Shown here: piece by piece, positions 1 through 54,676 of the stretch
Layout of the letters: each line of letters opens with the position of its first letter
Position numbering within the stretch: the stretch's first letter is position 1
From: Actinomycetes bacterium
GTDB lineage: Bacteria > Actinomycetota > Acidimicrobiia > Acidimicrobiales > RAAP-2
Length of the DNA stretch: 54,676 nt
Assembly (NCBI GenBank): GCA_021793395.1
Contig: JAJYSU010000009.1
Location: forward strand, 1 to 54,676
Reading direction: 5' to 3'
Made by a program: the position numbers and the translations under genes
The notes under the pieces: model-generated
The model's input: the letters and a program-made list of their open reading frames with translations, nothing else
Databases searched by the model: none
Told to the model about the DNA's origin: nothing

Positions 1-2
1 AG

Positions 3-812
3 ATCCTCGGCGTCACGGTCTCGCGCCAGGGTGAGCGCATCATCGCCGCCGTGCGCGTCGCAGTCGCTCGTCCCCAGCAGGCCGGTGTTGCCCAAAGCGA
101 CTCGACTGTCGGCGTCGACGTGGGGGTGCGACGACTGGCAACGGTCGCGACCACCAGTGAGGTGATAGGCGAACTCGCTAACCCGAGAGCTCTCGAACAT
201 CGCCTCGCAGAACTGCGTCGGCTCCAACGCCAACGGGCTCGTCGCACCCGCGGCTCGCGACAGTACAAAGAGACCGCCGCCACGATCACGCGACTCCATG
301 CCGAGGTCGCACACCTACGCCGCCACACCATCCACGTCGTCACCACCACCCTCGCCAAGACCCACGGCGTCGTGGTGGTCGAAGGGCTGGATGCGGCGTC
401 ACTGCTGCAACAGAAAGGTCTGCCCGGTGCACGTTCGCGCCGACGTGGGCTCTCGGACGCGGCATTGGGAGAGATCCGTCGTCAGCTTCGCTACAAGTGC
501 CCCTGGTACGGGTCACGTTTGATCGAAGCCGACCGGTTCTTTCCGTCATCCAAGATGTGCCACAAGTGTGGTCACGTCCAGGACATTGGCTGGTCCGAGC
601 ACTGGACCTGTGACGAGTGTTCCTCGTCACACCAGCGCGACGACAATGCCGCCATCAATCTCGCCCGCTGGGCGAGCCTGGGTTCAGTTGGAGCCCCGGT
701 GAAGCGTGGAGCCGAGCGTCAGACTGAGTCTCACTCAGCGGCTGGCGATGACACGCGAAAGGGAAGCCCGACACCTGTCGGGCCGAACAACTCCGTGAGG
801 AGTGCAGCATGA
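3..812 (+). CDS. tnpB: TnpB-type RNA-guided endonuclease (IS605/IS1341-like), 5' end outside window
   Basis: The frame is open from the first bases of the window, so this is the C-terminal part of a TnpB/OrfB protein. Numbering from the GTG at 51, the RuvC-like triad is visible: Asp23 in GVDVG, Glu111 in VVVEGLD, and Asp197/198 in RDDNAAINLA. A zinc ribbon lies between the last two (Cys170, Cys173, Cys187, Cys190). All catalytic landmarks in view are intact. TnpB proteins are RNA-guided DNA nucleases encoded by IS200/IS605 and related elements; the guide RNA usually overlaps the 3' end of the gene. No TnpA transposase is in view, but the left end of the element is missing. The element abuts a sugar kinase gene that lacks its 5' end, so it most likely inserted into that gene. 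Confidence 0.9.
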   Translation: MLGVTVSRQGERIIAAVRVAVARPQQAGVAQSDSTVGVDVGVRRLATVATTSEVIGELANPRALEHRLAELRRLQRQRARRTRGSRQYKETAATITRLHAEVAHLRRHTIHVVTTTLAKTHGVVVVEGLDAASLLQQKGLPGARSRRRGLSDAALGEIRRQLRYKCPWYGSRLIEADRFFPSSKMCHKCGHVQDIGWSEHWTCDECSSSHQRDDNAAINLARWASLGSVGAPVKRGAERQTESHSAAGDDTRKGSPTPVGPNNSVRSAA

Positions 813-840
813 GTGGACTCACTAGAACTCACTCAGTTGC
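720..840 (+). ncRNA. Candidate omega-RNA scaffold and right end of the tnpB element
   Basis: Four small hairpins crowd the end of tnpB and the bases after it: CTGAGT/ACTCAG at 724-738, an 8-bp GCCCGACA/TGTCGGGC at 766-783, ACTCC/GGAGT at 790-803 and TGAGT/ACTCA at 810-821. Known omega-RNAs overlap the tnpB 3' end and fold like this, with the guide starting at the element's right boundary. Kinase-like coding sequence begins at about 841, so I infer the boundary near 840. The RNA itself is an inference from position and folding. Confidence 0.5.
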
Positions 841-849
841 AACGGTGAC

Positions 850-2316
850 GTGATCGGCTACGAAACCCACCCGCTACGTACCGTCGTCGACGCCACCGGC
901 GCCGCGGAGCAGGACGCGACGGAGTGGTGGCGGCTCGTCGGGGCGTCCTCGCGGCGCCTCATCGAGGCGCACGGGGTCACGCGTGGACGCATCCGGGCGG
1001 TCGCGGTAACCGGGCAGTACGCGTCGACCGTGCCCGTGAACGCGAACGGTACCCCCACGGGGCCGTGTCTCACCTGGCTCGACACACGAGGTAAGCCCTA
1101 CAGCCGCCGAGCGGTGGGCGGGCCGCTCCTCGGCTACAACCCCCGCGCGGTCGTTCGCTTCGTGCGCCGCAGTGGTGGCGCGCCCGCCACGTCGGGCGCT
1201 GACCCGATCGGCCACATGCTGTTCCTGCGCGACGAGCGGCCCGAGATCACCGCGGCCACGCGCTGGTTCATGGAACCAGTGGACTACCTGACGATGCGCT
1301 TCAGCGCCACCGCCAGCGCGACGCACGCGTCACGCCTGGCCTCGTGGCTCACCGATAACCGTCATCTGTCACGGCTCGTCTACGACGAGCAACTGGTGAG
1401 CATGGTGGGCCTCGACGTCACGCGCCTCCCGCCCCTCCTGCGCCTGGGCGACGTCGTGGGTACCGTCTGCCCCGAGGCCGCCTCCACCTGCGCGCTCACC
1501 ACCGACGCCCTGGTGATCACGGGCGTGCCTGACCTGCACGCCGCCGCTATGGGCACCGGAGCGACGCGCGACTACGAGACGCACCTCGCCCTCTCGACGA
1601 CCTCCTGGATCAGCTGTCCCGTGCCCGCCAAGAAGACCGACGTGATCCACGCCATTGCCGCCGTCCCGGGTCTCAGTAATGATTCCTACCTGATCGCGAA
1701 CAACCAGGAAACAGGGGCGCGCGCCCTCGAGTGGTTCCAATCGATTGCGGGTGGATCCACGCCGGTGAGCCTGGACGAACTCACGGAACGTGCCGCGCGC
1801 TCGTCCAGCGGCGCGGGTGGCGTGCGCTTCACGCCCTGGCTGGCCGGTGAGCGCTCACCAATCGACGACAAGAGCCTGCGCGCGGGGTTCGCCCACCTTA
1901 CGACGACCACCACCACGGGCGACCTCGTCCGCGCCGTGCTGGAAGGCGTCGCCGCGAACAGCGCGTGGCTCTTCTCCCACGTCGAACGCTTCGCCGGCGT
2001 ACGTCTCGACGACGTACGCCTGCTGGGCGGTGGGGCCCAGAGTGACCTGTGGTGCCAGATCTTCGCCGATACCCTCGAGCGACGCGTACGACGCGTGCAC
2101 TCACCGCTGCTGGCCCAGGTGCGCGGAGTCACGCGACTAGCCGCCGCCGCCCTGACCGGGGACGACGTACGCGAGATCGCCCGCCGAGTGGGTGACGACC
2201 TCTTCGAGCCCCGCGCCGACGAGGCGGAGCGCAGCCGCGCGCGCGTCCGCGCCCTTCGCGCGTCGGCGCGCCACGCCCGTCGGCGCCGCGAGCGCGCGTG
2301 GAGAGGCGTATCGTGA
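850..2316 (+). pseudogene. FGGY-family carbohydrate kinase, 5'-truncated by the tnpB element
   Basis: Most of an FGGY kinase (xylulokinase/gluconokinase-like) is present: the GAAEQD motif near residue 20, VTGQY with LTWLDTRG near 55-80, and the C-terminal GGGAQSD motif of the actin-like ATPase fold near 395. The family's N-terminal strand with the phosphate-binding DxGT loop, roughly 25-30 residues, is absent. In-frame kinase-like residues (NGD) extend back to about 841 and then meet element sequence, with a stop at 823-825. The GTG at 850 has no clear ribosome binding site. The remaining protein should not bind ATP normally, so I call it a disrupted gene. It ends 26 nt before the acyl-CoA dehydrogenase, which may have shared its transcript. 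The substrate cannot be told from sequence. Confidence 0.8.
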
Positions 2317-2342
2317 GACGCGAGGCCACCACGAGGAGTGTC

Positions 2343-3572
2343 ATGCCCTACCAGTTCAGCGACCGAGGGGTCGAGATTCACGACGCCGTGCGTCGATTCA
2401 TGGACCACGTCGTCTACCCGGCCGAGGAGACCTACTACGCCCAACTGGAGGACGTGGGCGCCGACGGTTATCCCCCCATCCTCGACCGACTCAAGTCCGC
2501 CGCGCTGGAACGAGGGCTCTGGAACCTGTTTCTTCCCCACCTGCGCACCGACAGTCCCGGCACCCCGTTGTCGAACCTGGACTACGCCCCGGTCTCCGAG
2601 TTACTCGGCCGGGTCGGTTTCGCCCCCGAGGTACTGAACTGCAACGCTCCCGACACCGGCAACATGGAGATCCTGAGCCTCTACGGCTCCGAACGGGTGA
2701 AGGAGCAATGGCTGGAGCCACTGCTGGCGGGGGAGATTCGCAGCGCCTTCTCGATGACCGAGCCCGACGTCGCGTCCTCGGACGCGACGAACATCGGACT
2801 GACAATCGAACGCGACGGGGACCAGTACGTGCTGAACGGGCGCAAGTGGTTCTCCTCGGGCGCGCGAGCGGCACGCTGTCGCGTGCTCATCGTCATGGGT
2901 AAGACCAATCCCGACGCCTCCCGCCACCTCCAGCAGTCGATGGTGGTCGTGCCACGTGACACCCCAGGCGTCGAACTCGGGATGGATCCCCACGTCTTCG
3001 GCTACGCCGAACGCGGCGGCCATCCCGAGATCATCTACCGCGACGTTCGCGTCCCCGTCGACAACCTGCTCGGGGAGGAGGGAGGTGGCTTCGCGATCGC
3101 CCAAGCTCGTCTCGGGCCCGGACGTATCCACCACTGCATGCGATCGATTGGCGTCGCGGAGCGCGCCCTCGACCTCATGGTGACGCGCTCGCTCGAACGG
3201 TCCACGTTCGGCTCCAGCCTCGCGCGCAAGGGGGTCATTCAGGACTGGATCGCCGAGTCGCGCATCGAGATCGACATGGCTCGCGAGTACGTCCTGCACA
3301 CCGCCCACCTCATGGACACCGTGGGTAACCGAGCAGCGGCCAGCGCCATCGCGGGCATCAAGGTGGCGGTTCCCAACATGGCGCTGCGCGTCATCGACCG
3401 TGCTATTCAGGTGCACGGTGCGGCAGGGGTCACCCAGTTCTACCCACTCGCCCAGATGTACGCACACCAGCGTACGTTGCGCATAGCCGACGGTCCCGAC
3501 GAGGTCCACAAGATGACCATCGCGCGCCGCGAGATCATGAAGCACCAGCCGGACTTCTCGCTGCGGGGCTGA
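2343..3572 (+). CDS. Acyl-CoA dehydrogenase family protein (ACAD10/11-like)
   Basis: A 409-residue flavoprotein that should oxidise an acyl-CoA to the trans-2-enoyl-CoA and pass electrons to ETF. The order is as expected: N-terminal helical domain, middle beta domain with AFSMTEPDVASSD near residue 133, and C-terminal helical domain with QVHGAAG and RIADGPDEVHK near 355-390. The last motif is typical of the ACAD10/ACAD11-like branch, which handles unusual acyl chains. I chose the ATG at 2343 because GAGGAG sits just upstream (2333-2338) and the homology begins there; an in-frame start at 2298 would overlap the kinase end. It follows the truncated FGGY kinase closely. The stop codon directly abuts the stop of the convergent membrane protein gene, with no bases between. 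The exact acyl substrate is unknown. Confidence 0.88.
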   Translation: MPYQFSDRGVEIHDAVRRFMDHVVYPAEETYYAQLEDVGADGYPPILDRLKSAALERGLWNLFLPHLRTDSPGTPLSNLDYAPVSELLGRVGFAPEVLNCNAPDTGNMEILSLYGSERVKEQWLEPLLAGEIRSAFSMTEPDVASSDATNIGLTIERDGDQYVLNGRKWFSSGARAARCRVLIVMGKTNPDASRHLQQSMVVVPRDTPGVELGMDPHVFGYAERGGHPEIIYRDVRVPVDNLLGEEGGGFAIAQARLGPGRIHHCMRSIGVAERALDLMVTRSLERSTFGSSLARKGVIQDWIAESRIEIDMAREYVLHTAHLMDTVGNRAAASAIAGIKVAVPNMALRVIDRAIQVHGAAGVTQFYPLAQMYAHQRTLRIADGPDEVHKMTIARREIMKHQPDFSLRG

Positions 3573-4193
3573 TCAGGCGACCGACACGTCCTCGCCGGCG
3601 TGATCGGTACCCGTCCCACGGTGGCGCCAGTCAGCCAGTACCGCGATCACGCCGCTCACGGCGCCCGACAACGCACTGCCCACCAACGCGGCCCACAGGT
3701 GCGCACCCACGTAGTAGGCGACCCACAACGCCGAACCGACGGCGCTGACCAGCCACGATCCGGCCGACACGCCCGTCGAGCCCGGCGTGCGCACGAGGTC
3801 CCACAGTTGGGGGGCGCGCATTAGGACCATGGCGGCACCCATTCCGTACACACCCGCGGACCAGCCCCACGCGAGAGCCGGCGCGACTCCGAACGCTCCC
3901 ACGAAGAGCGCGGCGCGCCACAGGAGTCGCACGTGCCGCTGGGGGGCGAGGTGCGTCACGATACCGAGCTGCAACGGCAACAGAAGCGCGCTACCCACCG
4001 CCAGCACCCACGAGCGCACGTCGACGCCGTAGATGACCCAGAAGACGCCCATGTAGGCAAAAATCAACCAGGTTCCCAGGGAGACGCCCTCCACGCCGCG
4101 CGTGCGCACACGCCGATACTGCACGAGTGCGCTCACCACGCCCGCGGTGGCCGCAATCCAACCCAGCCACCGACTCGCCAGGACGAAACTCAC
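3573..4193 (-). CDS. Seven-helix membrane protein with two PQ-loop/SWEET-like repeats
   Basis: A 206-residue, very hydrophobic protein. It reads as two copies of the MtN3/PQ-loop three-helix unit: one at about residues 10-60 (VQYRR, then SLGTWLIFAYMGVFW) and one at about 120-175 (RAPQLWDLV, then SAGSWLVSAVGSALW), joined by extra helices. Bacterial SemiSWEETs normally carry a single unit of about 90 residues and work as dimers, so this resembles the duplicated eukaryotic SWEET or PQ-loop layout. Only the second repeat keeps the PQ dipeptide. The GTG at 4193 is preceded by TATCGT (4200-4205) and 6 nt, suggesting a leaderless start within the 21-bp gap after leuA; read-through from leuA is also possible. 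A sugar or amino-acid carrier role is plausible but not shown. Confidence 0.7.
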   Translation of the reverse strand: MSFVLASRWLGWIAATAGVVSALVQYRRVRTRGVEGVSLGTWLIFAYMGVFWVIYGVDVRSWVLAVGSALLLPLQLGIVTHLAPQRHVRLLWRAALFVGAFGVAPALAWGWSAGVYGMGAAMVLMRAPQLWDLVRTPGSTGVSAGSWLVSAVGSALWVAYYVGAHLWAALVGSALSGAVSGVIAVLADWRHRGTGTDHAGEDVSVA

Positions 4194-4214
4194 CTCCCCA
4201 CGATACGGTCGCCG

Positions 4215-5960
<1,746 letters not shown>

Positions 5961-5970
5961 TCAACCCGCC

Positions 5971-6009
5971 CTACTCCAGCAGCAGCCCGTCGTGTTCGCC
6001 GATAGTCAC
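5971..6009 (-). CDS. Leucine leader peptide (attenuation)
   Basis: A 12-codon frame encoding MTIGEHDGLLLE, with three consecutive CTG leucine codons just before the stop and the terminator hairpin 24 nt further on. Ribosome stalling at the Leu codons when Leu-tRNA is scarce would favour the antiterminator and let transcription reach leuA. I chose the GTG at 6009 rather than the adjacent one at 6012 because the -10 box TAAGAT ends exactly 6 nt upstream, which places transcription start on the start codon. The ilv leader has the same geometry. The peptide is too short for ordinary gene calling, but the context is strong. Confidence 0.8.
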   Translation of the reverse strand: MTIGEHDGLLLE

Positions 6010-6015
6010 CACCCC

Positions 6016-6043
6016 ATCTTATCGTCGTTTTGCCGTATGTCGA
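6016..6043 (-). promoter_or_regulatory. Promoter of the leu leader
   Basis: Read on the minus strand, TCGACA (-35, 6038-6043), a 16-bp spacer and TAAGAT (-10, 6016-6021) are followed by 6 nt and the leader GTG. The predicted transcript is leaderless. Confidence 0.6.
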
Positions 6044-6690
6044 GTGGGTACACAGAGCGAGATAGTCGTCACGTGAACGCTCTCTTCAACCTCACGCACC
6101 CCCGCCGCGCGCAAGGCGACCACTCTCGTCTCGCACCCGACGAGATTTCCCCCTCGAGGCTCTCGCCCCGACGGTGCCCACGAGCGGCCACGGCAGGGGC
6201 TGACTCGGGCCAGTCGCGCGACGCGACCACGGCAGCGCCGACTGCGACAGAGCCGGCCGAGACTGAGCCGGCCGGGCAGGGGGAAGACGCGCGATGACTC
6301 GGCGGTCCACCACGAGGTGGTGCTGGGAATCTCACCGGGGGCCGCGCCCCGGGGCTCGACGGCTCCTCCTACGTGCCACGAAGACATGACCCTCTCGCCT
6401 AGGGAGGCCGTGACACGAAGGGGCTGGTACTACCCCGCGTGGCGAGGTACGGACGACCCTCTGTCGCGTCGCGTCGCGCCGTGTCCGTGTCCGTGTCCGC
6501 GTCCGTGTCCGTGACGGTACGTCGCCACGGGCGTCGCTCACGTTCGTGCTGACGTAGCGAGGGGTCCGAGCGCCACTCTCGTACCCACGACGACTCTCGA
6601 CAGCCCCAGTCGCCTGTCCCCGCGAGGGGTGCGGCACGGCGCAACGAGCACGTGAACCACGCGAGGTCCTACGCGGTAAGGTTGATTCTC
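6044..6690. other. Intergenic stretch of about 650 bp without a convincing gene
   Basis: Open frames here are arginine- and proline-rich and resemble no family I know. The stretch is full of short inverted repeats, for example CCACC/GGTGG near 6306-6319 and CCGGGG/CCCCGG near 6337-6355, and it holds the hexanucleotide repeat listed separately. It may be remains of a lost mobile element, but I cannot identify one. Confidence 0.5.
6481..6510. repeat. Hexanucleotide tandem repeat (GTGTCC, 5 units)
   Basis: Units GTGTCC at 6481, 6487, 6493 and 6505, with a GCGTCC variant at 6499. The run is preceded by GTCGC triplication near 6465-6478. It lies between the leu promoter and the small membrane protein gene. 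Confidence 0.8.
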
Positions 6691-6843
6691 GTGAGCCTCT
6701 TCAAAATGCTGTTCAAGTTGATGATCATCCTGCTCGTCGGGGCCGCGGTTGCCGGTCTCGTCACCATGGCGCGACGCTCGCGCGATGACGAGACCGTCTC
6801 ATTCGACCAGTGGCCCGACGTGCCGGAGAATACCGCCGCCTAG
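6691..6843 (+). CDS. Small single-pass membrane protein (50 aa), function unknown
   Basis: One hydrophobic helix (about residues 5-28) is followed by basic residues (MARRSRDD) and an acidic tail containing FDQWPDVP, so the N-terminus forms the anchor and the tail is probably cytoplasmic. Tiny proteins with one helix and a (D)xWPxVP-like tail occur in actinobacteria, without assigned function as far as I know. I chose the GTG at 6691 because TAAGGT (6677-6682) lies 8 nt upstream, suggesting a nearly leaderless mRNA. A longer in-frame start at 6652 has weaker support. It stands alone, 66 bp before the aldo/keto reductase. Confidence 0.55.
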   Translation: MSLFKMLFKLMIILLVGAAVAGLVTMARRSRDDETVSFDQWPDVPENTAA

Positions 6844-6909
6844 CCTCGCGATGGCCGCGCCCGCGTGGCGCCACCTCCCCTGATGTAGCCGACGACGAAG
6901 GATGGCACT

Positions 6910-7896
6910 ATGACGACAATGGAGTATCGACACCTAGGACGATCGGGCCTACAGGTCAGCGTTCTCTCTCTCGGCAGTTGGGTGACTTTCGCCAACGAGG
7001 ATCAGATCGCCAACGCCGCGCTCGCCGCCGAGTGCATGAGCGCGGCCAAGGACGCGGGCGTGAACTTCTTCGACAACGCCGAGGCCTACGCGGGCGGCGA
7101 ATCGGAGCGAGTGATGGGTGCGGCTCTGCGTGACCTCGGATGGTCCCGCCACGAGTACGTCGTGTCCACCAAGTTGTTCTGGGGCATACACGATCAGATC
7201 AACATGAAGAACACGCTCAATCGCAAGTACCTCACCCAGGCGATCGACGGTTCGCTCGAGCGTTTTGGCCTCGACTTTGTCGACCTCGTCTTCTGCCACC
7301 GGCCCGATCCGCACACCCCGATCGAGGAAACGGTCTGGGCGATGAGCGACATGGTCACCGCCGGCAAGGCGCTCTACTGGGGCACGTCGGAGTGGAGCGC
7401 GGACGAGATTCGCGCCGCCTACGAGATTGCCGAGCGCCACCACCTCCACAAGCCGGTGATGGAACAGCCCCAGTACAACCTGCTCTGGCGCACGCGCGTC
7501 GAACAGGAGTACCGACGACTCTACGAGGACATCGGACTAGGCACGACTATTTGGTCGCCTCTGGCCTCGGGACTCTTGACGGGCAAGTACCTCCACGGGG
7601 TTCCCGAGGGCTCGCGTGCCACGCTGCCGGGTTACGAGTGGCTGCGCGAGATGCTCACCGATAAGGGACGCAACGAGATGGTCGCCCAGTTCAAGGTCGT
7701 CGCCGACGAACTCGCAATCACCCTGAGTCAACTCTCGCTCGCGTGGTGCGCCAAGAACCCTCACGTCTCCACGGTCATCACCGGGGCGTCGAGCGCCGCC
7801 CAAGTTCACGAGAACATGACCGCTCTCGACGCGATGGAACTACTCACCCCCGACGTCATGGAGCGACTCGACCTCATCACGTTGAACGCGGCGTAG
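6910..7896 (+). CDS. Aldo/keto reductase (Kv-beta-like branch)
   Basis: A 328-residue NADPH-dependent oxidoreductase of the (beta/alpha)8 aldo/keto reductase family. The catalytic tetrad is complete: Asp55 and Tyr60 (FFDNAEAY), Lys88 (STKLF) and His130 (FCHRPDP). The [12 protein letters not shown] segment near residue 215 and the absence of insertions place it with the Kv-channel beta subunit-like/YghZ group, whose members reduce aldehydes such as methylglyoxal. The ATG at 6910 has GAAGGA about 7 nt upstream. The last codons and stop are part of a 14-bp sequence repeated 21 bp later (7883-7896 and 7904-7917). A strong hairpin follows. The physiological substrate is unknown. Confidence 0.88.
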
Positions 7897-7920
7897 ATCG
7901 CGCTGAACGCGGCGTAGCGC

Positions 7921-7967
7921 CACCGTCGCACGGAACACGCTCGCGGCGCGTGTTCCGTGCGACGGTG
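7921..7967. terminator. Bidirectional 20-bp hairpin terminator between convergent genes
   Basis: A perfect 20-bp inverted repeat (arms 7921-7940 and 7948-7967) with a 7-nt loop sits between the aldo/keto reductase stop and the serA stop, the right arm ending one base before the serA stop codon. There is no T-run on either side, so it may act as a transcript end-protecting or transcription-blocking stem. Confidence 0.75.
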
Positions 7968-9542
7968 TCAGCGCAACGTAATCAAGTGAATGTCGTCAAT
8001 ACCGTCAGTGTCGCGCAGTCGGCTAATCACCGAACCGGGCGTGGGTGAGGTTGTCGACAGCACCATGAGTGCCGTTCCCTTTCGCGGATCGGGGCCCACG
8101 GCCATCGACGCGATGGACACGCCCGCCTCACCGAGAGCGACACCCACCACACCGATCATCCCGGGCCGGTCGTCGTTACGCACGACCAGCATCGAGGTCG
8201 TGGGCGGGATTTCGACACTGTGCCCGTCGACCGAGACGATGCGCGTCTCCACGCGAGTACCAATTGTCATCACCGTACCGGATACCGCATGGTCCCCCGA
8301 ATGCACGGTGATGAGATTCACGTACTCCGGCGACTCCACCGTCGAGGCCTCGCCCCAGGTCAGGCCGTGCTCGGCGGCGAGCTGAGGCGCGTTGACGAAG
8401 GACACCCCGTCATGACCCGTCGAACTAAGCAGTCCCTTGAGCGCGCAGAGTGTCAGAATCTTCGTCCCGGCACCCGCCAATTCCCCCTGGTAGATCACCT
8501 CGAGGTCCGCGGGACGACCATCCAAGAGGCCACCGATAAAGCGCCCGAGGATCTCGGCCACCCCCATGAAGGGCCGCACCACGTTGGAGACCTCGCCGGC
8601 CGCGACGTTGACCGCGAAGGGAACGAAGTCCCCCTCCAGCGCCAACTGCACCTGTTCGGCGATGGCCACGCCCGCTTTGTCCTGCGCCTCGGTCGTCGAC
8701 GCGCCCAGGTGCGGCACCGCCACCACCGAGGGCATCGCCACCAACGGCGAGCCCGTCGCCGGCTCCTTCGCGAAGACGTCCAGTGCGGCTCCGTGCACGT
8801 GGCCGCGGCTGATCGCGTCGGCCAGAGCGTCCTCGTCGATGAGACCACCGCGCGACGCGTTGATGATCCGCACGCCCACCTTGGTCTGGGCGAGTCGCTC
8901 GGCGCTCAGGATGTTGAGGGTCTCCTTGGTCTTCGGAAGGTGAATCGTAATGAAGTCACTTCGCGCGAGCAACGTGTCCAGGTCGGTAAGCGTCACGCCC
9001 ATACGCCGAGCACGCTCTTCCGAGACGTAGGGGTCGTAGGCGACCAGGTTCATTCCAAAAGCCAGCGCCCGCTGGGCGACGAGAGCACCAATCTTGCCGA
9101 GTCCGATGATCCCCAGCGTCTTGGCGTAGATCTCGACCCCGCCCCACTTCGAGCGCTCCCACTTACCATCGCGCAACGCCGCATTAGCCTGCGGAATGTT
9201 GCGGGCCTGAGCGAGCAACAGAGCGATCGTGTGCTCCGCCGCGGAGACAATGTTCGATTGCGGGGCGTTGACGACCATGACGCCCAGTTCGGTCGCGCGC
9301 GCGACGTCCACGTTATCCAGACCAATTCCGGCACGACCCACCACGATGAGGTCGGTCCCCGCCTCCAGGGTCGCGGCGTCGACCTGAGTGGCGGAGCGGA
9401 TGATCAACGCGTGCGCACCGCGTACCGCGGTGAGCAACTCGGCGGGCGACAGTCCCGTGCGTACGTCCACCTCGTGGCCCGCCTCGCGCAACTGGGCCAG
9501 TCCGGACTCGGCTATCTCCTCGGTCACCAGAACTCTCGACAC
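7968..9542 (-). CDS. serA: D-3-phosphoglycerate dehydrogenase (long, ACT-containing)
   Basis: Oxidises 3-phosphoglycerate to 3-phosphohydroxypyruvate with NAD+, the entry step to serine. At 524 residues it is the long type 1 form: substrate- and nucleotide-binding domains with GLGKIG at 148-152, catalytic Arg231 (NASRGG), Glu260 and His278 (PHLGAS), then the intervening ASB domain (about 315-445) and a C-terminal ACT domain (about 450-524) that senses serine. The GTG start at 9542 has an AAAGGGAGAG sequence upstream. It follows the aspC-like gene with a 49-bp gap on the same strand and may be co-transcribed. serC, the next enzyme of the pathway, lies close by on the opposite strand. Confidence 0.96.
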   Translation of the reverse strand: MSRVLVTEEIAESGLAQLREAGHEVDVRTGLSPAELLTAVRGAHALIIRSATQVDAATLEAGTDLIVVGRAGIGLDNVDVARATELGVMVVNAPQSNIVSAAEHTIALLLAQARNIPQANAALRDGKWERSKWGGVEIYAKTLGIIGLGKIGALVAQRALAFGMNLVAYDPYVSEERARRMGVTLTDLDTLLARSDFITIHLPKTKETLNILSAERLAQTKVGVRIINASRGGLIDEDALADAISRGHVHGAALDVFAKEPATGSPLVAMPSVVAVPHLGASTTEAQDKAGVAIAEQVQLALEGDFVPFAVNVAAGEVSNVVRPFMGVAEILGRFIGGLLDGRPADLEVIYQGELAGAGTKILTLCALKGLLSSTGHDGVSFVNAPQLAAEHGLTWGEASTVESPEYVNLITVHSGDHAVSGTVMTIGTRVETRIVSVDGHSVEIPPTTSMLVVRNDDRPGMIGVVGVALGEAGVSIASMAVGPDPRKGTALMVLSTTSPTPGSVISRLRDTDGIDDIHLITLR

Positions 9543-9591
9543 CGCTCTCCCTTTCGTTTGGTCCCCTCAGGCTAGGGGAAGGTTCCTCACC

Positions 9592-11949
<2,358 letters not shown>

Positions 11950-11985
11950 CCGCTCGCCCACTCCACGAGTAAGTCCGACACGCCG

Positions 11986-13425
11986 ATGCGGGCTCTGGTC
12001 ACCGGAGCCTCCGGTTACGTCGGGGGCCGACTCGTGCCGCGCCTGCTCGAGGACGGCGTCACGGTGCGCTGTCTGGTCCGTACGCCCGCGAAGTTGACCC
12101 GATCGGCCTGGATCGATGACGTCGAGGTCGTGCCCGGCTCGGTCGAGGGGCCGCTCGACGCGGCCCTGGCCGACGTCGATGTCGCCTACTACCTCATCCA
12201 CGGCATCGGCGACGGACCCGACTGGATTGCCAAGGAGACCCGCGACGCCGAGAACTTTCGCCGCGCTGCCGACGCCGCCGGCGTACGGCGAATTGTCTAC
12301 CTCGGTGGCCTGGGCCAGGACGACGACGGCTTGAGCGCGCACCTCTCCAGCCGTCACGCCGTGGGCGCAGAGCTCGCTCGCGGATCCGTCGAGGTGATCG
12401 AACTTCGCGCCGCGGTGATCATTGGATCAGGCTCGGCGAGTTTTGAAATGCTGCGCTACCTGGTCGAAGTGCTTCCCATCATGGTGACGCCACGGTGGGT
12501 GACCACCCGCTGCCAGCCCATTGCCATAGCCGACGTACTCACGTATCTGGTGGCGGCGGCCCACGCCCCCGACGGCGTCCGCGGCGTCATCGACATTGGA
12601 GGCGCGGACGTGGTCTCCTACGCCGAGATGATGGCGATCTACGCCGCCGAAGCCGGACTACGACGGCGCATTCTGATCCCGGTCCCCGTGCTGTCACCGC
12701 GCCTCTCGAGTCACTGGGTCGGTCTGGTGACGCCGGTTCCGTCCTCCCTCGCCCGACCTCTGGTGGACAGCCTCGTCAACGAAGTGGTGGTTCGCGATGA
12801 CCGTGCCGTGACGCTCTTCGGACCCCCACGCCACGGTCTGCGCGACGCGGTTCGTCTCGCCCTCGCGGCCACGTCACGGCGCGCGGTCACCACGACGTTC
12901 AGTGACGCCGACCTCGCCCCCTTTCGTGCGGACGCCGCGGATCCGTCCTGGGCGGGCGGCACGGAGTTGCACGACGTGCGCCGCGCGCGCACGCACGTGA
13001 CACCCGACGAGTTCTTCACCGTGTTGTGCGAACTCGGGGGTACGCGGGGCTGGTATAGCGGCGAGTGGCTGTGGCGGGTGCGCGGACTCATCGACCGCGC
13101 GTGGGGCGGACCGGGACTGCGGCGCGGCCGCCGTCATCCGCACGACCTGCGCGTCGGCGACCACGTTGACTTCTGGCGCGTCGAACGACTCGAGGCCCCT
13201 CACCACCTCACGTTGCACGCCGAGATGGTCGTGCCGGGTGACGCCTGGCTCGAGTGGCGAGTCGACGCCGACGAGGCGGGAACGCGGATCACCCAACGAG
13301 CACGCTTTCGCCCCCGGGGACTGGGCGGTCGCCTCTACTGGTACGCCGTCCTACCGTTCCACGGCGTCGTCTTCCCCGGGCTCCTGCGCGGCGTGGTGCG
13401 CGACGCCGAGCGCCGCTACGGGTGA
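11986..13425 (+). CDS. NAD(P)-binding SDR/NmrA-like protein fused to DUF2867
   Basis: A 479-residue two-part protein. Residues 1-300 form an atypical short-chain dehydrogenase/NAD-dependent epimerase domain: GASGYVGG nucleotide loop at 7-14, YYLIHGIG, and YLGGLGQD in place of the usual catalytic YxxxK segment. Residues about 325-479 match the DUF2867 (SRPBCC-like) module with GGTRGWYSGEWLWRVRGLIDRAWGGPGLRRGRR. This fusion is known in actinobacteria, where it is annotated as an SDR-family oxidoreductase of unknown function. The ATG at 11986 is 36 bp after serC on the same strand, so co-transcription is likely. No substrate can be assigned. Confidence 0.82.
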   Translation: MRALVTGASGYVGGRLVPRLLEDGVTVRCLVRTPAKLTRSAWIDDVEVVPGSVEGPLDAALADVDVAYYLIHGIGDGPDWIAKETRDAENFRRAADAAGVRRIVYLGGLGQDDDGLSAHLSSRHAVGAELARGSVEVIELRAAVIIGSGSASFEMLRYLVEVLPIMVTPRWVTTRCQPIAIADVLTYLVAAAHAPDGVRGVIDIGGADVVSYAEMMAIYAAEAGLRRRILIPVPVLSPRLSSHWVGLVTPVPSSLARPLVDSLVNEVVVRDDRAVTLFGPPRHGLRDAVRLALAATSRRAVTTTFSDADLAPFRADAADPSWAGGTELHDVRRARTHVTPDEFFTVLCELGGTRGWYSGEWLWRVRGLIDRAWGGPGLRRGRRHPHDLRVGDHVDFWRVERLEAPHHLTLHAEMVVPGDAWLEWRVDADEAGTRITQRARFRPRGLGGRLYWYAVLPFHGVVFPGLLRGVVRDAERRYG

Positions 13426-13866
13426 CATCCCACGGCTCGCGCGTACGCGGCACACGGTAGCCGGGAGAGCGCCACCGCACTCGGGTTGCTGCGCACGAGA
13501 TTGACGACCCACCGCCCGTCCTGGTAGTGCCCGTAGTCCGTCAGCGCCACGCCACCGATCTCGTCGCGCACGATCCAGTACCCGCCAGCGCCGGCGCGGG
13601 CACCCCGTCCGACCGCCGGGCCCGGTGCTCGGACGGGCCCGGTGGCGCCACACGTACGCGCGCCGGCTGATGATCGCCTGGCTAGCGCGATCCCACCGGT
13701 CGTCGACCAGACCGTCGCGGTTCTCCTGGTAGTCCCGGTTGAATGCGCGCGCGACGCGCGTGAGCGGCCACCGTTCGCGGGTCGCGTCGCGACGCCGTCC
13801 CCGCTACGAGGTCGCGACACCGCACCCCGACGGCACGACCCCCGCGAGCAGGACCAGCGTCACGTG
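13426..13866 (-). pseudogene. Decayed small exported protein gene
   Basis: The minus strand holds three pieces that look like one broken gene. A GTG at 13866 opens a short hydrophobic, lipoprotein-like start (VTLVLLAGVVPSGC) that ends in a stop 19 codons on. The same frame continues with AFNRDYQENRDGLVDDRWDRASQ. After a frame change near 13580-13640 the reading becomes GGYWIVRDEIGGVALTDYGHY and ends near a Cys pair (CAAYARAVGC). The pieces have protein-like composition and the expected order. I do not recognise the family. Sequencing error cannot be excluded as the cause of the breaks. It fills the whole gap between the SDR-DUF2867 gene and ilvC. Confidence 0.45.
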
Positions 13867-13906
13867 ACGCGAACGCCCCCACCCCCTACGAGCCGCCTGC
13901 CCGAAA

Positions 13907-14941
13907 CTAATCGGTGTCGCCTCCCGAGACCTCGCTCACCTTCTGCTTGCCGGCCGACACGAAGGGCATCATGGCGCGCAGACGCGTGCCGATCGCCTCG
14001 ATCGGGTGCCGCTTGCCCGCGTCGCGCAACTCGCGGTAGCGAGGTCGCCCAATCCGGTTCTCCTCGATCCACTCCGCGGCGAACGTTCCGTCTTGAATCT
14101 CGGTGAGCACCTTCTTCATCTCGTCCTTGACGGCGGAGGTGATAATGCGCGGGCCGCGGGTCAGATCGCCGTACTCGGCGGTATCCGACACGCTGAAGCG
14201 CATACCGGTAATCCCCTCCTCGTACATCAGATCCACAATGAGCTTCAGCTCGTGCAGGCACTCGAAGTACGCACTCTCGGGCTGGTAACCGGCCTCGACC
14301 AGCGTCTCGTAGCCCGCGGTCACGAGAGCGCTCACGCCCCCGCACAGCACCGCCTGCTCACCGAACAGATCCGTCTCGGTCTCTTCGGTAAAGGTGGTCT
14401 CGAGAACACCAGCGCGAGTCGCCCCGATCCCGTGGGCGTAGGCCAGGGCGAGAGCGTGAGCCTGCCCGGTAGCGTCCTGGTGCACGGCGATCAACGAGGG
14501 CACTCCGCCGCCCTCGAGGTAGGTGCGGCGCACGAGGTGACCCGGCCCCTTGGGCGCCACCATCGCCACGTCCACGTCGGCGGGTGGGGTGATGAGGTTG
14601 AAACGGATATTGAAACCGTGCGCGAAGAGCAGGCACTTGCCGGGCGAAAGGTGCGGCGCAATCTCCAGGTCGTAAATCGCCTTCTGTTCGGTGTCGGGCA
14701 GTAGCACCATGATCACGTCGGCCTCCGCGGCCGCGTCGGCGATACTCAGAACCCGCAAACCGGCCTCTTCCGCCTTCAGCACCGAGGACGACTCGGGGCG
14801 AAGCCCCACGCGTACGTCGTAACCACTGTCGTGCAGGTTGAGGGCGTGGGCGTGGCCCTGGGATCCGTAGCCCAACACCGCGATCGTGCGTCCCCGTAGA
14901 ACTTCGGGATCGGCGTCCTTCTCGTAGTACATCGTGGTCAT
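13907..14941 (-). CDS. ilvC: Ketol-acid reductoisomerase (class I)
   Basis: Converts acetolactate or acetohydroxybutyrate to the dihydroxy-acid by Mg-dependent isomerisation and NADPH reduction. The 344-residue length is that of the short class I enzyme. The Rossmann motif [13 protein letters not shown] lies at 24-36, the cofactor-specificity loop [10 protein letters not shown] near 44-53 (Ser residues suggest NADPH), then FAHGFNI with the conserved His, and the all-alpha catalytic domain with [16 protein letters not shown] and [17 protein letters not shown]. It is the last gene of ilvB-ilvN-ilvC, 21 nt after ilvN, and so should be controlled by the attenuator upstream of ilvB. Confidence 0.97.
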
Positions 14942-14962
14942 CGGAATCGTTCCTCTTCTCTC

Positions 14963-15514
14963 CTAGGCCGTAGCCGTGGCCGTTCGCCCAAGTCTAGGGA
15001 GAGCCACACGACCCGTTCGGTGAAGCTCCACGCCCGCGAACGACTCGAGGGTGCGCTCGAGGTCGTCGCAGGCGCCGGGGGTGCCGGTCAGTGTGACCGT
15101 CACGGCGCTCGCGTCCACGTCGACGATCGCGGCGCCGACGTTCGCGATGGTGTCGAGAAGGCGCGCACGGGTCTCGTGATCGATCACCGGCACCGACGCC
15201 AACAGCAACTCTCGCTCCAACGCGTCACGCGGTGCCAGGTCGCGAATCGCCACCACGTTGACCAACTTGTCCAGCTGGCCCACGATCTGATCGATCGGGG
15301 CCGACTCGGCGTCCACCACAATGGTCACGCGCGAGAACCGAGCATCGCTCTCGGCGGGTGCGACCGCGAGCGAGTAAATGTTGAATCCTCGTCGCGCGAA
15401 CAGTCCCGCGATGCGCGCCAGGACCCCGGCCTTGTTCTCCACCAGTACCGACAGGATGTGGTGACGCACCGGGGTGTGAACAATCTCCGCGGCGAAGGGC
15501 TCGGGGGGCGTCAT
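14963..15514 (-). CDS. ilvN: Acetolactate synthase small (regulatory) subunit
   Basis: The 183-residue regulatory partner of IlvB. An N-terminal ACT domain (about 15-90: HHILSVLVENKAGVLARIAGLFARR broken by the glycine-rich turn, then FNIYSLAV) binds valine and gives feedback inhibition; the C-terminal half (about 95-175) contacts the catalytic subunit. Its ATG overlaps the ilvB stop by 4 nt (ATGA), indicating translational coupling and equal amounts of the two subunits. ilvC follows after 21 nt. Confidence 0.95.
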   Translation of the reverse strand: MTPPEPFAAEIVHTPVRHHILSVLVENKAGVLARIAGLFARRGFNIYSLAVAPAESDARFSRVTIVVDAESAPIDQIVGQLDKLVNVVAIRDLAPRDALERELLLASVPVIDHETRARLLDTIANVGAAIVDVDASAVTVTLTGTPGACDDLERTLESFAGVELHRTGRVALPRLGRTATATA

Positions 15515-17226
15515 CGCGCACCTCCACGCTGAGAGGGGTGCACCATGATGTCATCGTTGCTCGCTCCCGCCGCCACCATGGGGAACACCTTCTCCGAGGC
15601 ATCGGTACGAAAGTCGATCACCACGGGTACGTCGTTGATGGCGTTAGCCTCGTCGATCACGTCGGCCATCTCCTTGACGTTGGTCGCGCGCAGCCCCACG
15701 CAGCCCATCGCCTCAGCCCATTTCACGTAGTCGGGTAGGTCCGCCGACAGGTAGACCTCACTGTAACGCTCGTCGTAGAACATCTCCTGCCACTGACGCA
15801 CCATTCCGAGGTGAGCGTTGTTAAGGATCGCGACCTTAATGGGAATGTGCTCCGTGCGCGCGGTGACCAACTCCTGGGCGGTCATCTGGAAGCACCCGTC
15901 ACCGTCGATACACCACACCGCCCGATCGGGTCGTCCCACCTTGGCCCCGATCGCCGCGGGGACACCGAAGCCCATGGTGCCGGCACCTCCCGAGTTCACC
16001 CACGTGCGCGGCTCCTCGAAGTGCCAGAACTGCGAGGTCCACATCTGGTGCTGACCCACGCCCGAGGCGACGATCGTGCCCGGCTCGGCGCGCTGCGCGA
16101 TCGCTTCGATGACGTGCTGGGGGCGCAGTGGGCCGTCCTCCACGGGCTCGTCGTAGGTGAGTGGGTACCGCGAACGCCACGCCCGGATCTCGCTCCACCA
16201 CGCGTCAAGTGGGGGCGTCGTGACACCGGCGTCTCGCAGCGCGTCGAGAGCCGTGCGCACGTCCGTCTGCACGGTGACGTCAGCGTGGCGAATCTTGTTG
16301 AACTCCGCCCGGTCGATATCCACGTGGATCACCGACGCGTCCGGCGCGAAAGCGGACACTCGCCCGGTGACCCGATCGTCGAAGCGAGCGCCGAGCACCA
16401 CGAGCAGGTCGCTGCGCTGCAGCGCCGTCACCGCGGGGTAGGTCCCGTGCATTCCGGGCATTCCCAAGTTCTGGTCGTGCGAGTCGGGGAACGCCCCGCG
16501 CGCCATCAGCGTGGTGACAACGGGCATGCGCGTGGCCTCCGCGAAAGCCACGAGTGCCTCCGACGCTCCTGACTTCAGCGTTCCTCCGCCCACGAGAAGC
16601 ACGGGCCGTTCGGCGCGGCTGATCAACTCCACCGCGCGCGCGATCGCGTCCTCGTCCACGTCACGCGTCGGGTGATAACCCGGTAGGTCCAACTCGTCGA
16701 GTGTGACGGGGTACCACCACTCCATCATCGATTGACTCACGTCCTTGGGGACGTCGATAAGCACCGGGCCGGGACGTCCGGTTGTCGCGAGGTGAAACGC
16801 GGCGGCCACCGCCCGCGGGAGCTCCTGCGCGGACTGCACGAGGAAGTTGTGCTTGGTAATTCCCATGGTGATTCCCGTGATGTCACACTCCTGGAAGGCG
16901 TCGGTGCCGATCGACGTCGTGGCCACCTGACCCGTGATCACCACCAGCGGTGTCGAGTCCATGTGGGCGTTGCCGATGGGCGTCACGATGTTGGTCGCCC
17001 CCGGTCCACTGGTGACCATGGCCACGCCGGGACGTCCCGTCGCCAGCGCGTAGCCCTCCGCCATGTGCCCGGCACCCTGCTCGTGGCGAGCCAGAATGTG
17101 TCGGATCGGCGAGTCCAGCAACGGATCGTAGACCGGCAGGATCGCCCCACCGGGCAAACCGAAGATCGTCTCCACGCCCTGCTGCTCCAGGCTCTTGATA
17201 AGTGCTTGCGCTCCGGTGAGTTGCAC
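15511..17226 (-). CDS. ilvB: Acetolactate synthase large (catalytic) subunit
   Basis: Thiamine-diphosphate enzyme that condenses two pyruvates to acetolactate, or pyruvate with 2-oxobutyrate. In this 571-residue form the catalytic Glu49 sits in RHEQGAGHMAEGYA, SGPGATN follows near residue 80, and the ThDP/Mg motif IDGDGCFQMT ends in LNN near 440-465. I choose the GTG at 17226, preceded by GAGAGGG; the longer open frame starts inside the attenuator T-run at 17280. A leader peptide rich in Ile, Leu and Val codons and a terminator lie directly upstream, so expression should respond to charging of these tRNAs. Confidence 0.96.
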   Translation of the reverse strand: MQLTGAQALIKSLEQQGVETIFGLPGGAILPVYDPLLDSPIRHILARHEQGAGHMAEGYALATGRPGVAMVTSGPGATNIVTPIGNAHMDSTPLVVITGQVATTSIGTDAFQECDITGITMGITKHNFLVQSAQELPRAVAAAFHLATTGRPGPVLIDVPKDVSQSMMEWWYPVTLDELDLPGYHPTRDVDEDAIARAVELISRAERPVLLVGGGTLKSGASEALVAFAEATRMPVVTTLMARGAFPDSHDQNLGMPGMHGTYPAVTALQRSDLLVVLGARFDDRVTGRVSAFAPDASVIHVDIDRAEFNKIRHADVTVQTDVRTALDALRDAGVTTPPLDAWWSEIRAWRSRYPLTYDEPVEDGPLRPQHVIEAIAQRAEPGTIVASGVGQHQMWTSQFWHFEEPRTWVNSGGAGTMGFGVPAAIGAKVGRPDRAVWCIDGDGCFQMTAQELVTARTEHIPIKVAILNNAHLGMVRQWQEMFYDERYSEVYLSADLPDYVKWAEAMGCVGLRATNVKEMADVIDEANAINDVPVVIDFRTDASEKVFPMVAAGASNDDIMVHPSQRGGAR

Positions 17227-17283
17227 GGGTCCCTCTCTGCTCTCGTTAGGTACTGCGTGGTTGAGTCGTGGCCTAAACAAAAA

Positions 17284-17307
17284 AGGCCTCCCCTGGTGGG
17301 GAGGCCT
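17284..17307 (-). terminator. ilvBNC attenuator (intrinsic terminator)
   Basis: Stem AGGCCTCCCC/GGGGAGGCCT (10 bp) with loop ACCA, followed on the minus strand by TTTTTTG, 52 nt before the ilvB start. The leader segment GAGGC (within the last sense codons of the leader peptide) can pair with GCCTC of the terminator 5' arm and may form the antiterminator. The first T of the T-run is also the closing base of the stem. Confidence 0.85.
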
Positions 17308-17328
17308 CCGGTGTTCGAGTACGTGCGA

Positions 17329-17379
17329 CTACCGGTGCCTCACTCCTACTACTACCAGAATCAGGGACACCGTCGTCAC
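17329..17379 (-). CDS. Branched-chain leader peptide (attenuation)
   Basis: A 16-codon frame encoding MTTVSLILVVVGVRHR, with one Ile, two Leu and five further Val codons, three of the Val codons consecutive. It ends 21 nt before the terminator stem. This is the expected sensor for ilvBNC attenuation: stalling at Val/Leu/Ile codons should prevent terminator formation. The start GTG is exactly 6 nt downstream of the -10 box TTAGAT, so the ribosome probably loads on the 5' end of the RNA. The arrangement matches that of the leu leader. Confidence 0.85.
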   Translation of the reverse strand: MTTVSLILVVVGVRHR

Positions 17380-17385
17380 ACGTCC

Positions 17386-17415
17386 ATCTAAGCACACCGC
17401 ACCACCATCACACAA
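17386..17415 (-). promoter_or_regulatory. Promoter of the ilv leader
   Basis: On the minus strand TTGTGT (-35, 17410-17415), an 18-bp spacer and TTAGAT (-10, 17386-17391) precede the leader GTG by 6 nt. The -35 just touches the region of the ilvD stop codon at 17419. Confidence 0.6.
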
Positions 17416-17418
17416 GAG

Positions 17419-19098
17419 CTAGCGAGAGGTGACCGCCCCCGTCTCCGCTCCCTGGACCAGTCGGGCGAACTTCTCCAGCACGCCCGTGCTGTAACGCGGC
17501 GTAAACGGGGCCACCTCGCGAGCGCGCTGCTCCAGCACCTCGGGGTCCACCAGCAGGTTGATGGTGTTGCTCATCACGTCGATCTCGATGACGTCACCGT
17601 CCGCCACCAGCGCGATCGGTCCACCGTCGAGTGCTTCCGGGGCCACGTGTCCCACGCAGAAGCCGTGCGTCCCGCCGCTGAAGCGCCCGTCGGTCACCAG
17701 CGCACTGTCGCTCCCGCGTCCCACGCCCTTCATCGCCCCCGTCACCGCCAGCATCTCGCGCATTCCCGGTCCGGATCGCGGCCCCTCGTAGCGGATCACC
17801 ACCACCGTCCGCGGGGCAATCTCCCCGGCCAGGATGGCCGCCATCGCGGCGTCCTCGCCGTCAAAGACACGAGCCGTGCCGGTGAAGTGCAACTCGTCGA
17901 TCCCCGCAACCTTCACCACCGAGCCCTTGGGCGCCAGCGTTCCGCTGAGCACGGCGATGCCACCGCGCTCGTGAAGAGGGTGATCGAGGTCGTGGACGAC
18001 GCGCCCGTCGGGAGCCGCCGCCTGATAGGCCGACAGGCTCTCCTCCAACGTCTGTCCGCTGACCGTCATCGTGTCGCCGTGCACCAGACCATGCTCCAAG
18101 AGGTGCGCGAGCACCACCGGCACACCACCCACGAGGTCGAGATCACTCATGTGGTACTGGCCGTGAGGCTTCATGTCCGCCAGGTGCGGCACGCGTCGCG
18201 CTATCTCGTTGAAATCCTCCAGAGCCAAGGGAACCCGTGCTTCGTGCGCGATGGCCAACAAGTGAAGCACCGCGTTGGTCGAACCCCCGAGCGCCATGAC
18301 CACGGCGATCGCGTTCTCGAACGCGTCGCGCGTCATGATGTCGCGCGCGTTGATGCCCCGGTCGAGGAGGTTGAGGACGGCCCGGCCCGATTCGTAGGCG
18401 TACTGATCGCGGCGGGGGTCGACCGAGGGGACCGACGCACTGCCGAGGAGTGACATTCCGAGCGCCTCGGACACGCTGGCCATCGTGTTCGCCGTGAACA
18501 TTCCCGCGCAACTCCCCTCGCCGGGGCACGCCGCACGCTCAATAGCGCCGAGCTCCTCGTCGCTCATGGCTCCCACCGCGTTGGCCCCGACGGCTTCGAA
18601 GACCGACACCACGTCGAGGGCCTGTCCGTTCAACTCGCCCGGCAAGATGGTTCCACCGTAGAGGAAGACGCTCGGTACATTGAGGCGAGCCGCCGCCATC
18701 AGCATGCCCGGCAGCGACTTGTCGCAGCCCGCGAAGGTCACCATCGCGTCGAAACGCTCGGCGTGCATGACCGTCTCCACGGAATCGGCGATCACCTCAC
18801 GCGAGACCAGTGACGCCCGCATCCCCTCGTGACCCATCGAGATGCCGTCGGATACCGCGATGGTGACAAACTCGAAGGGCACGCCACCCCCGTCGCGCAC
18901 GGCCACCTTCGCGCGTCGCGCCAGGCGGTCGAGGGGAAGGTTGCACGGCGTCACCTCGTTCCAGCTCGTCGCTACGCCGATCTGTGCCTTCACCATGTCG
19001 TCGTCCCCGAGACCCATCGCGCGCAACATCGCGCGCGCCGGTGCTCGGCTCGCGCCGATCGTGACCTCAGAGCTTCGTGGAGTGGGGTGGGGTGCCAT
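17419..19098 (-). CDS. ilvD: Dihydroxy-acid dehydratase
   Basis: Dehydrates 2,3-dihydroxy-isovalerate and -methylvalerate to the keto acids; an iron-sulfur enzyme. The 559-residue protein carries the three cluster cysteines in EVTPCN (near residue 52), GCDKSLPG (near 124) and [16 protein letters not shown] (near 197). This is the arrangement of the actinobacterial/plant [2Fe-2S] type. The C-terminal active-site region [17 protein letters not shown] is near 470. The ATG at 19098 lies 6 nt after a TAGTAT -10 box (19105-19110), suggesting a leaderless transcript. It is upstream of ilvBNC but has its own promoter, and the ilv leader promoter starts immediately after it. Confidence 0.96.
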
Positions 19099-19104
19099 GG
19101 ATCG

Positions 19105-19110
19105 ATACTA
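19105..19110 (-). promoter_or_regulatory. -10 box of ilvD
   Basis: TAGTAT on the minus strand, separated by exactly 6 nt from the ilvD ATG. No convincing -35 hexamer is visible. Confidence 0.5.
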
Positions 19111-19163
19111 GAGACTCGCTCGCCCCCCTTTCGTCGAACCCCGGGCGCGGCCTCGCGCCGGCG

Positions 19164-20585
19164 TTACCCCCGACGAGCGGACAACGCCGCGATCACCGCC
19201 TTGCCGTCGGCCTGACCACGCGTCGCCTTCATCACCAGGCCGACGAAAAACTGCGCTAACTTATCGTCGCCCTCACGGTAGCGACCCCACTCATCGGGGT
19301 GCTGATCGATGATGTCGCCCACCACCCCCTCGAGTGAATCCGACGAGAGTCGTTCAAAACCGCGGTCGGCGGCGATCGCGTGCGGGTCGCCACCCGTGTC
19401 GACCAGCGTCGCCAGCACGGCTTTGGACTGCGTGGCCGACAGATCCCCGCGCTGCTCCATGAGCAACGTCTCGGCGAATCCCTCCCTCGTGATGGATCCC
19501 TGGTCGGGCGCGAGTTCGTTGGCCGCGCGCGAGAGAGCGAGCGACGGATCGACACCTCTCTCAATCGCGCCACGCACGATCGCGTCCAGACCCGCGTCAA
19601 CGACCGTGGCGACGACGTCCAGCTGCGCCTCGCTCACCTCACCCACGAGGGTCAACAGCGCCGCGCGACGTTCGGCCGGCAGTGGACCGAGCCCGGATCG
19701 CACGCGCTCCACCCACGCGGCGTCCGGAGCCAGATCGACCAGATCCGGCTCACGGAAGTACCGGTAGTCGTCGGCCTCCTCCTTCACCCGCATCGTCGCC
19801 GTCACGCCGCGAGCCTCGTCCCAGTGTCGCGTCTCTTGACGCACGACCCCCCCGCTCTCGAGCAGGGCAACCTGGCGAGCGGCCTCGTAGTCGATGGCTC
19901 GTTGCAGCGAACGTAGTGAGTTCAGGTTCTTGATCTCACACCGAGTACCGAACGGCGCGTCCGCGCGGCGCACCGACACGTTGGCGTCGACGCGCATCGA
20001 ACCCTCCTCCATCCGCCCGTCCGACGCGCCCGTCGCGATCAGGATGGCGCGCAGCTCCGACGCGTAGTCCCGCGCCTGCGCCGAGGAGCGGATGTCGGGA
20101 GCCGACACGATCTCCACGAGCGGCACCCCGGACCGGTTGTAGTCCACCAGCGAGTGATCGGCACCATGAAGCCGCCCGGAACCTCCGAGGTGCGTCGACT
20201 TCCCGGTGTCCTCTTCCAGGTGCGCGCGCTCGATCCTCACGCGACTGTGGTCGATCAAATCCAGGTAGCCGTTCGCGTTAATGGGCCGGTCGTACTGGGA
20301 GATCTGGAAGTCCTTGGGCATGTCGGGGTAGAAGTAGTTCTTGCGGTGAAAAGTGGACGGTGCGATCGTGCAGTGAAGCGCTAGTCCAATGGCCATGGCC
20401 AACTCCACCGCGCGCTCGTTGAGAACGGGAAGTGAACCCGGAAGTCCCAGGCACACCGGGCACACGTGAGTATTGGGAGGTGCGCCGAACTCGTTAGGAC
20501 AGCCGCAGAACATCTTGGTACGGGTCTTGAGCTCGGTGTGCACCTCGAGGCCCACCACCATCTCCCACCCCTCACTCAACGTCAC
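19164..20585 (-). CDS. gatB: Asp-tRNA(Asn)/Glu-tRNA(Gln) amidotransferase subunit B
   Basis: The tRNA-binding and kinase-like subunit of GatCAB, which phosphorylates and amidates Glu-tRNA(Gln), and Asp-tRNA(Asn) where present. The 473-residue protein has the N-terminal cradle domain with [10 protein letters not shown] at 12-21, the Zn-binding cysteines in FCGCPN and [11 protein letters not shown] near 25-50, and [17 protein letters not shown] helical region and the YqeY-like tail (about 325-473) recognise the tRNA. The GTG start overlaps the gatA stop by 4 nt (GTGA). Its presence implies a non-discriminating GluRS and no need for GlnRS. Confidence 0.96.
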
Positions 20586-22006
20586 GAGCGTCCCTCCGCG
20601 AGCTCCAGCACGCGACCCGCGGCCAGTAGCGTCGCCTCGCTACGGCCCGGCCCGAGGAGTTGCACTCCCACCGCAAGACCGTTCTCGCCCACGCCGAAGG
20701 GCACCGAGATCGCGGCCTCACCGGCGAGATTGGTGGGGATCGTAAAGACATCGGAGAGGTACATCGACATCGGATTGGCGGTTTTCGACCCGAAGGGGAA
20801 GGCTACCGTCGGCGTCGTCGCGCCCACGAGCAGGTCCACCTCGCGGTAGGCGCGACGAAACGCCTCGATCATCTGCGTACGGACCTTCAGGGCCTGACCG
20901 TAGTAGGCGTCGTAGTACCCGGCCGACAGGGCGTACGTGCCCAGCATGATGCGCCGCTTGACCTCCGCGCCGAAGCCCGCCGTACGCGTCGCCTCGTTCA
21001 TCGCGGCCACGTCGTCACCGTCCACCCGCAATCCGTAGCGCACTCCGTCAAAGCGCGCCAGGTTGCTCGACGCCTCGGCCGGGGCGATCAGGTAGTAGGC
21101 GCTGAGGCCGAGGCGCAACTCGGGAATCGAGAACGGAACCACCTCGGCTCCGGCCGCCCGCAACACCTCAACCGCCCGGTCCACCGACGCGACCACGTCC
21201 GCATCGGCCCCGTCGATCAACTCGCGCACCACGCCGATGCGACGACCCGCCACGCCGTCCTCGACGTGACCTCGCAACGCGGGCGCGGGCTCGGGCAGGG
21301 ACGTCGAATCACGAGGGTCGTGACCCGCGATGACCTCCAGCAGCAGGGCGGCGTCGGCGACGGTGCGCGTCAACGGCCCAATCTGGTCTAACGAACTCGC
21401 GAAGGCGATCAGCCCGTAGCGCGACACGAGACCGTAGGTGGGCTTCACCCCGACGATGCCGCACAGCGCCGCCGGCTGGCGGATCGAGCCACCGGTGTCA
21501 CTGCCCAGCGCGAGGGGCGTCATGTTGGCCGCCACCGCCGCCGCCGAACCACCCGAGGAGCCGCCCGGTACCCGGGTCGGATCGAGGGGGTTACGCGTCG
21601 GTCCGAAGGCCGACGTCTCGGTAGACGAGCCCATCGCGAACTCGTCCATATTCGTCTTGCCCATGGGAATCGCGCCGGCGTCCAGCAGCCGGTCGACCAC
21701 GGTCGCGCTGTAGGGCGGGCGCCACCCCTCGAGAATGCGCGACGCGCACGTGGTCGGGATGCCGCGTTGGCACAGGTTGTCCTTCAGGGCCACCGGCACG
21801 CCCGCCAAGGGGCCCACCTCGTCGCCGCGCGCGATCGCGTCGTCCACCCGTTGCGCCGCGGCGCGCGCGCCCGATTCGTCGACGTACAGGAACACGTTGA
21901 GCTCGTCGTTACGCTCGCGAATCGCTCCGAGGGCAATCTCGACCTCGCGCTGCGCCGAACTAGCCCCCTCGCGTACGTCGCGCGCGATCTCGCTCGCCGA
22001 CCTCAC
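20582..22006 (-). CDS. gatA: Asp-tRNA(Asn)/Glu-tRNA(Gln) amidotransferase subunit A
   Basis: Amidase-signature subunit that releases ammonia from glutamine (or asparagine) and channels it to GatB. In the 474-residue protein the Ser-cisSer-Lys triad is at Lys75 (PVALKDN), Ser150 (GGSSGGSA) and Ser174 ([10 protein letters not shown]), an even offset of four from the residues known in Staphylococcus aureus GatA. The GTG start overlaps the gatC stop by 4 nt, and its own stop overlaps the gatB start by 4 nt, so the three subunits are translationally coupled. Confidence 0.97.
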
Positions 22007-22302
22007 TGGTCCTCGCCCAGAATGCGCGGCACCGCGAATCGACCGTCCTCGGCGTCGGGCGCCATCGCGAGAATCTCGTCACGATCGAGGGTGGGCTGAG
22101 GTTCGTCGCGACGTACCACGTTCACGAGCCCGAAGGGATGAGCCGTGGCCTCGACGCCCTCCAGATCCAGGGCCGCCACGTCAGAGGCGTGCTCCAGAAC
22201 CTGCGCCAACTGACCGGTGAACAGGTCGAGCTCCTCGTCGCTGAGCGTGAGGCGTGCCAGCAGGGCGACGTGAGCGACGTCCTCTCGACGTAGCGCGCTC
22301 AT
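22003..22302 (-). CDS. gatC: Asp-tRNA(Asn)/Glu-tRNA(Gln) amidotransferase subunit C
   Basis: The small 99-residue subunit that wraps around GatA and GatB and stabilises the complex. Typical motifs are [17 protein letters not shown] near residues 8-23, [28 protein letters not shown] broken at the hinge, and the C-terminal PRILGEDQ segment. The ATG overlaps the upstream hydrolase stop by 4 nt, and the stop overlaps gatA by 4 nt. Confidence 0.94.
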
Positions 22303-23051
22303 TCGCCGAGCACCCGATGCGCGAAGGTCACGACCTCGCTCTCGACCAACTCGCGATCATTGTCGAGCGTAGCGACGTGATACGAGTTGTCCAGCCAGAT
22401 CCGTTCGATGGGACCGGACACTCGCTCGAAGAGGTCCTCGCCGTTGTCGGCGCTGACCACGTGATCCTCTCGACTCTGCAACAAAAGGCTCGGTGCGCGT
22501 ATCAGAGCAAGATCATCGTAGAGCCGGGCGACGCCGGCGAAGAGGCTCTGAGCGCACACCAGCGGAGTCGCGGCGTAGGACGACTCGCTCACGCCCTCCT
22601 TCTTCACGTCCGAACCGATCGCGTCGACCGAGTCGAGTCCCGACGCCAGTAACTCGTCAATACCGGCGACGAGCTCCGCTTCGGGCGCCTTCACGAGAGG
22701 ATTGATGAAGACGCAGCCCGCGACGGACCGCTGGGTCGCCACGTACGCCGCCAGACCACCCCCCATAGATAAGCCCACCACCAGGACGCGCTCGTGGCTC
22801 GCCGCCAGAGTGTCGTAGGAGTCGAGGGCGGCGCCCGTCCAATCCTCCCACCTCGTCGTCATCATGTCCTCCACGGTGGTGCCGTGTCCCGGCAGGAGCG
22901 GCAACTCCACCGCCCATCCCTCACGCGCCAAAGCCTCGGCCAGCGTTCTCATCGAGGAGGGGTTGCCGGTAAACCCGTGCAGGACGAGAACGCCCCCGGG
23001 TCCTCCGGCCGCCGCGTACGGCTCGGCACCCGCCATCAGTGCTGTGGTCAT
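22299..23051 (-). CDS. Alpha/beta-hydrolase (carboxylesterase-like)
   Basis: A 250-residue serine hydrolase resembling the Est30/monoacylglycerol lipase-like carboxylesterases. Features are LHGFTGNPSSMR (oxyanion-hole region), the nucleophile in GLSMGGG, Asp in QSREDHVV and His in NSYHVATLDND. It probably cleaves short-chain esters. It is the first gene of the gatCAB operon and overlaps gatC by 4 nt, an uncommon partnership. I choose the ATG at 23051, since TAGTGT (23059-23064) lies 7 nt upstream; a GTG 7 codons earlier is possible but would lie upstream of the predicted transcription start. Confidence 0.82.
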   Translation of the reverse strand: MTTALMAGAEPYAAAGGPGGVLVLHGFTGNPSSMRTLAEALAREGWAVELPLLPGHGTTVEDMMTTRWEDWTGAALDSYDTLAASHERVLVVGLSMGGGLAAYVATQRSVAGCVFINPLVKAPEAELVAGIDELLASGLDSVDAIGSDVKKEGVSESSYAATPLVCAQSLFAGVARLYDDLALIRAPSLLLQSREDHVVSADNGEDLFERVSGPIERIWLDNSYHVATLDNDRELVESEVVTFAHRVLGE

Positions 23052-23058
23052 AGGGGCC

Positions 23059-23064
23059 ACACTA
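23059..23064 (-). promoter_or_regulatory. -10 box of the hydrolase-gatCAB operon
   Basis: TAGTGT on the minus strand, 7 nt before the hydrolase ATG. It is the only promoter-like element seen ahead of the four overlapping genes. Confidence 0.45.
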
Positions 23065-23218
23065 CCGGCCACGATCGTCCCTCCTCGAGTTCGCCGCGCG
23101 CGAGGGCCCGGCGAGTCCCTTCACGACCAGCGGGTACGACTCGTCATACGGTCAACGCTTCCGCCGTCGGCTGGCTACCACTACGCGCACCACCACCACC
23201 CGCGATCGCCCGAGCGGC

Positions 23219-25117
23219 TCACCTCACGTTCACGATGATGGTCGAGTGCCACGGAACCGACGTTCCGGGCGCGGGCTGAGTCGACACGGCAATCGTCCAC
23301 TTCTTCGTCCCGGCATTGGGTCCGCGCGTCGAGAAATACAGTTGCGCTTGGCGCATAGCGGCGAACACCTGCGCTTGATCCATTCCGACCACGTTCGGTA
23401 CCGGTCGCGGCCCCTCACCCGCCACCGTGGTCGTCGTCGTGGCGGGTACCGTCGTGGTGGTCGCCACCGGGGGTACGGTCGTGGTCACGACGGGTGGTGT
23501 CGTGGAGGGCGTGGTCGTCGCGGGCGCACCCGAGCTGAGCACGAGAGTCACGATCGAACGCACCGGCACTCTCGTAGGGTTCACCCGTGCACCAACGTGG
23601 AAACGCACGACGCGACCCACGGGGACGGTGGCACTCGCCACCGCATCCGACGACGGGCACTGCCCCGTCAAATGGGCACTCTGCAACTGCGCCGACGCCG
23701 TCGCGCAGTCCTCACCGAGTAAGCCCGCCGGCACCGCCACCATCCGCGGTCCGTCCGATACCGTCACGCTGATCACCTGACCGGCCTTCTCACGCGCTCC
23801 CGGTCGGGGTGACTGTGTCACGATCGCGCGGGCGGGCACACTCGACGAGTAGACGTGCGCCGCGACGCGCAAGGTAAAGCCGTCACCCTTGACCACTTGA
23901 GCAGCCTGCTGGTAGTCGAGGCTCACCAGCGACGGCACGGTCTGGGGCTGGTTGAGCGCGCCCGACTTCCAGATCGCGACGCCCGCCACGGCCGCGACGA
24001 CCAGGACTACCGCGGCCACGAGAAACGCGACGCGCCGACGCCGCGGCTCGTCGGGCAGCGGCACCTCGTCGAAGTCCTGCGCGTGGCGTGGTCGTCCCGC
24101 GCGGGGCGCGGGGCGCGAGTGGGAGCGAGCAACCGGCGCCGACTCCGAGATGAGCGGCCGCGCACTCACGCGCGCCACGGGGCCCGTACCTCCCACGATC
24201 TGGTTCGGCGACGGCGGGTGAAAGCCAATCGACGTACGCGGCTCCGCGGGGGTAAAACTCGCGAGCAGGGGCGTGCCTCGATTACCTGGAGCCACGTTCA
24301 GCGGCGCCGCTTCCTTCACGACCGCGTTCAGGCGTGCCGCGAGCTGCTCGGCGTCGAGGCGCAGCAGCGGATCAGGAATCGCCGCCTGAGCGAGCAGCAT
24401 GTCGAGCGTGCCCAATTCGGCGCGCACCGGCAGCGGAGCGCCGATGCGGGCCTGAGCCATCATCTCCGTCGTGAGCCCGTCGAAGGCGGCCGTCCCCGTG
24501 GCCGCCTCAAAGAGAATGAGCGCGAGGGAGTAGACGTCACTCGCCGGACCCGCTGGCTCACCCAGGGCCTGTTCGGGGCTGAAGTAGCGAACCTGGTCCA
24601 GGGTGGGACGTCCTCGGTACTGATCCGCCAATCCGGCCAGGGAGATGTCGGTGATCCGTACGCGCCCCTCCTCGTCGAAGACGAGCTTCGTGGGCGCGAG
24701 CGCTCCGTGCACTATCCCGTTGGCGTGCAGGTACGATAGCCCGCTCGCGATGTCGCGACCGAGCCGCGCGGCGTCATCGGCGCTGAAACGTCGACCGGAC
24801 GCCAGGACGTCCTCGAGCGAGCCCCCACTCAGGTACTCACTCACGACGAAGATCGACCCCGACTCCTGCCCGCCGTCATAGACGCGCGCGACGTGCGGGT
24901 GGCTCAACGTGGCCGCGCGCACGATATTGTCACGGAACGCGCGGCGAACGTCCTCGTGCGACGCAAGATCCGCCAACAAGACCTTCACGACAACCGTGCG
25001 GTGCAGGGACCGGTCCTCGGCCCGATAGACCTCGGCGGTACGACCCACACCGAGAAGTTCGACGATCCGATAACGACCGACGACTTCGTGATCCGGTGCG
25101 AAAGTGGCGGCACTCAT
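23219..25117 (-). CDS. PASTA-domain Ser/Thr pseudokinase (PknB-like membrane protein)
   Basis: A 632-residue protein with the architecture of PknB-type kinases: a kinase fold at about 15-270, one transmembrane helix at about 363-383 after a basic stretch, and three extracytoplasmic PASTA-like repeats (about 391-457, 458-530 and 570-632). A Thr/Pro-rich linker (531-565) precedes the last repeat. The glycine loop GVGRTAEV and Lys45 remain, but the catalytic core is lost. The alpha-C Glu position is Asn64, HRDLKPxN reads HGALAPTK (catalytic Asp to Ala139, Lys to Ala141, Asn to Lys144), and DFG reads DIS (157-159). The second repeat has a Cys pair (471/487). I infer a sensor or scaffold for cell-wall fragments and not an active kinase. 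The start lies 29 nt after ligA; a TAGGGT box is 11 nt upstream. Confidence 0.88.
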   Translation of the reverse strand: MSAATFAPDHEVVGRYRIVELLGVGRTAEVYRAEDRSLHRTVVVKVLLADLASHEDVRRAFRDNIVRAATLSHPHVARVYDGGQESGSIFVVSEYLSGGSLEDVLASGRRFSADDAARLGRDIASGLSYLHANGIVHGALAPTKLVFDEEGRVRITDISLAGLADQYRGRPTLDQVRYFSPEQALGEPAGPASDVYSLALILFEAATGTAAFDGLTTEMMAQARIGAPLPVRAELGTLDMLLAQAAIPDPLLRLDAEQLAARLNAVVKEAAPLNVAPGNRGTPLLASFTPAEPRTSIGFHPPSPNQIVGGTGPVARVSARPLISESAPVARSHSRPAPRAGRPRHAQDFDEVPLPDEPRRRRVAFLVAAVVLVVAAVAGVAIWKSGALNQPQTVPSLVSLDYQQAAQVVKGDGFTLRVAAHVYSSSVPARAIVTQSPRPGAREKAGQVISVTVSDGPRMVAVPAGLLGEDCATASAQLQSAHLTGQCPSSDAVASATVPVGRVVRFHVGARVNPTRVPVRSIVTLVLSSGAPATTTPSTTPPVVTTTVPPVATTTTVPATTTTTVAGEGPRPVPNVVGMDQAQVFAAMRQAQLYFSTRGPNAGTKKWTIAVSTQPAPGTSVPWHSTIIVNVR

Positions 25118-25145
25118 GGCTACGTCTCACCCTAGTGACTGCGCG

Positions 25146-28234
<3,089 letters not shown>

Positions 28235-28238
28235 GGTT

Positions 28239-28252
28239 CCAGTCTGCCAGCC
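28239..28252 (-). promoter_or_regulatory. GGCTGGCAGACTGG element before mnmA
   Basis: This 14-mer on the minus strand ends 4 nt before the mnmA GTG, within the 19-bp gap after the cysteine desulfurase stop. The same 14-mer occurs at 30786-30799. CAGACT in it has the spacing of a leaderless -10 box (6 nt to the start). Confidence 0.45.
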
Positions 28253-28253
28253 G

Positions 28254-29420
28254 CTAGCGCGACGCACGCAGGCGCGCGACGGCCGCCGCGACGATCCCAA
28301 TCACGGCCTCGACGTCCTCGGGCGTCGTGCGCGGTCCCATCGAGAGACGCAGCGAGCGCCGTGCGCGCAGGGAGTCCATACCCATCGCCTCGAGTACGTG
28401 GCTGAACTCGGTCGCTCCGCTCGAGCAACTAGCGCCGGCTGAGGCGTACACGCCGTTCTGGTCGAGTAGGTAGAGCAACTCCTCGCCCTCGACATCGTCG
28501 AAGGTGACGTGAACCACCCCCGCGACGCGGCCCGCCGTCGGTGCCGTGATCCGACAACCGGGAAGCTGCGCCAGAGATCCCGCGAGGCGCCGCTGAAGCT
28601 GAGTCACCCGCTCGTTCGCCACCTGACGTTCGCGGGACGTCGCGCGTGTCGCCGCGGCCAGTCCCACCACCGCGGCCACGTCCACGGTGCCACCACGGTA
28701 TCCGCGCTCCTGTCCGCCTCCCGGCACCACCGGGTCCAGTCCCACCTCGCGACGCATCACGAGCGCGCCGGCGTTGACCGGCCCGCCCAATTTGTGCGCG
28801 CACAGCGACACCAGGTCCGCGGCGGCGGTCGCGACGGGTAGCGCGAGCCACGGCGCGGCGGCCACCGCGTCGGTATGCAGAACCGCCTCACCGGTGTTGG
28901 CCGCCTCGAGGGCGGCGCGCACGCCGTCGAGGGGCTGGAGAACTCCCGTCTCGTTGTTGGCCGTCATCACGCTCACGAGAGCCACGTCGGGTGCGAGGAC
29001 GCCGGACAGCGACGCGAGGTCCACCACCCCGTCCGCGTCAACCTCGACGTAACGCAGGCTCACGTCGCTGAAGTCGCGCGCGACGGCGCGTGCGGCGTCG
29101 AGCACGGCGTGATGCTCGACCCGTGACACGACCAACGAGGTCGTCGCGTGGTACCGGCGATGATGGCGCACGACGCCCGCGACCGCGAGGTGGCACGACT
29201 CGGTACCACCGGCCGTAAAGATCACCCCACCGGGAGATGCTCCGACGAAGGCCGCAACCTCATCGCGTGCGTCCTCCACCGCTCGACGAGCCTCGCGCGA
29301 CGCGCGGTGAGCCCCCGACGGGTTGCCCACCACGCCGTGCAGCCACGGCTCCATCGCCGCGGCCACCTCATCGCGACGGGGAGCCGACGCCGCGTGGTCG
29401 AAGTAGTAGCGAGCCGTCAC
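28254..29420 (-). CDS. Cysteine desulfurase (NifS/IscS family)
   Basis: A PLP enzyme of 388 residues that removes sulfur from cysteine as a persulfide. His103 (SRVEHHAVL) and PLP Lys210 (CAHKLGGP) are present, and the active-site Cys332 sits in a short loop, ASAGASCSSG, as in the NifS/IscS group I desulfurases. Being adjacent to mnmA and with no iscU or suf genes nearby, it probably serves tRNA thiolation, as the dedicated desulfurases do in other bacteria. The GTG start overlaps the aldehyde dehydrogenase stop by 4 nt (GTGA). Confidence 0.9.
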   Translation of the reverse strand: MTARYYFDHAASAPRRDEVAAAMEPWLHGVVGNPSGAHRASREARRAVEDARDEVAAFVGASPGGVIFTAGGTESCHLAVAGVVRHHRRYHATTSLVVSRVEHHAVLDAARAVARDFSDVSLRYVEVDADGVVDLASLSGVLAPDVALVSVMTANNETGVLQPLDGVRAALEAANTGEAVLHTDAVAAAPWLALPVATAAADLVSLCAHKLGGPVNAGALVMRREVGLDPVVPGGGQERGYRGGTVDVAAVVGLAAATRATSRERQVANERVTQLQRRLAGSLAQLPGCRITAPTAGRVAGVVHVTFDDVEGEELLYLLDQNGVYASAGASCSSGATEFSHVLEAMGMDSLRARRSLRLSMGPRTTPEDVEAVIGIVAAAVARLRASR

Positions 29421-30781
29421 GCCACGAAAAACGACTTCACGTTAGTGAACTCCCGCATCCCAAAGGACGAGAGTTCGCGGCCAAACCCGGAGTTCTTCGT
29501 CCCCCCGAAGGGCAGTTCGGGCATGGACGCCACCATGGCGTTCGCGAAGACCACGCCGGCGTCGATACCGGCGATTGCCTGATCAATCTCGGTGTCATCG
29601 GTCGACCAGATAGATCCTCCGAGACCCCACGGCGTGTCGTTGGCGAGGTCGATCGCCGCGGCCAGATCATCGACCACGTACACGGTGGCGACCGGGCCAA
29701 ACAATTCCTCCAGAGCCGCGCGCGACGTGCTCGGCACCGCGCTCAGCACCGTCGCCGGATAGAAGAATCCGTCGCGCGCCAACGGAGTACCGCCCACGTG
29801 TACCGTGGCTCCCGCGGCGACCGAGGACGACACCTGGTCATTCAGGAGGTCCAACTGCGCGCGGGACACCAGGGGACCGAGGACCACCTCGGGGTCCATC
29901 GGGTCGCCGGTGGGAACCGCGGCCATGGCGGCACTGAATCGCTCGAGGAACTCGTCGGCCCGCTCGCGCACCACGATGAAGCGCTTGGCGGCGATGCAGG
30001 CCTGCCCATTGTTCTGGACCCGAGCGGTCACCGCCATCGGTACCGCGAGGTCGAGGTCGGCGTGCGCGCCCACGACGAACGCGTCGGAACCACCGAGCTC
30101 GAGGACGCACTTCTTTAGGTGACGGCCCGCGATCTCGGCGACCGCGCGACCCGCCCGCTCAGATCCGGTCAGAGTGACCCCCGCGATGCGCGGGTCCGCG
30201 ATGATGCCGCTAATGGACTCAACCTCCACGAAGAGATTCGTCACCACGCCCTCGGGAAACCCCGCGCGCAGGAAGAGATCAGCCAGGTACTGCGCGGACC
30301 CGGGGACGTTCGGAGCATGCTTCACGACGACCACGTTGCCCGCCATCAGTGTCGGCGCGGCGAAACGTACCACCTGCCACAGTGGGAAGTTCCACGGCAT
30401 AATGGCAAGAATCGCTCCCACGGGGTCGAAGCGAACTCCACTTCGCGACCCACTCGTCGCGATCATCTGGGTCGCGAGGTACTCCTCAGCGTGCTCCGCG
30501 ACGTAGCGCATGGTGAGTGCACACTTCACGACCTCGCCACGGGCCGCGTTGAACGACTTTCCCATCTCACTGGTCATAAGGGCCGCAATGACCGGCACCT
30601 CACCCTCGAGTAGCTCCGCCGCACGCACCATGACGTGCGCTCGTTCGCCGTAGGACGTCGTACGCCACGAGGCAAACGCGTGGTGGGCTCGATCCAGCGC
30701 CGCATCAATCTCCGACGGCGTCGCGACCGGATACTCGGCGATGATCTCTTCAGTGGCGGGGTTGATGGAAATAAAGGGCAT
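29417..30781 (-). CDS. gabD: Succinate-semialdehyde dehydrogenase-type aldehyde dehydrogenase
   Basis: A 454-residue NAD(P)-dependent aldehyde dehydrogenase, close in length and motifs to mycobacterial GabD1: INPATEE at the start, MPWNFPLWQ at 128-136, catalytic Glu228 (LELGGSD) and Cys262 in NNGQACIAAKR, and PELPFGGTKNSGFGREL near the end. It likely oxidises succinate semialdehyde to succinate, the last step of GABA breakdown. It heads the minus-strand group that continues with the cysteine desulfurase, mnmA, ligA and the pseudokinase. I choose the ATG at 30781, 6 nt after CAGACT within the repeated 14-mer. Exact substrate is inferred from similarity only. Confidence 0.85.
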   Translation of the reverse strand: MPFISINPATEEIIAEYPVATPSEIDAALDRAHHAFASWRTTSYGERAHVMVRAAELLEGEVPVIAALMTSEMGKSFNAARGEVVKCALTMRYVAEHAEEYLATQMIATSGSRSGVRFDPVGAILAIMPWNFPLWQVVRFAAPTLMAGNVVVVKHAPNVPGSAQYLADLFLRAGFPEGVVTNLFVEVESISGIIADPRIAGVTLTGSERAGRAVAEIAGRHLKKCVLELGGSDAFVVGAHADLDLAVPMAVTARVQNNGQACIAAKRFIVVRERADEFLERFSAAMAAVPTGDPMDPEVVLGPLVSRAQLDLLNDQVSSSVAAGATVHVGGTPLARDGFFYPATVLSAVPSTSRAALEELFGPVATVYVVDDLAAAIDLANDTPWGLGGSIWSTDDTEIDQAIAGIDAGVVFANAMVASMPELPFGGTKNSGFGRELSSFGMREFTNVKSFFVA

Positions 30782-30785
30782 CGGG

Positions 30786-30799
30786 CCAGTCTGCCAGCC
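30786..30799 (-). promoter_or_regulatory. GGCTGGCAGACTGG element before gabD
   Basis: The second copy of the 14-mer also found before mnmA; here it ends 4 nt before the ATG. Identical sequence and distance to the start suggest a shared promoter type. Confidence 0.45.
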
Positions 30800-30854
30800 A
30801 GGACCACTGCCCATGACGCGACGGCGGCCACGACGCCGCTGCTCGCGTCGCGCG

Positions 30855-30884
30855 CACGCCGCGCCGGGACACCGGCACGGCGTG
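30855..30884 (-). terminator. Hairpin terminator downstream of yceI
   Basis: Arms CACGCCG-C-GCCGG and CCGGC-A-CGGCGTG, 12 pairs with one mismatch, around loop GACA, 20 nt after the yceI stop. No T-run. Confidence 0.55.
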
Positions 30885-30903
30885 TCGCACGACGAGGAGA
30901 CGA

Positions 30904-31449
30904 CTACGCCTGATGGGCGGCCTCGACGGCTAGCTCGAGCACCACCTTGTTACCCACCACGAGGCTGCCGTTCTCCAACGTCCCCTCGAAGTTCACGGCG
31001 AAGTCACGGCGGTCGACTTCGGCACGCGCCTCAAATCCCACCACGGTCACGCCGGGAGCCATTCCCGGACCGCTGCCCAGGTACTCCAGGTCGAACGTGA
31101 CGGGCTTGGTCACCCCGCGTACGGTCAGGTCCGCGACCATCGTGTAGTTGTCGCCGCCCTTGGGAGTAATCGACGTCGACGTGAGCGTCAGGACAGGAAA
31201 GTGCTCCTGGTCAAGGAAGTCGGCGCTCTTCAGGTGACCGTCGCGCATGTCGTTGTTCGTCGTAATGCTGGCCGCCTGGGCGGTCGCGGTGACCGAGGAG
31301 CTCTCGACGGTGTCGCCGATGGTAATCGTCCCCTCGAACTCAGTAAAACTCCCACGAACCTTCGACGCGACGAGGTGACGGGCGACGAAGGTGATATTGG
31401 AGTGAGCCGGGTCGACGGTGTACACGCCGGGGGTAGGCAGATTGCTCAT
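30904..31449 (-). CDS. YceI-family lipid-binding beta-barrel protein
   Basis: A 181-residue YceI-like protein: TYTVDPAHS-type opening (here GVYTVDPAHSNITF), RHLVASKVRGSF, GHLKSADFLDQEHFP and the final strands VGFEARAEVDRRDFAVNFE. The fold is a lipocalin-like barrel that binds polyisoprenoids. No signal peptide is seen, so this copy should be cytoplasmic, as is common in actinobacteria. The start at 31449 is set by homology. A strong promoter lies upstream, overlapped by MarR-type half sites, and the divergent marR gene is the likely repressor. Confidence 0.9.
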   Translation of the reverse strand: MSNLPTPGVYTVDPAHSNITFVARHLVASKVRGSFTEFEGTITIGDTVESSSVTATAQAASITTNNDMRDGHLKSADFLDQEHFPVLTLTSTSITPKGGDNYTMVADLTVRGVTKPVTFDLEYLGSGPGMAPGVTVVGFEARAEVDRRDFAVNFEGTLENGSLVVGNKVVLELAVEAAHQA

Positions 31450-31497
31450 AGTGGTGTCATTCTCCTCAGAAGTTCTCGCACGCTCTGTGCGAGGCCT

Positions 31498-31527
31498 AGT
31501 ATACTTTCCTCTGCAATAACTTGTCAA
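31498..31527 (-). promoter_or_regulatory. Strong promoter of yceI
   Basis: Near-consensus TTGACA (31522-31527), an 18-bp spacer and TATACT (31498-31503) on the minus strand. The half site GTTATTG falls in the spacer. The resulting leader can form a 7-bp hairpin (31475-31481 with 31487-31493). Confidence 0.75.
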
Positions 31528-31552
31528 ACAATAACTGTAGAGACAGTTATTG
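31513..31552. promoter_or_regulatory. Operator for the MarR regulator (three half sites)
   Basis: A perfect 9-bp inverted repeat AATAACTGT-AGAG-ACAGTTATT (31530-31551), plus a third CAATAAC half site at 31514-31520, 15 bp from the second. The sites cover the yceI -35/spacer and approach the marR -10, so binding should repress both genes. Confidence 0.75.
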
Positions 31553-31568
31553 CTGCTACACTGAAGTG

Positions 31569-32027
31569 ATGACGATCCAGTCGAGCGCCTGCCCGTCAGG
31601 AAACGAAAAGGTCCAACTCTTCGGCCTACTGCTCGAGACCAACGCACGCCTCGCGCGCCAGATGGACCTCGAGTTAGAGGCTGCGTGTGAGATGCCTCTG
31701 GCGTGGTTCGAAGTGCTCCTGCAGTTGCGTAAGGCTTCCGAGGGTCGACTGAAGATGAACCAAGTCGCTGACGCGATCGTGCACTCCACCGGGGGCACCA
31801 CCCGACTGGTGGATCGCCTGGAGTTGGCGGGCCTGGTAGAGCGCCGGTCGTGCCCGAACGACCGACGCGCCACGTACGTCGCTATCACTCCCGAAGGCGA
31901 CGCCCGTCTCGACCACGCTCTCGCGGTCCACCTCGACTACCTCGACCGTCACCTCGGTGCCCGACTCTCGGGCGACGAGCGCGAGACGCTGACGACGTTG
32001 CTCGAAAAGCTCAACGCCGCGTCCTAG
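31569..32027 (+). CDS. MarR-family transcriptional regulator
   Basis: A 152-residue winged-helix repressor. Dimerisation helices are at the ends, and the DNA-binding core runs over about 55-110, with RLKMNQVADAIVHSTGGTTRLVDRLELAGLVERRSCPNDRRATYVAITPEG broken into the recognition helix (STGGTTRLVDRLE) and the wing (CPNDRRATYV). MarR proteins usually respond to small phenolic or oxidising ligands. It is divergent from yceI and the two share the operator described at 31513-31552. The start ATG is exactly 6 nt after TACACT (31557-31562), so the mRNA should be leaderless. The yceI gene is the obvious target. Confidence 0.92.
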   Translation: MTIQSSACPSGNEKVQLFGLLLETNARLARQMDLELEAACEMPLAWFEVLLQLRKASEGRLKMNQVADAIVHSTGGTTRLVDRLELAGLVERRSCPNDRRATYVAITPEGDARLDHALAVHLDYLDRHLGARLSGDERETLTTLLEKLNAAS

Positions 32028-32066
32028 GACACAAGCGATCGCGCCGGGGACCTCGCGGCAGTTGAC

Positions 32067-35000
32067 CTAGGCGACGCGCGTCACCCACGCCCTCGCCGTA
32101 CGTCCATCATCGAACTCGAGCGCCGATCCGTCACCGACGCCCTCGCGCACCAGGACCTCGCGCGCCAGGACCTCGCGCGCGATCTGGGGAAAACTCTCGA
32201 CGAGATCGTCGACGCCGGTCAGGTGCACGACCACCCGATCCGCGACGTCGAATCCGGACTGCTTACGAAGATCCTGGATCTGGCGAACCAGATCGCGTAC
32301 GTAGCCCCGGTGCCGCAACGCGTCCGTCACCAGTAGATCCAGCGCGACGACCTCAGCACCGTCGCGCGAGACGGCGAACCCCTCCTGCGTACGCACGCGC
32401 AACTCGAGATCCTGCGCGTCGAGTTCGACGTCGCCCGAGGACAGGGCCACGTGGAGCGTCCCACCCTGGTCGAGGGTCCGTGACGCCGCCACGGGGTCCA
32501 AGGAGTCCAGAGCGCCGCGCAGCTCCTTCGTCGATTCACCCAGTCGCGGGCCGAGTCGACGAAAATTGGGTACGAACTCGTAGGTCAGAACATCGGCAAT
32601 CTCACGTCGATACTCCAACAGGTCCACGTTCAACTCATCCTCGACCACCCCGGCGGGAGGATGCGGCGACTGAGGGGGAACGAAGACGAGAGCTCTCGCC
32701 AACGGCTGGCGCACCTTGACTCCGGCGTGAGCGCGGGCCGCGCGGCCCAGCGAGGTCAACCGTCGCGCCACCGCCATGGACGCCTCAAGATCAGAGTCGC
32801 ACCGTGACAGATCGCTCGCCGGCCAATCGGCCAGGTGCACGGATGCGTCGTCGGGCGCGTCGAAGAGCTCGCCGTAGAGACGATCGGCCACGAACGGACA
32901 GAACGGAGCAATCAGAAGCGTCACTCGCTGGAGAACCTCCAGCAGAGTCGCGTGAGCCGCGAGGGAGTCCGAGCGTGGCGCGTCCGGGTCCGTGCGCCAG
33001 AAACGACGACGGCTGCGACGGACGTACCAATTCGACACGTCATCAATCAACGCGGCGAGTGCCAACGAGGCGGTCAGCGGATCGTACTTCTCCATCGCCG
33101 TGGTGACCTCGTCGGTGACCGCCTCGAGGCGAGACAGGATCCACCGGTCGATATCGGGGCGGTGCGCGAGCGCGGGAATCTCACGGTCGCCCGGCTCGAA
33201 GGCGTTGAGCGACGCGTACGTCGCGAAGAAACTAAAAGTGTTCCACAACGTGGCCAGCGTCTCACGCATCGAGTGGTCAATCGCGGCGAGTCCCGCTCGG
33301 GTCGACGTCCACGGTGAGCCCTGTGAAAACATCCACCACCGCAGAGGATCGGCACCGCGAGTGTTGAGGATCTCCCAGGGATCGATAACGTTGCCGACCG
33401 ACTTGCTCATCTTGCGCCCGTCCTCATCGACGATGTGACCCAGACACAACACGTGTTCGTAGGGCTTCGCGTCGAACACCAGCGTGTTCACCGCGAGCAA
33501 CGAGTAAAACCAGCCTCGCGTCTGGTCGATCGCCTCGGCCACCAGTTGCGCCGGGAACTGCAACGCCTCGCGCGATCCCTCGACGTGCGGGAAGCCAACC
33601 TGAGCGGCGGGCATGGCCCCCGAGTCGAACCACGCGTCAATCACGGGCTCCACGCGTCGCGCCTCTCCCCCACAGGTCGGACACGCCACGACGACGTCGT
33701 CAATCGCCGGACGGTGAGGATCGATACCGCGTACGTCACGACCGGCCAGGGTCGATAGTTCCTCGAGCGATCCCACGCACGTCACGTGCTGGTCCGCACA
33801 ACGCCAGATCGGCAGAGGGGTACCCCAGAAGCGATCCCGCGACAGGGCCCAGTCGACGTTGTTAGACAACCACTCCCCGAAACGACCGTCGCGGATGTGC
33901 TCCGGGTGCCAGTCGACGGTGGCGTTCTCCTCGAGCAGTCGGTCCTTCAACGTACTCGTCGCGATGTACCAACTGGGCTTGCCCCAGTACAGCAGGACGG
34001 TGCCACAGCGCCAGCAGTGAGGCAGCGCGTGAGCGTACTCCTGACGACGCACCAGCAATCCCCGGTGCGCCAACTCGTCGTTGATCGTCGCGTTGGCGTC
34101 ACGCACGTCACGCCCCTCCAACCAGGGCACCGCGGACGTGAAGGTGCCATCGGGACCGACGGGGTTCACCATCGGCAATCCGTGAGCGCGCGCCACCAGA
34201 CGGTCAATCTCCCCGAAGGCGGGCGCCTGGTGCACCAAGCCCGTACCTTCGTCAGTGGTCACGTAGTCCGCTCCCACGACGTACGCGGCGTCGACGTCAT
34301 CGGGTAGAGCAACGTCGCTGAAGGGGCGCTCGTAGTGCACTCCTAGAAGCGACGATCCCTCGAGAGTCCGCTGGATACGAACACCTTCGCCGAAGACGTC
34401 CTCCACCAGAGCCTGCGCCACCACCATCCCATCCACCACGGCGTAGGTGATCGCGGGATTCACCGCCACCGCCACGTTGGACAGCAGCGTCCACGGGGTC
34501 GTCGTCCACACCACGAGATGCGTCGCGCCAAGACGAGTGACGTCGTCGTCGTCGCGCAGTCGCAATCGAACGTAGCAACTCTCGTCGACCTCGTCTCGGT
34601 ACACGTCGGGCTGACCGAGTTCGTGACTCGACAGGGCCGTTCCACAACGCGGGCAGTACGGTACCACCTTGAAGTCCTCGTAGAGCAGGCCGCGCTCGAA
34701 GAGTTGGCGCAACTGCCACCAGACCGACTCCACGTAGGACGGATGGAAGGTGTAGTACGCGTGCTCCATATCGGTCCAGTAGCCGATGCGTTCGGTCAGC
34801 CGCTCAAATTCCTCCACGTAGGTCATCACCGACTCACGACACAAACGCGTGAACTCCGCGACGCCCACTTGCTCGACGATCGCCTTCTTTCCCGAGATTC
34901 CTAACTGCTTCTCAACCTGTACCTCGACCGGGAGTCCATGAGTATCCCAGCCAGCTCGCCGCGCCACGTAGCGTCCACGCATCGTGTGAAACCGACAAAA

Positions 35001-35213
35001 GAGATCCTTGTAGACCCTCGCCCACACGTGATGCAGCCCGGGCATGCCATTGGCCGTCGGCGGGCCCTCGTAGAACACCCACGGTTCGGCACCTCGTCGC
35101 TGGGCCATAGAACGACCGAAGACGTCGTGACGGCGCCAGCGAAGGAGTTCGGCCTCCTCAATGGCGACGAAGTCAAGTTCTGCGCTGACGGGTTGGAACA
35201 CGGATCTCTCCAT
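32067..35213 (-). CDS. ileS: Isoleucyl-tRNA synthetase, type 2
   Basis: Charges tRNA(Ile). The 1048-residue protein has the class I signature in the type 2 form GLHHVWAR (residues 59-66) instead of HIGH, a CP1 editing domain, the KMSKS loop (GRKMSKSVGN), the anticodon-binding region and a C-terminal extension. Type 2 enzymes, found in eukaryotes and many actinobacteria, are typically less sensitive to mupirocin. I choose the ATG at 35213; TACGAT lies 12 nt upstream and GGGGGGACC could act as ribosome binding site. Only 56 bp separate it from the divergent GNAT gene, so no T-box fits. Confidence 0.95.
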   Translation of the reverse strand: MERSVFQPVSAELDFVAIEEAELLRWRRHDVFGRSMAQRRGAEPWVFYEGPPTANGMPGLHHVWARVYKDLFCRFHTMRGRYVARRAGWDTHGLPVEVQVEKQLGISGKKAIVEQVGVAEFTRLCRESVMTYVEEFERLTERIGYWTDMEHAYYTFHPSYVESVWWQLRQLFERGLLYEDFKVVPYCPRCGTALSSHELGQPDVYRDEVDESCYVRLRLRDDDDVTRLGATHLVVWTTTPWTLLSNVAVAVNPAITYAVVDGMVVAQALVEDVFGEGVRIQRTLEGSSLLGVHYERPFSDVALPDDVDAAYVVGADYVTTDEGTGLVHQAPAFGEIDRLVARAHGLPMVNPVGPDGTFTSAVPWLEGRDVRDANATINDELAHRGLLVRRQEYAHALPHCWRCGTVLLYWGKPSWYIATSTLKDRLLEENATVDWHPEHIRDGRFGEWLSNNVDWALSRDRFWGTPLPIWRCADQHVTCVGSLEELSTLAGRDVRGIDPHRPAIDDVVVACPTCGGEARRVEPVIDAWFDSGAMPAAQVGFPHVEGSREALQFPAQLVAEAIDQTRGWFYSLLAVNTLVFDAKPYEHVLCLGHIVDEDGRKMSKSVGNVIDPWEILNTRGADPLRWWMFSQGSPWTSTRAGLAAIDHSMRETLATLWNTFSFFATYASLNAFEPGDREIPALAHRPDIDRWILSRLEAVTDEVTTAMEKYDPLTASLALAALIDDVSNWYVRRSRRRFWRTDPDAPRSDSLAAHATLLEVLQRVTLLIAPFCPFVADRLYGELFDAPDDASVHLADWPASDLSRCDSDLEASMAVARRLTSLGRAARAHAGVKVRQPLARALVFVPPQSPHPPAGVVEDELNVDLLEYRREIADVLTYEFVPNFRRLGPRLGESTKELRGALDSLDPVAASRTLDQGGTLHVALSSGDVELDAQDLELRVRTQEGFAVSRDGAEVVALDLLVTDALRHRGYVRDLVRQIQDLRKQSGFDVADRVVVHLTGVDDLVESFPQIAREVLAREVLVREGVGDGSALEFDDGRTARAWVTRVA

Positions 35214-35269
35214 TTCGGTCCCCCCATCGTACTGAAAGCGCTCGTAGCGCCGTCTCCTACGCTGGACGG

Positions 35270-35746
35270 GTGACATCAACGATCAGCGTGCGCGAGGAGT
35301 CGATCACGACGAGCGGTGCGGCGAGTGTCCTGCACGCTGCGGTTGACGAACTCGAACGTCGCTACGGGCAGAGCGACGACAGCGCACACCTGCGCCCGGA
35401 CGAGTTAGCTCCCCCCGACGGAGCCTTTCTGGTAGCGCGCCTCTCCGGTCACCTCGCCGGCGGCGTCGGGATTCGCCGCCTCGGTGACACCGATCGCCAC
35501 CTCGCCGAGGTCAAACGCCTCTGGGTGCGGCCCGACCTGCGTCGAACGGGTGTCGCGACGGCCCTGATGACAGCGGTCGAACAACGCGCGCGCGAACTGG
35601 GCTATCACCAGCTCTACCTCGAGACGGGCCGAGCGCAGCCCGAAGCTCTCGCCTTCTACCCACGTTCCGGATGGACCCGGGTCGACTCGTTTCCACCCGG
35701 AGCCTTCACCCACGAACTCGCGACGCGATTCACCAAGATTCTCTAG
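35270..35746 (+). CDS. GNAT-family N-acetyltransferase (158 aa)
   Basis: A single GNAT domain: the acetyl-CoA binding motif A (WVRPDLRRTGVATALM, with the R-x-x-G-x-A signature) lies near 87-102, preceded by AEVKRLWV and followed by YLETGRAQPEALAFYPRSGW. The start GTG is 6 nt after TACGCT (35258-35263), a leaderless arrangement. It is divergent from ileS. Substrate not predictable. Confidence 0.85.
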   Translation: MTSTISVREESITTSGAASVLHAAVDELERRYGQSDDSAHLRPDELAPPDGAFLVARLSGHLAGGVGIRRLGDTDRHLAEVKRLWVRPDLRRTGVATALMTAVEQRARELGYHQLYLETGRAQPEALAFYPRSGWTRVDSFPPGAFTHELATRFTKIL

Positions 35747-35761
35747 CCGCCGCGTACCTCG

Positions 35762-36421
35762 TCATCGAGGGACAAAGTGATCATCCAGCCACTGCGCCGA
35801 GAGTTCCTCGAGCGACGCCAGAACGAGGTCGGCCAACGCGAAAACTGGTTCATGACGATCCTCGTGCGCGGGGACCGCCACGACACTCATGCGCCCCGCC
35901 TTCGCCGCTAGCACTCCGGCCGCCGAGTCTTCGAACACCAGACACTCGAGAGGACTGACGCCGAGCGACGACGCCGCGCTGAGAAAAACTCCGGGGTGTG
36001 GCTTGCCGAACGGCTCCGCGTCGGCGGAACACACGGCGGCGAAGCGATCGCGCAGCCCGAAGTGCTCAAGGCTGCGCACGATAAGCGGTTCCGGCGTCGA
36101 GCTGGCCAGGGCCACCGGCCCTCGGTCGCTGGCGAGGTCGAGAGCACGACGAGCACCGGGAAGAAGGCGCCCTTCGGTTTCGATGAGTTCACCCACCCTG
36201 GCCAACAGTCGATCAACAACCGCCGCGCGCGATACGTCGTGCCACGGGTAGCGCTCGTACCAGAAGTCCACGACTTCGGCGACGAACATGCCCTTGGTCG
36301 AACGATCCTCGGCCTCGGAGATTGGCACTCCCATAGCTCCAAAGATCTCCACCTCCGCACGGTGCCACAGCACCTCGGAGTCGATCAGCAATCCGTCCAT
36401 ATCGAAGAGAGTCGCGCGCAC
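35762..36421 (-). CDS. HAD-superfamily hydrolase, beta-phosphoglucomutase-like phosphatase
   Basis: A 219-residue HAD enzyme with motif I DMDGLLIDSE at residues 7-16, motif II SST in ALASSTPEP, the Lys in GKPHPGVFL and motif IV FEDSAAG. The helical cap after motif I and the similarity to YniC/HxpB-type hexitol or 2-deoxyglucose-6-phosphatases suggest a small sugar phosphate substrate. I choose the GTG at 36421 (MRATLFDMDG) because family homology begins there; the frame is open 26 codons further upstream. It converges on the GNAT gene with a 15-bp gap. Confidence 0.85.
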   Translation of the reverse strand: MRATLFDMDGLLIDSEVLWHRAEVEIFGAMGVPISEAEDRSTKGMFVAEVVDFWYERYPWHDVSRAAVVDRLLARVGELIETEGRLLPGARRALDLASDRGPVALASSTPEPLIVRSLEHFGLRDRFAAVCSADAEPFGKPHPGVFLSAASSLGVSPLECLVFEDSAAGVLAAKAGRMSVVAVPAHEDRHEPVFALADLVLASLEELSAQWLDDHFVPR

Positions 36422-36840
36422 AGCCACCGGGTAACTCTGGCACACTCCGGCGGCGGTCGTCCTTGAGGCCCTTCGCGCCAAGCCCACCCGACAGAACACC
36501 TAGTGGCACGTTCGCCCCATGACGCGACACTCGTGTGCTCGATGTGCTCGAATCTCGCGGTCGCGGAGCCACCACCAACTCACCGCACGCACGGCACGGC
36601 ACGGCACGGCACGGCACGGCACGGCGTACCCGCACTCGGGTTGACGACACAAGCCCGACGACGTCGTAAACGCCGAGAGACGATCTGCCCGGGGCATGGA
36701 GTGACCGGTCGGAGACGGCGTCACCCTCTCACCGTTCGCGAACCAGTGGCACCGACTCGCGCGGCCCCCACGTCACGTCGATGGTCGTGCCGGTGGTGGA
36801 GCGAGGCGAGAGCGATGCCGACGTGAGGACGGCCCCTCGC
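36422..36840. other. Intergenic stretch of about 420 bp without a gene
   Basis: I see no credible coding frame. It contains the ACGGC tandem repeat listed separately. The region separates the HAD gene from a second GNAT gene transcribed divergently. Confidence 0.5.
36591..36625. repeat. Pentanucleotide tandem repeat (ACGGC, 7 units)
   Basis: Seven perfect ACGGC units. A five-base unit outside any gene could vary in copy number between strains. Confidence 0.9.
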
Positions 36841-36854
36841 TAGCGTGGCGATCG

Positions 36855-37778
36855 ATGGACGTGGCCCCACTCTCACCCGAGGACGTCGACGCCGTCGTCA
36901 CGCGCATTGCCCGACGTCTGCGCGACGACGCCCGACGAAACCACCTCGTCGCCCCCGCTCTCGATCGCGCGACCACCACCGACGCGCTGCGCGCGGCAGC
37001 CTCCTCCGTCTGGGTCGCTCGTCGTGGTGGAGTCGTCGTAGGACACCTGTACGGCGCGGTCCTCGGCGACGGCGCGGACCGCGCCGCCTGGGTGGGTCCC
37101 GACGGATCATCCTGTGATGACAGTGAGACCCTCGCGTCTCTCTACGCCGTCGCCGGGCGCGAGTGGATCAACGCGGGCGCGACTCGTCACGTCGCCTGGG
37201 CTCTCGACGGCGCGGCCCACCACGCCCCGTGGCTCGAGCTCGGCTTCGCCCGCTCGAGTGTGCGAGCGTCGCGTCGGCTCACCGGTCAGCGCGCTCGTCC
37301 GCTGCCGGTCGGCTATCGATGGCGCCACGGGGGTATCGACCACCTCGACGCGGCCGTCATGCTCGGCCGGGAGATCGATCGGGTACAGGCCCTCGGGCCA
37401 AGTTTCCTACTCGACGCGGGCGAGGAATCCCTGCGAACCAATCTCGCCGATACCCTCGACGACCCCGAGACCATCCACCACCTCGTGGAGTACGGCGGCG
37501 ACGTCGTCGCGCAAGCCATCATTTTCCCCCTCGACCCGCGGCGGGGCTCCTTCGACGACAGTTGGCACCTCAGCACGGTTGCCGTCGCGCGTGAACACCA
37601 ACACCGCGGCATCGCGACCGCGCTCGTGGACCACGCGCTGGCCGACGCCCGTGCCCGCGGGGGACAGATCATGGAGACCAGCTGGCGCGTGACGAACCGC
37701 GATGCGCAGCGGTTCTGGCTCCACTACGGCTTTCGACCCACCTACGTGCGTCTCCAACGACGAGTAGGGAGTGATTAG
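36855..37778 (+). CDS. GNAT-family acetyltransferase, probably tandem-domain (307 aa)
   Basis: The C-terminal half (about 160-305) is a clear GNAT domain with motif A VAVAREHQHRGIATALVDHA and the closing QRFWLHYGFRPTY. The N-terminal half (WVARRGGVVVGHLYG near 50, RHVAWALDGAAHHAPWLELGF near 110) looks like a degenerate second copy, as in mycothiol synthase-like tandem GNATs, but I do not claim that activity. The ATG at 36855 is 8 nt after TAGCGT (36841-36846). The stop overlaps the convergent glutathione peroxidase stop by 3 nt. Confidence 0.82.
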   Translation: MDVAPLSPEDVDAVVTRIARRLRDDARRNHLVAPALDRATTTDALRAAASSVWVARRGGVVVGHLYGAVLGDGADRAAWVGPDGSSCDDSETLASLYAVAGREWINAGATRHVAWALDGAAHHAPWLELGFARSSVRASRRLTGQRARPLPVGYRWRHGGIDHLDAAVMLGREIDRVQALGPSFLLDAGEESLRTNLADTLDDPETIHHLVEYGGDVVAQAIIFPLDPRRGSFDDSWHLSTVAVAREHQHRGIATALVDHALADARARGGQIMETSWRVTNRDAQRFWLHYGFRPTYVRLQRRVGSD

Positions 37779-38257
37779 GCGAGAGCGGCCTCAATCGCGA
37801 CCACCAGATCAGCGTCCTCAGGCGTCACCTGGGGAGCGAAGCGTCGCACGGATCCGTCGGGCGCGACGAGAAACTTCTCAAAGTTCCAGCGAATGTCACC
37901 GCGGTAACCGTCGGCGTCGGGTACCTCGACCAGTTCGGCGTAGACGGGGTGACGATTCTCACCGTTCACGTCGATCTTTTCAAAAAGAGGGAAGGTCACA
38001 CCGTAGGTCGTCGAGCAAAACTCCTGGATCTCCTCGGGCGTGCCCGGCTCCTGGCCCTGAAACTGATTACACGGAAAACCCACCACCGCAAAGCCCCGAT
38101 CGTGGAAGCGCTCGTGAAGTGCTTCGAGTCCCGCGTACTGCGGAGTCAAGCCGCACTTCGAAGCCACGTTCACGACAAGGACCGTTCGCCCGCGAAAGTC
38201 AGCGAGCGAACTCGGCTCTCCGGCGAGGGTTCGAACAGGAATATCGTAGAGCGTCAT
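37775..38257 (-). CDS. Glutathione peroxidase-family thiol peroxidase
   Basis: A 160-residue protein with the peroxidatic Cys35 (NVASKCGLT) where animal enzymes have selenocysteine, Asn64-Gln65 (FPCNQF) and Trp124-Asn125 (RWNFEKFL), the complete catalytic tetrad. Bacterial cysteine forms usually use thioredoxin, reducing hydrogen peroxide and lipid peroxides. The ATG is exactly 6 nt downstream of TAGGGT (38264-38269), so the mRNA is probably leaderless. It is divergent from the quinone reductase, with about 58 bp between starts. Confidence 0.93.
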   Translation of the reverse strand: MTLYDIPVRTLAGEPSSLADFRGRTVLVVNVASKCGLTPQYAGLEALHERFHDRGFAVVGFPCNQFQGQEPGTPEEIQEFCSTTYGVTFPLFEKIDVNGENRHPVYAELVEVPDADGYRGDIRWNFEKFLVAPDGSVRRFAPQVTPEDADLVVAIEAALA

Positions 38258-38315
38258 GACGTGACCCTAGCGGGCCACGTGTCCGCGTGATGCCCGGTGA
38301 CCGTAGTGTGAGGAC

Positions 38316-39269
38316 GTGCGCGCTCTGATTCTTCACGACGGCGACATGAGCCTCGAGACACGCCCCACTCCCGTGCCGGGACCCGGCGACGTCGTCGTCG
38401 CGGTGCACGCCGCGGGCGTCAACGCGGCGGATCTGCTCCAGCGCCGCGGACTCTACGCGGCTCCGGACGGCTCGCCGCCCGACATCCCCGGGCTCGAGAT
38501 CGCCGGCGTCGTTGACACCATTGGCGAAGGTGTCGACCCGGCCCTGCAGGGGAAACGAGTCTGCGCCGTGGTGGGCGGAGGAGGACACGCCACCCACTGC
38601 CTCGTGCCAGCCGAGCACCTCCTGCTCGTCCCCGACGCCATTGCGTGGATCGAAGCCGGCGGTTTCGGCGAAGCTTTCCTTACCGCCCACGACGCACTCG
38701 CCAGCCAGGCACACGTCCAAGCCGGTGAACACGCTCTCATCTCGGGTGCGGCCGGCGGTGTCGGCGTCGCCGCCGTGCAGATCGCGCGGCTACTCGGAGC
38801 GACCGTGAGTGCCGTGACGCGTACGTCCGAGCACCACCCTCGCCTACGCGAGTTCGGAGCGACCCTCACCCTTACGACCGACGACGAAGCGTCCCTGGAG
38901 CCCGTCGACGTCGTCATCGAGTTGGTGGGCGCCGCCCACCTCGAGAATGTCCAGCCACACCTCGCCCCACGAGCACGCGTCGTCGTGATCGGAGTGAGCG
39001 GCGGCGCACGCGCCGAGATCGACCTCCTACGGGTCATGGCACTGCGCGCCACGCTGACCGGCTCTACGTTGCGCGCTCGATCACGTCGCGAGAAGGCTGA
39101 CGTGACCGAGCGGGCGTCCGCCGCCCTGCTAGACGCCTGGGGTCGCGGACTTCTGCGCGTTCCCGTCGAGCGAACCTTCGAACTCGCTGACGCCGCGGCG
39201 GCCTACGAGTACTTCGCGCGCCCGGGAAAGTTTGGAAAGGTCATTCTGCGAGTCGACGCTGAGTCGTAA
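38316..39269 (+). CDS. Quinone oxidoreductase-type zinc-independent MDR dehydrogenase
   Basis: A 317-residue medium-chain dehydrogenase/reductase of the QOR/PIG3 group: AAGVNAADLLQRRGLY (35-50), PGLEIAGVVDTIGEGV, then the Rossmann motif SGAAGGVGVAAVQIA near 145-160. No structural or catalytic zinc ligands are visible. It likely reduces quinones or enals with NADPH. The GTG start lies 6 nt after TAGTGT (38304-38309), leaderless like its divergent neighbour, the peroxidase, and both suggest an oxidative-stress role. Confidence 0.88.
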   Translation: MRALILHDGDMSLETRPTPVPGPGDVVVAVHAAGVNAADLLQRRGLYAAPDGSPPDIPGLEIAGVVDTIGEGVDPALQGKRVCAVVGGGGHATHCLVPAEHLLLVPDAIAWIEAGGFGEAFLTAHDALASQAHVQAGEHALISGAAGGVGVAAVQIARLLGATVSAVTRTSEHHPRLREFGATLTLTTDDEASLEPVDVVIELVGAAHLENVQPHLAPRARVVVIGVSGGARAEIDLLRVMALRATLTGSTLRARSRREKADVTERASAALLDAWGRGLLRVPVERTFELADAAAAYEYFARPGKFGKVILRVDAES

Positions 39270-39315
39270 CTCGCGAGGTGGCACGCCGTGTGACCACGAC
39301 TCACCACCTCGCGAG
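39270..39315. terminator. Convergent hairpin terminator
   Basis: Perfect 12-bp arms CTCGCGAGGTGG (39270-39281) and CCACCTCGCGAG (39304-39315) with a 22-nt loop, lying between the quinone reductase stop and the alanine dehydrogenase stop. No T-run. Confidence 0.7.
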
Positions 39316-39321
39316 CGACGG

Positions 39322-40440
39322 CTAGAGCAGCGACGCCAACGCGGTCGTGTCGAGGCCGTGAGCCTCCGCGACCGGACCGTACGTAATCGCGCCGTGTACC
39401 ACGTTCACGCCTTCGGCGAGTGCGTCGTCCGCGCGAACCGCGTCGCGCCAGCCCAGCCGCGCGAGTTCGCTCACGTACGGCAGCGTCGCGTTGGCGAGGG
39501 CGTACGTAGAGGTCGCGGGTACCGCACCGGGCATATTGGCCACGCAGTAGAAGATTGATCCGTTCATGTCGAACACCGGGTCCGAGTGCGTCGTCGGGTG
39601 CGTCGCCTCAAAGCAGCCTCCCTGGTCCACCGCAATGTCCACCAGCACCGATCCCTCGCGCATACTCGCCACTAGGTCGTTGCTCACCAGTTTCGGTGCC
39701 TTGGCCCCGACGACCAGTACGGCACCAATCACGATGTCGGCGTTCACGCACGCCTCCTCCACCGCGTGCGTCGACGAGGCCAGAGTCTGAACCCTCCCGT
39801 CGAAGTGATGGTCTACCTCACGCAACCGGTCAAGGTTGCGATCGAGCACCGTCACGTTGGCGTGCAAGCCCGCCGCGAGAGTGGCCGCCGCCAGCCCTGA
39901 CACGCCGGCGCCGATGACCACGACGTTGGCTGGAGTCACGCCGGGGACACCACTGATCAGCGTGCCGCGGCCGCCACCGGGACGCATGAGGTGATGTGCA
40001 CCCATCAGGGGAGCCATCCGCCCCGCCACCTCACTCATTGGCGCCAGGAGCGGAAGGCTGTTGTCAGCGAGCCGCACCGTCTCGTAGGCGATCGCCACGT
40101 TCGACGCCGCCACGAGTGCGTCCGTGCACGAACGCGACGCCGCCAGGTGGAGATAGGTGAACAGAATCTGGTCAGGGTGGGCCTTAAGGCGAGGGTACTC
40201 CGCCTCAATCGGCTCCTTGACCTTGAGCAGAAGATCCGCCTGTGCCCAGACGTCATCCGCGGCGGGCACGATCGTCCCACCCACGGCGCGATAGTCGTCG
40301 TCGCTGATGGCCGAACCGACACCGGCGCCCTGCTCAATCAGCACACGATGCCCCGCACCGGACAACTCGCGAACCCCTGCCGGGGTCAGCGCCACCCGAT
40401 TTTCATCGGTCTTGATTTCCTTCGGTACTCCGATGATCAT
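39322..40440 (-). CDS. ald: Alanine dehydrogenase
   Basis: Reversibly deaminates L-alanine to pyruvate and ammonia with NAD+. The 372-residue protein starts MIIGVPKEIKTDENRVALTP cut at the usual strand, and carries KVKEP (Lys near 74), TYLHLAA (His near 96) and the NAD-binding VVIGAGVSGLAAATLAAG near 168-185, then VDIAVDQGGCFE. It follows the aminobutyraldehyde-type dehydrogenase on the same strand after 64 nt. In this context it probably regenerates pyruvate from alanine made by the neighbouring class III aminotransferase. Confidence 0.96.
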   Translation of the reverse strand: MIIGVPKEIKTDENRVALTPAGVRELSGAGHRVLIEQGAGVGSAISDDDYRAVGGTIVPAADDVWAQADLLLKVKEPIEAEYPRLKAHPDQILFTYLHLAASRSCTDALVAASNVAIAYETVRLADNSLPLLAPMSEVAGRMAPLMGAHHLMRPGGGRGTLISGVPGVTPANVVVIGAGVSGLAAATLAAGLHANVTVLDRNLDRLREVDHHFDGRVQTLASSTHAVEEACVNADIVIGAVLVVGAKAPKLVSNDLVASMREGSVLVDIAVDQGGCFEATHPTTHSDPVFDMNGSIFYCVANMPGAVPATSTYALANATLPYVSELARLGWRDAVRADDALAEGVNVVHGAITYGPVAEAHGLDTTALASLL

Positions 40441-40504
40441 CGTCGATCATCCTTTCTGTCTTAGGTACTCCTCATCGGCCTCGCGGCCCGACTCGACTGT
40501 CGCC

Positions 40505-41932
40505 CTACGCCTCGATGTTGTGCATCACGTGCTTAATGCGCGTGTAGTCCTCGAAGCCGTAGACCGAAAGGTCCTTGCCGTATCCAGATCGCTTGAATCC
40601 ACCGTGGGGCATCTCGGCGACCATCGGGATGTGGGTGTTGACCCACACGCACCCGAAGTCGAGATCCCGAGTGAAGCGCATCGCGCGACCGTGGTCGCGA
40701 GTCCACACCGACGACGCGAGACCGTAGTCCACGCCGTTCGCGAAGGCGAGCGCCTCGTCGTCATCGACGAACTTCTGCACGGTGATGACGGGTCCGAAGA
40801 TCTCGTTCTGGATCATTTCGTCGTCCTGGCGCAAGTCGGCGACCACGGTAGGGGCGACGAAGAAGCCCTTATCACCTACGCGTTCGCCACCGGCAGCGAT
40901 GGATGCGTGACTCGGCGCGCGATTCAAGAAACCCGTCACACGCTCCAGCTGATTGACGTTGTTCACCGGCCCAAAGAGCGCGTCGGCACTGTCCGGCTGA
41001 CCAATGATCGTCTGGCGAGCCTCCTCGGCGAGCGCATCGACGAAGTCGCCGTAGACCTTGGACCCGGCAATCACGCGCGTCGCCGCGGTGCAGTCCTGTC
41101 CGGCGTTGAAGTAGCCCGCGATGGCGATACCCTGCACGGCAGCCTCGACGTCAACGTCGTCAAACACGATCACCGGAGCCTTGCCGCCGAGCTCAAGGTG
41201 GACGCGCTTCACTGTCTTCGACGCGCTGGCCGCCACCTCCGTTCCCGCTCGTACCGAGCCCGTCACCGACGCCATGGCCGGAATCGGGTGCTCCACCAAG
41301 AGCCGACCCGTGTCGCGGTCCCCACACACCACATTGAAGACCCCGGCCGGGAGAACCTCGGCCATCAACTCCGCCATGCGCAACGTCGACGCCGGCGTCG
41401 AGTCGCCAGGCTTAAGGACCATCGTGTTACCGGCCGCGATGGCGGGTGCCCACTTCCACACTGCCATCATCAAGGGATAGTTCCACGGCGTCACGGCCGC
41501 GCACACGCCAATGGGCTCACGACGCACGTAACTGGTCATGCCCTCCATGTACTCCGTCGCACCACGACCTTCGAGCAGACGCGCGGCGCTGGCGAAGAAG
41601 CGAATCTGGTCCAGCATCGGAGGAATCTCTTCGCTCAACGTGACGCTAATGATCTTGCCGGTGTTCTCCGCCTCCAGGGCCACCAACTCTTCCGCGTGCG
41701 CCTCCATAAGGTCGGCGATCTTCAACAGCGCCATCGAACGCTGCGACGGCGTCGTACGGCGCCACGACGTGAACGCCTGTGCGGCCACCTTGGCGGCCGC
41801 GTCAACGTCCGCCTCACCCGAGACGGGCATCTCGGCGAACGGCTGACCCGTCGCTGGGTTGGTCAACTCCACGTACTTACCGCTCTGCGGCGCGACGAAT
41901 TCTCCCCCGATGAAATTGGCTAGACGACGCAT
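40505..41932 (-). CDS. Gamma-aminobutyraldehyde/betaine-aldehyde dehydrogenase-type enzyme
   Basis: A 475-residue aldehyde dehydrogenase with TPWNYPLMMAVWK (148-160), Glu247 (LELGGKAP) and catalytic Cys281 (GYFNAGQDCTAATRV). The FNAGQDC motif is typical of the YdcW/PatD aminobutyraldehyde dehydrogenase branch, which makes GABA from 4-aminobutanal. The ATG has a strong GAGGAGGA ribosome site. It is divergent from the Lrp regulator and aminotransferase and convergent in function with them: the aminotransferase or the FAD oxidase would supply the aldehyde. Confidence 0.88.
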   Translation of the reverse strand: MRRLANFIGGEFVAPQSGKYVELTNPATGQPFAEMPVSGEADVDAAAKVAAQAFTSWRRTTPSQRSMALLKIADLMEAHAEELVALEAENTGKIISVTLSEEIPPMLDQIRFFASAARLLEGRGATEYMEGMTSYVRREPIGVCAAVTPWNYPLMMAVWKWAPAIAAGNTMVLKPGDSTPASTLRMAELMAEVLPAGVFNVVCGDRDTGRLLVEHPIPAMASVTGSVRAGTEVAASASKTVKRVHLELGGKAPVIVFDDVDVEAAVQGIAIAGYFNAGQDCTAATRVIAGSKVYGDFVDALAEEARQTIIGQPDSADALFGPVNNVNQLERVTGFLNRAPSHASIAAGGERVGDKGFFVAPTVVADLRQDDEMIQNEIFGPVITVQKFVDDDEALAFANGVDYGLASSVWTRDHGRAMRFTRDLDFGCVWVNTHIPMVAEMPHGGFKRSGYGKDLSVYGFEDYTRIKHVMHNIEA

Positions 41933-42069
41933 ACTTCCTCCTCGTGGCCAGCCACCCTGGCCCCCTCACCTGCCACTCTTGCAGAACTGCGCACTCCGTT
42001 GCAAACACGCGGAAAAGTAATTCGGCGCGATTCTGAAAATTTACGCCGGTATTCGTCGTGGTACTGCGC

Positions 42070-42113
42070 TACACTGAACATATCCGCAGCTCGGGAGATA
42101 TCATCTACCGAGC
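42070..42113 (+). promoter_or_regulatory. -10 box and leader hairpin before the Lrp gene
   Basis: TACACT at 42070-42075 is a likely -10 box. The leader then holds the inverted repeat GCTCGG (42089-42094) and CCGAGC (42108-42113), just before a GGGGAAG ribosome site. It could be an operator for Lrp autoregulation or an RNA hairpin. Confidence 0.4.
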
Positions 42114-42125
42114 GGGGAAGATCCG

Positions 42126-42647
42126 ATGCCAGCCACTTCACCACGTCGTCAGAGTCCGAAGCGCACAACCCGTGCGCCCGTAGAGCTCTCGAGTTCGTCG
42201 AGTGGCCTGGACGCGGTCGATCGACGCATCATCGGTTCGCTCCAGCACGACGGGCGACGACCCTACGGGGCCATCGCCGACGAGGTGGGCCTATCCGAAA
42301 CAGCGGTCCGACGGCGCGTCCAGCGTCTGAAGGACGCCGGCGTCATGCAGATCGTCGCCATCACCGACCCGTTGCAGTTGGGTTTCGGTCGAGAGGCGCT
42401 CATCGGCATTCGGGTCCAGGGCGACGTGCGGCTCGTCGCAGACAAAGTAGCCGCCATCGAGGAGGCCAACTACGTGGTCATGACCGCCGGGAGTTTCGAC
42501 ATCATCGCCGAACTCGTCGCGGAGGATGACAACGCGTTGGTGCACCTCTTGAATGATTCGATTCGGAGCATCTCTGGGGTGACCGAAGTCGAGACATTTT
42601 TGTATTTGAAACTGTCAAAGCAAACCTACACATGGGGGACCAAGTGA
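42126..42647 (+). CDS. Lrp/AsnC-family regulator
   Basis: A 173-residue regulator: a Ser/Arg-rich N-terminal tail (1-26), a winged-helix domain (about 27-80, LDAVDRRIIGSLQHDGRRPY cut at the turn, then IADEVGLSETAVRRRVQRL) and a RAM/ACT-like ligand domain (about 90-160) with VMTAGSFDIIAELVAED. Such proteins respond to amino acids or diamines. It overlaps the aminotransferase start by 4 nt and is divergent from the aldehyde dehydrogenase, so it probably controls the whole cluster. Confidence 0.92.
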   Translation: MPATSPRRQSPKRTTRAPVELSSSSSGLDAVDRRIIGSLQHDGRRPYGAIADEVGLSETAVRRRVQRLKDAGVMQIVAITDPLQLGFGREALIGIRVQGDVRLVADKVAAIEEANYVVMTAGSFDIIAELVAEDDNALVHLLNDSIRSISGVTEVETFLYLKLSKQTYTWGTK

Positions 42648-44059
42648 CTGTCAACGAAACCATCAGCGACGGCATCGCCGTCGATGATCTACACCACGCG
42701 AGCCATTCGTATTCGGAACGAGCGCGGCGCAACCTCTGGCTACAGATGTCGCGCATGGGCTCGTACTCCGAAACCAACGAGGTGCCCATCATGGTGCGTG
42801 GCGAAGGTACCTGGGTGTACGACGCCAACGGCACCAGGTACTTCGACGGGCTGTCGGGTCTTTTCACCAACGCGCTCGGACACGGCCGTACCGACATCGC
42901 GGCGGCCGCGGCCGAGCAGATCAGCGAGATGGCGTTCTTCCCCCTGTGGACGTACGCGCACCCCAAGGCCATCGAGTTGGCGGAGAAGGTCGCCAGCCTC
43001 GCGCCCGGCGACCTCAATCGAGTCTTCTTCACCACTGGTGGCGGCGAAGCGGTAGAGAGCGCCTGGAAACTAGCCCGCCAGTACCACCGCATTCGTGGTG
43101 ATACTGATCGCTACAAAGTCATCAGTCGCGACGTGGCGTACCACGGCACGACGATGGGCGCTCTCACGATCACGTCGCTCGACAGCTACCGCACGCAGTT
43201 CGAGCCGCTCGTGCCGGGCGCGGTGAAGGTGCCACCGACCAACTTCTACCGGGCCACGGAGCACGCTGATGACTTGGCCGCGTTCGGACTCTGGGCGGCC
43301 GAGCAGATCGAAGAGGCCATCCTCCGTGAAGGCCCCGAGACCGTGGCGGCCGTGTTCCTGGAGCCGGTGCAAAACGCCGGAGGATGCTTCACGCCGCCGC
43401 CGGGCTACTGGCAGAAGGTACGCGAGATTTGCGATCGCTACGGCGTGATCCTGGTGTCGGACGAAGTGATCTGCGCCTTCGGACGCATCGGCACGTGGTT
43501 CGGCGGCCAAAAGTACGACTACATTCCCGACATCATCACGGTAGCCAAGGGCATCACCTCCGGGTACGCCCCACTCGGCGCGATGATCGTGTCGGACCGC
43601 CTGGCCGAGCCCTTCCAGCACGACGAGTCCTTCATGCACGGCTTCACGTGGGCGGGACACCCCGTCTCGTGCGCGATCGCGCTCAAGAGCATCGAGATCA
43701 TGGAGAACGAGCACGTTCTGGAAAACGTTCGCGCGAACGAGGAGTACTTCCACCAAAGCCTGCTCGCACTGAAGGACATCCCCATCGTCGGCGACGTCCG
43801 CGGCACCGGCTACTTCTGGGGTATCGAGTTGGTGAAGGATCAGAAGACCAAGGAGACCTGGGCGGGTGCGGACGCCGAGAAACTCCTGCGCGGCTACGTC
43901 TCGCCCGAGATATTCCGGCGCGGCCTCATCTGTCGCTCCGATGATCGAGGTGACCCGGTAGTCCAACTAGCGCCGCCGCTCATCTCCACCCGCGAGCACA
44001 TCGACCTCATGGTGGGTATCTTGCGCGAAGTCTTTACCGGAGCCGCGAAACTCTCCTAA
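42644..44059 (+). CDS. Class III aminotransferase (putrescine/beta-alanine-pyruvate type)
   Basis: A 471-residue PLP omega-aminotransferase: YFDGLSGLFTNALGHG near 60-75, FFTTGGGEAVESAWKLARQYH near 125-145, YHGTTMGALT, LEPVQNAGG, LVSDEVICAFGRIGTWFG and the PLP lysine in TVAKGITSGYAPLGA near 287. It resembles the SpuC/putrescine-pyruvate and beta-alanine-pyruvate group. I take the GTG at 42644 over the ATG at 42632, because it makes a GTGA overlap with the Lrp stop, as seen elsewhere in this window, and GGGGGA precedes it. The FAD oxidase follows after 2 nt. The amino donor is inferred from context. Confidence 0.88.
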   Translation: MTVNETISDGIAVDDLHHASHSYSERARRNLWLQMSRMGSYSETNEVPIMVRGEGTWVYDANGTRYFDGLSGLFTNALGHGRTDIAAAAAEQISEMAFFPLWTYAHPKAIELAEKVASLAPGDLNRVFFTTGGGEAVESAWKLARQYHRIRGDTDRYKVISRDVAYHGTTMGALTITSLDSYRTQFEPLVPGAVKVPPTNFYRATEHADDLAAFGLWAAEQIEEAILREGPETVAAVFLEPVQNAGGCFTPPPGYWQKVREICDRYGVILVSDEVICAFGRIGTWFGGQKYDYIPDIITVAKGITSGYAPLGAMIVSDRLAEPFQHDESFMHGFTWAGHPVSCAIALKSIEIMENEHVLENVRANEEYFHQSLLALKDIPIVGDVRGTGYFWGIELVKDQKTKETWAGADAEKLLRGYVSPEIFRRGLICRSDDRGDPVVQLAPPLISTREHIDLMVGILREVFTGAAKLS

Positions 44060-44061
44060 TC

Positions 44062-45450
44062 GTGCAGCCACCTAACTCCCTATGGTGGTCCACCCTCGCT
44101 GCCCCGGTTGTTCCACGACCGCCACTGCGCCGTCACCTTGACGTCGACGTGGCGGTCGTGGGCGGGGGCTTCACGGGCCTGTGGACCGCCCGCGAACTCC
44201 TTCGTCGTGATCCCGCCCTGCGCGTCGCGGTACTCGAACAGTCCGTGTGCGGCTTCGGCGCATCCGGACGCAATGGGGGATGGGCCTCGGCTCTGTACCC
44301 CCAAGGTGAGCACACCCTGATTAGGACGTACGGCCTGGACGCCCTCGTCCACCTGCGGCGAGTGCTCAACCGCGCGGTCGCCGACTTGGGAGAGGCCGCT
44401 CGCGAGGACGGCATCGACGCCCACTTCGTGCACGGGGGAAACCTCACCTTCGCGCGCAGTGACCTTCAGGCGCAGCGCCTACGCACCTACGTGGAGCAGT
44501 CCCGTGAGTGGGGCGTTACTCCCGCCGACCTGACGTGGCTCGACGCGGACGCCGCGGCCGAACGCGGCGTCGTCACCGAGAGCCGCGGCGCTACCTACTC
44601 ACCACACTGCGCACGACTACACCCCGCCCGACTCGTACGGGGCTTGAGTGACGTCGTTGAAGCCCTCGGTGCGCACGTTTTCGAGAACACCCGCGTCGTG
44701 CGCGTGCGACCCCGTCGTTCCACTCATCCCGCCGAGGTCGTCACGGTGGGTGGGACGGTTCACGCGCGCTACGTTGTTCGCGCCACCGAGGGTTACACCC
44801 CCACGCTGATCGGGCAACGCCGTACGGTCGTGCCGATCTACTCACTGATGATCGCGACCGACCCGCTGGCACCCACGTTCTGGAACGAGGTCGGCTTCGC
44901 ACGCGGCGAGACCTTCGCCGACGATCGCCACCTCATCATCTACGGACAGCGCACTGCCGACGACCGTCTCGCCTTTGGCGGACGGGGATCGCCCTACCAC
45001 TTCGGTTCCACGGTGGAGCAACGGTTCGACGAAAGTCCCCGAGTGTTCACCCTGCTCGAGGCCACCCTCCACGATCTCTTCCCCGCACTGGACGCCGCAG
45101 TGGCCTTCCGGTGGGGCGGACCGCTCGCAATGCCCCGCGACCTCTCACCCTCGGTGATGGTGGACCACGAGACCGGTCTCGCGAGTGCGGGCGGCTACAC
45201 CGGCGACGGTGTCGTGCTGAGCCGCGTCGCCGCCACGGCGCTCGCTGACCTCATTACCACCCCCGACGTCGAGACGGACGCGACGCGCCTTCCCTTCGTC
45301 CAACGGCCACCGCGCCGGTGGGAAGTCGAGCCACTGCGCTGGCTGGGGGTGAACGCGGGGCTGGCGCTCGCCACGTGGGCCGATCACCACGAGCGGCGCC
45401 GCGGAACCGAAAGTCGCGCCGGCGCGGCGCTCGACCGCCTACTGAACTGA
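44062..45450 (+). CDS. FAD-dependent amine/amino-acid oxidoreductase (PuuB/DAO-like)
   Basis: A 462-residue flavoprotein of the DAO family with the Rossmann FAD motif VAVVGGGFTGLWTARELLRR cut at GGGFTG near 32-37, CGFGASGRNGGWASA near 65 and a C-terminal GGYTGDGVVLSR segment that closes the FAD site. The GASGRNGG pattern is shared with gamma-glutamylputrescine oxidase (PuuB) and related amine oxidases. It begins 2 nt after the aminotransferase stop, so both are co-translated. No gamma-glutamylputrescine synthetase is present in the window, so the exact substrate is uncertain. Its end overlaps the tail of the convergent secreted-protein gene by 12 nt. Confidence 0.85.
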   Translation: MQPPNSLWWSTLAAPVVPRPPLRRHLDVDVAVVGGGFTGLWTARELLRRDPALRVAVLEQSVCGFGASGRNGGWASALYPQGEHTLIRTYGLDALVHLRRVLNRAVADLGEAAREDGIDAHFVHGGNLTFARSDLQAQRLRTYVEQSREWGVTPADLTWLDADAAAERGVVTESRGATYSPHCARLHPARLVRGLSDVVEALGAHVFENTRVVRVRPRRSTHPAEVVTVGGTVHARYVVRATEGYTPTLIGQRRTVVPIYSLMIATDPLAPTFWNEVGFARGETFADDRHLIIYGQRTADDRLAFGGRGSPYHFGSTVEQRFDESPRVFTLLEATLHDLFPALDAAVAFRWGGPLAMPRDLSPSVMVDHETGLASAGGYTGDGVVLSRVAATALADLITTPDVETDATRLPFVQRPPRRWEVEPLRWLGVNAGLALATWADHHERRRGTESRAGAALDRLLN

Positions 45451-46284
45451 CGCACCGCGCGGCACGGTCGTCGGCGTACGCGGGGACTGAACCGGACCAA
45501 TACCCAACAGCGGTCCCAGCAATGAGGAGATCGATGACGTGCCGAACACGCGTCGCAGGGTCGAGGAGTTGATCGGGGTCACGTCGCGCCGGGGTGGTGC
45601 CGCGACCGGAGCCGGGGCGTTATAGGAGAGAACGGTCGCGGTCAACGTGGCGAGTGGCGTAGCCGACGAGGTCGACGCCAGCGTCGCACTGGCTCCCGTC
45701 ACCTCGCCCTGGCTCCCGGTCGTAATCGTGAAACTCAACAATCCACTCGACGGAAGTGCGAATGGCAGTCCGTTCGGTAGCGACACCGACGAGTTCGGCC
45801 GTGAGTACGTGTAGGTCGTGGAGTACCCGCTATAAGTGACCGTCTTGGTGAAACCAGTGATCAGATAGAGGTCGGGCTTGGTCAACTCGAGCGACCACCC
45901 GTAGAGGTTCGGAACCGTGACCGGCGCGGCCAGCCAGCCCACACCGAGAATGGACGAAAGGTTGGAGAACCCGAGATAGACGTGGTGAGGCAGTACTCGC
46001 ACGTCCACGGCGATACTCGCAACCGGTAGTGGAACCTGGACGATCCCCGCGGCCGTGTTGTTGGTGAAATTAATGGCCACGTCGGCCGTCGCGGCCACGT
46101 TCGACTTGGTCGTCAGAGTCAGACGAACGTCCGCGGTACGCGGCGGGTATCCGTTGAGCGCCAGCGGATCCTTCGTGGTCGCCGACGGGTTCGTATTGGT
46201 CGCCGCGACAACCACCCCGACCACGGTGAGCGCCACCGCTACCGTTGCCAGTACCGCCGCTCCGATTCGCTGTGCTCGGGCCAT
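45439..46284 (-). CDS. Exported or membrane-anchored protein of unknown function (281 aa)
   Basis: An N-terminal signal/anchor helix (about 7-28, [19 protein letters not shown]) is followed by a Ser/Thr/Val-rich, beta-rich domain (about 45-215, e.g. DVRVLPHHVYLGFSNLSS) and a Pro/Ser-rich tail. There is no lipobox cysteine. Overall it recalls the LppX/LprG-type lipid-binding layout, but I see no motif that proves it. The ATG is exactly 6 nt after TAGGGT (46291-46296), a leaderless start. It converges on the FAD oxidoreductase, overlapping it by 12 nt. Confidence 0.6.
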   Translation of the reverse strand: MARAQRIGAAVLATVAVALTVVGVVVAATNTNPSATTKDPLALNGYPPRTADVRLTLTTKSNVAATADVAINFTNNTAAGIVQVPLPVASIAVDVRVLPHHVYLGFSNLSSILGVGWLAAPVTVPNLYGWSLELTKPDLYLITGFTKTVTYSGYSTTYTYSRPNSSVSLPNGLPFALPSSGLLSFTITTGSQGEVTGASATLASTSSATPLATLTATVLSYNAPAPVAAPPRRDVTPINSSTLRRVFGTSSISSLLGPLLGIGPVQSPRTPTTVPRGASVQ

Positions 46285-46321
46285 GGCGCCACCCTACCGG
46301 GGCGGTGAGCGGGCCCCGTCT

Positions 46322-47296
46322 CTACAGAGTCGACTCGGCTAAGAGTTCGATAAGCAGTTCGCGAGCGATGTTGCGTCCCGTCGCCAGAAACCCAATTCGT
46401 GACGAGGCATCGTCCACCAGATCGTCGGCCACGGCGGCGTAGGCGGCGGCCGCGGAGCCCTCGAGGACGAGCCCGTTGGTCAGTGCCGCCTCACCCACTG
46501 CGCCACGAATTGCCGACTCGGGTACCAGCACCAACGGCGTGTGAAAACGCGCGATGAGCTCATTAGTAATTGCGCCGTCATCACCTCCACCGGCCAGACC
46601 GTCGGCGATCGTGTCGTGGTGCACCACGTCCGCCATGGCGACGCCACGAAGCACGTGGTACATCGCGGCGCTGACCTCTGGCTGCACGCCCGTCACGGCC
46701 ACGTCATCGCGGTCGTGTGACTCACGCGAGAGCAGCACCCCCGACACGAGTCCCCCGCCACCCACCGGAACAACCACGTGCTCGATCTCGGGAACCTGCG
46801 CCAACATCTCATCAAAAACCGTGGCTTGACCAGCGATCACGTTAGTGTCGTTGAACGGAGAGATGTAGTGGATTGACCGCTCCTGCGCCAGCGCCAGCGC
46901 GTACGCCTGCGCGTCGTCGTAGGACGAGCCGTGTTGGATCAACTCAATGTCGTAGCGACGCAACTTGCTCACCTTGGCCGCGGACGCATTAGCCGGGACT
47001 ACGACCGTCGCGGGAACTCCCAGCAACGACGCCGCGTAGGCGATTCCCAGACCGTGGTTGCCCGCCGACGACGTGATCACCGCACCGTGAGCGTCCTCTC
47101 GCCGAGCGGCGTCGAGGGCGCTGAGGGCGCCACGAACCTTGAAGGACCCCGTGGCCTGGAAACTCTCCAACTTCACCAGAACCCGACGTCCGCGAATCAT
47201 GATCTCGACGGTCGGCGTGGGCGTCAGGTGATCAGCCACGACGCGCCGCGCGGCCTCGAGTTGCTCGGACGTGGGGGCCAGAACGTGACGAATCAT
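46322..47296 (-). CDS. Threonine/serine dehydratase-like PLP enzyme (short, no ACT domain)
   Basis: A 324-residue fold type II PLP enzyme with the PLP lysine in TGSFKVRGAL (near 57), SSAGNHGLGIAYA, and the phosphate-binding PVGGGGLVSG near 173. It lacks the C-terminal regulatory domain of biosynthetic IlvA. It could be a catabolic threonine dehydratase, a serine racemase or a 3-hydroxyaspartate ammonia-lyase. If it deaminates threonine it would feed 2-oxobutyrate to IlvB. The ATG has a perfect AGGAGG ribosome site 6 nt upstream, one of few in the window, so it is clearly not leaderless. Confidence 0.85.
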   Translation of the reverse strand: MIRHVLAPTSEQLEAARRVVADHLTPTPTVEIMIRGRRVLVKLESFQATGSFKVRGALSALDAARREDAHGAVITSSAGNHGLGIAYAASLLGVPATVVVPANASAAKVSKLRRYDIELIQHGSSYDDAQAYALALAQERSIHYISPFNDTNVIAGQATVFDEMLAQVPEIEHVVVPVGGGGLVSGVLLSRESHDRDDVAVTGVQPEVSAAMYHVLRGVAMADVVHHDTIADGLAGGGDDGAITNELIARFHTPLVLVPESAIRGAVGEAALTNGLVLEGSAAAAYAAVADDLVDDASSRIGFLATGRNIARELLIELLAESTL

Positions 47297-47365
47297 GAAA
47301 ACCTCCTGGGCCACCTTACCGTGAATGCTTTTCTCGCTCGATGGATCACACAGTAAGGTCGCCGC

Positions 47366-47932
47366 ATGCACTGGCTGGGACGCGTGGCGCTGATCGCGTC
47401 GCTCGCCTACGTCGGGACCATGTTCGACAACTTCTTCGCCTTCGCCGCCCAACTGGTTGTCACCGAACGCTCACGCTTCGCTCGCGTCTCGTGGGCCCAG
47501 GTCACCGGGGTCACTGCGCTGCTCATCATCTCGGCGGCGGTGGGTTCCGCCCTGGCCACGGTCCCCCTACGCTGGGTCGGACTGGCGTGCGTGGCCCCAT
47601 GGGCCCTGGCGGGATACGCCTGGCGCCATCGACGCGACGAGCACGCCAGCCACTTTCGACGCGGTGCCCTCACGACGTTCGTCGCGACCCTAACGCTCGG
47701 CGGCGACAACCTCGCCGTCTGGATCCCCCTCGTGCGCGCGTCGGGCGTCAGCGGTGGGCTGATGGACGTCGCCGTCTTCACTCTGTGGGAGATGATGTTC
47801 CTCGGGGCCGCTCAGCATCTTGCCGGACACCCCCGCGTGGTCGAGTGGGGTGAACGACACGCCAGGTCTCTCGTACCGTGGATCTACCTCGCTCTGGGCG
47901 CGCTCGTCCTCGTCGAATGCGGCACACTGTAA
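47366..47932 (+). CDS. CadD-like membrane transporter (cadmium resistance family)
   Basis: A 188-residue membrane protein with about five or six helices. It carries the repeated motif pair of the CadD/LysE-like family, GTMFDNFFAF near 17-27 and TLGGDNLAVWIPL near 108-120, each with an Asp-Asn in a helix. Members are implicated in Cd2+ resistance or small cation export. The ATG is exactly 6 nt downstream of TAAGGT (47354-47359). The actual substrate is not known. Confidence 0.75.
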   Translation: MHWLGRVALIASLAYVGTMFDNFFAFAAQLVVTERSRFARVSWAQVTGVTALLIISAAVGSALATVPLRWVGLACVAPWALAGYAWRHRRDEHASHFRRGALTTFVATLTLGGDNLAVWIPLVRASGVSGGLMDVAVFTLWEMMFLGAAQHLAGHPRVVEWGERHARSLVPWIYLALGALVLVECGTL

Positions 47933-48005
47933 GTCACGTCTCCCGTCGCACACGTCCTTGCTACTGCTTCGTCGCTGAAATAACGGAAGTAGTCGCAGTG
48001 GTGGG

Positions 48006-48712
48006 ATGACGACATCGACACTCACCGCGTCGCCCTGGCAGGTCACCGATGAGCAGCGAGGGGCACGGCGACGAATCGCGAGGTCGCACTGGTGGGCTCC
48101 TCGACCGGTTCGCGGGCCCAGGGGCTGCTGATGTCGGGCGGCGCTGTCGCCATCGACGAGGTCGCTCGTGCGTGCGACGTCAGTTCCCACGCGGTGCGAC
48201 GATGGCGACGGTGCGGCGACGAAGAAGGCGTCGAGGGGGTCGGGGGTATCGCGCCGCGACGGAGTCGCGCCTCATGGGTGCCCGAGGGCGGGGGTGCGGG
48301 GCCACCATGACTCGTGACGACAGACACCGCGGCACCTCGGACTTGTTCGCGGCGACGAACGTGGCGACCGGTCGCGTGCTCTAGGACACCACGGCCCGCC
48401 ACTCGGCCACGGAGGTGCTCGACGTCTTCCGGTTCATCGATCTACTCGTGGCGGGGGACGGAGAGATCCACGTCGTGCTCGACCATCTCTCGACGCACAC
48501 GGCCGAGCCGGTGGCGACGTGACTCACTCACCCCACGCGGGCCGCTGGAACCTGCACGTCACACCCACCAGTTCATCGTGGCGGAACCTCGTCGAGAACT
48601 GGTTCAGCCCACTCACGAATCGACGACTAAAGAAGGCACGGTCAACTCGGTCGCCACCTCGACGACGAGATCGGCGTCGAGACCGAAGGTGGAGTGACGA
48701 TCTCCAGCCCTT
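48006..48712 (+). pseudogene. Decayed IS630-family transposase
   Basis: Pieces of one transposase lie in order but in different frames. VTDEQRG starts near 48042. The HTH segment IDEVARACDVSSHAVRRWRR, with EEGVEGVGGIAPRR after it, is near 48150-48270. TSDLFAATNVATGRVL ends in a stop at 48382. VVLDHLSTH with the second catalytic Asp is near 48475. LHVTPTSSSWRNLVENWFSP with the final Glu, then LTNRRLKK, is near 48550-48630. The region holding the first catalytic Asp is deleted, and there are two stops and at least two frameshifts. It cannot encode an active enzyme. I did not find clear terminal inverted repeats. Confidence 0.8.
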
Positions 48713-48800
48713 CTTCTGAAGGGAGCCCGCCCATGAGATCATCGAGAAGGTTCAGCGAGGTCGATCGACACTGGCTTTCCTCACATCAGTGACGGACCAG

Positions 48801-48806
48801 TAGCGT
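48801..48806 (+). promoter_or_regulatory. -10 box of the MFS gene
   Basis: TAGCGT, 6 nt before the GTG at 48813 and only 3 nt before the in-frame ATG at 48810. This spacing decides the start in favour of GTG. Confidence 0.5.
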
Positions 48807-48812
48807 TAGATG

Positions 48813-49979
48813 GTGTCCACACCGTCGGCTCGTCACACCCTCCGACGCCTAACCATCATTGTCGCTCTCCAGTGGACCGGTGCCACGTTGGGCCTCCCCC
48901 TGCTGCCGCTTTTCCTCGAACGCCGCGGTGGAACCCCCACGATCGTGGGCTTCGTCATGGCCGCCTTCTTCGTCGCCGGCGTACTCACCCAGTTCGGACT
49001 CGGTCACCTCGCGGACCGCTTTGGACGTCGACGCGTCCTGATCACCAGTCTGATCGTCTACGGACTAGCCAGTATGACGTTCATTCTACCCGTCAGCGCC
49101 CCCTGGTTCGCCCTCAGTCGCGCCGTGCAGGGTTCGGCTGCGGGGGCTATTGAAGTGGCGTCACTCTCCGCGGTCGCGTCACTGTTCCGAGAGCAGGAGC
49201 GAGGGCGCGCGATTTCGCGCATCCTCGCCGCCCAACTCTTCGGCATCGCCATTGGACCCGTGATCGGCGTCACCACCTCGGTTCGTGACCTCGGTGTCGC
49301 CTTCTTCGTGACTGGTCTGGTCAGTCTGTTTGCCGCGACGCAAACGCTGCGGACCGACTTAGGCGACGCGGCGTACGATCCGAGTCCCCTACCACGACTC
49401 CAGTGGACGAAACAGGTTGTGGGCTCGCTGGTGGCCGCGAGTGCGGCCGGCCTCACGGTCGGCGTGTACGAAGCCTGCTGGAGTCTGCTCATGAACGCGC
49501 ACCACGCGACGACTCTCGAGATTCGACTCAGTTGGACCGCCTTCGCGCTCCCGTGGGTCCTGTTGAGTCGGGTCGGGGGATGGCTCGCCGACCACGCGAA
49601 CCGACGGGTGATGGCGCTCCTCGGTCTTATCAATGGTGCCGGATTCCTCGCCCTCTACCCCCACATCCACGACAACGTCCTTCTCGTCGCGTTGGGCTCA
49701 CTTGAATCGATTGGCACGTCGCTCTCCATGCCGTCCATCTCGTCGCTGTTGACCCAGGGCGCTGTCCACCGGGAACTGAGTCGCCGCCAGGGTCTCTACG
49801 CCACGGCTAACACCGGTTCACTCGCGTTGGCGGCGAGCGTGTCGGGCTTCCTCTTCTCGATCAACCAGGCGCTTCCCTTCACCATCATCGCCGCCGTGTC
49901 GACGTCACTGGCCGTCTCCACGCTCTGGTGGTGGCGACACGTTGGCGGATACATCCGACCGCGACGCGTCACGCCCTAG
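48813..49979 (+). CDS. Major facilitator superfamily transporter
   Basis: A 388-residue, 12-helix MFS protein. The signature G-x-x-x-D-R-x-G-R-R-x between helices 2 and 3 reads GHLADRFGRRRVL near 66-78, and a weaker second copy SRVGGWLADHANRRVM is near 255-270. The overall look is of a drug/proton antiporter or efflux-type member. GTG at 48813 is taken because the -10 box TAGCGT lies 6 nt upstream. It follows the decayed transposase and converges on the substrate-binding protein gene, with 8 bp between stops. Substrate unknown. Confidence 0.87.
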   Translation: MSTPSARHTLRRLTIIVALQWTGATLGLPLLPLFLERRGGTPTIVGFVMAAFFVAGVLTQFGLGHLADRFGRRRVLITSLIVYGLASMTFILPVSAPWFALSRAVQGSAAGAIEVASLSAVASLFREQERGRAISRILAAQLFGIAIGPVIGVTTSVRDLGVAFFVTGLVSLFAATQTLRTDLGDAAYDPSPLPRLQWTKQVVGSLVAASAAGLTVGVYEACWSLLMNAHHATTLEIRLSWTAFALPWVLLSRVGGWLADHANRRVMALLGLINGAGFLALYPHIHDNVLLVALGSLESIGTSLSMPSISSLLTQGAVHRELSRRQGLYATANTGSLALAASVSGFLFSINQALPFTIIAAVSTSLAVSTLWWWRHVGGYIRPRRVTP

Positions 49980-49987
49980 CAACACGA

Positions 49988-51877
49988 CTACGCGAGCCAG
50001 ATCTGGTCCCACCGCGTGGAGCCTCCGTCGGGGTTCAGGCACCGTCTCCCATCTCCCGCGGTGGCGTAAGCCCAGTTCTGAACGTTGGTACGCGCAGCCC
50101 ACGCGACCACCAGAGTATTGAGGAAAAGATACGGCAAGTCCTTGGCGAACTGGCTATTGACCCGAGCCCACGACGCCGTCTGGGTCGCGGATCTCGGCGG
50201 CGACGCGAGAGCCCTCAGCATCGCGTTCTCGACCACGGGGTCCGCCTGGTGCGCGAAATTCACGGCACCGGCAATGTACGTCCCCGCAGGAAGGTCGGTA
50301 AGCCCCATCCCCCCGGCCGCCGGTGAGGTCGTGGCCGGCTGAGAGTTAAACCACACGTAGTTAAGAGAGGGGTCAATACCGCCAAACTGGTTCCACGAGG
50401 CGCAGTCGTATTCGCCAAAGATGACGTTCTGAATTAGTTGTGACTGCGTCGAGGCACGAGGGGTTGTCGTAATGCCGATCGCGGCGAGTTGCTGTTGAAT
50501 GAAGGCGAAGACCTTCTGGTCCGACGAACTCCCCGACACGATGTCGATCACGAAACCCACGTGCGACACACCCTTCGTCGCTTTGTAGTCGTCCACTAGT
50601 TTCCTCGCGGCCTTTGGATTGAACTCGGGGTAGTGCGGGTTGCGATAGTAGGGCGACGCCTTGCGGTAGATCCCGTCGGCCACCTCGCCCACGCCACTCG
50701 CCAGCACCTTCTCGTAGATGGGTCGGTTGATGGCCATCGCGCACGCCTTGCGAATCGACGGATCGTTCAGCACGGGCTTGAGGTTCGTATTCCAGGTGAG
50801 GCTCGACGGATCAACCGCGCCCGTCGTACCGTGATAGTCGGCCGTCTGCACCGCCGCGGGAACCGGCTGCCCCTTCTGGATATAGGAGAGAGCTCCCGGC
50901 ACGCCAGGAAACTCACCCGCCCACGCAAAGTACTGGTTCATGGTGCCCGTCGTATTGACGATCAGACAGTTCACGGAGGGGTCGAGAGGATCGTGCACGT
51001 CGGTGCGGTAGGAAATCCCTCTGATGGACTTGAGAGCAGCGACGCTGGCGCTGTCCTCTTGCAGAATCATGTCGACTTGTCCCGCCTGGAGGGCCTGATT
51101 ACGCGTGGGGTCGTCGGGAATCGTGTGAAAGGTGATGCCGTCCAGGTACGGCAAGTGACGGTGATGCGCGTCGCGTCGCCAGTAACTCGTGTTCCTCGTA
51201 AAGGTCGATTCGTAATTGACCTGCCACGAGACGATCTTGAACGGCCCCGTCCCTACGGGAGTGCCGGTGAAGGTCGGCGAGAACGAGGACGGGTGCGCCA
51301 TGTACGCGGTCTGCTGCTCGCAGAGGGCGCTGATGGGAAAGGTAGAGAAAGGAATGACGAGGTCGAAAACGACGCGGTACTCACTGGCCTTAGTGACCGA
51401 CGCAATGATCGGGCGAACCGCGAGCCCAACCGTGGGATCGGCCGCCGCGGCGGCAAAGTTAGCCACCACGATGTCGGCGTTGAACGGGTCGCCGTTGGTG
51501 AAATGTACCCCCTGACGCAGCGTTACCGTCCAGGTCTTGTAGTCCGACGTCGCCGTCGCCGACAACGCGAGCATCGGCAGCCACGTCTTTCCGTCGCTCG
51601 CTGCCACGAAGAGTGGGTCGTACAGAGCGTTGGCGAGGCAGAATCCGGAGTCGTCCATCTTGCCCTGCGCGCCATTGAAGACGTGATAGTTCGGCACGTC
51701 AGAGATCAGACCCACTCGAAGGGTTCCGCCCGTTCGGGGCGTGGCGAGGTTGACCCCAACACCGGACGACGCCGCGCCCGCCTGACCACCGTCAAGCACC
51801 GCCCCCGCTAAGGCGACGCCACCGACCGTAGCGGCCGAGTGAGTGAGAAACGTGCGGCGGTCAACCGTTGACGACAT
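49988..51877 (-). CDS. Tat-exported ABC transporter solute-binding protein, family 5
   Basis: A 629-residue periplasmic-type binding protein of the peptide/nickel/oligosaccharide family (SBP_bac_5). The start MSSTVDRRTFLTHSAATVGG carries a twin-arginine motif and hydrophobic stretch, so folded export by Tat is expected. The mature part has LRVGLISDVPNY, the domain signature DYKTWTVTLRQGVHFTNGDPF cut after the Asp-Pro motif, and TGTPVGTGPFKIVSW. I choose the ATG at 51877 because the signal begins there. No permease or ATPase genes are adjacent, so its transporter must lie elsewhere. Ligand unknown. Confidence 0.88.
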   Translation of the reverse strand: MSSTVDRRTFLTHSAATVGGVALAGAVLDGGQAGAASSGVGVNLATPRTGGTLRVGLISDVPNYHVFNGAQGKMDDSGFCLANALYDPLFVAASDGKTWLPMLALSATATSDYKTWTVTLRQGVHFTNGDPFNADIVVANFAAAAADPTVGLAVRPIIASVTKASEYRVVFDLVIPFSTFPISALCEQQTAYMAHPSSFSPTFTGTPVGTGPFKIVSWQVNYESTFTRNTSYWRRDAHHRHLPYLDGITFHTIPDDPTRNQALQAGQVDMILQEDSASVAALKSIRGISYRTDVHDPLDPSVNCLIVNTTGTMNQYFAWAGEFPGVPGALSYIQKGQPVPAAVQTADYHGTTGAVDPSSLTWNTNLKPVLNDPSIRKACAMAINRPIYEKVLASGVGEVADGIYRKASPYYRNPHYPEFNPKAARKLVDDYKATKGVSHVGFVIDIVSGSSSDQKVFAFIQQQLAAIGITTTPRASTQSQLIQNVIFGEYDCASWNQFGGIDPSLNYVWFNSQPATTSPAAGGMGLTDLPAGTYIAGAVNFAHQADPVVENAMLRALASPPRSATQTASWARVNSQFAKDLPYLFLNTLVVAWAARTNVQNWAYATAGDGRRCLNPDGGSTRWDQIWLA

Positions 51878-52218
51878 ACGGCCTACTTTCCCCCCGAGGC
51901 CCCGACGAGATGCCGAGCCCCTTTCGCGCAACTTAGCAAGCGTCTTCGTCGTTCGGCCGGTAGGAGGGTGGTCGATTGTCTAAGCCGGTACTCAGGTTGG
52001 CGCGCCATCCACCCCCGACCTCACTCGTCCACCGCCACTGAGGAACCGTCGGGGCGCCACCTTCACTCGTGAGGCCGACCAGGAACTTCATCTTGTGGAA
52101 ATGATCACGCACGATCAGCCCACTCGTGACGCGCTGGAATCAGGCAGACTAAACGCGAGCGACCAGCACCTCACGGGGTCGACTCAGGTGGCAAACATCT
52201 ATTAGGGAGGACCACTCA
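51878..52218. other. Divergent intergenic region of about 340 bp
   Basis: No coding frame is visible. It should contain promoters for the solute-binding protein (minus) and the permease (plus). A GGCAGACT sequence near 52144-52151 partly matches the mnmA/gabD motif but is not near a start codon. Confidence 0.45.
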
Positions 52219-53772
52219 GTGGCATCAGTATTGGAATCGCACGACGGCTCCGCCGAGGACGAACCGTTTCGCATCGAACAGCACGGCATTGATTTCATCC
52301 CCGACACCGAGCGATGGGCTACCGCCCGTAACATCGGCGCACTGTGGGCGGGCACGTCGATCAACGTGGAGTACTTCATCTACGGCGCGCTGCTCATGGG
52401 ATTTGGATTCAGCTTCGCGACCGCACTCAGCGTGATCATCATCGGGAATATTTCGTTCCTCTTGCTAGGCGTCGCCTCACTTCAGGGACCCGAAGCCGGC
52501 ACGACAGCGTTCACGATCAGCCGCGCTCCCTTTGGACTACGGGGCTCGCGCATCGTGAGCTTCTTCAACTGGATCACTCAGCTGGGCTTCGAAACCGAGG
52601 GGCTGATCCTCATTGTCGGATGCACCATGGTGCTCATTCAGATGTCCGGCTACCACGTCAGCAGCCCGCTCAAAGTCGCGTTGATCATCCTGGCTGCGGC
52701 GATCCAAGCGGTTCTCCCGTTCCTCGGGCACGCCACCATGGTGAAGGTCCTGCGAACCCTGATCATCCCCTTTGGGGCGATCTTCGTCCTGCTCGCGATC
52801 TTCGACGTGCGCCACGGATCCGTGAGCTTTAAGGGCTTCGGCGGCGGCTGGGAGCTCTACACCGCGGGCCTGGCCTTCGTCTTCGCACTCTCGGGGCTGG
52901 GCTGGACCGAATGCGGAAACGACTACACCCGTTACCTACCGCGCGACACGAGAAAGGGAGCGGTCGTCGGATGGGTCTTCCTCGGCACCGCCGTGCCCGA
53001 GATCATCCTGATGATCCTGGGCGCACTGACCTACACGTTCCTCTCCTCCAGTACTCAGGCGGCCGCGTGGAACAGTGCCAACCCCTTTCAGGCTCTCGTC
53101 GGACAACACCTCATTCCCAGTTGGGTCATCGTCCTGTTCCTCCTCTTCGCGATCGTGCAGCTCTTCGGCATCAACTCGATGGACCTCTACTCGTCCGGTG
53201 TCTCGGTCCAGGCGATGGGGATCCACCTCAAGCGATACCAGGCAGTAGTAATGGACAGCATTATCGCGGGTCTGCTGACCATCTGGGCGATGTTCCAGTC
53301 CACGTTCTCGCTCTACATGAAAGAGTTCGTCGGTGTCCTGATCGTCTGGCTGGCCCCGTGGTTCGGTATCTACATCATGGACTGGATCATCCGCCGTTAT
53401 CGCTATAGCGCCGCCGAACTCCAGCGCACCGACCGCGAGGGCCTCTACTTCGGCGGCGCCGGAGGCGTCAACTGGAATGCGGTCATCGCCTTCGTCGTTG
53501 GTATCGTCAGTTCCACGGTGGCGTACTCCAAGGCACCACCACCGGTCAACTTTCCGTTCCACTGGATGACACCTATCTCGAACCACTTTGGCGGCTCGTG
53601 CGCCGGTGCCCTCGTTCACGGCACCTGTACCGCCGGTTGGTACGGAGGGGCGGACTTCTCCGTTCCCACGGGAATCATCATCGCCGGAGCCCTCTACTTC
53701 ATTCTGGAGAAGATCACCGGCTACGTCGGCCATCAAGTAGAGCGCCAGCACGAACTCGAGGCGACGAAGTAA
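52219..53772 (+). CDS. NCS1-family purine/cytosine permease-like transporter
   Basis: A 517-residue, about 12-helix transporter of the nucleobase-cation symporter-1 family: the N-terminal FRIEQHGIDFIPDTERW, then NIGALWAGTSINVEYFIYGALL, the typical PFGLRGSR loop after helix 3 and a GLGWTECGNDYTRYLPRDT segment in the middle. NCS1 members carry cytosine, purines, allantoin, hydantoins or thiamine. The GTG start has GGGAGG 8 nt upstream. It is divergent from the binding-protein gene. Substrate cannot be assigned. Confidence 0.87.
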   Translation: MASVLESHDGSAEDEPFRIEQHGIDFIPDTERWATARNIGALWAGTSINVEYFIYGALLMGFGFSFATALSVIIIGNISFLLLGVASLQGPEAGTTAFTISRAPFGLRGSRIVSFFNWITQLGFETEGLILIVGCTMVLIQMSGYHVSSPLKVALIILAAAIQAVLPFLGHATMVKVLRTLIIPFGAIFVLLAIFDVRHGSVSFKGFGGGWELYTAGLAFVFALSGLGWTECGNDYTRYLPRDTRKGAVVGWVFLGTAVPEIILMILGALTYTFLSSSTQAAAWNSANPFQALVGQHLIPSWVIVLFLLFAIVQLFGINSMDLYSSGVSVQAMGIHLKRYQAVVMDSIIAGLLTIWAMFQSTFSLYMKEFVGVLIVWLAPWFGIYIMDWIIRRYRYSAAELQRTDREGLYFGGAGGVNWNAVIAFVVGIVSSTVAYSKAPPPVNFPFHWMTPISNHFGGSCAGALVHGTCTAGWYGGADFSVPTGIIIAGALYFILEKITGYVGHQVERQHELEATK

Positions 53773-54503
53773 ACCCGCTCTCCACCGGGTGACGGAACAT
53801 CACTAACGACACGAGGGATCCATACGAGCGTAGGAGTCTCGACAGAGAAACCAGATCACGAGACGATACCCGTGCGCCCGCGATCCCACCTCGGTTCAAC
53901 GACGCAAACGAGAGACACGGACTCGTGGACGTATCAAACCGGATCCAGTAGAGATGCGAAGCACCATCAGGTTCGGGTCACGAGGACCGCGACATCACCA
54001 CGAGGGCGGCGCGCCGTGACCCACCGCCTCAGGGTCGGCCTATCCGCCAACGTGGTGATAACCATCGAGTTCGACCCGCCTACTCGCTACGTGTTCGCGG
54101 TGGTCGACAAGGATTTATCTCGTCGGGACGACGACGACGACGTCGACGGGCAACTCGCGAAACATCGGTGCAAGGCCACCTCGTGCACCGTGGTCCGCGC
54201 CTCGCGATTCGTGCGATGTCGCCCCGACCATCGCGGCGCTCACCGTGAGTGATCCGATAATCCGTCGTCACTCACGTTACCGACTTCGCCGCGATGGCGT
54301 CGTGCCCGTCGCTCCACGCTCCGCTGCGAACCGGTCGTCACGTCCGACACACCCGTCACTCACTACGGTCTCACCCTGCACCTGAGGATGACGTCCACGT
54401 GGCCGAGCGTTTCCTCAGGCCCCTTCACCCTCGACAACACGCCCTCAGCGGTGTACATCTCATAATCTCAAAGCGAGAGCATCATCGTGACCAGGAACAA
54501 CAA
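53773..54503. other. Intergenic stretch of about 730 bp without a convincing gene
   Basis: Several short frames exist but none has family-like motifs, and the longest (53872-54252) is rich in Arg and Asp repeats (GACGAC run near 54126-54144). I see no transposase remains here. It may be a decayed region. Confidence 0.45.
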
Positions 54504-54535
54504 GTGCGCCGCCCGAACTCATCCGGACGGCGCAC
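54504..54535 (-). terminator. Hairpin terminator of the minus-strand gene at the right edge
   Basis: Arms GTGCGCCG-C-CCG and CGG-A-CGGCGCAC (11 pairs, one mismatch) with an 8-nt loop, followed on the minus strand by TTGTTGTT. It lies 27 nt beyond the stop codon of the partial gene. Confidence 0.7.
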
Positions 54536-54562
54536 TGTCGCCATGTACCGCTCGATACGGTA

Positions 54563-54676
54563 CTAGTGATCGTTCGACGCACTCTCGAGGATCCGCACGC
54601 TAGCGGCGGTCGGCGGCGTGGTGAGCGGAGCCACCATCGAGACGACGACGCGCACGCGCTGACCCACCATGATGCT
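54563..54676 (-). CDS. C-terminal end of an unidentified protein (partial)
   Basis: The minus strand is open from the window edge to a TAG at 54563-54565, giving 37 residues that include GQRVRVVVSMVAPLTTP and end in ILESASNDH. The composition is protein-like and a terminator hairpin follows at the expected distance, so this is probably a real gene end. Too little is visible to name it. Confidence 0.5.
   Translation of the reverse strand, partial: SIMVGQRVRVVVSMVAPLTTPPTAASVRILESASNDH

Follow-up and report, generated by a model that had tools for sequence, protein, structure and literature searches.

A predicted leaderless, ribosome-mediated attenuator ahead of ilvBNC in the Acidimicrobiia and a second leader layout among its relatives

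Organization of the ilv locus

The window analyzed here is a stretch of 54,676 nucleotides that forms one contig (C86; JAJYSU010000009.1) of a 2.1-Mb genome assembled in 91 contigs. It carries the following genes of branched-chain amino acid (BCAA) synthesis:

17419..19098, minus strand: ilvD, dihydroxy-acid dehydratase (TIGR00110 of NCBIfam), co-directional with and directly upstream of the leader
15511..17226, minus strand: ilvB, acetolactate synthase large subunit (TIGR00118 and NF005860), start codon GTG at 17226
14963..15514, minus strand: ilvN, acetolactate synthase small subunit (TIGR00119)
13907..14941, minus strand: ilvC, ketol-acid reductoisomerase (TIGR00465)

The 16 best named relatives of IlvB are 75-85% identical to it and all originate from metagenome genomes. 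Elsewhere in the window, positions 51-812 of the plus strand match the C-terminal part of an IS607-type TnpB (NF038280, from profile position 187), under the curated cut-off of that family and over that of NF040570.

The gap between ilvD and ilvB contains, on the minus strand, a promoter, a leader of 16 codons and an intrinsic terminator:

17410..17415, minus strand: -35-like hexamer TTGTGT, 3 nt after the ilvD stop codon
17386..17391, minus strand: -10-like hexamer TTAGAT with TGC before it (extended -10-like), backed by positional base frequencies in 86 elements
17329..17379, minus strand: ilvL leader ORF, with GTG (17379-17377) at the predicted transcription start, 16 codons reading MTTVSLILVVVGVRHR and the stop codon TAG (17331-17329)
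17282..17309, minus strand: intrinsic terminator hairpin (segments 3 and 4), GGAGGCCTCCCC-ACCA-GGGGAGGCCTTT, pairing of segments 3 and 4 at z -4.7
17279..17284, minus strand: terminator T-run of six T, read from the sequence

A first-pass annotation of this DNA had described a leader followed by a terminator. Both are present, but the antiterminator, without which the two do not yet make an attenuator, had not been named; it is described below.

Conservation of the element across genomes

The upstream DNA of ilvB was collected from 110 loci, of which 106 remained after four duplicates had been removed. A covariance model, R1, was built from 31 of these loci; it consists mostly of sequence, with 8 pairs, and starts at the start codon. 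R1 matched 88 of the 99 same-genus genomes, our own included (55 of the 59 of good quality), the 31 loci behind the model matching by construction. The 88 elements correspond to 86 distinct ones. All 88 main matches have a start codon, partly by construction, followed by a leader with BCAA codons, so that a short ORF with clustered BCAA codons precedes ilvB in 88 of 88. A pattern search recognized ilvB behind the element in 75 of the 88, and 11 of the 13 others show the N-terminus of IlvB in their translations; among the 13 are also L220, where ilvB resumes past a run of N, and L143, where the contig ends.

Eleven genomes gave no R1 match. Six of them had no ilvB match at 1e-30, two had only paralogues of 29-30% identity, two had a truncated ilvB and one had a gap of N. 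The causes of these misses imply that every examined same-genus genome with a readable ilvB 5' region has the element. R1 reaches 16 of the 148 genomes of the order, three of these being in the genus, and therefore does not describe other families.

Six weak secondary R1 matches were also found in the genus, three of which (L217-L219) were dropped. One of these, L219 (G009:C68:470-567), reads TNQVTQFLVVLGTRH without a normal start and is possibly a second or foreign ilv-type leader. In two loci, runs of N break the contig within the attenuator, right after the -10 in L015 and past the leader in L220; such breaks in the assembly may arise at strong terminator hairpins.

Promoter and leaderless start

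TTGTGT and TTAGAT are separated by a spacer of 18 nt, and the distance from TTAGAT to the leader GTG is 6 nt. The earlier remark that the GTG stands exactly 6 nt past the -10, as in the leu leader, agrees with both sites (TTAGAT at ilv; TAAGAT with GTG 6009 at leu). Among the 86 distinct same-genus elements, TTG occurs 31-38 nt upstream of the leader start in 81, versus 624 of 12755 control windows (4.9%). The start codon is GTG in 83 elements and ATG in 3, and the stop codon is TAG in 83. An SD-like 4-mer is found ahead of the leader in 6 of the 86 elements, at the background level (6.3% of windows), but ahead of the ilvB start in 79 of 84.

The association of BCAA-rich ORFs with -10-like hexamers extends to the wider collection. 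A BCAA-rich ORF starting 5-9 nt past such a hexamer was found in 46 of 105 loci versus 7 of 525 shuffles. Outside the 31-locus set, the hexamer was present for 30 of 42 BCAA-rich leaders versus 7.3% of 1498 control starts, to which L051, an artefact string without upstream sequence on its contig, contributes starts. Within the 31-locus set, only 22 loci had an ORF reaching the BCAA threshold, and 13 of these had the hexamer by a loose pattern versus 5.4% of 538; many -10 boxes of the genus, like that of the window, do not fit the hexamer pattern used.

By sequence comparison, the promoter geometry places +1 on the start codon and no Shine-Dalgarno site is present. The predicted transcript start is thus 17379, give or take a base or two, which would make the leader GTG the RNA 5' end. 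Attenuation could also be real with a transcript starting further upstream and a leader that is not leaderless, considering that TTAGAT alone is a weak match to the consensus and that a consensus promoter scan did not report it. However, SD-like sequences are not above background in front of the leaders (6/86), and the -35 and -10 stand at fixed positions relative to the start codon, which makes an upstream start unlikely.

Regulatory codons and the leader peptide

The 16-aa leader with Ile, Leu and clustered Val codons was read correctly in the first-pass annotation; it is MTTVSLILVVVGVRHR on the minus strand, and its central codons are:

17347..17361, minus strand: regulatory codons ATT CTG GTA GTA GTA (Ile7-Leu8-Val9-Val10-Val11), with GTA bias in the leaders

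In the 86 leaders, 207 of 262 Val codons (79%) are GTA, versus 14 of 371 (4%) in nine genes of the window. Similarly, 68 of 80 Ile codons are ATT, versus 45 of 184 in the same nine genes. Among the automatically called leaders from outside the 31-locus set (n = 51), GTA makes up 88 of the 155 Val codons. The 44 tRNA matches of the genome include one tRNA-Val gene each with the anticodons TAC, CAC and GAC. The preference of attenuators for particular codons has been treated theoretically (PMC1183508).

We considered the GTA-GTA-GTA run as a structural constraint and rejected this, as the codon segment has no pairing co-variation; for the same reason, codon supply is the better reading of the run. 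The stretch GTAGTAGTAGG (17345-17355) additionally contains three TAG stops in a different frame, where ribosomes that are out of frame would be halted.

The leader RNA might instead bind a protein or a small molecule, with the ORF not being read as a sensor, as has been proposed for the LEU element of leuA. Such a reading would fit an earlier study, cited in PMC1262725, in which changes of the regulatory codons in the ilvB leader of Streptomyces coelicolor were without effect. A search of the window with Rfam 15, covering T-box, ppGpp and other riboswitches, gave no match at gathering score, and for the region 17200-17450 at a permissive E-value, the matches at the leader all stayed under threshold (best E 0.18) and none was credible. 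The lack of an Rfam family at gathering score, the conservation of the peptide frame, the start and the GTA codons, and the lack of pairing co-variation in the codon segment itself all argue against a binding site, and we consider it very unlikely.

Terminator

The earlier description of a terminator with a T-run ahead of ilvB is borne out: the hairpin (17309-17282) has 9 pairs in a G/C-rich core in addition to A-U and G-U pairs, and the T-run follows at 17284-17279. An intrinsic terminator therefore lies between the leader and ilvB. Four terminator-like sites were listed in the 6-20 kb region, a number that shuffles equal (4.1), the ilv site having 12 pairs versus 5. The minimum free energy of the leader is -53.5 kcal/mol (z -4.9 versus shuffles). 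Across the collection, a terminator-like hairpin within 260 nt of ilvB was found in 74 of 106 loci (L051 and L015, without usable upstream sequence, being scored as misses) versus 6 of 318 dinucleotide shuffles.

Because the hairpin lies downstream of ilvD and read-through from ilvD would encounter it, it could merely end the ilvD transcript as an insulator, with the short ORF being incidental. Yet ilvD and the hairpin are separated, in 86 distinct elements, by a promoter whose geometry is conserved and a start codon whose spacing is fixed; the ORF is BCAA-rich with a GTA bias, and the antiterminator co-varies with a z of -8.0. An insulator is on these grounds highly improbable, and the hairpin is better read as the terminator of an attenuator.

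Competing helices

The RNA of the element contains, in addition to the 3' arm of the terminator (segment 4), three segments that could pair in mutually exclusive ways:

17365..17379, minus strand: segment 1, the RNA 5' end including the start codon, whose partner is the region around the stop codon (fold of -27.1 kcal/mol and co-variation)
17331..17341, minus strand: segment 2, GAGGC-A-CCGGT, the end of the ORF and 5' arm of the antiterminator (segments 2 and 3, z -8.0)
17301..17312, minus strand: segment 3, ACCGG-AG-GCCTC, the antiterminator 3' arm, which shares bases with the terminator 5' arm (fold and co-variation)

The helices were assessed with anchored segments by comparing the duplex energy of a segment and its own partner with that of permuted partners. 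The comparison of 28 segment pairs included 82 of the 86 distinct elements, with 54 to 82 distinct pairs per comparison and the 12-codon leaders left out. Pairing with the own partner reached z < -3 in only four pairs, namely segments 2 and 3 (-8.0), 3 and 4 (-4.7), 1 and 2 (-3.6), and 1 and the spacer that follows the stop codon (-3.4). The remaining 24 pairs ranged from -1.7 to +3.5; as unrelated pairs reached +3.1 and +3.5, an absolute z of about 3 is within the scatter. Shared ancestry is only partly removed from these permutation values and acts alike on all pairs.

With scatter of this size, the better evidence for the 1:2 helix is the comparison of segment 1 with the whole stop region, in which the cognate value was -13.75 and the permuted value -12.55 (sd 0.17, n = 82). 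In permutations among representatives, the 1:2 value was reached in 0 of 10000 (45 representatives with distinct stop regions), and the same was the case for the 2:3 value (0 of 10000; 23 representatives with distinct segment 3). As examples of matched segments, CTGG is matched by CCAG in L009, and L021 has GGCCTCGGT as segment 2 with ACCGAGGCC as segment 3.

The leaders of the 31-locus set were chosen by eye, and in the helix comparison of that set a longer segment was used for L042, whose ORF stops early. Owing to the variable loop, the MAFFT alignment A1 puts the terminator 3' arm in the wrong place; RNAalifold then returned only 8 pairs, and column-wise pair counting was not used.

Antiterminator and terminator are mutually exclusive, and the 1:2 helix, covering the start region, would be an anti-antiterminator. 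A ribosome edge of 15 nt was used in the fold models. A ribosome placed at Ile7 or Val9 lets the antiterminator fold, at -19.7 kcal/mol, while the terminator still lacks its 3' arm. When the third GTA (Val11) occupies the A site, just the outer helix persists (-9.9 kcal/mol) and, under the assumed 15-nt edge, the ribosome hides the portion competing with the terminator, so the regulatory codons should not all work equally. With a ribosome at the stop codon, the antiterminator cannot form in the model, and in the ribosome-free state the start region is paired with segment 2 at -27.1 kcal/mol. When the whole element is present, the terminator is preferred in all five fold states; antitermination must therefore be kinetic, chosen during transcription.

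The helices also bear on the peptide itself. Its core, ILVVVGARRR, recurs across the 86 leaders, as would be expected if the peptide acted as an arrest peptide or as a trans-acting small protein. However, the residues ahead of the BCAA run vary and the tail is absent from the 12-codon leaders (3/86). Moreover, RNA pairing is kept behind the stop codon in L042, where the ORF ends early without the tail and yet the arm GGCGCCGGT is preserved, and, by eye, in L028. We regard an acting peptide as extremely unlikely; the suggested role of the basic tail is in RNA pairing and not in the peptide.

Proposed mechanism

The previous proposal of an Ile/Leu/Val attenuator ahead of ilvBNC finds support in the conservation of the element, the lack of a Shine-Dalgarno site, the bias to rare codons and the helix co-variation. 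We conclude with considerable confidence, on sequence grounds, that the element is a leaderless, ribosome-mediated transcription attenuator of ilvBNC. Sequence comparison establishes the promoter geometry, the missing Shine-Dalgarno site, the leader, the codon bias, the terminator and the co-varying helices; where transcription starts, that the ribosome stalls and which way the operon responds are inferred.

In the proposed mechanism, the leader GTG would be the RNA 5' end, and translation would begin there with no Shine-Dalgarno site. Unless a ribosome is loaded, segment 1 with the start codon would pair with segment 2 and the terminator would form. With an ample supply of charged Ile, Leu and Val tRNAs, the ribosome would translate ATT CTG GTA GTA GTA, reach the TAG and cover segment 2, resulting in termination before ilvB. 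When charging falls short, above all that of the tRNA for the rare GTA, the ribosome would wait at about codons 7-9. Segment 2 would then pair with ACCGG-AG-GCCTC and take up the 5' arm of the terminator, and ilvBNC would be transcribed.

The leuA leader and a second layout

The window contains another BCAA leader, located ahead of leuA:

5930-6045, minus strand: leuA leader, GTG at 6009, MTIGEHDGLLLE, -10-like TAAGAT at 6 nt
4215-5924, minus strand: leuA, downstream of the leuA leader

Among the best 30 of 59 same-genus leuA matches (L221-L250), the leuA leader was called in 27, of which 25 carry ELLL close to their end; L223 and L246, two of the three uncalled loci, show a similar ORF by eye. 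Its stop codon is directly followed by a hairpin of its own and then by the terminator. A hairpin with z < -2 in the spacer between stop and terminator was present in 27 of 27 leuA leaders (from the best 30 of 59 loci) versus 3 of 85 ilv leaders of the genus, and the ilv leader thus has a hairpin arrangement different from that of the leuA leader. The first-pass annotation had attributed the same design to both leaders. This is true of the promoter spacing, the leaderless start and the terminator, but not of the RNA switch: the leu leader has a hairpin after the stop and no antiterminator was detected in it, whereas the 3' end of the ilv ORF is an antiterminator arm.

The arrangement of the leuA leader was also seen ahead of ilvB outside the genus. 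In the ilvB leaders L050-L113 from outside the genus, the stop codon is directly followed by a GC-rich hairpin and a terminator, often with a CCTCCC/GGGAGG core. The 51 automatically called leaders outside the 31-locus set end 0-2 codons past the last BCAA codon. Of the testable ilvB leaders not belonging to the 31-locus set, 40 of 45 show this second layout. These 45 were called automatically, on the conditions of four or more BCAA in 7, a good -10 score and a core of the form CCTC[CG]C, and some calls may be wrong. Outside the genus alignment here denotes those 75 of the 106 loci that the 31-locus set does not contain; L015 and L028 of the genus are among them, L028 being one of the 45.

In the set of 45, the hairpin (z -13.3) and the terminator (z -9.8) co-vary. 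An antiterminator was sought there among the other 13 segment pairs, which did not co-vary (strongest -1.3), and among ten further combinations, which did not either (strongest -2.2, P3 versus the SD region). In the set of 27 leuA leaders, the hairpin co-varies with a z of -4.9 and the nearly invariant terminator shows no co-variation (-0.7); the search for an antiterminator in this set gave -2.7 for P3 versus the terminator 5' arm and -2.1 for the leader start versus the terminator 3' arm, neither of which we counted. In G120, from another genus of the same family, the leader MANRGREVVPI is of the second type by inspection, with a spacer z of only -1.7.

In the second layout, a ribosome standing on the final codons or on the stop would hold the hairpin open, and its release would let the hairpin form. 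It is conceivable, although we put this forward tentatively and at slightly less than even odds in our own judgment, that the Acidimicrobiia use leaderless BCAA leaders in two RNA machines: a classical one in the ilvB leader of the genus, with helices 1:2, 2:3 and 3:4, and a sensor of ribosome position without an antiterminator in most ilvB leaders of other families and in the leuA leader of the genus, so that the genus would use a different machine for each gene. The second layout without a detectable antiterminator is exposed by the contrast with the neighbors, and it is the part worth following.

Relation to known attenuators

On the sequence-testable features that define them, all of which it shows, the element joins the actinobacterial ilvB attenuators. 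Candidate ilvB leaders with terminators were described in 2005 for Corynebacterium, Mycobacterium and Streptomyces (PMC1262725). In Corynebacterium, uORF control has been reported (PMC10272879), and attenuation of C. glutamicum ilvBNC has been modelled with mutants, including a leaderless leader, an anti-antiterminator and the regulatory codons GUA and CUU (PMC11857589). The three-hairpin model of that operon, with its ilvB-II motif, shares with the present element a leaderless BCAA leader with GUA and Leu control codons (PMC11857589, PMC10272879), a hairpin 1 over the start region, and an antiterminator overlapping the base of the terminator via a shared GCC (PMC11857589). The element of the genus differs in belonging to a different class, in its leader MTT..ILVVVGARRR and in its shared stretch, which is GCCTC.

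Mycobacterium tuberculosis ilvB1 likewise has a BCAA uORF with GUA and mutually exclusive terminator and antiterminator structures, which were tested experimentally there; GUA is described as the regulatory codon, and a change of LVVI to AAAA is reported to result in low expression that does not respond to inhibitor (PMC13236596). It differs in its leader of 166 nt (PMC13236596). The mycobacterial cysteine attenuators cited in the same article also use a leaderless sORF as the sensor, but they rely on cysteine codons and are termed translation attenuation (PMC13236596). The LEU element before actinobacterial leuA shares a leader with a Leu run ahead of leuA with the leuA leader of the genus; it is, however, described as a pseudoknot with the leuA SD (PMC1262725), whereas the genus leuA leader has a stop-proximal hairpin and an intrinsic terminator.

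In the open-access literature, we found no paper on leader-peptide attenuation in Acidimicrobi*, and a search for Acidimicrobi* together with leaderless gave nothing on leader attenuation by title. Our results extend leaderless ilvB attenuation probably to the class Acidimicrobiia, with comparative evidence for the helices and for the kept rare GTA.

The ilvL of Streptomyces lividans, MRTRILVLGKRVG, located before ilvBHC, has in common with the present leader a leaderless start, an ILV core followed by basic residues, and a Rho-independent terminator (PMC8079986). Streptomyces differs in that a codon requirement was not seen in S. coelicolor, according to PMC1262725. In our phylum sample, the leader of one genome (L264) is exactly the S. 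lividans ilvL. The leaders of the distant phylum genomes L261, L264 and L271 contain LVVIGQRV, ILVLGKRVG and VVVLTKRV, respectively, that is, an ILV core followed by G/T-K/Q-R, and resemble ILVVVGARRR. Judging from such sequences, a common origin of the actinobacterial ilvL leaders is possible.
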